Made by a program: the position numbers and the translations under genes. Below, in pieces: positions 1 to 39,182 of a stretch of 39,182 bases of DNA. Within the stretch, counting starts at the first letter, position 1; each line of letters begins with the position of its first letter. A model generated the notes under the pieces. It did not search any database and was not told where the DNA came from. It saw nothing but the letters and a program-made list of their open reading frames with translations. The stretch comes from a virus. The stretch is from positions 1 to 39,182 of IMG/VR virus record IMGVR_UViG_3300031237_000015. One strand, written 5' to 3'.

Positions 1-130
1 CGGCGAGCCAGAGCATCCGGTCAGCACGATCGCTGGTGGACCACGCCTCCACGAGCGTCTTGTCTCCGAGCCAGGTGACGGCATCGGGGCATGGGTGGAG
101 GTGGGCGATTCGGGAGATGAGGCTGCTCAT
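1..130 (-). CDS. Ala-rich phage protein, N-terminal part (gene crosses the window ends)
   Basis: The ATG is at 130, overlapping the stop of the gene at 127-417 by 4 bases (ATGA). It gives 43 codons running off base 1, including HPCPDAVTWLGDKTLVEAW and DRADRMLWLA. If the window is circular, the leftover base joins the last two bases of the window and the frame continues into ADAAAYADAAAW and a regular C-terminus ending at 39046, for 88 residues in all. From memory, the DxMLWLA stretch followed by an Ala/Asp/Tyr-rich run is a recurring arrangement in small phage and environmental proteins of unknown function. No function is proposed. It belongs to the leftward operon starting at 653. Confidence 0.8.
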   Translation of the reverse strand, partial: MSSLISRIAHLHPCPDAVTWLGDKTLVEAWSTSDRADRMLWLA

Positions 131-417
131 GACTTGACCTCCGCGGCGGCGATCACCAGTCGCCAGCTTGGCCCATCACAGCTTGACCCGCCTGGGTCGC
201 CACAACCGCAAAACTCTCCGTGGGCGATATTGTCAGCAGCCTTCAGCGCCTCGAGCAGCATCGGTGCAGCCGCGATGAGGCGGGCATTCGCCTGCGCTCT
301 GTCCTCTGGCTCATCGCGCTCGACCACCAGCGACGCGATGAGCTGGTCCCCGGCGAAGACGTCTGGGCCTGGGTACTCCGCTCGCCACGGGCCAGGCGTG
401 TATCGGGGCGCGCTCAC
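127..417 (-). CDS. Small phage protein with TPGPW / ARLIAAAP motif
   Basis: The GTG start at 417 overlaps the stop of the upstream gene (GTGA), giving 96 residues. It shows YTPGPWRAEY near the N-terminus, a VVERDEPEDRAQANARLIAAAP stretch (split as VVERDEP and ANARLIAAAPMLLEALK), and a C-terminal Cys pair in CGCGDPGG. The combination of TPGPW and ARLIAAAPxLLEAL is recognisable from many small phage genes of unknown function. The gene lies second in the leftward operon. No function can be assigned. Confidence 0.8.
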   Translation of the reverse strand: MSAPRYTPGPWRAEYPGPDVFAGDQLIASLVVERDEPEDRAQANARLIAAAPMLLEALKAADNIAHGEFCGCGDPGGSSCDGPSWRLVIAAAEVKS

Positions 418-653
418 TGTGCCACCCCGGACTCGATGTCTCGGCACATGTCGATCAGCACGTCCTGCGCCAGTTTCACCTCGGCGGCGTTGATCAGCTG
501 CTTCTCGGTGCGAGGGTCGAGGACGCACACGTACTCCCCAAGGCGTACCTCCACTTTGCCGGCAACTTCGACTCCGGCGTAAACGATGAGGTCGTGGGCG
601 TCGGGGCCAGACGGGGCGGGGCGCTCGAAGGTAAGGTTTCGTTTGAGGAACAT
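414..653 (-). CDS. Hypothetical protein, first gene of the leftward operon
   Basis: The ATG at 653 has GGAGAG a few bases upstream and gives 79 residues (MFLKRNLTFERP to IESGVAQ). The frame stays open upstream to 839. That extension would run through the operator and promoter-like bases at 752-805 and has a low-complexity Gly/Pro/Ser composition, so I use the internal ATG. The middle, LIVYAGVEVAGKVEVRL, looks like beta strands and the C-terminus like a helix. I recognise no family. As the first gene after the proposed leftward promoter it should be an early product. Confidence 0.65.
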   Translation of the reverse strand: MFLKRNLTFERPAPSGPDAHDLIVYAGVEVAGKVEVRLGEYVCVLDPRTEKQLINAAEVKLAQDVLIDMCRDIESGVAQ

Positions 654-751
654 GCTCTCTCCGGTGGGTGAAGGTGCCTGGGACTCGGTGCTCTCTGGGG
701 AGCCGGCCTCGCCGCCCAACCCGCCGCCGCCCTGCCCAACCAACGAAACAA

Positions 752-781
752 ATAGTGACACGAGCCGGCCGCGCCCGTCAA
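752..781 (-). promoter_or_regulatory. Candidate leftward promoter
   Basis: On the minus strand, TTGACG (781-776) lies 18 bp from CACTAT (757-752). The -35 matches sigma70 consensus at 5 of 6 positions. The -10 is weak but keeps the important A at position 2 and T at position 6. A start near 745 would give a leader of about 90 bases to the ATG at 653. The -35 lies inside the left half-site of the palindrome at 777-795, as expected for repression. This is inference from motif and position. Confidence 0.4.
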
Positions 782-805
782 CAGGCCCTGTTGACTCCTG
801 TTGAC
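777..805. promoter_or_regulatory. Operator: 19-bp palindrome plus third half-site
   Basis: GTCAACAGG-C-CCTGTTGAC (777-795) is a perfect inverted repeat with 9-bp arms and one central base. A third CCTGTTGAC follows at 797-805, exactly 10 bp after the second, so three half-sites lie about one helical turn apart. The element lies between the divergent first genes (653 leftward, 831 rightward) and covers TTGAC -35-like sequences facing both ways. The likely ligand is the ribbon-helix-helix protein encoded immediately downstream, since such proteins usually autoregulate. That pairing is inference. Confidence 0.7.
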
Positions 806-830
806 TCATATTGGTACACATGTCTGCCAC

Positions 831-1049
831 ATGTTCCACCGCGAAAAGATTGATTGCCAGGTCGTGCTCAGCCCCCAGCCCAAGGCAAGAGGAGCACGTA
901 GGACATCCTCCGTAATCCTTACGAACAGCACATGGCGCGACATCGAGTCGATCGCGCGGGCCTCTGGATGCTCACGCAATGAGGTCTGCGAGAGACTCCT
1001 GCGGATGGCCATGGCAGATCTAAGGACAATGCCCGGGACGAACCCGTGA
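831..1049 (+). CDS. Ribbon-helix-helix (CopG/Arc-like) DNA-binding protein
   Basis: Residues from about 27 onward (RTSSVILTNSTWRDIESIAR then ASGCSRNEVCERLLRMAM) fit a ribbon-helix-helix fold: a short strand, a helix, a turn at SGCSRNE, and a second helix. Family members bind DNA as dimers and often repress their own operon. A TTG at 801 would start the frame inside the operator, so I prefer the ATG at 831 (72 residues). A GTG at 864 is another option. No strong Shine-Dalgarno sequence is visible, and a start of transcription near 827 would make the message almost leaderless. It is the first gene of the rightward arm and the likely ligand of the 777-805 operator. Confidence 0.6.
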   Translation: MFHREKIDCQVVLSPQPKARGARRTSSVILTNSTWRDIESIARASGCSRNEVCERLLRMAMADLRTMPGTNP

Positions 1050-1066
1050 GGCGCAAGCGCCACTGA

Positions 1067-1291
1067 GAGCCGGCTGACACGAGCGTCGAGACCTTTCTCC
1101 GGCGCTGCGCCATCCGAGAGAGGCTCTCCGCCATCCTGCGTGAGCAGCATCGGGCCGAGGCGCCGTGGCGCGAGACGATGGAGCAGGTCTCCCGTCCCAT
1201 CAGGCCCGCGGACCTCGGTGGTGAGGGGCGACGGTTGCCAGACATCGAGCCGAACGGAGCGCTGCTCCTGACGACGAGGCTTAAGAGCTGA
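1067..1291 (+). other. Coding-like stretch without a normal start codon
   Basis: Between the regulator and the gene at 1293 this frame is open for 74 codons, with strongly GC-biased third positions typical of real genes here. It encodes a helix-like stretch (SVETFLRRCAIRERLSAILR) and ends with TGA one base before the next ATG, like a normal operon member. There is no ATG, GTG or TTG before the ATG at 1178, which would leave only 37 residues. It could be a gene broken by a point change or frameshift, a gene using a rare start such as ATC, or a 37-residue product. The function is unknown. Confidence 0.4.
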
Positions 1292-1292
1292 G

Positions 1293-1802
1293 ATGGCCTT
1301 CACCCGCGAGGACATCCTCGACGAGTTCGCTTCACAGGCCGCGCTTGGCACGCGGCGCGAGTGGCTGGAGGGCGTCCGCGTCTCGCGCAAGCGATGTCGT
1401 CGCGGCGAACAAAAGAGACTGAGCCCCGAGGCGTACGCGAGATGGAGAGAGAGCATCGCCGCATGGAAGAGGGCGCACCCCGAGCGAGTCCGGCAGCATC
1501 GCTGCAACCGCGCAGACAAGGCGCGACTCGAGAAGTTGCGGTGGCGGCTCGCCAACCCGGCGAAGCAGCGCGAGAGCGTGAGGCGCTCGAAGCTGAGGGC
1601 CAGGGCCCGAGCGCGCATCGTCAAGGCGGTGCTGGCGGCCTTAGTCCTACAGGCTGTCGGAGCTGACGGAGTGGCGCGCGCGCTGGCGGAATTACGGGAG
1701 ATGGCTCGGGAGCAGAAGCGGCGTTGGAATCGGGACCACCCCGGAGCCTGCGCGAGATACAGCAAGAAGTGGCGCGCAAAGCGCAAAGGAGCAGCACCAT
1801 GA
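1293..1802 (+). CDS. Very basic helical protein, possibly nucleic-acid binding
   Basis: 169 residues, extremely rich in Arg and Lys. Two similar segments, WKRAHPERVRQH (about 58) and WNRDHPGACARYSKKWRAK (C-terminus), resemble the W-x-(R/K)-x-(N/H)-P repeats seen in basic tails of phage endonuclease-related proteins. A short hydrophobic helix, VKAVLAALVLQAVGADGVAR, lies between them. The charge and repeats suggest DNA or RNA binding, but no catalytic motif is visible. The ATG comes one base after the preceding open frame ends. The stop overlaps the next start (ATGA). Confidence 0.7.
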   Translation: MAFTREDILDEFASQAALGTRREWLEGVRVSRKRCRRGEQKRLSPEAYARWRESIAAWKRAHPERVRQHRCNRADKARLEKLRWRLANPAKQRESVRRSKLRARARARIVKAVLAALVLQAVGADGVARALAELREMAREQKRRWNRDHPGACARYSKKWRAKRKGAAP

Positions 1803-2095
1803 CCGAAACAGAGTGGCAGATGAGAGCGCGTGTATCGCCCCCGGCGAGGGACCCAGACACGGAGATGCTGGAGGAGGCCCTCGCGGAGGTGGCCGACATG
1901 GCGATCAAGCTGGAGCGCTCGGAGATGCTCCGCAGACAGGCCGAGGCGCAGGCGTCCCGCGCCATCGCCCGGCTCGCCAATGTGGTTGAGACGGTGCGCG
2001 AAGAGGCCGACCGCCGCCGTCGCGACGGCGATCACTCCGCCGCCCAGGTGCTGGGCTACATAGCCGGCAAGCTGCAGAGGATGGTGCTGCCGTGA
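1799..2095 (+). CDS. Predicted coiled-coil hypothetical protein
   Basis: The ATG at 1799 overlaps the previous stop (ATGA), giving 98 residues. From residue 20 on it is almost entirely amphipathic helix with Glu, Arg and Ala at coiled-coil-compatible spacing (EEALAEVADMAIKLERSEML, then AEAQASRAIARLANVVETVR). No enzyme motif is visible. It is probably a small oligomeric or adaptor protein in the rightward operon. The next gene starts with GTGA on its stop codon. Confidence 0.75.
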   Translation: MTETEWQMRARVSPPARDPDTEMLEEALAEVADMAIKLERSEMLRRQAEAQASRAIARLANVVETVREEADRRRRDGDHSAAQVLGYIAGKLQRMVLP

Positions 2096-2376
2096 GCGCC
2101 CGTAAGAAAGGGCCGCGATACCTTGCGCACTGGGGCTACATAGTGAAAGGGCGTGGCGACGACGGGCCGCTACGGTACTTCGAGGTGCCAGAGTTGGTGC
2201 GCCTCCTCAACATGGGCGAGCGAGCCAGGGCAGAGGTCAAGCGCCTCAAGGCTGAGGTGAAGCGCCTGAAGGAGGGCCACCACCACACCTGTCGGTGCGC
2301 GTCCTGCTACTGCGTCCACTGCCGCGAACCGCTCACCGCGCCGCACAAGCGGGGGTGCCCTCATGGGCGGACATAA
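2092..2376 (+). CDS. Small protein with helical repeat and Cys-rich zinc-ribbon-like tail
   Basis: The GTG start at 2092 overlaps the previous stop, giving 94 residues. A charged helix contains a direct repeat VKRLKAEVKRLKEG (about 54-66). It is followed by HHHTCRCASCYCVHC, with further His and Cys in the tail KRGCPHGRT, consistent with a small zinc-binding module. It directly precedes the three zinc-knuckle genes, whose first ATG lies 14 bases inside this gene. A role with nucleic acid is plausible but unproven. Confidence 0.7.
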   Translation: MSARKKGPRYLAHWGYIVKGRGDDGPLRYFEVPELVRLLNMGERARAEVKRLKAEVKRLKEGHHHTCRCASCYCVHCREPLTAPHKRGCPHGRT

Positions 2377-2869
2377 CACGCCGTGCTCCGTCCATGGCTG
2401 CGGTCGGATCGCCTCGCGCAAAGACAAGCTCTGCGCGACCCACTACCGCTACCGCACCCTCGGCTATCCCGACTGGGCCACGCGCCCCATCAGAGTGCAG
2501 GCTGGGCCGATGCCATGCCTCGTTCCCGGGTGCGCCAAGACGTCTCACGCACTCGGGCTCTGCAATGCTCACTACCGGCGCAAGCGCCTCGGGCATCCGC
2601 GCTGGAATGACATGCTCAAGGTGGTGCGCCTCCGCGGCGAGACGGGCGTGATTCCAGGCACCGGCCTACGCGTGCCGCTGCGAGACTGGCGAATGTTCGA
2701 GGCACACCGCCATGAACGCGGGCTCTCGAGCTATGCTCTGCTGTCGGAGATGGTCTCCATCTGGGCTGAGCTCCGACGCCGCAAGCACGCCTCTCGAGCG
2801 GCGGCCGAAGAGCGAGAGGTCCTCAACGTTCAGGACTACGTCCGCCGCGGGGTGGTTCTCGATGGCTAG
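2363..2869 (+). CDS. Zinc-knuckle protein with two CX4C-X9/10-CX2H modules
   Basis: 168 residues. There are two metal-binding modules near the N-terminus. The first has C8, C13, C24 and H27; the second has C52, C57, C67 and H70, followed by YRRKRLGHPRW. The pattern CxxxGC...GLCxxHYxR is known as an accessory zinc module in phage HNH nucleases, but no HNH core is present here. The C-terminal half is helical (EHA/AEEREVLNVQDYVRRG). It is the first of three adjacent genes with the same module, and the next gene overlaps its end by 8 bases. Confidence 0.75.
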   Translation: MGGHNTPCSVHGCGRIASRKDKLCATHYRYRTLGYPDWATRPIRVQAGPMPCLVPGCAKTSHALGLCNAHYRRKRLGHPRWNDMLKVVRLRGETGVIPGTGLRVPLRDWRMFEAHRHERGLSSYALLSEMVSIWAELRRRKHASRAAAEEREVLNVQDYVRRGVVLDG

Positions 2870-3440
2870 TCATTGCGTCCTCACCCACTGTGGCCGGCCG
2901 ACCATCCGCGGTCGCCGTCTCTGCTCTGGCCACCAGACGCTCCGGTCGCGGGGCTATGCAGATTGGGCGACGCGCACAATCTCTCCGCGGCCACACCTCA
3001 AGGGCGCCGTCTGCTTTGTCCCTGGGTGCGGCGTTAGGGCCAAGCAGCGCGGCAAGAAGGGGCCACTCTGCCATGGGCACGCGAGCGTGGAGCGCTACCG
3101 TGTGATGCGTGGGTGTGAGCCGCTTGATCCACGCGCGCCGTACGAGCGGAAAAAGAATGAGCATCGAGCCATGTGCGCGGCGCCAGGATGCGACCGGCTG
3201 ACTCACGCGAAGGGCCTTTGCCAGGCACACTACCGTCGCAAGGATGGCGGCTCTCGGCTATCCATCCCGGTCGGCGAGGTGAAGCGCGCGCCGCAGAACA
3301 AGGTCCGGACCGACGCCCGGCGCGCGGCAGACGAGCGCATGGAGCGGCTGGTCCTCGACCAGCGACGGGCCGAGGCGATGCGTCCACTGCGGATCCGTGA
3401 CTACGCCTGGGATAGGCCTGGGGCGTGGAGTGGCTGGTAG
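2862..3440 (+). CDS. Zinc-knuckle protein with three modules
   Basis: The ATG at 2862 overlaps the previous stop, giving 192 residues. Three modules are visible: CVLTHCGRPTIRGRRLCSGH near the N-terminus, CFVPGC...GPLCHGH in the middle, and CAAPGCDRLTHAKGLCQAHY. The spacer GYADWATRTI repeats GYPDWATRPI of the preceding gene, so the genes arose by duplication. The C-terminus is basic and helical (ARRAADERMERLVLDQRRAE). Zinc binding is inferred from Cys/His spacing. No catalytic domain is seen. Confidence 0.75.
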   Translation: MASHCVLTHCGRPTIRGRRLCSGHQTLRSRGYADWATRTISPRPHLKGAVCFVPGCGVRAKQRGKKGPLCHGHASVERYRVMRGCEPLDPRAPYERKKNEHRAMCAAPGCDRLTHAKGLCQAHYRRKDGGSRLSIPVGEVKRAPQNKVRTDARRAADERMERLVLDQRRAEAMRPLRIRDYAWDRPGAWSGW

Positions 3441-4032
3441 TCGATCGCGTGGCCAGGTGCCGTGCGGCAAGCCAGGCTGCGCTAGGCACCTGTATGCGCG
3501 CGGCGTCTGCTGGGTTCACTACGCCGCTGCTGTGCGCAGTGGCGAAATCGTAGTCGCCAAGCACCGCCCCAGAGGACCCTGCATCGTGGGTGGGTGCGAT
3601 CGTACAGGGAGCGGTCGTGGCGTCAACGGGACCCTGTGTAAGACACACTACCTGACGGAGGCCAAACGCAAGGAGCGTGGTGCTCCTCCGCTCCGCGTTG
3701 GCGAGGTGCCGCGGGGCAATGCCATGGCCGAAGGTGCGCGGTGTTTCGTCTGTGGCCGCAACGCCAAGCGCCGTGGTCGTTATGTCTACCTTTGCGGACC
3801 GCACGGCATCTATGAGCACCAGCGAATCAAGAAAGGCCGGCCACCGTACGGCTCTGAGAGCGACATCCCGCCTGGCTTCGACGGCCCAGTGGCGACGGAC
3901 GAGACAGAGGACGAGGCGAAGATAGACCGGCTCCTCGCGGCCCGCCGCACGCTGCTCGACGATCGCGAGGAGTTGCGCGCGCTAGACCCTTGGTTTTTGC
4001 GCAGCACCTGGTGGGGCTCTGGCGACGGTTGA
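3430..4032 (+). CDS. Zinc-knuckle protein with three modules
   Basis: I place the start at GTG 3430, which overlaps the previous stop; a GTG at 3397 in the same frame is also possible. About 200 residues. Modules are CGKPGCARHLYARGVCWVHY, CIVGGCDRTGSGRGVNGTLC with KTHY, and a degenerate CFVCGRNAKRRGRYVYLCGPH. The C-terminus is acidic and helical (ATDETEDEAKIDRLLAARRT). The frame stays open for 35 codons beyond the TGA, right up to a possible start of the replication gene. It is the third member of the duplicated zinc-knuckle set. Confidence 0.7.
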   Translation: MAGSRSRGQVPCGKPGCARHLYARGVCWVHYAAAVRSGEIVVAKHRPRGPCIVGGCDRTGSGRGVNGTLCKTHYLTEAKRKERGAPPLRVGEVPRGNAMAEGARCFVCGRNAKRRGRYVYLCGPHGIYEHQRIKKGRPPYGSESDIPPGFDGPVATDETEDEAKIDRLLAARRTLLDDREELRALDPWFLRSTWWGSGDG

Positions 4033-4173
4033 CAGCGGCCGGCGAGGCGTGAGACGAAGTGGGCGCATGAAGCACGGAGGGCTGCACAATTTCAGCGGGC
4101 TCTGCTCGCCCTCGCCCCGGCTCCCGACCCTCCGCGGGTGCCGAGCGGCGAGGTTTTTCTTGAGGTCGACCTG

Positions 4174-5052
4174 ATGCGCTGGGAGGACGAGAGGTACGTA
4201 AGGCTCTACACGCGCGACACGGTCACCTGGAAGCTGCTCCCGTGGCAAGGCAAGGCGCTCTTGCCGCTGCTGTTGCGGAAGCTGGATCGAGCTGGAGTCC
4301 TAGACCTGGCCGATGAAGACGCCCCCGATGCCATCTCAGCGCTGACCGAGTTGCCGATTGACGTCGTGCGCGTCGGCTGGCCTGCGCTGGTTGAGCGCGG
4401 CGTCTTCGCCGTTTCGGACACGCAAATAGTGGCGCCGAAGTTCATCGAGGCCCAGGAGACTCCGCAGTCCGACAGGCAGCGGAAGGCGGAGAGCAGGGCT
4501 CGCGCTCGCAACATGGCCTCACAACCAGCTGAAATCATAACGGATGAGTCCGCTTTGGTCACACGGAGTCACACGGAGTCACACGGAGTCACGCCAGGTC
4601 ACTCCGTGCTGTGCCGTGCTGTGCCGGACTGTGCTGTGCCTATCCGTGCCGTACCTAAAAAGCTTGCGCCTGCTTCGCAGCCGCCGCTTGCGTTGGAGCT
4701 TTCACCCACGGAGCTGCCCGAAGTCAGCGCGACGCGACGACTGACCGACTCGCTCTGTGCCATTTTCGCAGAGCAGCGCGGCGTCAAGTACGCATTCAGC
4801 GGCCGTGACGGGAAGGCTGCTCGGGACTTGATGGCCATGCCCGGAATCGACCAGGTGGAGATTGAGCGCCGCTGGCGCGACGGGCTCAACCGCCAGGGCT
4901 TCGCGCAGGTGTCGACGCTCTGGCAGCTGGTCGCGAAGTGGAACGACATCACCGCGCCGCAGAGGGACCCGCGCAAGGGTGGGGCGCGCGCTGAGGACGT
5001 GGACTGGAGCAAGTTCAACGGCCGCACCGGAGACGTGACGAATGAGTTCTGA
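4174..5052 (+). CDS. Replication initiator-like protein carrying the origin repeats
   Basis: The ATG at 4174 has TTGAGG eight bases upstream, so I prefer it to a GTG at 4138 with no ribosome site. About 292 residues. The N-terminus (YVRLYTRDTVTWKLLPWQGK and the following helices) resembles the winged-helix-like N-terminal domain of phage replication organisers. The middle is a low-complexity linker. The C-terminus (AFSGRDGKAARDLMAMPGID, then WQLVAKWNDI) resembles the helical region that recruits the helicase loader. It overlaps the DnaC-like gene by 11 bases, matching a lambda O/P-type pair. The linker DNA carries iteron-like repeats. The family call is by context and weak similarity. Confidence 0.65.
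   Translation: MRWEDERYVRLYTRDTVTWKLLPWQGKALLPLLLRKLDRAGVLDLADEDAPDAISALTELPIDVVRVGWPALVERGVFAVSDTQIVAPKFIEAQETPQSDRQRKAESRARARNMASQPAEIITDESALVTRSHTESHGVTPGHSVLCRAVPDCAVPIRAVPKKLAPASQPPLALELSPTELPEVSATRRLTDSLCAIFAEQRGVKYAFSGRDGKAARDLMAMPGIDQVEIERRWRDGLNRQGFAQVSTLWQLVAKWNDITAPQRDPRKGGARAEDVDWSKFNGRTGDVTNEF
4559..4651. repeat. Iteron-like repeats inside the initiator gene; probable replication origin
   Basis: TCACACGGAG occurs three times in tandem (4559-4568, 4569-4578, 4579-4588), followed by degenerate copies on the same 10-bp phase (TCACGCCAGG 4589, TCACTCCGTG 4599). CACGGAGT (4582-4589) and ACTCCGTG (4601-4608) form an 8-bp inverted repeat. Next come GTGCTGTGCC at 4606, 4616 and 4631. 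The sequence then turns A-rich (ACCTAAAAAG). The 10-bp period equals a helical turn and is not a codon multiple, so protein constraint does not explain it. Lambda and relatives carry iterons inside their O gene. Origin function is inference. Confidence 0.65.
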
Positions 5053-5740
5053 GCCCAGGAGAATCGGAGAGATGTTGCCCAGCTTCATTGCGCGGATGAG
5101 CCGCCCGCTGACGGACGATGAGAAGTTGGCCAGAGCCGAGTGGGAGCGCAAGCGCACGGAACTCGAGGCGCGCCAAGAGGAGCGCCGCCTAGAGGGCATG
5201 CTCGCCAGCCTCGGGGTGAAGGCGACCACGGCGAAGGCCGTATCCAGCGGGAGGCTTGACCGCACCGCCGCACTGCAGGGGGTCGAGGACCAAGAGCGTT
5301 TCGGACGCACGTTCCTCCTGCTCTCCGGCGGAGTTGGCACAGGGAAGACGGTGGCCGCTGCCAGCGCTGCTATCGCGGCAACCAAGAGCGGGCAGCGAGC
5401 ACGCTTCGTCAAGGCGGGCGAGCTCTCAACGCAGAGCAGTTTCGGCGACGCTGCCGAGGCGCGCATGGCGGAGCTCCGGCGAGCCGATGTGCTCGTGATT
5501 GACGACCTCGGACTCGAGCGCCTGCATGACATGTGGAAACAGGCCTTCGAGGATTTGATTGATCACCGTTGGGAGGAAGACTTGCGCACCATCATCACAA
5601 CCAATCTGCCGCCAACGGCAGACGCCGGGCGGCAATCGATCCGTGGTGTGTACGGCGAGCGCGTGGCATCGCGCATTCGGCAGAAGGGCCTGATCGTCCT
5701 GTGCGGCACCGACGACCTGCGTCGAACGGAGGCGCCGTGA
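5042..5740 (+). CDS. dnaC: DnaC-like AAA+ helicase loader
   Basis: 232 residues. The N-terminal third is charged and helical. Walker A is GGVGTGKT (about 96-103), Walker B VLVIDDLG (about 150-157), sensor-1-like IITTNLP (about 188), and a GERVASRI arginine-finger-like segment follows. This order fits DnaC/IstB-family ATPases that load the replicative helicase. The gene starts inside the end of the initiator-like gene. The phage carries no recognisable helicase, primase or polymerase, so it probably recruits the host replisome. Confidence 0.9.
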   Translation: MSSEPRRIGEMLPSFIARMSRPLTDDEKLARAEWERKRTELEARQEERRLEGMLASLGVKATTAKAVSSGRLDRTAALQGVEDQERFGRTFLLLSGGVGTGKTVAAASAAIAATKSGQRARFVKAGELSTQSSFGDAAEARMAELRRADVLVIDDLGLERLHDMWKQAFEDLIDHRWEEDLRTIITTNLPPTADAGRQSIRGVYGERVASRIRQKGLIVLCGTDDLRRTEAP

Positions 5741-5952
5741 GCGACACTAAGCGCGAGATCCAGCGCCTGACCGAGCAACTCGCGAGCCGCGACCCGTTGC
5801 TCGCGGCATCTGTCGCCATGCTCACGGCTCTCAGTGCCCTTGAGCGCTGGGCCGTGTGTCGGAAGTGTCGCGGATCCGGAGTGGTCTCGTCGCCGTACGG
5901 GCTAGATGCCGAGGACTGCGACTGTGCGGCCGGCCGAAAGGCGGCTCCATGA
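5737..5952 (+). CDS. Small protein with zinc-ribbon-like Cys motif
   Basis: The GTG at 5737 overlaps the DnaC-like stop (GTGA), giving 71 residues. An N-terminal helix (TKREIQRLTEQLASRDPLLA) is followed by CRKCRGSGVV and CDCAAGRK, a CX2C...CXC arrangement like DnaJ-type or small zinc ribbons. It probably binds metal. The function is unknown. It may act with the replication proteins encoded just upstream. Confidence 0.7.
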   Translation: MSDTKREIQRLTEQLASRDPLLAASVAMLTALSALERWAVCRKCRGSGVVSSPYGLDAEDCDCAAGRKAAP

Positions 5953-6233
5953 GCGCGGTGCAGAAGCTGATTGATGCTCTGCGAGCGTCAGACCACGGGC
6001 CCCACATGGCGGACTTGGCAGACGCCGCGGAGGCGGAGTTCGCCGCGCGCGATCGTGCCGACGCGGAAGAGGCTCAGCTGCGCGCGGCTGCGTTCGAGTC
6101 CCGCCAGCGGCGTGACGCGGAGTTGCTTGCGGCGTGGCTGAGGTGGCGCCATAAGCCGGTGAATCTCACGGTGGCGATGGACGCCTGGAATGCGCTCGAA
6201 GAGTGGGCAGCCGCAAAGGGCGGTGCCAAGTGA
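5949..6233 (+). CDS. MSAxxKLI-family paralogue A
   Basis: The ATG at 5949 overlaps the previous stop (ATGA), giving 94 residues. It starts MSAVQKLIDAL, continues MADLADAAEAEFAARD, and ends ALEEWAAAKGGAK. The same head and tail occur in the leftward-arm gene at 37229-37663 (MSAIRKLI ... FERWAAKGGGK), and the head alone at 36939-37232. The protein is all helical with no catalytic motif. Its placement in the opposite arm from its relatives shows the family has spread within this genome. The function is unknown. Confidence 0.75.
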   Translation: MSAVQKLIDALRASDHGPHMADLADAAEAEFAARDRADAEEAQLRAAAFESRQRRDAELLAAWLRWRHKPVNLTVAMDAWNALEEWAAAKGGAK

Positions 6234-6481
6234 GCCCCCACCCCGGCGAATTCCTGCGCGCTGAACTGGGCGAGCGAGGCATGACACAGTCCGAGCTGGC
6301 GCGTCGCATGGGCGTGTCCATTCAGGTCGTGAACTACATTTGCCGAGGGCGCCGGAAGCTTTCCGCGAAGCATGCGGTCGCTCTTGAAGCCGTGCTCGGA
6401 AGCGACGCTCGGACCTGGCTCACTCTTCAGATGCTCTTCGACCTCGATCTCGCGCGCGCCAAGCGCAAGGCGACGCCGTGA
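6230..6481 (+). CDS. XRE-family HTH protein, HigA antitoxin-like
   Basis: The GTG at 6230 overlaps the previous stop, giving 83 residues. HPGEFLRAELGERGMTQSEL then ARRMGVSIQVVNYICRGRRK is a classic HTH in the HigA/VapI style, followed by LSAKHAVALEAVLGSDARTW. HigA-like proteins bind operator DNA and usually neutralise a HigB toxin encoded next to them. No HigB-like gene is present, so it is more likely an orphan antitoxin or a phage regulator. It sits between small unknown genes and rusA in the early arm. Confidence 0.85.
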   Translation: MSPHPGEFLRAELGERGMTQSELARRMGVSIQVVNYICRGRRKLSAKHAVALEAVLGSDARTWLTLQMLFDLDLARAKRKATP

Positions 6482-6819
6482 TCTACATCGTCCTCCCCTA
6501 CCCGCCGCCGACCAATCGGCTCTGGCGCAACTGGCGCGGCCGGACGGTGCTGAGCACAGAGGCGCGCGCGTACAAGGCGAAGGTGCGAGCGGCGGCGGGC
6601 GGCACGGCCGGGCCAATCAAGGGGCCGATCAGCATCAGCATCTGGGTGTACCGGCCTCGCAAGTCGGGTGACCTTGACGGCAGAATCAAGGCCGTCCTAG
6701 ATGCCCTGCAAGGCGTGGCGTACGTCGACGACTCGCAGGTGGTCTCGCTGCATGCGTATCGCTTCGACGACAAGGCCTCGCCGCGGGTGGAGGTGGAAGT
6801 GAGGAGTGCCGAGACATGA
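6478..6819 (+). CDS. rusA: RusA-like Holliday junction resolvase
   Basis: The GTG at 6478 overlaps the previous stop, giving 113 residues, close to the family norm of about 120. LPYPPPTNRLWRNWRGR fits the RusA N-terminus. The metal-binding Asp residues fall in SGDLDGRIKAVLDALQG (D65, D67) and YVDDSQV (D84/D85). RusA cuts four-way DNA junctions as a dimer. In phages it resolves recombination or replication intermediates before packaging. The start codon of a 10-residue mini-frame (6816-6848) overlaps its stop. Confidence 0.9.
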   Translation: MIYIVLPYPPPTNRLWRNWRGRTVLSTEARAYKAKVRAAAGGTAGPIKGPISISIWVYRPRKSGDLDGRIKAVLDALQGVAYVDDSQVVSLHAYRFDDKASPRVEVEVRSAET

Positions 6820-6835
6820 GCAAAGGAGAAGTCAG

Positions 6836-6919
6836 ATGGCTGAGGTGATTTTGTTTCTACTGATGGTGTCGTGGTCTTTGCCGGTAGCAGCGCTCGTGCT
6901 CGAGGCGGTGAGGAGATGA
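6836..6919 (+). CDS. 27-residue membrane mini-protein
   Basis: ATG at 6836 with AAAGGAG about 9 bases upstream. The sequence reads MAEVILFLLMVSWSLPVAAL plus VLEAVRR, one predicted membrane helix with a basic end. The stop overlaps the start of the next gene (ATGA). A 10-residue frame (6816-6848) overlaps its start and may couple translation to rusA. The tight packing and good ribosome site argue that it is real. The function is unknown. Confidence 0.55.
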   Translation: MAEVILFLLMVSWSLPVAALVLEAVRR

Positions 6920-7161
6920 GGCACCCCGTCGACGCGTGGCTGCTCGGCGCAGCCGTCTTCATCGTCGCTCTCTTCGGCGGAGGCTGGTGGTTCGTCAGCC
7001 GCCAGCCGTTGCCGGAGGTGGAATTCGAGGAGGACGCTCCGGTCGCCATCTTCACCAGCCTCGAGTGGGAGGGTGAGTACGTCTGGGTGACTACGCAGCT
7101 GGGCGAGCGGTCCGTGACGCAGCGGTTCCCAGTCCGTTGCCCGGACGGAGGCGAGCCATGA
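6916..7161 (+). CDS. Small single-pass membrane protein
   Basis: The ATG at 6916 overlaps the previous stop, giving 81 residues. A hydrophobic helix, WLLGAAVFIVALFGGGWWFV (about 8-27), is followed by a soluble C-terminal domain with beta character (EFEEDAPVAIFTSLEWEG, VTQRFPVRCPDG). By charge the C-terminal domain probably faces the periplasm, but the topology is uncertain. It forms a group of tiny membrane proteins with its two neighbours. Confidence 0.7.
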   Translation: MRHPVDAWLLGAAVFIVALFGGGWWFVSRQPLPEVEFEEDAPVAIFTSLEWEGEYVWVTTQLGERSVTQRFPVRCPDGGEP

Positions 7162-7289
7162 AGCACCCGGTCGAGCGGGCCATGGAAATCATGGAGGAGG
7201 ACCGGCGCTGGGCGCGTGTGATGCTTCGAATCTTCGGCTGGCTCACGCTGACGATGCTCGGCGTGGCAGCTGCGATGGAGGTGCTCTGA
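7158..7289 (+). CDS. 43-residue membrane protein
   Basis: The ATG at 7158 overlaps the previous stop, and its own stop overlaps the next ATG at 7289. A charged N-terminus (MKHPVERAMEIMEEDRRWAR) is followed by one hydrophobic helix, FGWLTLTMLGVAAAMEVL. Both ends are coupled to neighbours, which supports a real gene. The function is unknown. Confidence 0.6.
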   Translation: MKHPVERAMEIMEEDRRWARVMLRIFGWLTLTMLGVAAAMEVL

Positions 7290-7453
7290 TGGGTGGATTC
7301 ACGACGTCGAAACTGGACATGGAGAAGGCGATGGAGATTCGGGAGAAGTACGCCGCGGGCGGGTGCACGTACCGCTCGCTGGCGCAGGACTACGGGGTGA
7401 CGGCGCAGTGCATCTTGCTCGTGGTGAAGGGCATCACGTGGAGGCGGCCTTGA
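7289..7453 (+). CDS. 54-residue helix-turn-helix protein
   Basis: The ATG at 7289 shares a base with the previous stop. LDMEKAMEIREKYAAGGCTY then RSLAQDYGVTAQCILLVVKG with ITWRRP is the small HTH seen in resolvases and as the DNA-binding tail of HNH nucleases, where a GxTYxxLAxxYGVS-like helix recognises DNA. Here the module stands alone. It could be a small regulator or a detached nuclease tail. The stop overlaps a TTG start (TTGA). Confidence 0.7.
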   Translation: MGGFTTSKLDMEKAMEIREKYAAGGCTYRSLAQDYGVTAQCILLVVKGITWRRP

Positions 7454-7626
7454 GCGTGTTGCGTGGCCTTGCAGTCATGTGCCAGCGCGGAGTCAACTGC
7501 GTCGTGGTGCGCCGCGCGATGGAGAAGACGGGCAAGAATGCGGCGCAGGCGCTGGCGCACATCCCGGTTGTCATGCTGGCGGTGTCGAGGAAGTGGACGT
7601 GTTCGGAGTGCGAGGAGAAGCAATGA
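7450..7626 (+). CDS. Small hypothetical protein with C-terminal CxxC
   Basis: The TTG at 7450 overlaps the previous stop, giving 58 residues; an ATG at 7477 is an alternative. It reads VMCQRGVNCVVVRRAMEKTG, a helix AAQALAHIPVVMLAVSRKW, and ends WTCSECEEKQ. The Cys pairs suggest metal binding. No family is recognised. Confidence 0.5.
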   Translation: MSVLRGLAVMCQRGVNCVVVRRAMEKTGKNAAQALAHIPVVMLAVSRKWTCSECEEKQ

Positions 7627-7823
7627 AGATACTGGCAATCGATCTGATGGAACTCGAGAAGCACGAGGGCGATTACGGCTACAACGGCGGCATCGGGTGC
7701 GACGTCCGCGATGGGCCGTGCTCGTGCGGCGCGTGGCATCGACCGGCGGATAAGGTCAAGCTGCCGGATGGACGCTGGGCGTCGAAGCACAACATGATTC
7801 CCGGGAAGGTGGTGGCGCCGTGA
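7623..7823 (+). CDS. Small hypothetical protein
   Basis: The ATG at 7623 overlaps the previous stop, giving 66 residues. MKILAIDLMELEKHEGDYGY is followed by CDVRDGPCSCGAWHRPADKV, a Cys/His cluster that might hold a metal. The stop overlaps the GTG of the MazG-like gene. The function is unknown. Confidence 0.65.
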   Translation: MKILAIDLMELEKHEGDYGYNGGIGCDVRDGPCSCGAWHRPADKVKLPDGRWASKHNMIPGKVVAP

Positions 7824-8356
7824 GCGGACCTGAGCTGTCGTTCGAGGTGCACGTTGCAGAGGAGCCGAACTTCGAGCCGAGCGAAGCAACGCTGGTGTGT
7901 TCGAGGGGAGCAGAGGCGCTGTCGTGGGAGGACTCACTGATGAAGGAGTACGCCGAGATGACCAGAGAAGTGCACGCAGGAGATGGATCAATCCGCAGCG
8001 AGCCCGCGATCAACCTCAACGCCCTGCGCGATGCTGCGCACGGCAACTCGGTGGCGAAGGGGTTCTATGAGGCCCCGAACCAGAACGTGAGCGAGAAGCT
8101 GATGCTGGTCGTCTCGGAGCTGGCCGAGGCGCTGGAACATGCGCGCGCGGGCAATCAAGGATTGCCTCTGAGCCACTGGTGGCACGACGGGGTCAATCAC
8201 GAGGGAAAGCCCGACGGGTTCCCGGTCGAGCTCATCGACGCCATCATCCGCATCGCGGACTTGGCCGGCTGGCTCGGCATCGACCTCGACGCGGCGCTGA
8301 AGGCGAAGCTGGCGTACAATGCCAGCCGGCCGCACAAACACGGCAAGAAGTTCTAG
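7820..8356 (+). CDS. MazG-like nucleoside triphosphate pyrophosphohydrolase
   Basis: 178 residues from GTG 7820. The C-terminal 110 residues carry the MazG signature: VSEKLMLVVSELAEALEHAR (ExxE on one helix) and FPVELIDAIIRIADLAGWLG (ExxD...D on the next), then LDAALKAKLAYNASRPHKHG. These acidic residues bind Mg2+ in the all-alpha NTP pyrophosphatase family, which hydrolyses NTPs or dNTPs to NMPs. Phage members are proposed to clean nucleotide pools or lower alarmone signals. The N-terminal 60 residues are not recognised and may be a separate domain. Confidence 0.8.
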   Translation: MSGPELSFEVHVAEEPNFEPSEATLVCSRGAEALSWEDSLMKEYAEMTREVHAGDGSIRSEPAINLNALRDAAHGNSVAKGFYEAPNQNVSEKLMLVVSELAEALEHARAGNQGLPLSHWWHDGVNHEGKPDGFPVELIDAIIRIADLAGWLGIDLDAALKAKLAYNASRPHKHGKKF

Positions 8357-8528
8357 CTGCGAACCCCGCCACGGCGGGCGCGCCCACCCGGGAGCGAGCG
8401 CAAAGGCCGGAGCGCCCTTGCGCAGTGGCGTGACTGCGAGAAACCCCGGGATGCCATCACTCGGCGACTCTGCGCCGAGCGCGAGGGACGCGGGCCACCG
8501 GCGCACAGGTGGCGTTCCAAGGAGGAGT
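8357..8528 (+). other. Structured intergenic region with three hairpins
   Basis: This is the longest gap in the otherwise overlapping rightward arm. Perfect stems are CCCGCC/GGCGGG (8365-8378, 2-base loop), CTCGGCG/CGCCGAG (8460-8479, loop ACTCTG) and GCCACC/GGTGGC (8494-8513). The last ends just before AAGGAGG of the next gene. No run of T follows, so these are not ordinary intrinsic terminators. It may be a structured leader controlling the next gene, or a small RNA. One frame is open throughout, but its composition is unlike the neighbouring genes. Confidence 0.45.
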
Positions 8529-8534
8529 ATGTCC

Positions 8535-8741
8535 ATGAAAGTCGGCGATGTGGTGAAGTCCAAGTGGGACGTAGCCGTCTCGAACATCAACGGCCCGAAC
8601 GACAGGCTAGGGCGGATCGAGAGCCCAGCGAACGATGGCAATTGGTACGTGAAGTGGGAGCCGTTTGGCGCCACGATTTATGAGGCCGAGCGATCGCTGG
8701 TGGTCGCGCCGATCGAGCCGACCGGCAAGAACTCGACCTAG
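8535..8741 (+). CDS. Small beta-rich hypothetical protein, last gene of the rightward arm
   Basis: An ATG at 8529 lies only 3 bases after AAGGAGG, while the ATG at 8535 has a good 9-base spacing, so I use 8535 (68 residues). MKVGDVVKSKWDVAVSNING then RIESPANDGNWYVKWEPFGA resembles a small SH3-like or KOW-like barrel. It has the strongest ribosome site in this arm after the hairpin leader, so it may be highly expressed. Its TAG and the stop of the converging holin-like gene share one CTAG. Confidence 0.7.
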   Translation: MKVGDVVKSKWDVAVSNINGPNDRLGRIESPANDGNWYVKWEPFGATIYEAERSLVVAPIEPTGKNST

Positions 8742-9115
8742 GGCTTGCGCGCCACTTCGTTCAGCTGCTTGAGCGCGTCGCTGATGTCGACGCCGGATGG
8801 CGACGGCTTGGCCGTGGCCGCCGCGCTGGGCAGGAGCGCGACGCCAGCGACAAGCACGGCCTCAATCACCAGCTTGAGCACCAGCGGCCAGGAGAAGGGT
8901 GTGCCGGCCATCAGCGCAGTGAAGAGGGCGCCGCCGACTGAGCCCGAGATGGCGACCACAATAGAGCCGAGCGGAGTGCCGAACCATGGCCAGCGCTTGG
9001 CTCCGAAGCGGCGCATGAGGATGGTGCCGAGGGTGACGCCGGCCACCAGCGCCAGGACGTACTGACCGGATGAGACGGCCTTGAGTAGTTCTGTGGCGAG
9101 GATGGTTGGGTCCAT
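8738..9115 (-). CDS. Holin-like protein with three membrane segments
   Basis: The ATG is at 9115, giving 125 residues. Three hydrophobic segments are visible: YVLALVAGVTLGTILM (about 18-33), TPLGSIVVAISGSVGGALFT (about 46-65) and WPLVLKLVIEAVLVAGVALL (about 76-95). A hydrophilic tail follows (DALKQLNEVARKP). Size, topology and position next to a lysozyme gene fit a holin that releases the endolysin through the inner membrane. No sequence family is recognised, so the call rests on context. It is the last gene of the late leftward arm. Confidence 0.7.
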   Translation of the reverse strand: MDPTILATELLKAVSSGQYVLALVAGVTLGTILMRRFGAKRWPWFGTPLGSIVVAISGSVGGALFTALMAGTPFSWPLVLKLVIEAVLVAGVALLPSAAATAKPSPSGVDISDALKQLNEVARKP

Positions 9116-9117
9116 GG

Positions 9118-9549
9118 CTACTCCTTGAGGAAGAGCTCCGCTTCTGCCGCTCGGCGCGAGACGAGACCCTGCAGCGTGTGCCCGCCGCCGCGAACCCAGC
9201 GGCCGAACTGATCTGCCACCTCTCGCGCGCCGCACCCGGCGTTGAGTTTGTCCAGGAGCGTCGAGTTCGAGAACGCCGGGAGCCCGATGTTGAACGCGAG
9301 CGAGACGAGCGCTGAGAACTGATTCTCCGTTGCCGGCCAGTCGAGCACGCGCCCCACCCCGCGCTCGAAGCGCTCGAGGTCGACGTCCAGGATGGCCTCC
9401 GCCTGGTGTTCCGTGATCGCCTGTCCCTCTGCCACGTCTCCAGTGTGGCCATATCCGATCGACCACTTGCCGGCCGGGCAGAGATACGCCTTGAGCCGCA
9501 GGCCCTCGAAGCGTTTGATCAGCTCGCGACCGGCGGCGTTCGTCTTCAC
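9118..9549 (-). CDS. Endolysin, T4-type lysozyme (GH24)
   Basis: 143 residues, a usual length for the family. LIKRFEGLRLKAYLCPAGKW then SIGYGHTGD is the GH24 active-site region, and ALVSLAFNIG is also typical. Relative to T4 lysozyme (E11, D20, T26) the residues are E15, C24 and S30. Asp-to-Cys at the second position occurs in a known subgroup and can remain active. There is no export signal, so release should need the adjacent holin. It cleaves the glycan strands of peptidoglycan. It starts 4 bases inside the upstream gene. Confidence 0.93.
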   Translation of the reverse strand: MKTNAAGRELIKRFEGLRLKAYLCPAGKWSIGYGHTGDVAEGQAITEHQAEAILDVDLERFERGVGRVLDWPATENQFSALVSLAFNIGLPAFSNSTLLDKLNAGCGAREVADQFGRWVRGGGHTLQGLVSRRAAEAELFLKE

Positions 9550-9866
9550 CTGCGCTCCCGCCTCAGTCTCGAGGACTCCTCACGGCGCCACTCACGGACC
9601 TCGCTGCTGATGTCCCCAATCTCCCGTTTGATCTCCCCGAGGTTCCCGCCCATGGACTCGAGCGCGTCCGTCTGGCGCTGGAGCTGAAGATCATGCGCGT
9701 GGTCCACCTGCACGGCGCGCGATGTCTCCTGCTTGACATCTGCGGCGACGGCGCTCGCCTGGTAGAGGGCGACCCCTGCGGCGCTGGCGAGGGTGACCGC
9801 GGCTGCGATGGCGGGGATGACGAGGGACAGCCGGACTGAGGTGTTCTGGTCGATCGGGCCAGCCAT
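9546..9866 (-). CDS. Membrane-anchored coiled-coil protein of the lysis cassette
   Basis: The ATG at 9866 gives 106 residues. There is one N-terminal membrane helix, LSLVIPAIAAAVTLASAAGV (about 13-32), then a long charged coil (DLQLQRQTDALESMGGNLGE, then REIGDISSEVREWRREES). This layout fits an inner-membrane spanin (Rz-like) or an XhlA-like accessory lysis protein. No Rz1-like lipoprotein nested in another frame was recognised, so the spanin call is tentative. It lies directly upstream of the endolysin with a 4-base overlap. Confidence 0.6.
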   Translation of the reverse strand: MAGPIDQNTSVRLSLVIPAIAAAVTLASAAGVALYQASAVAADVKQETSRAVQVDHAHDLQLQRQTDALESMGGNLGEIKREIGDISSEVREWRREESSRLRRERR

Positions 9867-9903
9867 GGGTCAACGGCTACACCAGTCCATGGGTCCACCG
9901 CTA
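9863..9903. repeat. 17-bp imperfect direct repeat between divergent genes
   Basis: CCATGGGTCAACGGCTA (9863-9879) and CCATGGGTCCACCGCTA (9887-9903) match at 15 of 17 bases with a 24-bp period. The pair begins at the start codon of the coiled-coil lysis protein and leads toward the plus-strand lipoprotein gene. It may be an operator or a remnant of the insertion that brought the lipoprotein gene. No good sigma70 promoter is visible in the 90-base gap. Confidence 0.5.
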
Positions 9904-9956
9904 GTCCTACATGGCGAGGGAAGGCAATTGCGCGCGGCGCTTGGCGTTGACAAGAT

Positions 9957-10430
9957 ATGGTCATGTCATTGGCTCGGAGCTGTGCGGCATTGATGGTCGT
10001 TTCCGGTTGCGGATCCGCGACAGAGCTGCGCTGCGAACTCGGGTCGATCAGCATCTCATCCGTCGCACCGGTTGACTGCGAGGCGGCGGCGGCCAATATC
10101 GACCATGCTCGTCGCGCCATGGACTCAGCCGGAGCGGTTCTCTCGGCCGACTTCGACTCGGATTTTGCCGGGCTCTCTGTCACGATCCAGGAGGCCGAGA
10201 CATGGCGTTCGGCGCGAGGCCACATGGTGACCGGCGAGGTCTCCGTCTTTGGCGTCTTGTATGTCGGGCCAAGCATGGAGGCATTCGTGCACGAGTTGCT
10301 CCATGCGCACGACGCGCGTCGCTGGAAGTTCGACACGATCGCTCACCACGACTGGGACGGTCGCGGCTATACCATGGCGGACCGGCGGTACCGGGCGGCG
10401 CTCCCGGGTCTCAGAACACAACCAGAGTGA
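9957..10430 (+). CDS. Lipoprotein with HELLH zinc-protease motif
   Basis: 157 residues on the strand opposite to all surrounding late genes. The N-terminus MVMSLARSCAALMVVSGC ends in a lipobox (V-S-G-C), so the mature protein should be lipid-anchored outside the cytoplasm. Near the C-terminus AFVHELLHAHDARRWKFD contains HExxH. HHDWDGRGY about 20 residues later offers a third ligand, as in gluzincin/metzincin-like proteins. The protein may cut or modify an envelope target, perhaps in lysis or superinfection exclusion. Its stop lies 20 bases inside the converging tail hub gene. An ATG at 9963 is an alternative start. Confidence 0.7.
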   Translation: MVMSLARSCAALMVVSGCGSATELRCELGSISISSVAPVDCEAAAANIDHARRAMDSAGAVLSADFDSDFAGLSVTIQEAETWRSARGHMVTGEVSVFGVLYVGPSMEAFVHELLHAHDARRWKFDTIAHHDWDGRGYTMADRRYRAALPGLRTQPE

Positions 10431-13134
10431 CGGAGTCGTCGCCGTTCATGGTGATGGTGCCGGTGCCGGTACGCGACCACTGGACCTTGGCGGTCTTGGA
10501 TCCCGGAGTCGCTGCGCCCTCCAGCACCACCGCAAACGCGAACTGCTGATGCTCGTTTGCCTCGTTAAAAAACACTGGGTAGTCCGCTCCTATCGTGACC
10601 CCGTCGTAGACGAATCTGATCGACATCTTGTCAGCGGCCGTGTCCGCAAAGGCCGACCCTGCGCAAATCATCACGATGCTCTGTCGTCCCAAGTGCTGGG
10701 CGAACGTGACCGACTTCAGATCTGCGAATGTGGTGCTGGCGATAGTCTTCCCGCCAGACGTGACCTCTGAGGCCCAGTTCGGCTGAAACGTTTGCCGCTG
10801 CACTCGCACGTTGTCGACGTCCCAAGTTATTGGGTCGGACGTGGTCCCACCGTTACTTATCCCGATGCGGCCAAACCGCGCGCTGCTGCTGGCGACAAGC
10901 GGAAGCCCCTTTTTGGACCAAGCGCTTGCCGTGTCTGTTGAGTCGACGGAAGCGATCGTCTGGCTGCCAAGAGATGCGATGTCCTTGTCGAACGATTCGA
11001 AGTAAACGTCTCCTCGGCCACCTCCCGAACCGCCGGAGACGCGGCGGATCATTGCAGTGACGTGAATGGCATCACTGCCATCCATGGGGAAAATGTCCGA
11101 CTTGGACACAATGCCAGCGCCACTGGCAATGCCTCTGAGATAGTTATTACTCCCGTCTGCGCCAAGCGTGAAATCCGTGTTCCAAACGCCAGTGGTGACA
11201 GCCCAATGATCTGGCGGTCCGGTCGGGTCAGAGTTCGTCTCAAAGCCGCCATTGAGCGGCAGACGACCCGCCTCAAAGTCGGCAGATAGATGCGCCGCAT
11301 TCCCCTGCCCAGCCGTGAACGACACCTGCGCGCTCGGCTCAGCCACCACGGGCTTGCCAGCGTTCAGCGTCCGGGGTCTCGTCTTGGCGTAGTAGGTGGC
11401 GCCAGGGACAAGATCCGGGAGAGTGATCGCCCGCGACTGGGTGAGGGCCTTGAGCGATGTTGCGTCGGGCGTGAAGCTCGGCGTGCGGCTGACGTGGTAC
11501 TCGAACATCTCATCCTGCGGCACCGTCTTCTCCAGCTCGCGCGTCACAGAGAGCTGGATGCCGCCCACCACCTCAGCGGCGCTGAGCGTCAGCCCGCCAC
11601 CGGACTGAAAGAGGCGCAGTGAATGTGAGCCCTCCTTCGCGCGGGTGTCGAGACGATGCCACCCGTCGAATCGCGCAGACGGCTTGCCTCGCAGCTGTAG
11701 CTCTGTCGACAGGCGCCCGTTCGTGGCCCGGTGACGGTACGCGTAGACCGCCAAGTCCTGGTTGGTATCCCAGTGCGCCCCGTTCCCAGGGAATCGATAG
11801 AGGTCCCCAAGCTCCACCCACGGAAAGCCATCGAGCAGCTGGACCGAGGCCGTCACCTTTGGATCCTTCAGGTCCGCCAGGATGGCGTCAGCCATCGCCT
11901 CGGCCTCAGCCTGCGTGTCGATGCGACTGGTGCTCGACTCGGCAATCTCGATGGTGCGGCGACGGTACGATGCAATAGACGGATCGTCTTTGCGCGTCAC
12001 CAGCAGGCGCTGCGGATTGCCCGTGTTATCGACCGTGCCGCTCGCCGAGTAGACGATGCGCACCACGTTGCGAATTCCGTCGATGGACGTCGAGGCTCCG
12101 CTGATCTCCGAATACTGGCTCGCGGTGAAGGTCCGGTCCGGAGTCGTCTTCGCCCTGTCCGGCTCGAAGAGAGTCAGCTCGAACTGCGACGTCCCGGCTC
12201 GCCACTTGTATCGGATGTCCCAGCCGCGCTGACCCACCGCCTCACGGATGGCTGTCAGAAGCCCGGTCCGACTCTGCTTCCAGGGCAGCAAGTTGAACGC
12301 CGGGGAGACGGGCGTGTAGAGCGTCGGTGCGGTGCCGCCCAGCGCTGTCATCCTGTCCAGCATCGTCTGGATGACATCCTGCATCGCATACCCGGTGTCG
12401 ACCGTGTCGGCGATGGAGGTGAAGACCGCCGTGCCGCTGCCAACCGTGCCGCTGCTTGGCCACGTCGGCTCGGTCGTCCCCGTGGTGCCTGCGGTGGTGA
12501 CCTTGTAGAAGCGTCGCGTTGAGCTCGGAGTCTTGCGCGTCGCCTCGGTCGGAATGAAGTACTCATCGAGCACAACCGCCGTGCTCGGCGTCCAGATACG
12601 CGCGGCCGCCAGCGTCGACCCATCCTTACAGAAGGAGAACACGAACTCCTCCTCAAGGAATGTGTCGCAGACGAGCGCCGCCTGATCTCGACACTCGAGG
12701 CGAACGAAGTTGCCGGACGCCACATCGATGCTGTCGATGTACCCACGGAAAAACAAGGTGGTGGAGTCGAACTGGCCGGGGGCGCTGCCTCGCGGCTCGG
12801 CTTGAATCCAAAGCTCTCGCCCGACCGCCAGCAACGGCGCGTAGCTTCCGCCGGGCGCCCACCCAACGTTGGCAGGCGCCGCTGTCATGAGTGGCGCGAC
12901 GGACAGCCCGTGCTGCTCGCGGAGCAATGTGACCGTGGCGGTCATGCCGATGTCGTCGAGCGACTCTCCCCACTCCACCATCTGGAGCGAGTTGAAGCCA
13001 GGCAAGGTGCCGCCAACTCCGGCCGAGTTGAGTTCGACGAGAGCGCCGGCCGCGTTTTTCGCGTACACGCGCACGTCCCACGTGGTGGAGTTGCCGGCCA
13101 GCACCGCCTCTTGATTGGCCGTCAGCGCGCGCAC
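10411..13134 (-). CDS. Tail hub/tip protein with FnIII-like and carbohydrate-binding-like regions
   Basis: 907 residues. The N-terminal half (TWDVRVYAKNAAGALVELNS, FFRGYIDSIDVASGNFVRLE, then a long beta-rich stretch) fits a hub built from gp27-like barrels. Around 540-640, MFEYHVSRTPSF ... LVPGATYYAKTRPR looks like a fibronectin type III domain. Around 660-810, NGGFETNSDPTGPPDHW ... WDVDNVRVQRQ has the layout of a jelly-roll carbohydrate-binding module. Position after the distal-tail-like gene fits the protein at the tail tip that contacts the host. The domain boundaries are estimates. Confidence 0.75.
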   Translation of the reverse strand: MRALTANQEAVLAGNSTTWDVRVYAKNAAGALVELNSAGVGGTLPGFNSLQMVEWGESLDDIGMTATVTLLREQHGLSVAPLMTAAPANVGWAPGGSYAPLLAVGRELWIQAEPRGSAPGQFDSTTLFFRGYIDSIDVASGNFVRLECRDQAALVCDTFLEEEFVFSFCKDGSTLAAARIWTPSTAVVLDEYFIPTEATRKTPSSTRRFYKVTTAGTTGTTEPTWPSSGTVGSGTAVFTSIADTVDTGYAMQDVIQTMLDRMTALGGTAPTLYTPVSPAFNLLPWKQSRTGLLTAIREAVGQRGWDIRYKWRAGTSQFELTLFEPDRAKTTPDRTFTASQYSEISGASTSIDGIRNVVRIVYSASGTVDNTGNPQRLLVTRKDDPSIASYRRRTIEIAESSTSRIDTQAEAEAMADAILADLKDPKVTASVQLLDGFPWVELGDLYRFPGNGAHWDTNQDLAVYAYRHRATNGRLSTELQLRGKPSARFDGWHRLDTRAKEGSHSLRLFQSGGGLTLSAAEVVGGIQLSVTRELEKTVPQDEMFEYHVSRTPSFTPDATSLKALTQSRAITLPDLVPGATYYAKTRPRTLNAGKPVVAEPSAQVSFTAGQGNAAHLSADFEAGRLPLNGGFETNSDPTGPPDHWAVTTGVWNTDFTLGADGSNNYLRGIASGAGIVSKSDIFPMDGSDAIHVTAMIRRVSGGSGGGRGDVYFESFDKDIASLGSQTIASVDSTDTASAWSKKGLPLVASSSARFGRIGISNGGTTSDPITWDVDNVRVQRQTFQPNWASEVTSGGKTIASTTFADLKSVTFAQHLGRQSIVMICAGSAFADTAADKMSIRFVYDGVTIGADYPVFFNEANEHQQFAFAVVLEGAATPGSKTAKVQWSRTGTGTITMNGDDSVTLVVF

Positions 13135-13135
13135 G

Positions 13136-13942
13136 TTAAACCTCGAACAGAGAGACGCTCAGTTTGTGGATCGATGAGGAGTGGGCCGCTCCTGCGAGGC
13201 GCCCGCCGAGCATCTCCATGCTGGCTACCTCGGCGAGATACGAGCGCCGCACGCTAACGGACGAACCCGGCAGCGCGTCGCCATACACGGTGAGCACGGG
13301 GAAGTTCGCCCAGTCGGCGCCAGCCATGTTGTACACAGGCGCGACGAAGCTCTCGGGCCACAGCCCTAGCGCCGCATGAATGGAGTCGTAGTCAACGTCC
13401 GTGTCCGTGAGAGTGAGACTGGATGTGACTGCGAGCCAGGTGGTGCTGGCCGCGTCATTCCGTACGCCGTCCACCCACTTGGCTCCATCGGAGCGCACCA
13501 CGTAGTGAACGTAGGCCGCTCCGCCCGGCCCTCCGGATGCGTCGCGCCACAAGGATACGGTCCATGGATGCGTGGAGAACGTGGCTCCGATGGCGCCCAC
13601 GAAAGTCTGCGCCCCTGTGAGCCCGAGATTCCCAGCGCCAGCCTTTGGGTTGGAGGTTTCGCGCGTGCCTGTGCCGGTGGTCGGGACGCCCTTGGTTGAG
13701 TAGAGGTTGGAGTCGAAGTGCCAATACTGGCCAGTCCCTATAAGCAGCTGCTCCCACGCAAAGGCGTCGGCCGCTGTCATCGGCGGCATGTCGAATTGAA
13801 AATCCACCTTCCGCGCACGCCGCGTGAGGCGCATCGTCCCGTCGTACGCAGTGGCGCGATCTCCCACGTCGCGCGCCTGCCTCTGCAGAGTTTCTGCGCG
13901 AATGGGGATGTCCAGCCCGGATGCGAGGGTGAGGATTCCCAT
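13136..13942 (-). CDS. Minor tail protein, probably distal tail
   Basis: 268 residues. It is beta-rich, with MGILTLASGLDIPIRAETLQ at the N-terminus, DFQFDMPPMTAADAFAWEQL and a Gly/Thr-rich loop (VPTTGTGTRETSNPKAGAG). No catalytic motif is seen. Between tape measure and hub, the common siphovirus order predicts a distal tail or baseplate-like protein. The call comes from synteny, not from a recognised sequence family. Its start directly follows the tape measure stop. Confidence 0.65.
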   Translation of the reverse strand: MGILTLASGLDIPIRAETLQRQARDVGDRATAYDGTMRLTRRARKVDFQFDMPPMTAADAFAWEQLLIGTGQYWHFDSNLYSTKGVPTTGTGTRETSNPKAGAGNLGLTGAQTFVGAIGATFSTHPWTVSLWRDASGGPGGAAYVHYVVRSDGAKWVDGVRNDAASTTWLAVTSSLTLTDTDVDYDSIHAALGLWPESFVAPVYNMAGADWANFPVLTVYGDALPGSSVSVRRSYLAEVASMEMLGGRLAGAAHSSSIHKLSVSLFEV

Positions 13943-16108
13943 TTAGGACATCTCCGGGGAGTAGGTCCCCCACCGCGAGCCGGTGTTGCGCTGACCGGAC
14001 ATCACCTGCGTCTCAATCACCTGCGCGGCGATGGGCTTGCTATCGAGCAGCACCGTGAGGTTCACCACCCGCCCATCCAGAGCGCCGCCGCCAATCTGCG
14101 AACCCTCGCGGATGCCCGAGTCCGTAGCGCCGAAGCGAAAGCCAGGGACTCGGAAGCCAGACGGGGCGTTGAGGATGGACTCGTTCAGCTTGTCGCGCTC
14201 CTTGCGCTCCTTGGCGATGCTGACAGTCGCCTCTTCGAGAGACATGTTCAGCAGCTTGGTTCGCTCGGCTGCGTAGTCGGTCTCATCGCGCATCTTCGTG
14301 ATGCTGTCGGCGAATCCGTCGAGCATGCTCTCGACGCCGGTCAGTCCGATGGCGCCGAAGAGATCTCCGATCGCGCGCACGAGCCAAGATGCAGCGTCGA
14401 CGATGCTGTTCCAAACGATCGACACTGCCTCAGCAGCGTACAGAAAGCCCACGCCCAAGAGCTTGAGCGCCTCAAAGAGCGGTGGCAGCACGAGCTGAGT
14501 CAGCATCAGAACCGGGTTGGTCAGCTTGAAGAACCACTCGATGAGCGGCGCGAATGCGAAGAATAGGTTGCCGATGATGTTGACGAACGGGCTCAGCGCC
14601 TCGAAGAGTGGGTTGAGCACGTTGGCCAACATCCCAAACAGCGCGCCCACCTCGGCAATAAGCGTCTGGAATCCCTCGCTCTCCATGGCGAAAGTCGTGA
14701 GCGCGCCGACGAAGTTGCCGCTGGCCAACTGCTGAATCGCCTGCCCAGCTGCGCCGAAAGCCCCAGCCAACGCATCTCCAGCGCCTGCTCTGTTCGCGGT
14801 ATCGCGAGCGACATTTCGATCGCGCACAGTCTTGAGCGCGCCGCGGAGCGCTTCTTGAATCTGATGCGGCTGCGCCCCGAGGTTCTCTCCGGCCTTCTTG
14901 ATTGCGTCCGCAGTCAGCTTGCCGGCCTCCTTGAGCTTGATGAAGACGGCCTCCAACTCCGAGGTGAGTCCTGGACCGCTGGCCAGAGCGTTTGTGATTC
15001 GCTTGAACTTGGCGAGGAATTTGTTCGAAATGAGGTCGTCGCCAGCGAGTGCGTCGTCTTGGTCGATCGAGAGGCCAGGCGAGACGATCTTCCCCGTCGC
15101 GCCCATGGCCTGAGCCAGCAAATCCTTGGTCGTCTTGAATCCACGCTTGGCGCCGCGAACGATACCGTCTCCGAACGCCTCGCCAGCGTCGGCCAAGTCA
15201 GTGCCGAGCTGCGCAATGCCGCCCTCGCGAATCTCCTTCAGCGTCCCGCTCACGGCGGCCAGGCCATCGGCGATTTTGTCTGCGCCGAGGAAGCGCGCGG
15301 CCTCGGACCACTGCTGAGTGATTTTCTCGAGCGGGTAGATGAGCGCGGTCAGGATGACGTTGCCGACCTTGATGAATGCCTCGCCGATGCCCGGAGCAGA
15401 GCCCTTCCACCATGCCTTGAATTCCGCCCACGACTTCTTGACATAGTCGATCGTGTCTTTCGTGATGTCCTGAATCCCACCGAAGTTCGCGTCCCACGCC
15501 TCCTGTACGAGGCCGACCACGACGATGATCGCGATCAGCGCAGCAGCGGCGGCGGCAAGGGCGGGCAGGATGGGCAGGATAGTGGGCGCCAGCTTCGCGA
15601 AGATGCTCCCAATCTTCGCTCCCGTGCCGAGCACCGCCAGTGCGCCAGCGGCGAACGCCGCGAAGCCAGCAGCCGCCTCCTTGACTCCGGGGGAGAGCGA
15701 CTGAAACCAGCGCACCACGGTGGAGACGGTCTGCGCCATCGCGCGCAGAGTCGGGATGAGGGCGCGGCCAATCTGCACCGAGAGGGCGGAGTAGGCGCCC
15801 TGCAGATCCTTCACTGCGTTGGCGACGCCTCGATCATACTTCGCCGCCTGGCTCACGGCGACGGTGGCGGCGGCAGTGATTGCCGCGCTGGCGAGTGTGG
15901 CCGCACTGGCCACGCGCTCAAGCGACTCGCCCACCTGCCGCATATGAGCAGCAGCCCTCTTTGAGGCATCCTGCTGCGCCCTCAGAGCGTCGGCCGCCGC
16001 CTTGGACTTGGCGCTGAAGATGCCGAACGATTTCACCGACCTGGCCACTGCCTGCTCCAGGTCCCGGCTGTCGCCCTCGAGCAGAATCTTGAGAGAGTCG
16101 ACGATCAT
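13943..16108 (-). CDS. Tail tape measure protein
   Basis: 721 residues. An N-terminal helical region (DSRDLEQAVARSVKSFGIFS, RAAAHMRQVGESLERVASAA) is followed by several hydrophobic segments (ILPILPALAAAAAALIAIIV; GQLFFAFAPL-type segments near 530) and more helices. This composition and its position after the frameshifted chaperone genes identify a tape measure. At about 0.15 nm per residue the length suggests a tail near 108 nm. The ATG overlaps the stop of the chaperone extension by 4 bases. Confidence 0.9.
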   Translation of the reverse strand: MIVDSLKILLEGDSRDLEQAVARSVKSFGIFSAKSKAAADALRAQQDASKRAAAHMRQVGESLERVASAATLASAAITAAATVAVSQAAKYDRGVANAVKDLQGAYSALSVQIGRALIPTLRAMAQTVSTVVRWFQSLSPGVKEAAAGFAAFAAGALAVLGTGAKIGSIFAKLAPTILPILPALAAAAAALIAIIVVVGLVQEAWDANFGGIQDITKDTIDYVKKSWAEFKAWWKGSAPGIGEAFIKVGNVILTALIYPLEKITQQWSEAARFLGADKIADGLAAVSGTLKEIREGGIAQLGTDLADAGEAFGDGIVRGAKRGFKTTKDLLAQAMGATGKIVSPGLSIDQDDALAGDDLISNKFLAKFKRITNALASGPGLTSELEAVFIKLKEAGKLTADAIKKAGENLGAQPHQIQEALRGALKTVRDRNVARDTANRAGAGDALAGAFGAAGQAIQQLASGNFVGALTTFAMESEGFQTLIAEVGALFGMLANVLNPLFEALSPFVNIIGNLFFAFAPLIEWFFKLTNPVLMLTQLVLPPLFEALKLLGVGFLYAAEAVSIVWNSIVDAASWLVRAIGDLFGAIGLTGVESMLDGFADSITKMRDETDYAAERTKLLNMSLEEATVSIAKERKERDKLNESILNAPSGFRVPGFRFGATDSGIREGSQIGGGALDGRVVNLTVLLDSKPIAAQVIETQVMSGQRNTGSRWGTYSPEMS

Positions 16109-16311
16109 TTACCCATCTCCCAAGGTGGCGGCTGAGGCGGCCCGCGCGGCGCCCGCCCGGGCCGAGACTTCGCTGGCGAATTCTTCCAGTTGAGGAACGC
16201 CACCCACATGAGGAGCTCCCACTGGGTGTACGTCTCCTCCACCTTGTGCGTACTGGCCCCAGTCGCCTCGGCCACCAGCATCACCGGGGCCATGGAGCCG
16301 AGGCATCTCAG
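16105..16311 (-). CDS. Tail assembly chaperone -1 frameshift extension (T part of G-T)
   Basis: This frame is open from the G gene end down to the TGA overlapping the tape measure start. If ribosomes slip -1 at GGTTTTC (16317-16311), the product is the whole G protein plus 68 residues beginning LRCLGSMAPVML and containing YTQWELLMWVAFLNWKN. There is no convincing separate start, although an ATG at 16293 exists. G/G-T pairs upstream of the tape measure are common in siphoviruses and chaperone it. The heptamer is not a classic X-XXY-YYZ, so slippage is predicted from frame and context. Confidence 0.65.
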   Translation of the reverse strand: MRCLGSMAPVMLVAEATGASTHKVEETYTQWELLMWVAFLNWKNSPAKSRPGRAPRGPPQPPPWEMGK

Positions 16312-16661
16312 AAAACCGCTTCGGCGTCCCGCGCGTCCCGCGCCTCGACCGCGCCGTATGCCTCGATGAAGGTGGCGAGGAAGCTGCCCTTGCCGATGGG
16401 CAGCCGCTCAAGGAAGTCGATGTCCGCCTTCGAGTCGAACACCTTCTCGCCGGACTCGGCGTAGTGGATCGACTCTGCGGCGAGCAGCACCAGGAAGCGG
16501 CCCTCGTCCTTGGTCCCGTCCTTGCGCTTGGCCGCGGTGTCGATGCGACGGTTGGCCGCAACGGTGTTTTGCTTGGCGAGGAAGCGTTCGCCCTTCCACT
16601 CGAAGGTGATGTCGTCCCGCCCGTCGCCCTCGATTTTCGCCTTGAGACTCTTGAGATCCAC
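16308..16661 (-). CDS. Tail assembly chaperone G
   Basis: The GTG at 16661 has AAGGAG upstream, giving 117 residues. It starts MDLKSLKAKIEGDGRDDITF and ends DARDAEAVF, with an N-terminal strand region and a helical C-terminus. Position between the tube genes and the tape measure, with an overlapping -1 frame, matches the lambda G family. The stop TGA comes directly after the proposed slip site, so most ribosomes should end here and a minority should make the G-T fusion. Confidence 0.7.
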   Translation of the reverse strand: MDLKSLKAKIEGDGRDDITFEWKGERFLAKQNTVAANRRIDTAAKRKDGTKDEGRFLVLLAAESIHYAESGEKVFDSKADIDFLERLPIGKGSFLATFIEAYGAVEARDARDAEAVF

Positions 16662-16670
16662 GTCTACTCC

Positions 16671-17312
16671 TTAGCCGGAGAGGTCCGACCAGCCGAAAGT
16701 GTTGTTGCCGATCGTCTGCCCCGTCACCTTCCCGCCCGCGGCCTCCCATGAGTAGGTGAGCTCGAAGCGACCGTCCGTCGCGACCGAGCGCGCCAGCTCG
16801 CGCAGCTTGACGAGCGCTCGGAAGATGACGCCGTTGCCGAAGTCGACAGACAGCGCGCGCAGCACGCCTGAGTCGAAGTCGGTCGCGAGCCACGTGCTCC
16901 CGGTGTCGAGCGTCACCACCTCGCCGGATGCGGTCTGGAGCCCAGCCACGGCGCGGCGCCGGTCCTGCTCGCCGAGCAGCGAGGTGTCGATCAACTCCGT
17001 GACGCAGTCCGCAGAGAAGCTGATGGGCTCCGACTCTTCGACGCGCGGGTAGTAGTTGGCGCTGATGGTGACCGGACCGGTGAAGGCGCCGGTCGTCTTG
17101 ATGATGCGTCCGAAGAGCGGATCGATCCGGATGTTGGTCGCGGCAATGCCGTTGTCCAGCACTGTCATGGCGACGGTGGGGTCCAACAGTCGGCGCGCGG
17201 TGTCGGTCACCTGCGCGATGGTGTTGCCACCACTCAGCGTGGTGGCCTCCGCAGACATGGACGTGCTCGCGCTCACCCGCTCCAGCGTGATTGAGTGGCC
17301 GGCGATCGCCAT
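16671..17312 (-). CDS. Tail tube-like structural protein (second copy)
   Basis: 213 residues, beginning MAIAGHSITLERV. The segment DTSLLGEQDRRRAVAGLQTA and the following DTG align with ETTDFADGQDRERELQGLKD and ADTG in the next gene upstream (17316-17723), and both start MA(I/L)AGH. The two therefore look like paralogues. One probably forms the tube and this longer one a specialised ring, for example at the tube end. The assignment is by context and mutual similarity. Confidence 0.6.
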   Translation of the reverse strand: MAIAGHSITLERVSASTSMSAEATTLSGGNTIAQVTDTARRLLDPTVAMTVLDNGIAATNIRIDPLFGRIIKTTGAFTGPVTISANYYPRVEESEPISFSADCVTELIDTSLLGEQDRRRAVAGLQTASGEVVTLDTGSTWLATDFDSGVLRALSVDFGNGVIFRALVKLRELARSVATDGRFELTYSWEAAGGKVTGQTIGNNTFGWSDLSG

Positions 17313-17315
17313 GGG

Positions 17316-17723
17316 CTACACCGTCCCGATGGCACCCGAAGAGGCGTCGACCATGAGCGTGGCGGAGAACTCAAGCTTGCCGTCGAAGGCGCTCGTGATG
17401 TTGAAGTCCTGGACTTTGAACGGTGCTTTGTAGCCGGTGGTGCCGTTCGGCAGGAAGCGCAGCCACACCACGGTGCCGGCGAGGTGATTGGTTCGGATTC
17501 TCGCCTGGCCCGTGTCTGCGGTCTCGAGGTCTCCGGACAGAGTCACCTGGACGTCCTTCAGCCCCTGGAGCTCGCGCTCGCGATCCTGCCCGTCGGCGAA
17601 GTCGGTGGTCTCCAGCAGCTCGGCGGAATAGTTCCACTCGATGTTGTTGACGCCGTCGACGATGTCGCCGGCAACGTCCGTGTCCGCAGATCGGACAACC
17701 GTCCCATGTCCAGCAAGAGCCAT
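17316..17723 (-). CDS. Major tail tube protein
   Basis: 135 residues, MALAGHGTVVRSADTDVAGD to SSGAIGTV. Beta-rich, with VQVTLSGDLETADTGQARIR and VWLRFLPNGTTGYKAPFKVQ typical of small tube proteins with the T4 gp19/lambda V fold. It lies downstream of the tail terminator-like gene. Its 65-base leader carries the 15-bp element also found before the scaffold/protease gene, suggesting strong separate expression. Confidence 0.7.
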   Translation of the reverse strand: MALAGHGTVVRSADTDVAGDIVDGVNNIEWNYSAELLETTDFADGQDRERELQGLKDVQVTLSGDLETADTGQARIRTNHLAGTVVWLRFLPNGTTGYKAPFKVQDFNITSAFDGKLEFSATLMVDASSGAIGTV

Positions 17724-17774
17724 TGCCTACCTCGCGCGAGAGTGTCAGCGGAGGAAGCAAGAGCACGCAAAGGC

Positions 17775-17789
17775 ATGTAGCTTTCTAGT
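17775..17789 (-). promoter_or_regulatory. 15-bp leader element, copy A (before tail tube gene)
   Basis: On the minus strand ACTAGAAAGCTACAT begins at the stop of the tail terminator gene, 52 bases before the tail tube start. An identical 15-mer lies at 25576-25590 before the scaffold/protease gene. I found no other exact copy by eye. No sigma70 -35 sits at proper spacing. It may be a phage late promoter, a processing site or a translation leader. Confidence 0.5.
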
Positions 17790-18208
17790 CACCCAACGTA
17801 CTTGGCTGAGAGGTTGGTCGTGAATGCCTGACGTTGCGTCTCGGGGTCCGAGAAGTAGGCCGGCATGTCATTGGCGACGACGCTCACATAGCCAGTGACT
17901 GCGCGCTGCTGCAGGAAGCCGACGACCGCGCGCGCAAGGGCCTCGGCCTGGTCATACGCATCCTCGCCCGGCTCGCCCCAGACGATCAGCTGCACCGTTG
18001 TCTGGAAGTAGGCCTGCGGAGTCGCGCCCTGGAGGTAGGGCTGCGGCGCCACGCCGCCAGCATTAAGCAGCTGCACATGCAGCGAGGCCGGGGCTGGATG
18101 GTGCGCCCGGCTGAACAGGTTGTCTTGGAGCGTGAGAGTCACGCCCCCGAGCGCCTGCCCGTTGAGTTCGGTCGCGAGGTCGCTGGCTGGATTCTTGAGC
18201 GTGGGCAT
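17789..18208 (-). CDS. Tail terminator-like protein
   Basis: ATG at 18208 sharing a base with the upstream stop (TGATG), giving 139 residues. It has a helix near the N-terminus (NPASDLATELNGQ), then strands (ASLHVQLLNAGGVAPQPYLQ, FQTTVQLIVWGEPGEDAYDQ) and a helix AEALARAVVGFLQQ. This order and the VQLIVW...AYDQAEALA segment fit lambda U/minor capsid-type tail terminators that cap the tube. The call is by fold pattern and synteny. Confidence 0.6.
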   Translation of the reverse strand: MPTLKNPASDLATELNGQALGGVTLTLQDNLFSRAHHPAPASLHVQLLNAGGVAPQPYLQGATPQAYFQTTVQLIVWGEPGEDAYDQAEALARAVVGFLQQRAVTGYVSVVANDMPAYFSDPETQRQAFTTNLSAKYVG

Positions 18209-18558
18209 CAGCGTTTCTCCATGGCTTTGCTCAGGCGATCGGCGATGCGTCTGGCGAAGCCGTTTGCGCGTTCCTGAAAGGCTCTCAGCAACCACGGGAA
18301 TCGGCTGTGGACGTAGATCGCGTACGGGGCGGTGTAGCCGACATCGATGTCCGTGCGGTGCTGGTTCACCCTAACGTCTCGAACGTCGCCAGTGCTCATG
18401 AGGTAGCCCGTGTCGTAGGGCACGGACTCCTGCGCCTTGGCCAGGACAGCCACCGCCTCGTCTCGCATCGCGCGACCCATCTCGTCCTGCACCCGCTTGG
18501 GCATGGACTTGAGTCTCTTCTCGAGCTGCTCCATCCCCTTGAGCCGGAAACTGATCAT
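18208..18558 (-). CDS. HK97 gp10-like head-tail joining protein
   Basis: The ATG at 18558 follows a very strong GGAGGGAGGGG ribosome site, so I use it instead of an earlier frame start at 18594. 116 residues. ISFRLKGMEQLEKRLKSMPK, then SVPYDTGYLMSTGDVRDVRV and VGYTAPYAIYVHSR, form the well-known pattern of HK97-gp10/neck proteins (helix, VPxDTGxL, YAxYVH). These bridge the head connector and the tail. Confidence 0.8.
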   Translation of the reverse strand: MISFRLKGMEQLEKRLKSMPKRVQDEMGRAMRDEAVAVLAKAQESVPYDTGYLMSTGDVRDVRVNQHRTDIDVGYTAPYAIYVHSRFPWLLRAFQERANGFARRIADRLSKAMEKR

Positions 18559-18647
18559 CGCCCCTCCCTCCTCCGGTCCTTGGCCGCAAGCCACGCGTCG
18601 ATGGCGACGGCGGCAAAGAACTTGGCGAGAAAGAGAATCGTCTTCAC
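18555..18647 (-). CDS. 30-residue peptide with hydrophobic helix
   Basis: The GTG at 18647 overlaps the upstream stop (GTGA) and its TGA overlaps the next ATG. It reads MKTILFLAKFFAAVAIDAWL plus AAKDRRREGR, a short hydrophobic helix with a basic tail. The GGAGGGAGGGG that serves the next gene lies inside it. It may be a coupling peptide or a small membrane protein. The call rests on the overlaps alone. Confidence 0.4.
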   Translation of the reverse strand: MKTILFLAKFFAAVAIDAWLAAKDRRREGR

Positions 18648-19129
18648 TGGGCGTCGTTTTTCCGGAATGGCGGAATCACATCAGACAACAGATCGAGATC
18701 GCCGCGGTCAAGGTCATGCGCTGAGACGTGACTGCGCGGCCCGAGCTGGGATGGCCTAGGCGCATCGCCGAGCGCCGAGAATCCGTTGTCGGCCAGCGCC
18801 TTGTACCGCGCCTCGAGCTGCGTCACCCAGAACTCGGGCACCGCGCCTGCGCCTGCGATCGCCTGCATCACACGAATGGCTGCGCCCAGACGAATCGTGT
18901 CCCGGCACCACTCGTACGCCGCCGGGTAGCTCGCCCCCGCGTCCGTGCTGAGAGTGCTCGCCGACACGTCGATGGCCGACAGTGCGCCCGCCAGCCGCGC
19001 CGACTCCGCCTCGATCATCTCCCCGACCGCGGCGGCAGTGGGCTTCGTGCTCGCGCTGAACGCGGTGCGAGAGGGGAAGTAGTGGGCACTGATGTCCGCG
19101 TGCTCGATGCTGAAGATTGAGACTGGCAT
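18644..19129 (-). CDS. Head-tail connector/adaptor-like protein
   Basis: 161 residues with an ATG at 19129. Helical: KPTAAAVGEMIEAESARLAG, SYPAAYEWCRDTIRLGAAIR and VTQLEARYKALADNG. The C-terminus is disordered and acidic (DLDRGDLDLLSDVIPP). Helical proteins of this size just before a gp10-like gene are usually head completion or adaptor proteins. I do not recognise a specific family. The assignment is synteny-based. Confidence 0.55.
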   Translation of the reverse strand: MPVSIFSIEHADISAHYFPSRTAFSASTKPTAAAVGEMIEAESARLAGALSAIDVSASTLSTDAGASYPAAYEWCRDTIRLGAAIRVMQAIAGAGAVPEFWVTQLEARYKALADNGFSALGDAPRPSQLGPRSHVSAHDLDRGDLDLLSDVIPPFRKNDAQ

Positions 19130-19132
19130 GCG

Positions 19133-19741
19133 CTACTCCTTGGCCGGACAGCCGAAGTCGTCCGGGACGTGATTCCAGCGCCTGTAGTTGACAGCGTCGG
19201 AGACCGTCTGCCTGGAGACACCGAACGCCGCCGCCAGAGCGCGTTGCTGAACCACTCCGCTGCGCCATGCCGCTCGGATTAAGGCGACGCTCATGTCGGC
19301 GAGCTTCGCGCTCCCCTGTCGTTCGCCTCGTGCAACTCGGTCGGGCCTGGTGCGAGATCCGTGACGCTCGCCGTGCGCCGCGCGCTCTGGGTGGGCGCGA
19401 GCCCAGTGACGGTCGCCTCGAGCGACTCGTTCCGGCCTAGCCTTACTGAAGTGCCTGCCCTTGGCCGCCATGTCCGCCATGTTGTCTTCGTGGGTGCCCA
19501 GGAACAGGTGATCGGGATTCACGCACGGCGGGTTGTCGCAGCGGTGCAGCACGTGAGACCCGGCCGGGACCGGGCCATGATGGAGCGCCCATGAGACGCG
19601 GTGGGCGTAGGCGATCTCGTGCTCTGATGTGCGGAGTCGACCATACCCACCCTTGAAGACGGACGCGGCCCAGAGCCAGCACCCGGTGTTCGGCTCTGGC
19701 GTGAACTTGGATTCGAAGCGCTCCCGCAGGCTGGCTCTCAT
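19133..19741 (-). CDS. HNH homing-type endonuclease (copy 1)
   Basis: The ATG at 19741 gives 202 residues. CWLWAASVFKGGYGRL, AHRVSWALHHGPVP, then HVLHRCDNPPCVNPDHLFLG with THEDNMADM form the His-Asn-His core of phage HNH nucleases. Three 15-residue repeats follow (RPERVARGDRHWARA, HPERAAHGERHGSRT, RPDRVARGERQGSAK). An HTH comes last (QRALAAAFGVSRQTVSDAVN). Such genes are mobile and cut DNA near their insertion site. It sits between the tailspike and connector genes, interrupting the morphogenesis order. The second copy is at 27525-28121. Confidence 0.88.
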   Translation of the reverse strand: MRASLRERFESKFTPEPNTGCWLWAASVFKGGYGRLRTSEHEIAYAHRVSWALHHGPVPAGSHVLHRCDNPPCVNPDHLFLGTHEDNMADMAAKGRHFSKARPERVARGDRHWARAHPERAAHGERHGSRTRPDRVARGERQGSAKLADMSVALIRAAWRSGVVQQRALAAAFGVSRQTVSDAVNYRRWNHVPDDFGCPAKE

Positions 19742-19796
19742 TGCGCCAGCTCTACCAGCGCCACAGGGTGCTGCGCCAGCCCCTGCTGCCGACGAG

Positions 19797-21335
19797 CTAC
19801 TCCGACACAACTGGAAACCATCTGGCCTCGAAGGTGAAGAACTCGGCCTGCGTGCTATTGTTCTCGACCACGTAGTTTGCCCCGTCGTTAAAGACGTTGC
19901 GCGTCAGAGCGGACCCCTGCGTGGCGCTGTAGCTGGCGGCTGGAGCCTGGAATTCCAGCACGGAACCAGGCCCGTTGGATCCCAGCACGAAGCGCCCCAT
20001 CGGGCGCACAGGACCGGAGCCGTTGGGGTGGCCGACAATCTCGAGCACCCCGACGAAGTCTCCGGGCAACAGCGTCTTGACCTGGCCCACGTTCGCTCGG
20101 ACCGCCCGGGAGTTGTTGTCCCGGCGAGGCATCGGCATCGGTAGCTCGTCAACTTTCCTGTTCGAGACGAACGTATTGAAGCCAGTCACGCCACCAGTGA
20201 TTTCTGTCACGGCCGCTCCGAGGTCGCAGAAGTTGTCCCACTTCCCGTTTCGTCTGCGGAGCCCCCCGCCGGTATTGACGAACACCTTCGCGTCGGCGCT
20301 AGAAATGATGAAGTTGTCGACCACGTTGAGCGCGTCCCACCCAATACCCTGTACAACGGTGTGCCAGCTCTGGAGATAGCAGTCGCGAACGAATACCATT
20401 GCCGTCTTCCCGGCAGCGCCAACGACAAAACACGTTGACGTACCGGCGCCAACAGCAGCATGGCCTTCTGTGTAGCCGTTCGAAAAGTAGTAGGGGCCCC
20501 CGCTCTGAGCGTTAACTGCTATCCCGTTATCCGGATGCTGCTGCAAGACGAAGCGCGAGAAGTACGCAGCGGCGGCGCCGTGGGCTGTCGGGTCCGTGCC
20601 TCCGAGCTGAACACCTACCGCATAGCCCTCGACTATCAACTGGTCGAACCAGAGCGTCGTATTCGCTGCTCCAGCGTTACCGGTGTAGCCGATGCGAATT
20701 CCAGTACCTGGGTTGTAGCTTCCCTGGTTGCGGATGTAGCAGCGAGTGAACCAGTTTGTCTGCGCACCCTTCAGGATGTTGATACCGAGCGCACAGTCAA
20801 AGAAGACCATGTCCTGAAAGCTGCACCAGGCCGGGCCGCCCGTGTCCGCGCCAATGTCCAGGCCCGTTACACCAGACACGCCGTTCGCGTCGATGCAAAT
20901 GCCCTCGATGGCGCACCCAACCGGAGAAACCGGCGTGTTGCCCATCTGGATGACCTTGCCGTTGGGTGCGCCTACCCACTTGAGAACGGGCTTCTTGATG
21001 GAGTCTACGCTGCCAATGCCGCGCGTCCACCCCTTGAGCACGGACTGCTTCCCGTTCATGGCAACAGAGCCCTCGAGAAGGAGAACGGCGCCGGGGAGAA
21101 TCTCGAGCGTGGTGTCGTCCTGAATGCTCAGGGCGCCGAGCCGGTATTCGCCGGGGCCGAACAGGACATGCCTGGTCTCGGCCATCGCGTCGACAACGGC
21201 CTGCGTGTCGAGCGTGACGCCATCGGCCTTTGCGCCATAGGCGGCGACATATTTAGCGGCCGACGCTGACTTGACGGCGGCGACCAGCGGAGACACGCGC
21301 GGATCAGGAGGCCTCAGCCATCTCGGCAAAGCCAT
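19797..21335 (-). CDS. Tailspike-like beta-helix protein, possible depolymerase
   Basis: About 512 residues from ATG 21335; a GTG at 21344 adds three. AAKYVAAYGAKADGVTLDTQ is the DGxxxDT entry motif of pectate-lyase-like spikes. It is followed by beta-helix rungs (LGALSIQDDTTLEILPGAVL, IEGICIDANGVSGVTGLDIG, YFSNGYTEGHAAVGAG) and a C-terminal beta domain. Such spikes bind and often cleave host capsule or O-antigen. No specific active-site pair can be assigned by eye. Its location between capsid-side and connector genes, away from the tail tip genes, is odd. Confidence 0.75.
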   Translation of the reverse strand: MALPRWLRPPDPRVSPLVAAVKSASAAKYVAAYGAKADGVTLDTQAVVDAMAETRHVLFGPGEYRLGALSIQDDTTLEILPGAVLLLEGSVAMNGKQSVLKGWTRGIGSVDSIKKPVLKWVGAPNGKVIQMGNTPVSPVGCAIEGICIDANGVSGVTGLDIGADTGGPAWCSFQDMVFFDCALGINILKGAQTNWFTRCYIRNQGSYNPGTGIRIGYTGNAGAANTTLWFDQLIVEGYAVGVQLGGTDPTAHGAAAAYFSRFVLQQHPDNGIAVNAQSGGPYYFSNGYTEGHAAVGAGTSTCFVVGAAGKTAMVFVRDCYLQSWHTVVQGIGWDALNVVDNFIISSADAKVFVNTGGGLRRRNGKWDNFCDLGAAVTEITGGVTGFNTFVSNRKVDELPMPMPRRDNNSRAVRANVGQVKTLLPGDFVGVLEIVGHPNGSGPVRPMGRFVLGSNGPGSVLEFQAPAASYSATQGSALTRNVFNDGANYVVENNSTQAEFFTFEARWFPVVSE

Positions 21336-21352
21336 TGGATCCACGCGCGCCC

Positions 21353-22615
21353 TTAGCCTGGGTCAGAAATAACGCACCATCCGAAGTCAGTGTCGGCGGT
21401 GCAGGCAGCGGATACGGTCAGCACAAAGCTGCCAGCTGCAGGGTCAACAGATTTGATTGCCGTACACGTCGCGTCAGCTTCCTGCAGCTGGGCAAACACG
21501 AATGAAGTTGCAGCTACCGTGCTGCTCGTCACCGTGACCGTAGATGCAGTGGCTGCGACGGCTGCACGGCCGCACGAGCGATTCTGTGTGACGTTGCCCG
21601 GAGTGCCGGTGCCGTCGTCCATATCGACAAGCATTCCGCCGATTCCGCTCACACCCCAGACGCCAACGCCGCCGTTGATGACCTGGAGCTGCTGCCCCGC
21701 GTGAGTCATGTCGAAGACCGAATTGCGGAACCGCGTACCAACGCCAGTGGCGGCCACCTGATTGAGGATGAGATTCTCAGGAGTCGAGAGGTCCCACTTC
21801 GTGGTCCCGGTCGGCCCCTTGATAATGTTTGCCAAGAGCGACGTGCTTGCAAGCATCTGCAGCTCTGTGCCGGTGAACCTGGCCACCTCTACCCCGTTGA
21901 GACACAGACTCCAGACGTTCGCAGCCTGGCGGTACCACCCCGAACCCGTACCGTCCGCGTCCGCAGACCAAGCGAAGGCTGGGGCCGCACAGCTCCCCGC
22001 GGGCGCGCGGTACGGGACGGTGGCCGTCAGGTTCGAGCCGTCGCCGGTCAGCCCGGTCGGCCCGCCGCCCGCCTCAACCTCGACTTGCGCCAGCGCGGCG
22101 TCGCGCACCAGTCCGAGCACGGCGAACATGCCGCCGCTCCCGCCCGCGGGCGCCGCGGTGACTGCCTTGCACGTGAAGGTGAGGACACGGACCGTGAGCG
22201 CACCGCCACTGGCCGTGACTGTGTCGGCCTCGACATAGAGTCGTCCGTAGGGGAACGTCTTCCGCACGCCAACCGTGACGTCGCGCCGCGCCGCCGCGCC
22301 AGTCATGGCCGGGTCCGTACCCTCCACCAGGAGATTCCAGCGCGGAGTCGTCTGGGTGGTGTCCAGCCACCAGAGCTTGAGTGTCCCGCCGCCGGAGAGC
22401 GTCTCCCCACTGGCCGCGCTGACGATGATGGCCGCGCGGCACTGGTTCGTCAGGATGACGCCGTCGGTCGTGGTCGAAGGCTCGTTCCCCGCGGCGCTGT
22501 TCGCCGTCTGAGTGGAGGCGCCAGCCGGGCCGATGGCCTGGCCGCTCGGGGTTGGCGACAGCTGGGCCAGCGACAGCCCCGGGAGCAGGACGATGAGGGC
22601 TGCGAGTCTGCGCAC
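21353..22615 (-). CDS. Secreted structural-type protein with Sec signal peptide (long)
   Basis: The GTG at 22615 follows GGAGG and gives 420 residues. The N-terminus MRRLAALIVLLPGLSLAQLS is a standard signal peptide with cleavage likely after LSLA. The body is beta-rich, with Gly/Thr-rich stretches and eight cysteines, which is consistent with disulfides after export. The C-terminus (FAQLQEADATCTAIKSVDP, AAGSFVLTVSAACTADTDFG) resembles the repeat-like C-terminal domain of the next gene upstream. It may be an exported fibre-like or envelope-binding protein. No family is named. Confidence 0.65.
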   Translation of the reverse strand: MRRLAALIVLLPGLSLAQLSPTPSGQAIGPAGASTQTANSAAGNEPSTTTDGVILTNQCRAAIIVSAASGETLSGGGTLKLWWLDTTQTTPRWNLLVEGTDPAMTGAAARRDVTVGVRKTFPYGRLYVEADTVTASGGALTVRVLTFTCKAVTAAPAGGSGGMFAVLGLVRDAALAQVEVEAGGGPTGLTGDGSNLTATVPYRAPAGSCAAPAFAWSADADGTGSGWYRQAANVWSLCLNGVEVARFTGTELQMLASTSLLANIIKGPTGTTKWDLSTPENLILNQVAATGVGTRFRNSVFDMTHAGQQLQVINGGVGVWGVSGIGGMLVDMDDGTGTPGNVTQNRSCGRAAVAATASTVTVTSSTVAATSFVFAQLQEADATCTAIKSVDPAAGSFVLTVSAACTADTDFGWCVISDPG

Positions 22616-22623
22616 GTGGCCTC

Positions 22624-23049
22624 CTACTTGTTCGACGTGACCCTGAGGCCGAAGAGCCCGCTTGCCGGGTCGATGGCTCCCACGGTCGGGTTGCAAAACT
22701 TGCCCTTCACCGCGTCTGCGGCCGAGACGTAGCAGGTGAAGCTCCCGCCCAGCGCGCCCGCGGTGGCGTTGGGGCCAATCTCACATGTGTCCGCGGCGAG
22801 GGCGCCAGTGACGGTGATGGCTGAGGACTCGACGCACGTGTTCGCGGCGGCCGATCCGAAGTCGATCGTCTGGTCCGCAGGAGCCAAGGTGCGAGTCACC
22901 TTGTTTGACGAAGTGCGCTCGGCAGTGGCGCCGATGTAGATGCCCCCGCGGAACGCCTTGACCAGGCGCTCGAAGGTGAAGCTGGACTGCGCCACGGCCA
23001 CCCCGGCAAGCAGGGTGGCGGCGATGATTCCCGGAAGGTAGCGTCGCAT
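22624..23049 (-). CDS. Secreted structural-type protein with Sec signal peptide (short)
   Basis: 141 residues. MRRYLPGIIAATLLAGVAVA followed by QSS is a clear signal peptide. The mature part has four cysteines and ends GSFTCYVSAADAVKGKFCNP then TVGAIDPASGLFGLRVTS. From memory, the YVSAADxVxxxFxNPTxGAxDxASGxxxVRV pattern is a beta-sandwich seen in many phage structural proteins, usually without a signal peptide. Directly downstream of the major capsid gene it could be a decoration protein, but export argues for an extracytoplasmic role. Confidence 0.65.
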   Translation of the reverse strand: MRRYLPGIIAATLLAGVAVAQSSFTFERLVKAFRGGIYIGATAERTSSNKVTRTLAPADQTIDFGSAAANTCVESSAITVTGALAADTCEIGPNATAGALGGSFTCYVSAADAVKGKFCNPTVGAIDPASGLFGLRVTSNK

Positions 23050-23058
23050 GGCGGGCCC

Positions 23059-24036
23059 CTAGAAGATGTTCTCGATGAGCGCGCCAGCGATGAAGTCGTC
23101 GTTCCCGTTCGCCACGATGGCGGCGGACTCGATGGCCCACTCCCAACCGTTCTCGAGGTAGTGAGCCCCGAGGTTGCCTCGACCGAGCTCAGGCTTTTCG
23201 TGAGTCTTCGCGTAGAAGTTTTGCCCCATGAGCGTCACGCCGTAGGTCATGGTGCGAAGCTTCGCGGAGGCGGCGGGATCGACGTAGGCCAGCACCACGT
23301 CATCACCCCAGACGCTGGCGAGCGAGTCGGAGGCGCCCTTGTTGGCGGTGTTCTTGACCAGGTCGCTGATGACGATGCGCTCCACCTCGAAGAGGTTGGC
23401 GAGCATCACGGTCGTGATGCTCTCGGGCGTGGTGTACTTGTACTGATCGCGGATGGCCGCGTTCTGGCGCAGGGTGTAGAGGCCCTTCTGCGCCATCACG
23501 AGCGTGTTGGGCCGCTTTCCGCACGAAACGAAGACGGCCTCGGCCATCTCGTAGATATTGGAGAGCGGGTCCCCGCCGGTGTCGCTCCAGCGGTCCGTGT
23601 TGTCGACCAGCGTCTTGACGTTGGCGCTCGGATAGTTGGTCGAGGTGGTCGCCTTGGTATGGCCCGCGTCCTCGTACTCGAGCATGAGGACGTCCATGTT
23701 GAACATGGCCGCCTCCTGGTCGAGGTCGGACACTGCGCGATCGAAGTCGCGCGCATCCTTGTCGAGCACGAGCTTTTTCCACGCCTTCTCCTTCAGCGTG
23801 AAGGACTTCTTGAAGTAGTCGTGGTCATCCGAGTTCGCCTCGGAGCCGCTCGGCGCATCGGCGGTGCGGATGCGGAGGTGATCCCGAGAGGCCTGGTAGA
23901 TTTCACCGGTCTTCTTGGGAACGTATTTGACGGGGAAGAGCACGGGAGTCGCCATCTTCGTCACGTAGTCGTTCGTGACTCGGATGGAGAAATCCTCGAG
24001 CGGGGTGCGAGTGAGAAAGTTGCTGGGGTTCAGCAT
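23059..24036 (-). CDS. Major capsid protein, lambda gpE/HK97-fold type
   Basis: 325 residues, MLNPSNFLTRTPLEDFSIRV onward. The N-arm is followed by YQASRDHLRIRTAD, a helical spine (ARDFDRAVSDLDQEAAMFNM), RPNTLVMAQKGLYTLRQNAA, and ERIVISDLVKNTANKG in the A-domain region. It ends WEWAIESAAIVANGNDDFIA. This order and the VMAQxGLYTLRQNxxIRDQ segment match E-type major capsid proteins. It follows the scaffold/protease and decoration genes as in Mu-like head modules. Confidence 0.88.
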   Translation of the reverse strand: MLNPSNFLTRTPLEDFSIRVTNDYVTKMATPVLFPVKYVPKKTGEIYQASRDHLRIRTADAPSGSEANSDDHDYFKKSFTLKEKAWKKLVLDKDARDFDRAVSDLDQEAAMFNMDVLMLEYEDAGHTKATTSTNYPSANVKTLVDNTDRWSDTGGDPLSNIYEMAEAVFVSCGKRPNTLVMAQKGLYTLRQNAAIRDQYKYTTPESITTVMLANLFEVERIVISDLVKNTANKGASDSLASVWGDDVVLAYVDPAASAKLRTMTYGVTLMGQNFYAKTHEKPELGRGNLGAHYLENGWEWAIESAAIVANGNDDFIAGALIENIF

Positions 24037-24051
24037 TGTCGTGTCCCTTCC

Positions 24052-24444
24052 TTACGAGTTGGCCGGACCCTTGACGTTGGGCGTCTTGAGCAGCACGGAG
24101 ATGACATCGCCATCGGCGCCAGCCGCCTCGAGCGCGACGCCGCAAGAGTTGGAAGCCGCGCCCGCTGCGGTGATGACCTTGCCGGCGGTGGTGGTCTCCA
24201 CCTCGACGCCCGCCGTGATGGCCGCGCCAGCGGTCACCTGCGCGACGCCCATCACCTGCACCTTGATGATGTCGAGGTCCGCCGCCGCAGCCTCGAGGGC
24301 GATGCCGACGGTGGTGTCTCCCTCCGCGGTGGACTGGATGACTTTCGCGCCGGACATCTTGACCGCCCGGTACTGCGAGACGGCCGCGCCAGCGGTCATC
24401 TGCAGCGGCGAGGTGTCGAGGAAATTGAAGCTGAAGGTAGCCAT
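24052..24444 (-). CDS. Head decoration-type protein
   Basis: 130 residues, rich in Ala, Val, Thr and Gly. Two similar halves are visible, GDTTVGIALEAAAADLDIIK and SNSCGVALEAAGADGDVISV, each preceded by a VTAGAAITAG-like strand. This matches DUF2190-like small head proteins encoded beside major capsid genes, which usually decorate or stabilise the capsid. The duplicated halves suggest an internal pseudo-symmetric fold. Confidence 0.75.
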   Translation of the reverse strand: MATFSFNFLDTSPLQMTAGAAVSQYRAVKMSGAKVIQSTAEGDTTVGIALEAAAADLDIIKVQVMGVAQVTAGAAITAGVEVETTTAGKVITAAGAASNSCGVALEAAGADGDVISVLLKTPNVKGPANS

Positions 24445-24458
24445 GTCGGTGTCCTCGT

Positions 24459-25550
24459 TTAGGCGCTGAAGTAGAGAGTGACTTCGGCGGGGAGTTCCGC
24501 CCTGGTCTGAGCCATCGCGGCGAGGGCGGTCATGCCCTTGGCCTGGAGCTCGGCGAGTCGCGCCTGCACCTTCGCGCCAGCCGCCTTCTTGTCGCCCTCG
24601 GGCTTGTCGTCGCCGGGGAGCCCCTTCTCGTCGAGCGAGATGACCGGGGTCGCCTTCTCGAAGAACTTGATGGCGTCGAGCCCGCCGGACTCACCCATCT
24701 TCACCACGTGCTCTTTGATGGACGGCTGCACCTTGCCCTGTTTCACGAGGCCGGCGACGTACGCCTCCACCTCGGCCTTGCGCTGGGTGGCGTGCAGCTT
24801 GGCCACCTCGGCCTTCGAGGCCTGGAGCTCAGCGGAAAGCTTGGTCAGGGTGTCGGTCAGCTCGGCGAGCTGCACCGGCTTCTCGTCGGGCGCGTCCTCC
24901 GCCTCGAGCGCCGCCTCCACCTCTTCCTCGGTCGCGGTCTCGGCCAGCTTGAGGCGCTTCCGGAGCTTCTTGCCATCGATTGCCATCGTGCCCTCCATGG
25001 GCGTGTCGCTGGCCGCGACGCGCGGCAGCTCGGTGAGAAAGGGGTCATTCAGCAGCGCGGCGCCGGCCAGCGTGGGGCCTTGTTCTTTGCCGGTGCGCTT
25101 GTTCAGGCGCGAGAGCGTGAACTCGGGCGAGAGGTAGCGGAGTTCGTCCGCCTGGATGAAGGCCTTGGCCTTTGGCGTGAAGGCGATCTGCGCGTACAGG
25201 CCGGGGAGCGGCCCTAGTTCGCCGGCCTTGGCCGAGAACGCGACGTCACTGATCCATCCGCTCGCCACCTTCTGGTCGATCGGAGTGTGGTCCCCGGGAA
25301 GGGTCGTCCCGCGGTGGAAGTAGTTCACCGCCCGCTCGGGCTTGCCCTCGGCCTCATAATTGGAGGCCATCGCCTGGAGCATGTCGGCGGAGAAGGTGAG
25401 CCCCTTCGCGCCGAAGTCCTCTCGGTGTAGCGTGCGCCCGAGCGGGAAGAGCAGATGCCACTTCGGTCCATCGCCGGCCTGCGCGCCCAACTCGACGCGC
25501 ACCCCATCGGAGAGCCAGGTTGCACCGGACTGTTTGGCTTTGGGCTTCAC
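24459..25550 (-). CDS. Mu gpI-like head maturation protease fused to scaffold
   Basis: The GTG at 25550 has AAGG 7 bases upstream, giving 363 residues. The N-terminal half contains WHLLFPLGRTLHREDFGAKG, PERAVNYFHRGTTLPGDHTP and IDQKVASGWISDVAFS. The VNYxH...ASGWI pattern fits Mu I-type proteases. The C-terminal half is a long charged helix (EEEVEAALEAEDAPDEKPVQ; AELQASKAEVAKLHATQRKA) typical of scaffolds. It precedes the decoration and capsid genes as in Mu. The catalytic residues were not proven. Confidence 0.8.
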   Translation of the reverse strand: MKPKAKQSGATWLSDGVRVELGAQAGDGPKWHLLFPLGRTLHREDFGAKGLTFSADMLQAMASNYEAEGKPERAVNYFHRGTTLPGDHTPIDQKVASGWISDVAFSAKAGELGPLPGLYAQIAFTPKAKAFIQADELRYLSPEFTLSRLNKRTGKEQGPTLAGAALLNDPFLTELPRVAASDTPMEGTMAIDGKKLRKRLKLAETATEEEVEAALEAEDAPDEKPVQLAELTDTLTKLSAELQASKAEVAKLHATQRKAEVEAYVAGLVKQGKVQPSIKEHVVKMGESGGLDAIKFFEKATPVISLDEKGLPGDDKPEGDKKAAGAKVQARLAELQAKGMTALAAMAQTRAELPAEVTLYFSA

Positions 25551-25575
25551 GCGCACACCTTGAGCGCATGTGCCT

Positions 25576-25590
25576 ATGTAGCTTTCTAGT
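25576..25590 (-). promoter_or_regulatory. 15-bp leader element, copy B (before scaffold/protease gene)
   Basis: The minus-strand ACTAGAAAGCTACAT is identical to the copy at 17775-17789 and again starts at the stop codon of the preceding gene, here the zinc-finger gene. It lies 26 bases before the GTG of the scaffold/protease gene. Both copies precede genes whose products are needed in many copies per virion. Function is inferred from position. Confidence 0.5.
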
Positions 25591-25873
25591 TGCCCTGTCG
25601 CTGGAGGTGCTGAATTGCCCGAGCACGCAGCGCGCGCGAGTCGATGCACACCGGCTTCCCAGCCCTACGGCGGGCGTGGTGGTACGACAGCTCGCGAGCG
25701 GATGCGAAGTCATGTCCGCAGCGATCGCACACGGTCTGTCGGTTGACCGGGTCCGCCGAGTGGCCACCCTTCCCACATCCGCCGTTGCGCGCAGCCCAGC
25801 GCAGGTGCACGCCGAGGCCGACGCGTCGCTTGAAGACTCGGCCACACAGGGCGCACGTGGGCTTGTCGCTCAC
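25586..25873 (-). CDS. Protein with two C2H2/CxxC-type zinc-finger motifs
   Basis: I place the start at GTG 25873 (95 residues). The frame stays open upstream to a TTG at 25936, so the start is uncertain. CALCGRVFKRRVGLGVHLRW with AARNGGC, then CDRCGHDFASARELSYHHAR with RRAGKPVC, are two related zinc modules, each starting CxxCG and ending with His and Cys. It resembles eukaryote-like C2H2 fingers, which do occur in phage proteins. Nucleic-acid binding is likely. It sits between the head-morphogenesis and scaffold genes. Confidence 0.6.
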   Translation of the reverse strand: MSDKPTCALCGRVFKRRVGLGVHLRWAARNGGCGKGGHSADPVNRQTVCDRCGHDFASARELSYHHARRRAGKPVCIDSRALRARAIQHLQRQGN

Positions 25874-25936
25874 CGCCGCCGCCGCGGTGCGGCTGTCTTG
25901 ATTCCGAACGCCGTCCGATTCCAGGTCGACCCCCAA

Positions 25937-26031
25937 GCCTTGACACGCACTGCGTAACGACTCTTCCGCCTATGTGCGGCTGTCCCGCCAATGGGCAGGT
26001 CCACAGCGCCCCACGCGTCAGCTGTCAAGGC
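25937..26031. repeat. 9-bp inverted repeat around a divergent gap
   Basis: GCCTTGACA (25937-25945) and its complement TGTCAAGGC (26023-26031) face each other across 77 bases, between the leftward zinc-finger gene and the rightward small gene at 26068. Each contains a TTGACA hexamer, but neither has an acceptable -10 at 16-18 bases, so I do not call promoters. It may be an operator pair or chance. Nothing else is recognised in 25937-26067. Confidence 0.35.
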
Positions 26032-26067
26032 CTTGCCTGTGGCACGCCGCGAGCAATGTCTAGAGCC

Positions 26068-26274
26068 ATGACCGAGCACAAATCTCTGAGCCGCGAGCAG
26101 CTGAACACCATGACCGGCTACGAGATCCGCCGCTTCCTCGCGGTGCCCGAGATGGGCGATGTGAGCGTTGCACGGACCCACGCCGAGCGCTCCGCCTTCG
26201 AGGAGGCTCTGGACCTGGCGGTCGAGGCGCACGGGACTCGGGGCCTCGAGCAGCGATCGCTGAAGGCCGCCTAG
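26068..26274 (+). CDS. Small plus-strand protein inside the late arm
   Basis: ATG at 26068 (68 residues), with an in-frame ATG at 26056. It reads MTEHKSLSREQLNTMTGYEI, RRFLAVPEMGDVSVARTHAE and a helix SAFEEALDLAVEAHGTRGLE, a soluble helical protein. It runs against the late genes and its TAG shares a CTAG with the stop of the converging head-morphogenesis gene. Being transcribed apart from the late genes, it is a moron-type candidate, perhaps for host interaction. No family is recognised. Confidence 0.6.
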   Translation: MTEHKSLSREQLNTMTGYEIRRFLAVPEMGDVSVARTHAERSAFEEALDLAVEAHGTRGLEQRSLKAA

Positions 26275-26783
26275 CGCTTCCACGTCGGCCTCAGCTCGCT
26301 CGCATCGGCAGGCAGCAGCGTGCACCGGCACTCGCGCTGACACTTCAGTACCGCTGAGCCCGGCTCTCCAGTGACTTCCCACTCCCTCATCGTGCGCACC
26401 TTGCCGTGCCGCTTCTCGCAGGACTCGCAGCTCCCGGTGAGGATGGCCACCCAGATGAAGCGGTCTGCAATCTTGCGCAGCTGCTCCTTCTTGTAGCTGT
26501 GCAGCGCCTGTTTCGTCTGCTGTCGGAGCTCGCGGGTGACCGCCCGCTCAACTTGCTGGTCGATGGCTGCCCACGTGTCGTCGTCGGCGAAGCCCTTCCC
26601 CTCGATGACCGCCTCCAGCTGCGCGCCGTACACCGAATTGGCGAGTCGGTTGATCGCCTTCAGGTCAGGCGCCAGGCCCACCTCTCGCAACGTCTCGAGG
26701 TACGTCTTGACGTCGCCGGACTTCAGCGTCGCGAGGAGTGCGCCGCCTGGCTTCGGCTTGGAGGCGAGGGTGATGACGTTCAC
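26271..26783 (-). CDS. Mu gpF/SPP1 gp7-like head morphogenesis protein
   Basis: 170 residues. The helical N-terminus and middle (IDQQVERAVTRELRQQTKQA) lead into FIWVAILTGSCESCEKRHGK and LKCQRECRCTLLPADASEL. The W-x-A/T...CxxC...HGK...C-x-CRC pattern is the conserved C-terminal motif of the minor head proteins that follow the portal in Mu-like phages. They act in early head assembly. The protein is much shorter than full Mu F, so it may be a reduced form. Confidence 0.75.
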   Translation of the reverse strand: MNVITLASKPKPGGALLATLKSGDVKTYLETLREVGLAPDLKAINRLANSVYGAQLEAVIEGKGFADDDTWAAIDQQVERAVTRELRQQTKQALHSYKKEQLRKIADRFIWVAILTGSCESCEKRHGKVRTMREWEVTGEPGSAVLKCQRECRCTLLPADASELRPTWKR

Positions 26784-27160
26784 GGATCCTCGATGCTCGC
26801 TGCGACGTCCGCCTTCACCTCACAGTCGACTCGGACGATCAGCGTCAACGTCGCCTTGGCGGGGCCGTCCATGTCCGCGGCGAACGACAGCGCCGTGCAA
26901 CTCTCCACACGTTTGCCGTCCAGCCAGACCTCGACGTCGTGCCCGGCCGGACCGCCGCGAAGCTTCAGGACGGGGTACTCCTTTGGAGCGGTGGGCCACT
27001 CACTCCTCCGACGGACGACCTCGCACCGATAGCAGATGTCCTCTTCGCACTCCTGTCCGGCCTCGTGCGCCGCGTCCATACGAGCCGTCATCTGGCGCCA
27101 TCCGGCGCACGACTCGCACGTCGGCTCATCGCACAGCGCCCCAGGTACGTGTCCGCTCAC
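26780..27160 (-). CDS. Hypothetical protein with Cys-rich N-terminus
   Basis: The GTG at 27160 overlaps the upstream stop, giving 126 residues. The N-terminal half has CDEPTCESCAGW and CEEDICYRCE, probable metal-binding Cys pairs. The C-terminal half, PVLKLRGGPAGHDVEVWLDG with KATLTLIVRVDCEV, looks like a small beta sandwich similar to phage proteins of the GGP-x-x-H-x-V-EVWLDG type. The function is unknown. Its stop overlaps the head-morphogenesis start. Confidence 0.65.
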   Translation of the reverse strand: MSGHVPGALCDEPTCESCAGWRQMTARMDAAHEAGQECEEDICYRCEVVRRRSEWPTAPKEYPVLKLRGGPAGHDVEVWLDGKRVESCTALSFAADMDGPAKATLTLIVRVDCEVKADVAASIEDP

Positions 27161-27528
27161 TTCGCCTCCAGCGCTTTCGCGCTCGCGCGCTGTTTAACTT
27201 CCTCGCTCTTCAGCGGCCGCAGCCCCTTACTGCCCGTTGCCTCCAGCGCCTCCACCTGCTCGCGGAGGTGACGGTCGGTCATCGCCACCAGCGACGGCAA
27301 GTCGTGCGTGTACTCCTCCAGCAGCAGCGCCGCAAACGCGGTGCGGAACATCTGCTTGGACTCGGCGCGCCCAATCTTCTCTTCGATGCGAAGCTTGTAG
27401 AGCTTGCGGCTCAGCGCCTTCAGCTTCGACTGGATGATGTCGAGGCGTCCGGTCTGCTGCTCGATCAGCTCCAAACTCTCAACTTCGGCGTCCAGGACAG
27501 CGTCCAGCAATCTGTGGCCAGTGCTCAT
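27157..27528 (-). CDS. Helical protein downstream of the HNH insertion
   Basis: The ATG at 27528 overlaps the HNH gene stop (ATGA), giving 123 residues. It starts MSTGHRLLDAVLDAEVESLE and is helical throughout (LIEQQTGRLDIIQSKLKALS, RHLREQVEALEATG). Its first 13 residues closely match the start of the HNH gene (MSATGHKLLDVVLEGG), which implies a duplicated gene start. Because it follows the portal it may be a structural or assembly factor, but no family is recognised. Confidence 0.65.
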   Translation of the reverse strand: MSTGHRLLDAVLDAEVESLELIEQQTGRLDIIQSKLKALSRKLYKLRIEEKIGRAESKQMFRTAFAALLLEEYTHDLPSLVAMTDRHLREQVEALEATGSKGLRPLKSEEVKQRASAKALEAK

Positions 27529-28121
27529 GTGACGTGCCTCCACGCCAGTCGCAGCACCACAAGTCGAGCCACCGATCCGTTGATATTGAATCTGCGCCCA
27601 ATCTCAAGCTGCGAGACACCGCCGGCGTCCCAGAGCTTTCTCATTTCTCGTACGTCTGATTCCGTGAGCCTAGACAGCTTGTGATCAGACCCCTTGGGAG
27701 TCCGATCTGGCATCGTGTAGTGACCATTGCGACGACCGCGGGCCCGGCGCTCTGCCGGGACACGCCTTGGCAGTCTTGACGCCCGGCCCTTTCTTGCCAT
27801 GTCCGCCATGTTGTCGGCGTTTGTTCCAAGCCAGAGGTGATCCGGATTCACGCACGGAGGGTTGTCGCAGCGGTGGAGGACGAACATGCCATCTGGAATT
27901 GGGCCGTTGCTCAGCTCCCAGGCGACTCGATGCGCCAGCGCGGTGCGCCGACCCGCGATTCCGATGTTCCCGTATCCATCCTGGCTTTTGGATGCCGTCC
28001 AGAGCCAACAGCTGTCAGCCTTTGCCACCTTCTCCCAAAACCTATCCGCCAATGGACGATACGCAGGCATCATTCCCCCTTCGAGCACTACGTCGAGCAG
28101 CTTGTGGCCGGTGGCGCTCAA
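27525..28121 (-). CDS. HNH homing-type endonuclease (copy 2) with borrowed N-terminus
   Basis: The TTG at 28121 overlaps the upstream stop (TTGA), giving 198 residues; an internal MMPAYRPLADRFWEKV start is also possible. CWLWTASKSQDGYGNI, AHRVAWELSNGPIP and FVLHRCDNPPCVNPDHLWLG with TNADNMADMARKGR form the HNH core, nearly the same as copy 1 (19133-19741). A C-terminal HTH-like part (VSQLEIGRRFNINGSVARLV) follows. The first 14 residues resemble the start of the next gene rather than any nuclease. This suggests insertion of the HNH gene just after a gene start, with that start duplicated. Confidence 0.87.
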   Translation of the reverse strand: MSATGHKLLDVVLEGGMMPAYRPLADRFWEKVAKADSCWLWTASKSQDGYGNIGIAGRRTALAHRVAWELSNGPIPDGMFVLHRCDNPPCVNPDHLWLGTNADNMADMARKGRASRLPRRVPAERRARGRRNGHYTMPDRTPKGSDHKLSRLTESDVREMRKLWDAGGVSQLEIGRRFNINGSVARLVVLRLAWRHVT

Positions 28122-28342
28122 GGGGCCTCTCGCCGAAAGAGTAAATCCAAGCCGTTCTCATCCGGCTCCTCACGGCTGAGGCGCCACACGCCGTGCGCCT
28201 GGCAAGCCCAGCGCTCTGCGCCAGGCTCGTTCGAGCGGTGCTCCATTCGACTCTCACACAGTGGGCATCGAGGCAGCCAGGCGTTGCGGAACATCTCGCT
28301 GGCGCCAGCGAGAGACTCCACGCCAGGCCCGGTGGCGCTCAC
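28118..28342 (-). CDS. Small zinc-ribbon-like protein
   Basis: The GTG at 28342 overlaps the upstream stop, giving 74 residues. MSATGPGVESLAGASEMFRN is followed by PRCPLCESRMEHRSNEPGAE with RWACQAHGVWRL, a CxxC...CxxH arrangement like a small zinc ribbon. Its first five codons are nearly identical in DNA to those of the HNH gene downstream (13 bp at 28329-28341 and 28108-28120). The function is unknown. Confidence 0.65.
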   Translation of the reverse strand: MSATGPGVESLAGASEMFRNAWLPRCPLCESRMEHRSNEPGAERWACQAHGVWRLSREEPDENGLDLLFRREAP

Positions 28343-28578
28343 TTGTCCGACCTGGCGTATTCCGCGCGAGTGACGGGGTCGACAAGCTTGCCCGCGACGA
28401 TGAAGACGGCTGCTACGCCTGCGCGCAGCAGATGCAACAGCACCGTTACTCGCCAGCCCCAGAGCAGCGTCCCGATCGACAGATAGGTCGCTGTTCCGAT
28501 GATACGGAACGCCCAATGCAGCGCCTTATTCGGCGTGCCGGGTCCTTCCCATGGCCCAGTTCTCTCTTGGTCGATCAT
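28339..28578 (-). CDS. Small protein with two membrane helices
   Basis: Three ATG codons follow the portal stop in a row (28584, 28581, 28578). Only the third has a good distance (7 bases) from GGGAGAGG, so I place the start there; 79 residues. Two hydrophobic helices, WAFRIIGTATYLSIGTLLWG and VTVLLHLLRAGVAAVFIVAG, are separated by a short turn. A membrane protein between portal and head genes is unusual. It could be a superinfection or lysis-timing factor. Confidence 0.6.
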   Translation of the reverse strand: MIDQERTGPWEGPGTPNKALHWAFRIIGTATYLSIGTLLWGWRVTVLLHLLRAGVAAVFIVAGKLVDPVTRAEYARSDK

Positions 28579-28580
28579 CA

Positions 28581-30233
28581 TCATTCCTCTCCCATCAGCT
28601 CGGCCAGCATCTTGGCCTTTGCGTTTGACTTCTCATCCTCAGGCTTCGCTCCACCGGCCTGCTTGAGCGCCTCAGCCGCTGCGGCCCGCGCCGCTTCCTT
28701 CTGCGCCACGAGTTGCTCTCTCACGGCGGGGTCGATCGGCTCAAGCCCAAGTCTCTCGCGGAAGTAGTCCTCATCATCCTCGGTGAAGTGAATGGCTCCG
28801 GCGTCGGAGAGCGTCTTCGCCGCGGTCGCCACCTCAGAGATTGGCAGGTCGCTCTTGGGCGTCACCAGCTTGAGCGTGGGGTACGACTTCTGCGGACCCC
28901 AGTTGAAGTCCACCAGCTTCTTGACGATGCCCGTGTATGGCCACTCGCCAATCCCGTTGAACACGCCCTCGAGCCACGCGCGCACGCCTTCGACGAAGAG
29001 ATTCTTGGCCGCCTCTTTCGTCTCGCCCAGCGCCCGCGCGCCCACCCCATCCATGCCGAGCTCGCCGCCCTCGGCAGAGACAATCTGTCGGATGGCCGTG
29101 CCGAGCGCCTTCCAGGTCTCGAGCACGTTGCCCTTGTTGGCGCCGGGCGAAAAGAACCACTCCACGCGCACGCCCGGAGGCAGCTGAAATCCAGCGTTCT
29201 CATGGTAGACAACTGTCTCAAGCAGCTCCTGCAGCTCGACGCGCTCCGCATCCGTGAGCCGCACCGTTGCGTCCATGTACGCCACGGGCACGCCACACGC
29301 CTCGCGCTGGTGGCCCACCCCGATGATGCGCAACAGCTCAGCCCGGAGCAGGCCGATGTACCAGACCGAGCGGAAGGCGCTGAAGCCGGCGTAGTTGTTG
29401 CCATCGCGGTCCCACGTGGCCAGCTGCACCTTCTCGGCGGGCAGGTCCACCGTGACGAACTTGCCATCCTTGTAGCCCTGCTGGCGGATGACGGAGAGCT
29501 CGCCATCCTTCTCGATCCAGCCGTTCTGCATGATGCTGTTGGGCAGCCGCTGCGCCATCTTGCGGATGTACACGCCCTGCCCGCCCGGGACGCGCTCATC
29601 CTCGCGCACGCCGTACACCGGCTCGTGGAGCGCGAAGCCGTAGCCCAGCCCGCCCTTCACCACCTGCTCGATGTGCATGCCGGCGGTGGGCGCCATCCAC
29701 TTGCTGAAGCAGTCGGACACGTAGTCGGCGATGTCTTGCTGGCGCGCCTCCTCGGCTGTAGACTCTTCTTCCTCTGCCGTATCGCCTTCTTGGGCGCCCC
29801 TAGCTTCTCGGGCGTCACGGTCTAACCTCTCGGGGTCGGAGGGAGCCACCGCGAAGAGGCCGGCGACCTCGCCTTCCACCTGCGCAGGCTTGGCCTTCTT
29901 GGGCCTCACCTCAGCCGGCTCAATCTCAATCATCGAGTCACGCAGCGGGCCGGCCACTTTGCTCAGTGCGTCCGCCACCGCGGAGTCGGTGCGCACCAGC
30001 TTCTGCCACTCTCCCCATGCGCTGCTGGCAGGGTTTCCGTAGGCCAACGTGTGCAGCAGCTTGGAGTTGGACTCCGCGCGCAGCATGCCCGACTGAAGGA
30101 TGGTGCCCGAGGCGCCGAGCTCGCCCAGTACTGCCTTCTTACGCGCGCCCTCGGAGCGCATGGGCGTGACGCGGCTCTTCTCTTCGGGCTCTTCGGCGAG
30201 GTGTCTGGTTTTGCGCTTCGAGCGAGCGGCCAT
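28581..30233 (-). CDS. Portal protein, DUF935/Mu gp29-like
   Basis: 550 residues. The basic N-terminus is followed by a long helical and mixed body, including ADALSKVAGPLRDSMIEIEP, KGGLGYGFALHEPVYGVRED, WYIGLLRAELLRIIGVGHQR and GEWPYTGIVKKLVDFNWGPQ. The order and the final AGAIHFTEDDEDYFRERLGL fit DUF935-type portals of Mu-like heads. The portal forms the dodecameric DNA channel at one capsid vertex. An acidic low-complexity insertion (about 140-165, EGDTAEEEESTAEEARQQ) interrupts the N-terminal region. It follows terL and dam, and about 1.8 kb separates it from the head-morphogenesis gene. Confidence 0.85.
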   Translation of the reverse strand: MAARSKRKTRHLAEEPEEKSRVTPMRSEGARKKAVLGELGASGTILQSGMLRAESNSKLLHTLAYGNPASSAWGEWQKLVRTDSAVADALSKVAGPLRDSMIEIEPAEVRPKKAKPAQVEGEVAGLFAVAPSDPERLDRDAREARGAQEGDTAEEEESTAEEARQQDIADYVSDCFSKWMAPTAGMHIEQVVKGGLGYGFALHEPVYGVREDERVPGGQGVYIRKMAQRLPNSIMQNGWIEKDGELSVIRQQGYKDGKFVTVDLPAEKVQLATWDRDGNNYAGFSAFRSVWYIGLLRAELLRIIGVGHQREACGVPVAYMDATVRLTDAERVELQELLETVVYHENAGFQLPPGVRVEWFFSPGANKGNVLETWKALGTAIRQIVSAEGGELGMDGVGARALGETKEAAKNLFVEGVRAWLEGVFNGIGEWPYTGIVKKLVDFNWGPQKSYPTLKLVTPKSDLPISEVATAAKTLSDAGAIHFTEDDEDYFRERLGLEPIDPAVREQLVAQKEAARAAAAEALKQAGGAKPEDEKSNAKAKMLAELMGEE

Positions 30234-30294
30234 GGGGGTGCCGCTAGCACATCACGCCGTGTGTGCGCCACAGCCGCGCGTTGTCAAGCACACG

Positions 30295-31002
30295 TCAAGT
30301 CCTGTCGTTCACCCACAGCGCCTCATGCGACACCTGTTTGGCCGGGCCAGCCTTTGCGGCCATGAAGGGCACGAACGGCAACCACGTTGCGCCCACATTC
30401 TCGCAGACCATCGTCTGTCCTCGACGCGTCCGGCACCAGTCCCCGAGAGTGCGGTACTCGAGGTCAGCGGACCCATGGACGTAGTGCTTACCCGCGTTCT
30501 CGTACGGTGGGTCAACAAACCACGTCGCTTCGACGTCCGGCGCATCCGTGTAGGCGCCCTCAACAACTCGCCAATGACGGATAGCGTCCACCTGAGACGC
30601 AACGCGCTCGCGCTGCGCGCCAGTCCATCCCTCGAACTTGCGCCCCATGCCTGCCAGCCTCTGGCGGCCTGCGCTCAGCACGTTGCGCGGCGCCGTCACT
30701 GCGGCGTTCATCGTGAACCCGACCAGCCACCGGGCCTCTTGCGGCACCCACGCTGGCAAGTCGGAGACGGCCTCGACCAGCGGGATCCGGAGCACCTCAT
30801 CCGGAGACACGGCGATCAGGTAGCGCCAGATGCCAGCGACCACTGGGTATTTCTCGACCAGCGTCACCTGTCGGTCTGGGTAGCGCATCGCATACCCAGC
30901 CGCACCAGCGAACGGCTCAATGATGTGAGGATACATCGGCGCTGGGTACCTTGGAGCTGCGCGCCACTTGCCGCCGTAGTAGCGCCAGAACGGTTTCAGC
31001 AT
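30295..31002 (-). CDS. dam: D12-class adenine-N6 DNA methyltransferase (Dam-like)
   Basis: 235 residues, slightly short for Dam (about 270). MLKPFWRYYGGKWRAAPR contains the Y-x-GGK motif. YPHIIEPFAGAAGYAMRYPD holds the FxGxxG AdoMet site. FVDPPYENAGKHYVHG is the DPPY catalytic motif of adenine methylases. It probably methylates phage DNA to evade host restriction or regulate packaging. It lies between terL and portal, in the late arm. The target site cannot be read from the protein. Confidence 0.9.
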   Translation of the reverse strand: MLKPFWRYYGGKWRAAPRYPAPMYPHIIEPFAGAAGYAMRYPDRQVTLVEKYPVVAGIWRYLIAVSPDEVLRIPLVEAVSDLPAWVPQEARWLVGFTMNAAVTAPRNVLSAGRQRLAGMGRKFEGWTGAQRERVASQVDAIRHWRVVEGAYTDAPDVEATWFVDPPYENAGKHYVHGSADLEYRTLGDWCRTRRGQTMVCENVGATWLPFVPFMAAKAGPAKQVSHEALWVNDRT

Positions 31003-31014
31003 GCGCCCACCATC

Positions 31015-32565
31015 TCACATGTCCACCCCTCTGCGCTCTGCCCGCTTCGGCGGCTGCATGATGCGCAGGCTCGACCTACCGAACGACGTACGCCACCGGT
31101 CGAGCATCTGGCTCAGCGCGTCCACACAGTCGTCGTTCTTGCCCTTGGGGAACGCCGACATCTCCTCCAAGAACGCCCCCACCGGTTCCTCACCGCGCGT
31201 CCCGGTCCACCCATCGTTCACCCAGTCGCTCTGCCCGGGGAAGGGCAGCACCACGTTGCCCGCCTCGACGAACGGGGTGATTGCCGCCGCCCGCGCCTCC
31301 TTGCTCCGCGCGCCGGGGTCCACCGCGACGAGTCCCGGGATGCGGTCTCGCAGGCTGGCGAGGATGGCCGGCCCGTTCGCCTTGTCTTCAATGAGGACGG
31401 CGCCCACCTCGGGGAACTCCTTCCACGTGCGCTCAATCACCTCGCACGTACGGACGAAGTCCATGCGCCCGCGCACCTGCTTGCGGAGGTAGGCGCTGGC
31501 CCCGCGCCGCACCCACACCTGGAGCACGACGTAGTCCGACTTGCTCGTGTCTTTGAACGCCGCGTCAATCGACATGGCCCACTCGTCGATGCGCCCGACG
31601 TACCACTCCGCCCACGCTTGGTGCTTCCACCAGGTGCGCTTGAGCATGCCGCCCTCGGCCGGGCTGGGCAGCTGATCATGCTGGGCGGCGTAGCCATCTG
31701 AGCCGAGGGTGAGTTTCGCGTCGGCCACCGCCTCGGGGCCAAGGAAGTCCGGGAAGAGGAGCTCGCCGCGCTCCTGCCTTGGGTCGCTCCACTTGCCGCC
31801 CATGGTGACGGAGCGACGCTTGGGGTCGAACTCTGTGGGCAGGCAGAGGTGCTCGTAGCCGCCGCGCCGCAGGATGTGGCCGGGCGGGTCATCCTCATGC
31901 ACGCGCTGGGCAATCATCACCTGAGCGAACGTCTTCGAGTCCTTGGCGCGCGTGCTCAGCGTCTTGTCCCAGAACGCGATGGCCTGCTCAAGGGCCGGCT
32001 TGCTGCGCGCCTCCTGCACCTTGATGAGGTCGTCACCCACCACGCGGTCAGCTCGAAGGCCAGTGCCACCGCCGCCCACTGACGTGGCGATGCGCTCTCC
32101 GCCCTTCGTGGTGCGGTAGTAGTCGAGCCGATTCTGGTCGTGGCGTAGCGCCCAATCCTGTTGAGCGCAATACGCTGCCTGGTACAGCGGGGACTCGATA
32201 ATGGCGCGACACTTGATGCTCGCCCCCATCGAGAGGTCATGGCCATACGTAGCGTGAATGCTGCTCAGCCCGGGGTTGGTTGCCCACTCCCACGCAGGCC
32301 ACATCACAGACACAGTGGTTGTCTTTGAGTGGCCGGGCGGAATCGAAATGGAGAGCTTGCGGATGTCGCCTCGGGTGACGGCCTCCAGGTGCTCGCAGAT
32401 TGCGTCCAGGTGCCAGTTCCACCGCAGCGGGGTGAGTGGCTCGATGACGGGCCACATTAGCTTGACGAACTTCGCCAGGCTCCTCCGTGCGAGCTCGGCG
32501 CGGATGATGTCCGGCTCGGGCAACTCGTCGAGCAACTCTTGCAGCTGCTCGGGCGAGAGGCTCAC
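31015..32565 (-). CDS. terL: Terminase large subunit
   Basis: 516 residues from a GTG at 32565 overlapping the upstream stop. The ATPase half has SISIPPGHSKTTTVSVMWPA (Walker A about 76-84) and LRADRVVGDDLIKVQEA (Walker B region). The nuclease half shows SIDAAFKDTSKSDYVVLQVW, VLIEDKANGPAILASL and GKNDDCVDALSQML, giving the three acidic metal ligands of the RNaseH-like fold. It cuts and pumps DNA into the prohead through the portal, with the small subunit at 33958-34434. Confidence 0.93.
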   Translation of the reverse strand: MSLSPEQLQELLDELPEPDIIRAELARRSLAKFVKLMWPVIEPLTPLRWNWHLDAICEHLEAVTRGDIRKLSISIPPGHSKTTTVSVMWPAWEWATNPGLSSIHATYGHDLSMGASIKCRAIIESPLYQAAYCAQQDWALRHDQNRLDYYRTTKGGERIATSVGGGGTGLRADRVVGDDLIKVQEARSKPALEQAIAFWDKTLSTRAKDSKTFAQVMIAQRVHEDDPPGHILRRGGYEHLCLPTEFDPKRRSVTMGGKWSDPRQERGELLFPDFLGPEAVADAKLTLGSDGYAAQHDQLPSPAEGGMLKRTWWKHQAWAEWYVGRIDEWAMSIDAAFKDTSKSDYVVLQVWVRRGASAYLRKQVRGRMDFVRTCEVIERTWKEFPEVGAVLIEDKANGPAILASLRDRIPGLVAVDPGARSKEARAAAITPFVEAGNVVLPFPGQSDWVNDGWTGTRGEEPVGAFLEEMSAFPKGKNDDCVDALSQMLDRWRTSFGRSSLRIMQPPKRAERRGVDM

Positions 32566-32912
32566 CAGGCAGGCGCGCCAGGCAGGATGCGATCTGACCA
32601 GAACTCATCGTGCATCCAGCGATCGTCATCGCGAATACGGTGGTAGCGCCCGGTGTCGAGCAGCCACTCCTCACCTGTGCACGTGAGGTGCCAGTCGCCA
32701 CGGCACCCGTCGTCGCAACCGCCGACCAGCCCGGCGCGTAGCAGCGCTCCCATGACTGCGGTCTGCTGGTCTCGGCCGAGGCCGGCAAGCAGCGGCTGTA
32801 CCGTCGGCATCGATTCTTGCTCTGGCGTGCCCGTGTAGTCGCCGGTGGTGTGCCACACCGGGTTGGCGCCCAGCATGGCGAGGATGGCTTCTGTCAACTC
32901 AAGGGAGATCAC
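32562..32912 (-). CDS. Small hypothetical protein, possible winged-helix
   Basis: The GTG at 32912 overlaps the upstream stop, giving 116 residues. MISLELTEAILAMLGANPVW, then LGRDQQTAVMGALLRAGLVG and WHLTCTGEEWLLDTGRYH, have the helix-helix-wing rhythm of small winged-helix proteins. It contains GCDDGCRGDWH, a possible metal site. It lies between terS and terL. The function is unknown. Confidence 0.6.
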   Translation of the reverse strand: MISLELTEAILAMLGANPVWHTTGDYTGTPEQESMPTVQPLLAGLGRDQQTAVMGALLRAGLVGGCDDGCRGDWHLTCTGEEWLLDTGRYHRIRDDDRWMHDEFWSDRILPGAPAW

Positions 32913-33208
32913 CGCGGCGGCCACCTCTCACCGTACGTCCAGCCCTGTCCGCCGCTGCCGTAGCGCGTACAGATGTCAACGAGCACCTCGAAGTCCTCGG
33001 GGCGCACGTGCTGGTGCGCCTCGCGGCCCGGCTGGCGGACCGGCTCCTCGACGATGCCCGTGGGGTTGAGCGTCTCTTCCCACGCCGCGCGCTCGGCACG
33101 CAACCGCTCCAACTCCTCGGGGTTGAGCGTCTCTTCCCACAGCCGCTCCATGTCCCTCTGGGTGGCCATGCGACAGAGCGGCGCTGGGCTGAAGTCTTTC
33201 AGGTTCAC
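32909..33208 (-). CDS. Hypothetical protein with a recent internal duplication
   Basis: I use the GTG at 33208, which overlaps the upstream stop (GTGA); a GTG at 33220 is possible. 99 residues. WEETLNPEELERLRAERAA is followed directly by WEETLNPTGIVEE, a 19-codon period backed by a 22-bp exact DNA repeat. The rest, RPEDFEVLVDICTRYGSGGQ, looks like a small helical domain. No family is recognised. Confidence 0.6.
   Translation of the reverse strand: MNLKDFSPAPLCRMATQRDMERLWEETLNPEELERLRAERAAWEETLNPTGIVEEPVRQPGREAHQHVRPEDFEVLVDICTRYGSGGQGWTYGERWPPR
33062..33140. repeat. 22-bp exact direct repeat, 57-bp period
   Basis: The 22 bases at 33062-33083 recur exactly at 33119-33140. The offset is 57 bp, or 19 codons, in frame within the gene at 32909-33208, where both copies encode WEETLNP. 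The perfect third-position identity means the duplication is recent or maintained by conversion. Confidence 0.85.
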
Positions 33209-33519
33209 CACTTCGGCCACCCAGCGGGGAACGCTCGATCTGCGTACTCATAGGGCTCGGTAGGCCCTGGATCGCTCGTTACCTTCAGCGGGGGCATGCT
33301 CGGGGGCTTCGTCTCCGCGGTGCAGTGCTCCCATCCCGTGCCGCCATCATCACAGCAGTCGCACGCCTCCGGATCCGTCACCCTCTCCGCCTCCAGCTCC
33401 GCGATGCGTGCGAGCAGGGCGGCGTGCTCGGCACGCACATCGGCGACGAGCTGTTCCTCATGCGGCTTGCCGAACGTACGCACAGTGTACTCGTCAATCA
33501 GCCTCTCAAGCGCGGTCAC
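33205..33519 (-). CDS. Coiled-coil protein with Cys-rich segment
   Basis: The GTG at 33519 overlaps the upstream stop, giving 104 residues. A helix (EEQLVADVRAEHAALLARIA with ELEAERVTDPEA) precedes CDCCDDGGTGWEHC, which could bind zinc. A Pro-rich C-terminus follows. It resembles small accessory phage proteins with no known role. Confidence 0.6.
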   Translation of the reverse strand: MTALERLIDEYTVRTFGKPHEEQLVADVRAEHAALLARIAELEAERVTDPEACDCCDDGGTGWEHCTAETKPPSMPPLKVTSDPGPTEPYEYADRAFPAGWPKW

Positions 33520-33800
33520 TCCTCCTCCCAATGCGTCCACGCGTTCGTCAGGGCGAGACGGTGCGCTCCGCCGATGAGCTTGCCATTCATCTCCCACTCG
33601 TCAACGTCGTATCTGTCTGGCGGCCAGCCGAGGTCGGCGCCCTCTGCGCGCTTGGACGTCTCGTCTCTCATGCATGCGGACATGGCTAGGTCCATCGAGG
33701 AGAAGACCCCCAGCACCTCGGAGCCCTCATGATGAATGGTGCCGATGGCCACCCACAGCGACTCAAGGAGCAGCTTCACCTCTATGTCTTCAACTAGCAT
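33516..33800 (-). CDS. Small phage protein with GVFSSxDxA motif
   Basis: ATG at 33800 with AGGAGG seven bases upstream, giving 94 residues. VEDIEVKLLLESLWVAIGTI, HHEGSEVLGVFSSMDLAMSA and YDVDEWEMNGKLIGG resemble the many small phage proteins in which V-x-GVFxSxxxA is followed by an acidic strand. These have no established function. The gene is in the small-gene run between terS and terL. Confidence 0.65.
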   Translation of the reverse strand: MLVEDIEVKLLLESLWVAIGTIHHEGSEVLGVFSSMDLAMSACMRDETSKRAEGADLGWPPDRYDVDEWEMNGKLIGGAHRLALTNAWTHWEEE

Positions 33801-33961
33801 CACTTCTCCTCCTCATGCTGCGCGCAACGCCTCACGACGAGGCGCACCAGGAAGCACGCAGATGGCGTGCGGCCGAGGTGGATGTCTTTAACCACGGCTG
33901 GCTCTCCGCAGGTGTCGCACTTGCCAAGACCGTCCACCTCTTCCTTGCTCAGTTCAGTCAT
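33800..33961 (-). CDS. 53-residue Cys-containing protein
   Basis: The ATG at 33961 overlaps the terS stop (ATGA) and the TGA shares a base with the next ATG. It reads MTELSKEEVDGLGKCDTCGE then PAVVKDIHLGRTPSACFLVR and RCAQHEEEK. The CxxC and later C...CxxH could form a zinc ribbon. Both overlaps support a real gene. Confidence 0.65.
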   Translation of the reverse strand: MTELSKEEVDGLGKCDTCGEPAVVKDIHLGRTPSACFLVRLVVRRCAQHEEEK

Positions 33962-34434
33962 CGCTCTCCCTCTGGTGTCGCATCCTTCGCCACTTCAACA
34001 GCGTCTGCCTCGACAGTCACGGGCTCTCTCACCGCCGTCTTGTCCACCAGCGACAGCAGCGAGTCGAGTTCGTGGCCCTGGAGTTTGGTCAAGTCATGTC
34101 GCGCCTGCTGTGTCGGGCTGATGCTGTCCGGCTTGCCCCACCCGCGCTCAGCGAGCCAGTGCAGGGCCATGAGTCGCTCCTTCACCGACGCCTGCTCGAG
34201 AGCAAGGGATGGGTTCCCGTCAGGGCCAAGCACCGGATGTCCGCGCTCGTCGAGGAACGCCAGCTGGCCTCGGAGGACCGCAAATGCGAAAGCGACCAAC
34301 TCTTGGCCGTCGTCCGACTGGCGGCGGATCAGCTCGCCTAGGGTGCTCCGCGGCTTCCCACGAGGATTGCCGGAGACACCCTTCGGGAAGGGTCGACCCA
34401 CAATGCGCTGTTCCTTGCTGTCAGCAGCGCCCAT
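33958..34434 (-). CDS. terS: Terminase small subunit-like protein (DUF5681 type)
   Basis: 158 residues. GRPFPKGVSGNPRGKPRSTL is the signature of DUF5681 proteins found next to terL. It is followed by helices (ELIRRQSDDGQELVAFAFAV; VKERLMALHWLAERGWGKPD) and an acidic tail. Small terminases recognise the packaging site and hand it to the large subunit. Four small genes intervene before terL, which is unusual but compatible. The gap directly upstream is the natural place for a packaging site. Confidence 0.75.
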   Translation of the reverse strand: MGAADSKEQRIVGRPFPKGVSGNPRGKPRSTLGELIRRQSDDGQELVAFAFAVLRGQLAFLDERGHPVLGPDGNPSLALEQASVKERLMALHWLAERGWGKPDSISPTQQARHDLTKLQGHELDSLLSLVDKTAVREPVTVEADAVEVAKDATPEGER

Positions 34435-34757
34435 GTGCGCCTACATACCGCCAAGCGCGCCTTGGCTCAACCCCTGCGCTTCCGTCGCCTGTTGCTGGCC
34501 TTGAGAGCCTCGAGACGACTCAACATCACAGGCCCTTGCTCAGGCGGGACGCGTCGCGCTACCAGGGACCACGGAGTGCGCCAAGGCACGAAAAGAAGAC
34601 AACCCATTGAAAACACTGAGTCAAGTGAAATCGAATTCCCTTGCGCTTTCGCATGATTGCTAGGCCTGAATTCGGCGTGCTCAGCGACGTTTTCGCTTAT
34701 AGACCTATAAGTCAGGTGGCTTGTCTACAGCGCCATTGTCGGCATTTTCGCAGTGCT
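34435..34757. promoter_or_regulatory. Low-GC intergenic region upstream of terS; possible late promoter and packaging site
   Basis: This is the longest gap in the leftward arm and clearly less GC-rich than the rest. It holds CCAAGCGCGCCTTGG (34451-34465, a 5-bp-arm palindrome near the terS start), CACTGAGTCAAGTG (34614-34627, partly palindromic), two GAATTC (34633, 34668), and CTTATAGACCTATAAG (34696-34711, 7-bp arms around 2 bases). On the minus strand TTGACT (34624-34619) lies 17 bp from a weak TGTCTT (34601-34596), a possible promoter for the late genes. No gene is convincing here. Confidence 0.5.
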
Positions 34758-34910
34758 TCATGGCGACGCCCGGCGGAAGGTGATCGACCAGACCCAGGGG
34801 TTGCTCGCCCACGGCGCGCGCTTGGCGTTGAGTGAATCCCAGAGGGCCTCAAAGTGACGCCGGGCAGGCCACCGATGAGTCACGCAGCCGTCGTCGAACA
34901 CCTCTCTCAC
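34758..34910 (-). CDS. ASCH-like C-terminal fragment (50 residues)
   Basis: The GTG at 34910 overlaps the upstream stop (GTGA). RHFEALWDSLNAKRAPWASN with PWVWSITFRR matches, from memory, the final helix and strand of phage ASCH-domain proteins (FxxLWxSxNAKR...NPWVWxxxF). The ligand-binding N-terminal part is missing, and the upstream gene does not supply it. It looks like a surviving C-terminal piece of a once larger gene, given a new start through overlap coupling. Whether it is functional is unknown. Confidence 0.6.
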   Translation of the reverse strand: MREVFDDGCVTHRWPARRHFEALWDSLNAKRAPWASNPWVWSITFRRASP

Positions 34911-35176
34911 GCGTGCACGTGCGCATCGCCACCGCCATCGAGGCAGTGGCACACCATCAGGACTCGGCTCCCCTTCGGCTGGCTCTCGGCTTGGCTTGGG
35001 CTCGCCCTCGGCTCCCCTTGGGCTGACCATCGGCCGAGCTCGCGTTGCTGCTCACGCTCCACCGCCAGCCGCTCCCGGTAGCAGGCTTGGCACAGCAGCG
35101 GGCCACCGCACTTCGTTCGCGAGCCGTCCGAGCGCGGGGTGACCCACCCGTGGCCCCATCCGATGTCGGCGTTCAC
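34907..35176 (-). CDS. Hypothetical protein with CxxC and low-complexity tail
   Basis: The GTG at 35176 overlaps the upstream stop (GTGA), giving 89 residues. GWVTPRSDGSRTKCGGPLLC with QACYRERLAVEREQQRELG suggests a zinc-binding loop followed by a helix. A low-complexity part (GEPRASPSQAESQPKGSR) is encoded by imperfect short repeats at about 34960-35030. The function is unknown. Confidence 0.55.
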   Translation of the reverse strand: MNADIGWGHGWVTPRSDGSRTKCGGPLLCQACYRERLAVEREQQRELGRWSAQGEPRASPSQAESQPKGSRVLMVCHCLDGGGDAHVHA

Positions 35177-35550
35177 TTGCCCCACCCGGCGGCAAACTCT
35201 CGACCCTTGTCCAGCGCCTCCCTGGCCGCCTCCTCCGGGCTCGGCTCATGGTTGCCGGCGATGCGCTCCAGCGCCTCCTGGTAGACCCCCCGAAGCGCGG
35301 CCTGAAGGAGTTCACCCTCGGACACGCGGTCAGCGCGGTCAGCCATTGCCTCGGACTCCAACTTGCGCAGCTCGCACAGGCGCACCAGCGCCTTGAGCTG
35401 TGCCGCTGCGGCGTCGATCTCCGTGTCGTCGAAACGCCCATCCGGGTCCGTGCGCGACATGAGCTCCACGCGCTCCTCATGCGAGACGGACAACGGCACA
35501 CACTCATGCCGCCGAAGCGTGTCCAGCAGCATCCAGATTGCCTCGCTCAT
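35173..35550 (-). CDS. Helical hypothetical protein
   Basis: The ATG at 35550 overlaps the upstream stop (ATGA), giving 125 residues. MSEAIWMLLDTLRRHECVPL, DTEIDAAAAQLKALVRLCEL and a long acidic helix (GELLQAALRGVYQEALERIA) form an all-alpha protein. No motif or family is recognised. Confidence 0.65.
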   Translation of the reverse strand: MSEAIWMLLDTLRRHECVPLSVSHEERVELMSRTDPDGRFDDTEIDAAAAQLKALVRLCELRKLESEAMADRADRVSEGELLQAALRGVYQEALERIAGNHEPSPEEAAREALDKGREFAAGWGK

Positions 35551-35768
35551 CGCGCCCCCAGGCTTGGACTGAGGCGGACCGCTGCCGCCAGCGCCGACTC
35601 GGTCGACGCGTACGGGTCGGACGAGAGGTACGGCCCAAGGATGAGCGAATTGGCGTTGTCGCGACGCACGATGGGCATCCACCACCCCGCCCACGATGCC
35701 ATCCCACTGGGCACCCACTCGAGCACCACGATCGACCCATCGCTGTCGCACCGCGCATAGGTCACCAT
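35547..35768 (-). CDS. Small beta-rich hypothetical protein
   Basis: The ATG at 35768 overlaps the end of the upstream gene, giving 73 residues; a GTG at 35765 would give a plain GTGA overlap. VTYARCDSDGSIVVLEWVPS then WWMPIVRRDNANSLILGPYL suggests several strands and a final helix. No family is recognised. Confidence 0.6.
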   Translation of the reverse strand: MVTYARCDSDGSIVVLEWVPSGMASWAGWWMPIVRRDNANSLILGPYLSSDPYASTESALAAAVRLSPSLGAR

Positions 35769-35971
35769 CGAGCCACCCGATCGCCAAGCTCCGCGATCAA
35801 CGCCTCGGCCATCTCCGCACCGAGGAAGTTCGAGCCCTCGTCTGGATACGATGAGCAGTGGACGTACCAGCCTGGGCCCGAGTGTCCGTGCTCGCTGTAC
35901 GAGACCACCGCGTCGTGCTCGTCCTCGCAGTCGTAGTAGGCGACGGCCTCTTTGATTTCGGCGTCGGTCAT
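35762..35971 (-). CDS. Small hypothetical protein
   Basis: The ATG at 35971 overlaps the upstream stop (ATGA), giving 69 residues. MTDAEIKEAVAYYDCEDEHD, SYSEHGHSGPGWYVHCSSYP and a helix AEMAEALIAELGDRVARW. The function is unknown. A His/Cys-rich centre (SEHGHSG...VHC) could bind metal. Confidence 0.6.
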   Translation of the reverse strand: MTDAEIKEAVAYYDCEDEHDAVVSYSEHGHSGPGWYVHCSSYPDEGSNFLGAEMAEALIAELGDRVARW

Positions 35972-36378
35972 GATGCCACCGCCTTGACCCACGTCGAGAT
36001 GGGCCCAAATCCAGCGGCCAGCGCGAGCCAGAACGGCGTGTACCGCAGGTTGATGTACCCGCCCGGGGTCCACTCGCTCTGGCCGTAGTCCCACGGGCAC
36101 ACACCGATGAGTTGCTTGATGGCCCACCCGCTCACGTACTCGATGGCGAAGATGAGGAGGACGAATGCTGGCGCCAGTGACACCCAGCGCCATCCGGTCG
36201 CGGACTGGAGCCCCTCCATGGCCAACGCGGCGAAGCCATAGATCGGGATCATCCATAGATAGGTGGTAGACGTGGCGCTCGGGTTGCCTTGGAGGACCGA
36301 CCGCACACCGGTGAAGAGCACCTCGATCAACAGCCCCAGCGCCGCATACAGGGCGAACCTGCGCATAATCTCACCCAT
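35968..36378 (-). CDS. Four-helix membrane protein of the CmpB/PF06541-like family
   Basis: 136 residues; an ATG at 36366 is an alternative start. Hydrophobic segments are FALYAALGLLIEVLFTG, YLWMIPIYGFAALAMEGLQ, WVSLAPAFVLLIFAIEYVSG and YTPFWLALAAGFGPISTW. The stretch IEYVSGWAIKQLIGVCPWDY with a following GGYINLRY fits the ExxTGxxxExxFGxxxWDYS...G.I.L pattern of putative type IV ABC-transporter membrane proteins. In a phage it may alter the host membrane, for example to block superinfection. The family call is from memory of the motif. Confidence 0.65.
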   Translation of the reverse strand: MGEIMRRFALYAALGLLIEVLFTGVRSVLQGNPSATSTTYLWMIPIYGFAALAMEGLQSATGWRWVSLAPAFVLLIFAIEYVSGWAIKQLIGVCPWDYGQSEWTPGGYINLRYTPFWLALAAGFGPISTWVKAVAS

Positions 36379-36658
36379 TGTCAGTCGACCTCTCCCTTTC
36401 GTAGCGAGTGAACTCGCCCTCGTCGGACATCCCGTAGTGATTCACCACCCCATCGATCAATCCAGGCGGTGGCAGGCCGTACGACTCAGCCATCTGGTCA
36501 AGCCAAGCCTTGAACTCCTCCCGCCCCATCTCGATGACCTGTGCCGCGAGCTCGAGATTGCGCCCGATCAGCGGCGTACAGTACGCGAGGTCCGCGCGAC
36601 TGCGCGCCACCGCCGTGTCCGTCGCACTGGCGTACACTCCGGTTCGAATCACACTCAT
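36371..36658 (-). CDS. Helical hypothetical protein
   Basis: The ATG at 36658 overlaps the upstream stop (ATGA), giving 95 residues. MSVIRTGVYASATDTAVARS, NLELAAQVIEMGREEFKAWL and an acidic C-terminus. No recognised motif. It overlaps the membrane protein gene by 8 bases. Confidence 0.6.
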   Translation of the reverse strand: MSVIRTGVYASATDTAVARSRADLAYCTPLIGRNLELAAQVIEMGREEFKAWLDQMAESYGLPPPGLIDGVVNHYGMSDEGEFTRYERERSTDNG

Positions 36659-36942
36659 CGCTTCACCCACGCACAGTCACGCAGGTGGCCGACCGAGGTC
36701 AGCTCTTTGATTGGGCACCGGCACAGGGCCGGCGTCTTGTCGTCGTCGCGCGCCCTCCTGGCGGCGAGCAGAGGAGAGCCGTCCGGGAGCTGGGCCGGCT
36801 CCCAGAACGCTCGGTCCATGCGAGCGACGCACATTCCCAGCCCATGGACTTCGCCATTCACCCAGTCCGGGGCCTCGTCTGGAGTCGGCGCGATGATCCA
36901 TCCGCCCGGCATTGGATGGCGCCCACAGAAGCACGTAGTCAT
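36655..36942 (-). CDS. Hypothetical protein with Cys motifs at both ends
   Basis: The ATG at 36942 overlaps the upstream stop (ATGA), giving 95 residues. MTTCFCGRHPMPGGW at the N-terminus and LCRCPIKELTSVGHLRDCAW at the C-terminus place CxC...H and CxC...C clusters that could bind one zinc together. No family is recognised. Confidence 0.6.
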   Translation of the reverse strand: MTTCFCGRHPMPGGWIIAPTPDEAPDWVNGEVHGLGMCVARMDRAFWEPAQLPDGSPLLAARRARDDDKTPALCRCPIKELTSVGHLRDCAWVKR

Positions 36943-37232
36943 TTCAGCACCTCCCTCGCCGCACATTGCACGGCGACAGAATCCAGCACAGAGACCTTGT
37001 CCACCACTGAGCGGTACCGGTCCCGCTCCCACGTCAGCTGCGCCACCATGCGCTGCAGCTGCGCCGCCTCCGCACGTAGGGCCTTGGCCTCATCCTGGAG
37101 ACTCAACGCCTCCGCTGAGACGGACATGCCGCCCCGATGCAGGTTGGTGAGCTCCACCTCGGCATCGGTGACCAGTGCCCGAGTTGGACCATGCTGCGCT
37201 GCAGCCTCAATCAGCTTCCGAATCGCACTCAC
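36939..37232 (-). CDS. MSAxxKLI-family paralogue B
   Basis: The GTG at 37232 overlaps the upstream stop (GTGA), giving 97 residues. It starts MSAIRKLIEAAAQHGPTRAL and is coiled coil afterwards (AEALSLQDEAKALRAEAAQL). Its first 24 coding bases are identical to those of the next gene upstream (37229-37663), and it shares a V-x-AEVEL element with it. It lacks the WAAKGGGK tail of that gene. No function is assigned. Confidence 0.7.
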   Translation of the reverse strand: MSAIRKLIEAAAQHGPTRALVTDAEVELTNLHRGGMSVSAEALSLQDEAKALRAEAAQLQRMVAQLTWERDRYRSVVDKVSVLDSVAVQCAAREVLK

Positions 37233-37659
37233 TTGCCACCACCCTTCGCTGCCCAGCGCTCGAATGCCTCGTCAAGGGACAGGTCGCGCTGAATGCTGGC
37301 GGGCGTGTCGAAGTCCCGAGACGCACTGACCAGCCAGCGACGCCTAGCTTCCTGCAGCTCCGCGTCCGCCCGGTCGCGCGCCTTTCTGTCGGCACGCCAG
37401 TCCTGAAGCTCGGATGCGTGAGGCGCAATCTGAGCGCGCTGGGATTTGATGGTCTGGTCGCGCTCCGCGTGAGCCTGGTCTCGCTTCGTCTCGTGTGCGA
37501 GCCGCTCACGTAGCCTTCGAATCTCATCGCGCAGTGGCCGCGCTGCAATTGACGCCAGGTCCTTCAGCTCCGCCTCTGCCGCTGACGCGACCTCCTCCAC
37601 TAGAGAGTTGCCTGGATTGAGCGCCTTGGCCTCAGCAATCAGCTTCCGAATCGCACTCA
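37208..37659. repeat. 24-bp exact repeat at the starts of two adjacent genes
   Basis: The 24 bases at 37208-37231 recur exactly at 37636-37659. Both encode the start of an MSAIRKLI protein on the minus strand. The third family member at 5949 on the plus strand matches this 24-mer at 19 positions. The perfect identity between the two adjacent genes suggests recent duplication or conversion. Confidence 0.85.
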
Positions 37660-37663
37660 TCAT
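37229..37663 (-). CDS. MSAxxKLI-family paralogue C, coiled coil
   Basis: The ATG at 37663 overlaps the upstream stop (ATGA), giving 144 residues. It starts MMSAIRKLIAEAKALNPGNS, continues VEEVASAAEAELKDLASIAA, then has a long charged coil (IRRLRERLAHETKRDQAHAE) and ends LDEAFERWAAKGGGK. Head and tail match the early-arm protein at 5949-6233, while the centre differs. This looks like one scaffold with exchangeable middle parts. The function is unknown. Confidence 0.7.
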   Translation of the reverse strand: MMSAIRKLIAEAKALNPGNSLVEEVASAAEAELKDLASIAARPLRDEIRRLRERLAHETKRDQAHAERDQTIKSQRAQIAPHASELQDWRADRKARDRADAELQEARRRWLVSASRDFDTPASIQRDLSLDEAFERWAAKGGGK

Positions 37664-37860
37664 GCCTCCTTGTGTTCGACGACCGCCCAGCACCAGCGGT
37701 CGGCAGTCATGTTCCGCAGCTCCAACGCGGCGCCGCAGTCGCACAGCGACGTTGCGCCGAGCAGCAGCACCTGTGCCGTGCGGACCTGCAGCATCAGTGC
37801 GTGTCCGCACAGCGGACACTCCACCTTCGGCTTGGCGCACCATCCGAGGACGTGGGTCAT
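37660..37860 (-). CDS. Zinc-ribbon-like small protein
   Basis: The ATG at 37860 overlaps the upstream stop (ATGA), giving 66 residues. ECPLCGHALMLQVRTAQVLL followed by CDCGAALELRNM is a CxxCG...CxCG pair typical of small zinc ribbons. It ends ADRWCWAVVEHKEA. Probably nucleic-acid or protein binding. Confidence 0.7.
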   Translation of the reverse strand: MTHVLGWCAKPKVECPLCGHALMLQVRTAQVLLLGATSLCDCGAALELRNMTADRWCWAVVEHKEA

Positions 37861-38135
37861 GCATCCTCGGAGTGCCATTCGAGATTCTGTCCATGCTCCT
37901 GGCAGCGGTGCGGTCCCACATGTCCGGTCCGCCGGCCGCACGAGAATGCGACGAACCCCATGGCGCGGCGCGCGCCGCATGGCGTAGGACCGTGCCGGTA
38001 CGGAGCCGGTGGAGCATCCGGCACTCGGCACAGCGCCAGGCCAAGGAGCAGCAGCACCCACTTGCCGTCAGTGTGCCAGATGACGCCGAGCGCGAAGTTG
38101 CGCGACCAGCCGAGATGGTAGCCGAGGAGGGTCAC
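37857..38135 (-). CDS. Small protein with one membrane helix and a Cys/His-rich C-terminus
   Basis: The GTG at 38135 overlaps the upstream stop (GTGA), giving 92 residues. A hydrophobic helix, KWVLLLLGLALCRV, precedes a His/Cys-rich region (FSCGRRTGHVGPHRCQEHGQ) that may bind metal. It ends NLEWHSEDA, close to the EWHSEVAP end of the next gene upstream, with matching DNA. No function is assigned. Confidence 0.55.
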   Translation of the reverse strand: MTLLGYHLGWSRNFALGVIWHTDGKWVLLLLGLALCRVPDAPPAPYRHGPTPCGARRAMGFVAFSCGRRTGHVGPHRCQEHGQNLEWHSEDA

Positions 38136-38368
38136 GGTGCCACCTCCGAGTGCCACTCAAAGGGCGGACCGCCAAGCCGTGGCGGCAACATCGAGATGGC
38201 AAGGTACTCGCGCCCGCCAGGCATGGTGAGCCCGGGGTGACCTCGCGCGAACTCCTCCAACGCTCGCTCCGGCTTCTGCCAGGACTTCACCTCGTACACA
38301 GCAACGCGCCTCGAAGTGGACACGCCGCCTAACACCGTCTGCCTCATCAGCGAGATCCAGTACGTCAC
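38132..38368 (-). CDS. Small hypothetical protein
   Basis: The GTG at 38368 has AGGAGG six bases upstream, giving 78 residues. MTYWISLMRQTVLGGVSTSR, VAVYEVKSWQKPERALEEFA and C-terminal FEWHSEVAP. It shares its last residues with the next gene. Strand-helix composition; no family is recognised. Confidence 0.6.
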   Translation of the reverse strand: MTYWISLMRQTVLGGVSTSRRVAVYEVKSWQKPERALEEFARGHPGLTMPGGREYLAISMLPPRLGGPPFEWHSEVAP

Positions 38369-38535
38369 AGTCTCCTCCTGCGCATGTGCGCATCGCCTTC
38401 CAACGTCTCACCACAGGTGGGGCATCTCCACCTGACCACCATGTCCATCGGGAGCGGCGGCCGACTGTGCGTGCCGACCCGACAGAACAGCCGCAATACC
38501 CAGTCCAGCGCGCGAATCGCAGCTTGCCGCCACAT
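38365..38535 (-). CDS. 56-residue CxxC protein
   Basis: The ATG at 38535 shares a base with the upstream stop and the TGA overlaps the next GTG. It reads MWRQAAIRALDWVLRLFCRV and then DMVVRWRCPTCGETLEGDAH with MRRRRL. An N-terminal amphipathic helix precedes half a zinc ribbon and a basic end. The coupled ends support it. Confidence 0.6.
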   Translation of the reverse strand: MWRQAAIRALDWVLRLFCRVGTHSRPPLPMDMVVRWRCPTCGETLEGDAHMRRRRL

Positions 38536-38762
38536 CAGAGATTCGTCCTAAGATCGTTCGCCACCCGACCGAGCACGTCCACAGCGAACGCCCATGCTGC
38601 GCGCTGACTCGGCTCGACCAGCGCCATTGCGTCGCCGTGCACCTTCGCCACGGCCTCCACCCGACGGATGGCGTGTTCCTTGACCGCGGTGCGCGTCGAC
38701 ATCGCGCCGAGCAGAAACGAGACGGCGATGAGGCCGAAGCCGCAGAGGATGGTCCAAATCAT
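38535..38762 (-). CDS. Single-pass small membrane protein
   Basis: The ATG at 38762 overlaps the upstream stop (ATGA), giving 75 residues. WTILCGFGLIAVSFLLGAMS is a membrane helix, followed by a soluble helical domain (AIRRVEAVAKVHGDAMALVE, AWAFAVDVLGRVANDLRTNL). The function is unknown. Confidence 0.65.
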   Translation of the reverse strand: MIWTILCGFGLIAVSFLLGAMSTRTAVKEHAIRRVEAVAKVHGDAMALVEPSQRAAWAFAVDVLGRVANDLRTNL

Positions 38763-39049
38763 GGCGCCTCCGCCTGTGCGATGGCTTCCTTGGCCTCATC
38801 TGCCTGCACGAGCACTTGCGTGCGGTGATCGCCATCGGCCAGCGACTCAAGCAGCGAGACACAGTCCTTCAGCGCACCCAGCAGCACCTTACGGTCCGTC
38901 CTGAGCCGTTCCGTATCCTCGGCGATCAGCTTGATGCTGAGCCCGATGCACTCGTCGCAGATGCCGATGCCGACCACCTCCGAAACAACCATCTTGCGCA
39001 CATCTCGCAGCCTCTTCGCGCAGAAGGCGCACTCCGTGACCGGACTCAC
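38759..39049 (-). CDS. Stand-alone ClpX-type zinc-binding domain protein
   Basis: The GTG at 39049 overlaps the upstream stop (GTGA), giving 96 residues. Residues 6-40 read ECAFCAKRLRDVRKMVVSEV then VGIGICDECIGLSIKLI, with C7, C10, C31 and C34. The CxFCxKxxxxVRKM(V/I)...ICDECIxL pattern is that of the ClpX N-terminal zinc domain, which dimerises and recruits adaptors and substrates. The AAA+ motor is absent. A helical tail follows (LLGALKDCVSLLESLADG). It might compete for ClpX adaptors or redirect host ClpXP. The domain assignment is fairly sure; the role is inference. Confidence 0.75.
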   Translation of the reverse strand: MSPVTECAFCAKRLRDVRKMVVSEVVGIGICDECIGLSIKLIAEDTERLRTDRKVLLGALKDCVSLLESLADGDHRTQVLVQADEAKEAIAQAEAP

Positions 39050-39182
39050 CGGTCACCTCCGGCCAGCGCAGCCTCGACCATCTCCACCGTGATGATTCCG
39101 CGCACGAGGGGAGCCATCTCAGCAAGCGCCTTGGCGCGAGCGGATCGCCAGGCGGCGGCGTCGGCGTAGGCGGCGGCGTCGG
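39046..39182 (-). CDS. Ala-rich phage protein, C-terminal part (gene crosses the window ends)
   Basis: This open frame runs in from base 39182, reads DAAAYADAAAWRSARAKALA with EMAPLVRGIITVEMVEAALA, and ends at the TGA overlapping the ClpX-domain gene start. Two unpaired bases at 39181-39182 plus base 1 complete an Ala codon if the ends are joined, which extends the N-terminal part at 1-130. See that entry for the whole 88-residue protein. Confidence 0.8.
   Translation of the reverse strand, partial: DAAAYADAAAWRSARAKALAEMAPLVRGIITVEMVEAALAGGDR

Follow-up and report, generated by a model that had tools for sequence, protein, structure and literature searches.

Proteolysis by ClpXP governs what becomes of phage replication initiators, repressors, transposases and antitoxins, and a short open reading frame at the right end of a tailed-phage record raises the question of whether a phage can carry the docking domain of ClpX without the motor and, if so, what that domain would do. 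The window analyzed here is the whole of IMG/VR record IMGVR_UViG_3300031237_000015 (39,182 bases). Its minus strand holds the genes for the terminase large subunit, portal, head maturation protease, major head and tape-measure proteins, and its plus strand carries a gene for a DnaC-like helicase loader (5042–5740). The open reading frame (38759..39049, minus strand, stop codon included) encodes 96 amino acids from a GTG start and lies amid an overlapping operon of small minus-strand genes. The stop codon of the upstream gene (39046..39182, minus strand, 5′ end lost at the contig end) overlaps the GTG in the sequence GTGA, and the ATG of a small downstream gene (38535..38762, minus strand) overlaps the stop codon in the sequence ATGA. 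Because of these two overlaps and a GGAGG located 6 nt upstream of the GTG, the reading frame looks translationally coupled to its neighbors. Its GC content by codon position is 0.68/0.41/0.79, and it is plausible as a gene. The downstream product (75 amino acids, with a hydrophobic N-terminus) matched no family in Pfam or PHROGs. Elsewhere in the operon, two adjacent small minus-strand genes (36939–37232 and about 37229–37665) both start with MSAIRKLI followed by coiled-coil-like sequence, which suggests a local duplication.

The identity of the protein is supported by its sequence and by its modelled fold as a ClpX-type zinc-binding domain (ZBD) without a motor. The original prediction had recognized the N-terminal domain of ClpX in a CAFC-X20-CDEC pattern with VRKMV and ICDECI contexts, and this reading is exact: the cysteines are C7, C10, C31 and C34, accompanied by V17-R-K-M-V and I30-C-D-E-C-I. 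All four align with the zinc cysteines of ClpX in an alignment of 50 sequences (the 96-aa protein, 28 stand-alone ZBD proteins and 21 ClpX N-domains from viral contigs). Pfam PF06689 (zf-C4_ClpX) scores 29.6 bits, above its cut-off of 27 (E 6.4e-7, profile positions 2–39 of 39), and when all six frames of the 39-kb record were searched with this profile, this reading frame was the single match (E 1e-8). The domain assigned by Pfam covers residues 6–44 (38918..39034, minus strand), with the whole-record search and Foldseek as further evidence. No other Pfam family was matched up to E 10, and the DksA/TraR family profile was not matched. In a phmmer search of PDB sequences, ClpX chains rank first (E 6.7e-5 to 4.8e-4). 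The ClpX equivalog models TIGR00382 and NF003745 align only through the first ~60 of their about 415 positions, with 23–27 bits against cut-offs of 359–371; thus, the AAA+ motor is absent, as had been predicted. The profile of phrog_6797 matches the ZBD part only (22.3 bits, E 2.4e-4), and that of phrog_12435 reaches E 0.068.

Identity to the E. coli ZBD is about 38% over 39 residues. Besides the cysteines, the ClpX-typical positions F9, V17, I30 and the hydrophobic helix positions are kept, the conservation of F9 and V17 being partly fixed by the search pattern that gathered the aligned sequences. Leu12-Tyr13, which stand just before the first cysteine of E. coli ClpX, are replaced by T5-E6. 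The two extra residues between the cysteine pairs, noted at the outset, are extra relative to the E. coli protein but are not foreign to ClpX. X20 spacing occurs in 19 of 110 Walker A-bearing ClpX proteins from viral contigs among the matches listed, a count that is not a frequency because the sample was drawn by spacing; genuine ClpX can thus have this spacing too.

Structure prediction, which had been proposed as a check, gives a fold that matches the crystal structures of the E. coli ClpX ZBD. The AlphaFold2 model (pLDDT 93.5) comprises a treble-clef core, a helix at residues 32–70 and a second helix at 73–94, and it was helped toward the ClpX fold because its input, the 50-sequence alignment, held ClpX rows. 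The top PDB match of the model in Foldseek is chain B of the E. coli ClpX ZBD structure 2ds6 (probability 1.00, E 0.024), to which the predicted structure superposes with an rmsd of 0.9 over 39 columns. Aligned by VIA-align with 2ds8, a complex of the ZBD with XB, the SspB tail peptide, the model obtains a Z of 6.9 over 41 residues, which is ordinary for a domain so small and is equalled by helical hairpins, so the fold assignment relies on the rmsd from Foldseek and on the match in sequence. The side pocket that E. coli ClpX offers to trigger factor is formed by Phe16 and Ile46 and coincides in part with the site for lambda O and adaptors (PMC7804408). At the level of the sequence alignment, these pocket positions correspond to F9 and L41 of the 96-aa protein.

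The remaining half of the protein (residues 47–96; 38762..38911, minus strand) holds the end of the first helix and the second helix of the AlphaFold2 model. Residues 46–96 matched no PHROGs family, and their matches in the phage collection were due to chance, leaving a C-terminal module shared among phages unsupported. Comparison of the hairpin with PDB structures returned generic helical hairpins and no recognizable family. Three mutually close viral-contig proteins (L105:831-1139, L114:8619-8897 and L088:850-1137) combine an X20 ZBD with a helical-looking C-terminal stretch IGDIDRLIAAGVAARHAL, an architecture that, judged from sequence, looks parallel to that of the 96-aa protein.

The original prediction knew of no phage system of this kind. 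As to occurrence this was wrong, since stand-alone ZBDs recur and already bear names in public records of phages and prophages. With lengths of 45–116 amino acids, they are found in IMG/VR contigs, isolated phages and phage-plasmid-like replicons. Two DNA-pattern scans of viral contigs gave at least about 110 Walker A-bearing ClpX proteins and at least 28 distinct short ZBD reading frames that lack Walker A and reach a stop codon soon after the domain; the start codons assigned to these short frames are guesses, and part of the contigs may contain DNA of the host. Three identical 39-aa matches (L094, L098 and L106) were dropped as non-coding repeats lacking a start codon. With a consensus ZBD as query, tblastn matched 69 records of phages and 166 of plasmids, some of which contain full-length ClpX. 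Annotation confirms stand-alone ZBD genes in Escherichia phages P88 and D6, in Pseudomonas phages phPA-G (Detrevirus), EM (Pakpunavirus) and Alize, and in plasmid records of E. coli and Bradyrhizobium. Of 5,426 complete E. coli genomes, 109 carry the P88 form. RefSeq names such phage proteins “ClpX C4-type zinc finger protein”, and PHROGs places them in phrog_6797 (unknown function) and phrog_12435 (labelled protease). The ZBDs of P88 and D6 (L237:2824-3156 and L238:2812-3132) and phrog_12435 carry the public labels “carboxylate-amine ligase” or “protease”, and nothing suggestive of an enzyme was found in their sequences. Pantoea phage PdC23 contains an unannotated 66-aa ClpX-type zinc-finger reading frame (L243:2980-3177; Pfam 44.7 bits) that lies between pdc_057 and pdc_058 and overlaps the start of the RusA gene.

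Many of the phage relatives are almost bare ZBDs (45–66 amino acids). Others bear extra segments that vary: L105 and L114 have a C-terminal extension, and the P88, D6 and phage-plasmid forms have about 60 N-terminal residues. The 96-aa protein resembles the named stand-alone proteins of phages, prophages and phage-plasmids (phrog_6797 and phrog_12435) in being a free ZBD with no AAA+ module, encoded by a small early or accessory gene of a tailed phage. It is more divergent than they are, with 29.6 Pfam bits compared with 41–71 for ten relatives scanned, and it has its own helical hairpin and X20 spacing where the stand-alone phage ZBDs more commonly have X18. No close whole-protein relative was found in viral contigs, and the sole genome-contig match, in a Roseivivax MAG, was a chance ADGDHRTQ within a 1297-aa reading frame. 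Searching the phage collection with the whole protein by tblastn retrieved mostly ClpX-like stretches in unannotated records. The ZBD motif was present beside related terminases at 0 of 80 terminase loci, and relatives of the record's major capsid protein were not found; consequently, there is no syntenic ZBD copy to compare. The 96-aa protein is a divergent addition to a class of phage proteins that is widespread and already named but has apparently not been characterized, and no functional study of stand-alone phage ClpX ZBDs was found in the open-access literature.

The relatives are often seen in an early or replication-gene context. Stand-alone ZBD genes neighbor replication initiators, helicases, DnaC-like loaders and DNA methyltransferases, and others adjoin nin-type or Ead-type genes. 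No single partner recurs beside them, the commonest neighbor family accounting for 5 of 101 neighbors. In phPA-G (L239:2801-3198), a DksA-like zinc-finger gene overlaps the stand-alone ClpX zinc-finger gene by one base; the same position is held by a TraR/DksA-type gene in a Pseudomonas plasmid (H144) and by a putative regulator in phage PP9W2 (H50), and the DksA-like gene and the ZBD gene are possibly a conserved pair.

What such a domain could do in an infected cell is suggested by the ClpX N-domain itself. The ClpX ZBD is the docking place of SspB, RssB, trigger factor and lambda O, and the turnover of lambda O changes when some of the ZBDs are removed from ClpX (PMC7804408). A role in modulating ClpXP, as put forward in the original prediction, is a reasonable hypothesis. 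The preferred reading, drawn from the sequence and the model and given a probability of about one half, is that the 96-aa protein is an accessory phage product that serves the ClpX N-domain as a decoy or partner, in competition for adaptors and substrates. It would bind zinc, fold and probably dimerize as the ClpX N-domain does, and offer the same hydrophobic docking pocket. It may then draw adaptors and N-domain-dependent substrates away from host ClpX or, alternatively, pair with ClpX's own N-domains. Selected proteins, such as phage replication initiators and regulators, would thereby be spared by ClpXP, or the choice of substrates would shift, and the C-terminal helical hairpin may stabilize the dimer or bind a partner. 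A decoy or dimer partner suits the family better than an enzyme does, given how many of the phage relatives consist of little besides the ZBD; for proteins of this size there would be scarcely any action left other than competing or pairing. The kept pocket positions and the replication, nin-type and Ead genes beside relatives also favor this reading, and the divergence from the E. coli ZBD, including T5-E6 in place of Leu12-Tyr13, counts against it.

The bareness of the relatives also bears on a different way of engaging ClpXP, in which the ZBD pairs with ClpX N-domains and its helical part, or the peptide groove of a bare ZBD, delivers a chosen host or phage protein for degradation. CpdR and other adaptors act on the ClpX ZBD (PMC7804408), and the variable segments that flank phage ZBDs, including the C-terminal helices of the 96-aa protein, are consistent with such an adaptor. 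However, relatives that hardly exceed the ZBD leave little room for a cargo module, and no conserved partner adjoins their genes, making delivery of cargo an unlikely function. Somewhat less improbable, although still doubtful, is a role unrelated to ClpX, in which the treble-clef zinc fold would have been turned into a small module for binding nucleic acid or protein, in the manner of DksA/TraR-type early C4 proteins of phages. The divergent sequence of the 96-aa protein and the overlap of the Detrevirus ZBD gene with a DksA-like zinc-finger gene point this way, whereas the retention of F9, V17 (these two with the reservation about the search pattern given above), I30 and the hydrophobic helix positions argues against it, as do the top matches in Pfam, NCBIfam and PDB, all of which are ClpX.

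That the reading frame is what remains of a clpX gene once captured and now in decay was considered and rejected as very improbable. The ZBD is indeed the first domain of ClpX, and full clpX genes do occur in some phages, but the reading frame contains no recognizable AAA+ remnant, has a ribosome-binding site to itself, overlaps tightly with the adjacent genes, shows a strong codon-position bias and belongs to a size class that recurs across many independent phages.

Compared with the N-terminal ZBD of ClpX (PDB 1OVX, 2DS5–2DS8), the putative decoy shares the zinc cysteines, the predicted treble-clef fold and the hydrophobic pocket positions; it differs in lacking the AAA+ motor, in its additional helical hairpin and in having T5-E6 for Leu12-Tyr13. 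A parallel to the proposed mode of action only is provided by mycobacterial ClpC2, a free homolog of the ClpC1 N-domain with an added dimerization part, which sequesters cyclomarin, an N-domain ligand, from ClpC1 (PMC10030653). That ClpC2 also competes for substrates and adaptors is a possibility proposed by its authors (PMC10030653). ClpC2 is not homologous to the 96-aa protein: it copies a ClpC N-domain of unrelated fold, and it is actinobacterial and not described as a phage gene. According to the description cited in PMC10030653, a phage adaptor-like protein acts on B. subtilis ClpCP via the ClpC N-domain (Mulvenna 2019). By that description, it resembles the 96-aa protein in coming from a phage and works, as the 96-aa protein would, at the level of a Clp-unfoldase N-domain; the adaptor-like protein binds the N-domain rather than copying it, and its unfoldase is a different one.

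A broader proposal, advanced tentatively and with less confidence than the decoy reading, is that unrelated phages reuse the motor-less docking domain of ClpX to reprogram or blunt host ClpXP early in infection, and that the hairpin of the 96-aa protein would give this decoy a dimer or partner specificity of its own. If phages do carry decoy copies of a docking domain, this would be a general and easily tested way to steer host proteolysis. Databases already contain the family, with members in cultivable phages such as P88, D6 and the Pseudomonas Detrevirus phages, so the metagenomic member raises a question that is testable in laboratory strains. On the plus strand of the window, a gene at 4138–5052 immediately precedes that for the DnaC-like loader and has no clear family; it may encode a replication initiator, a possible ClpX substrate.
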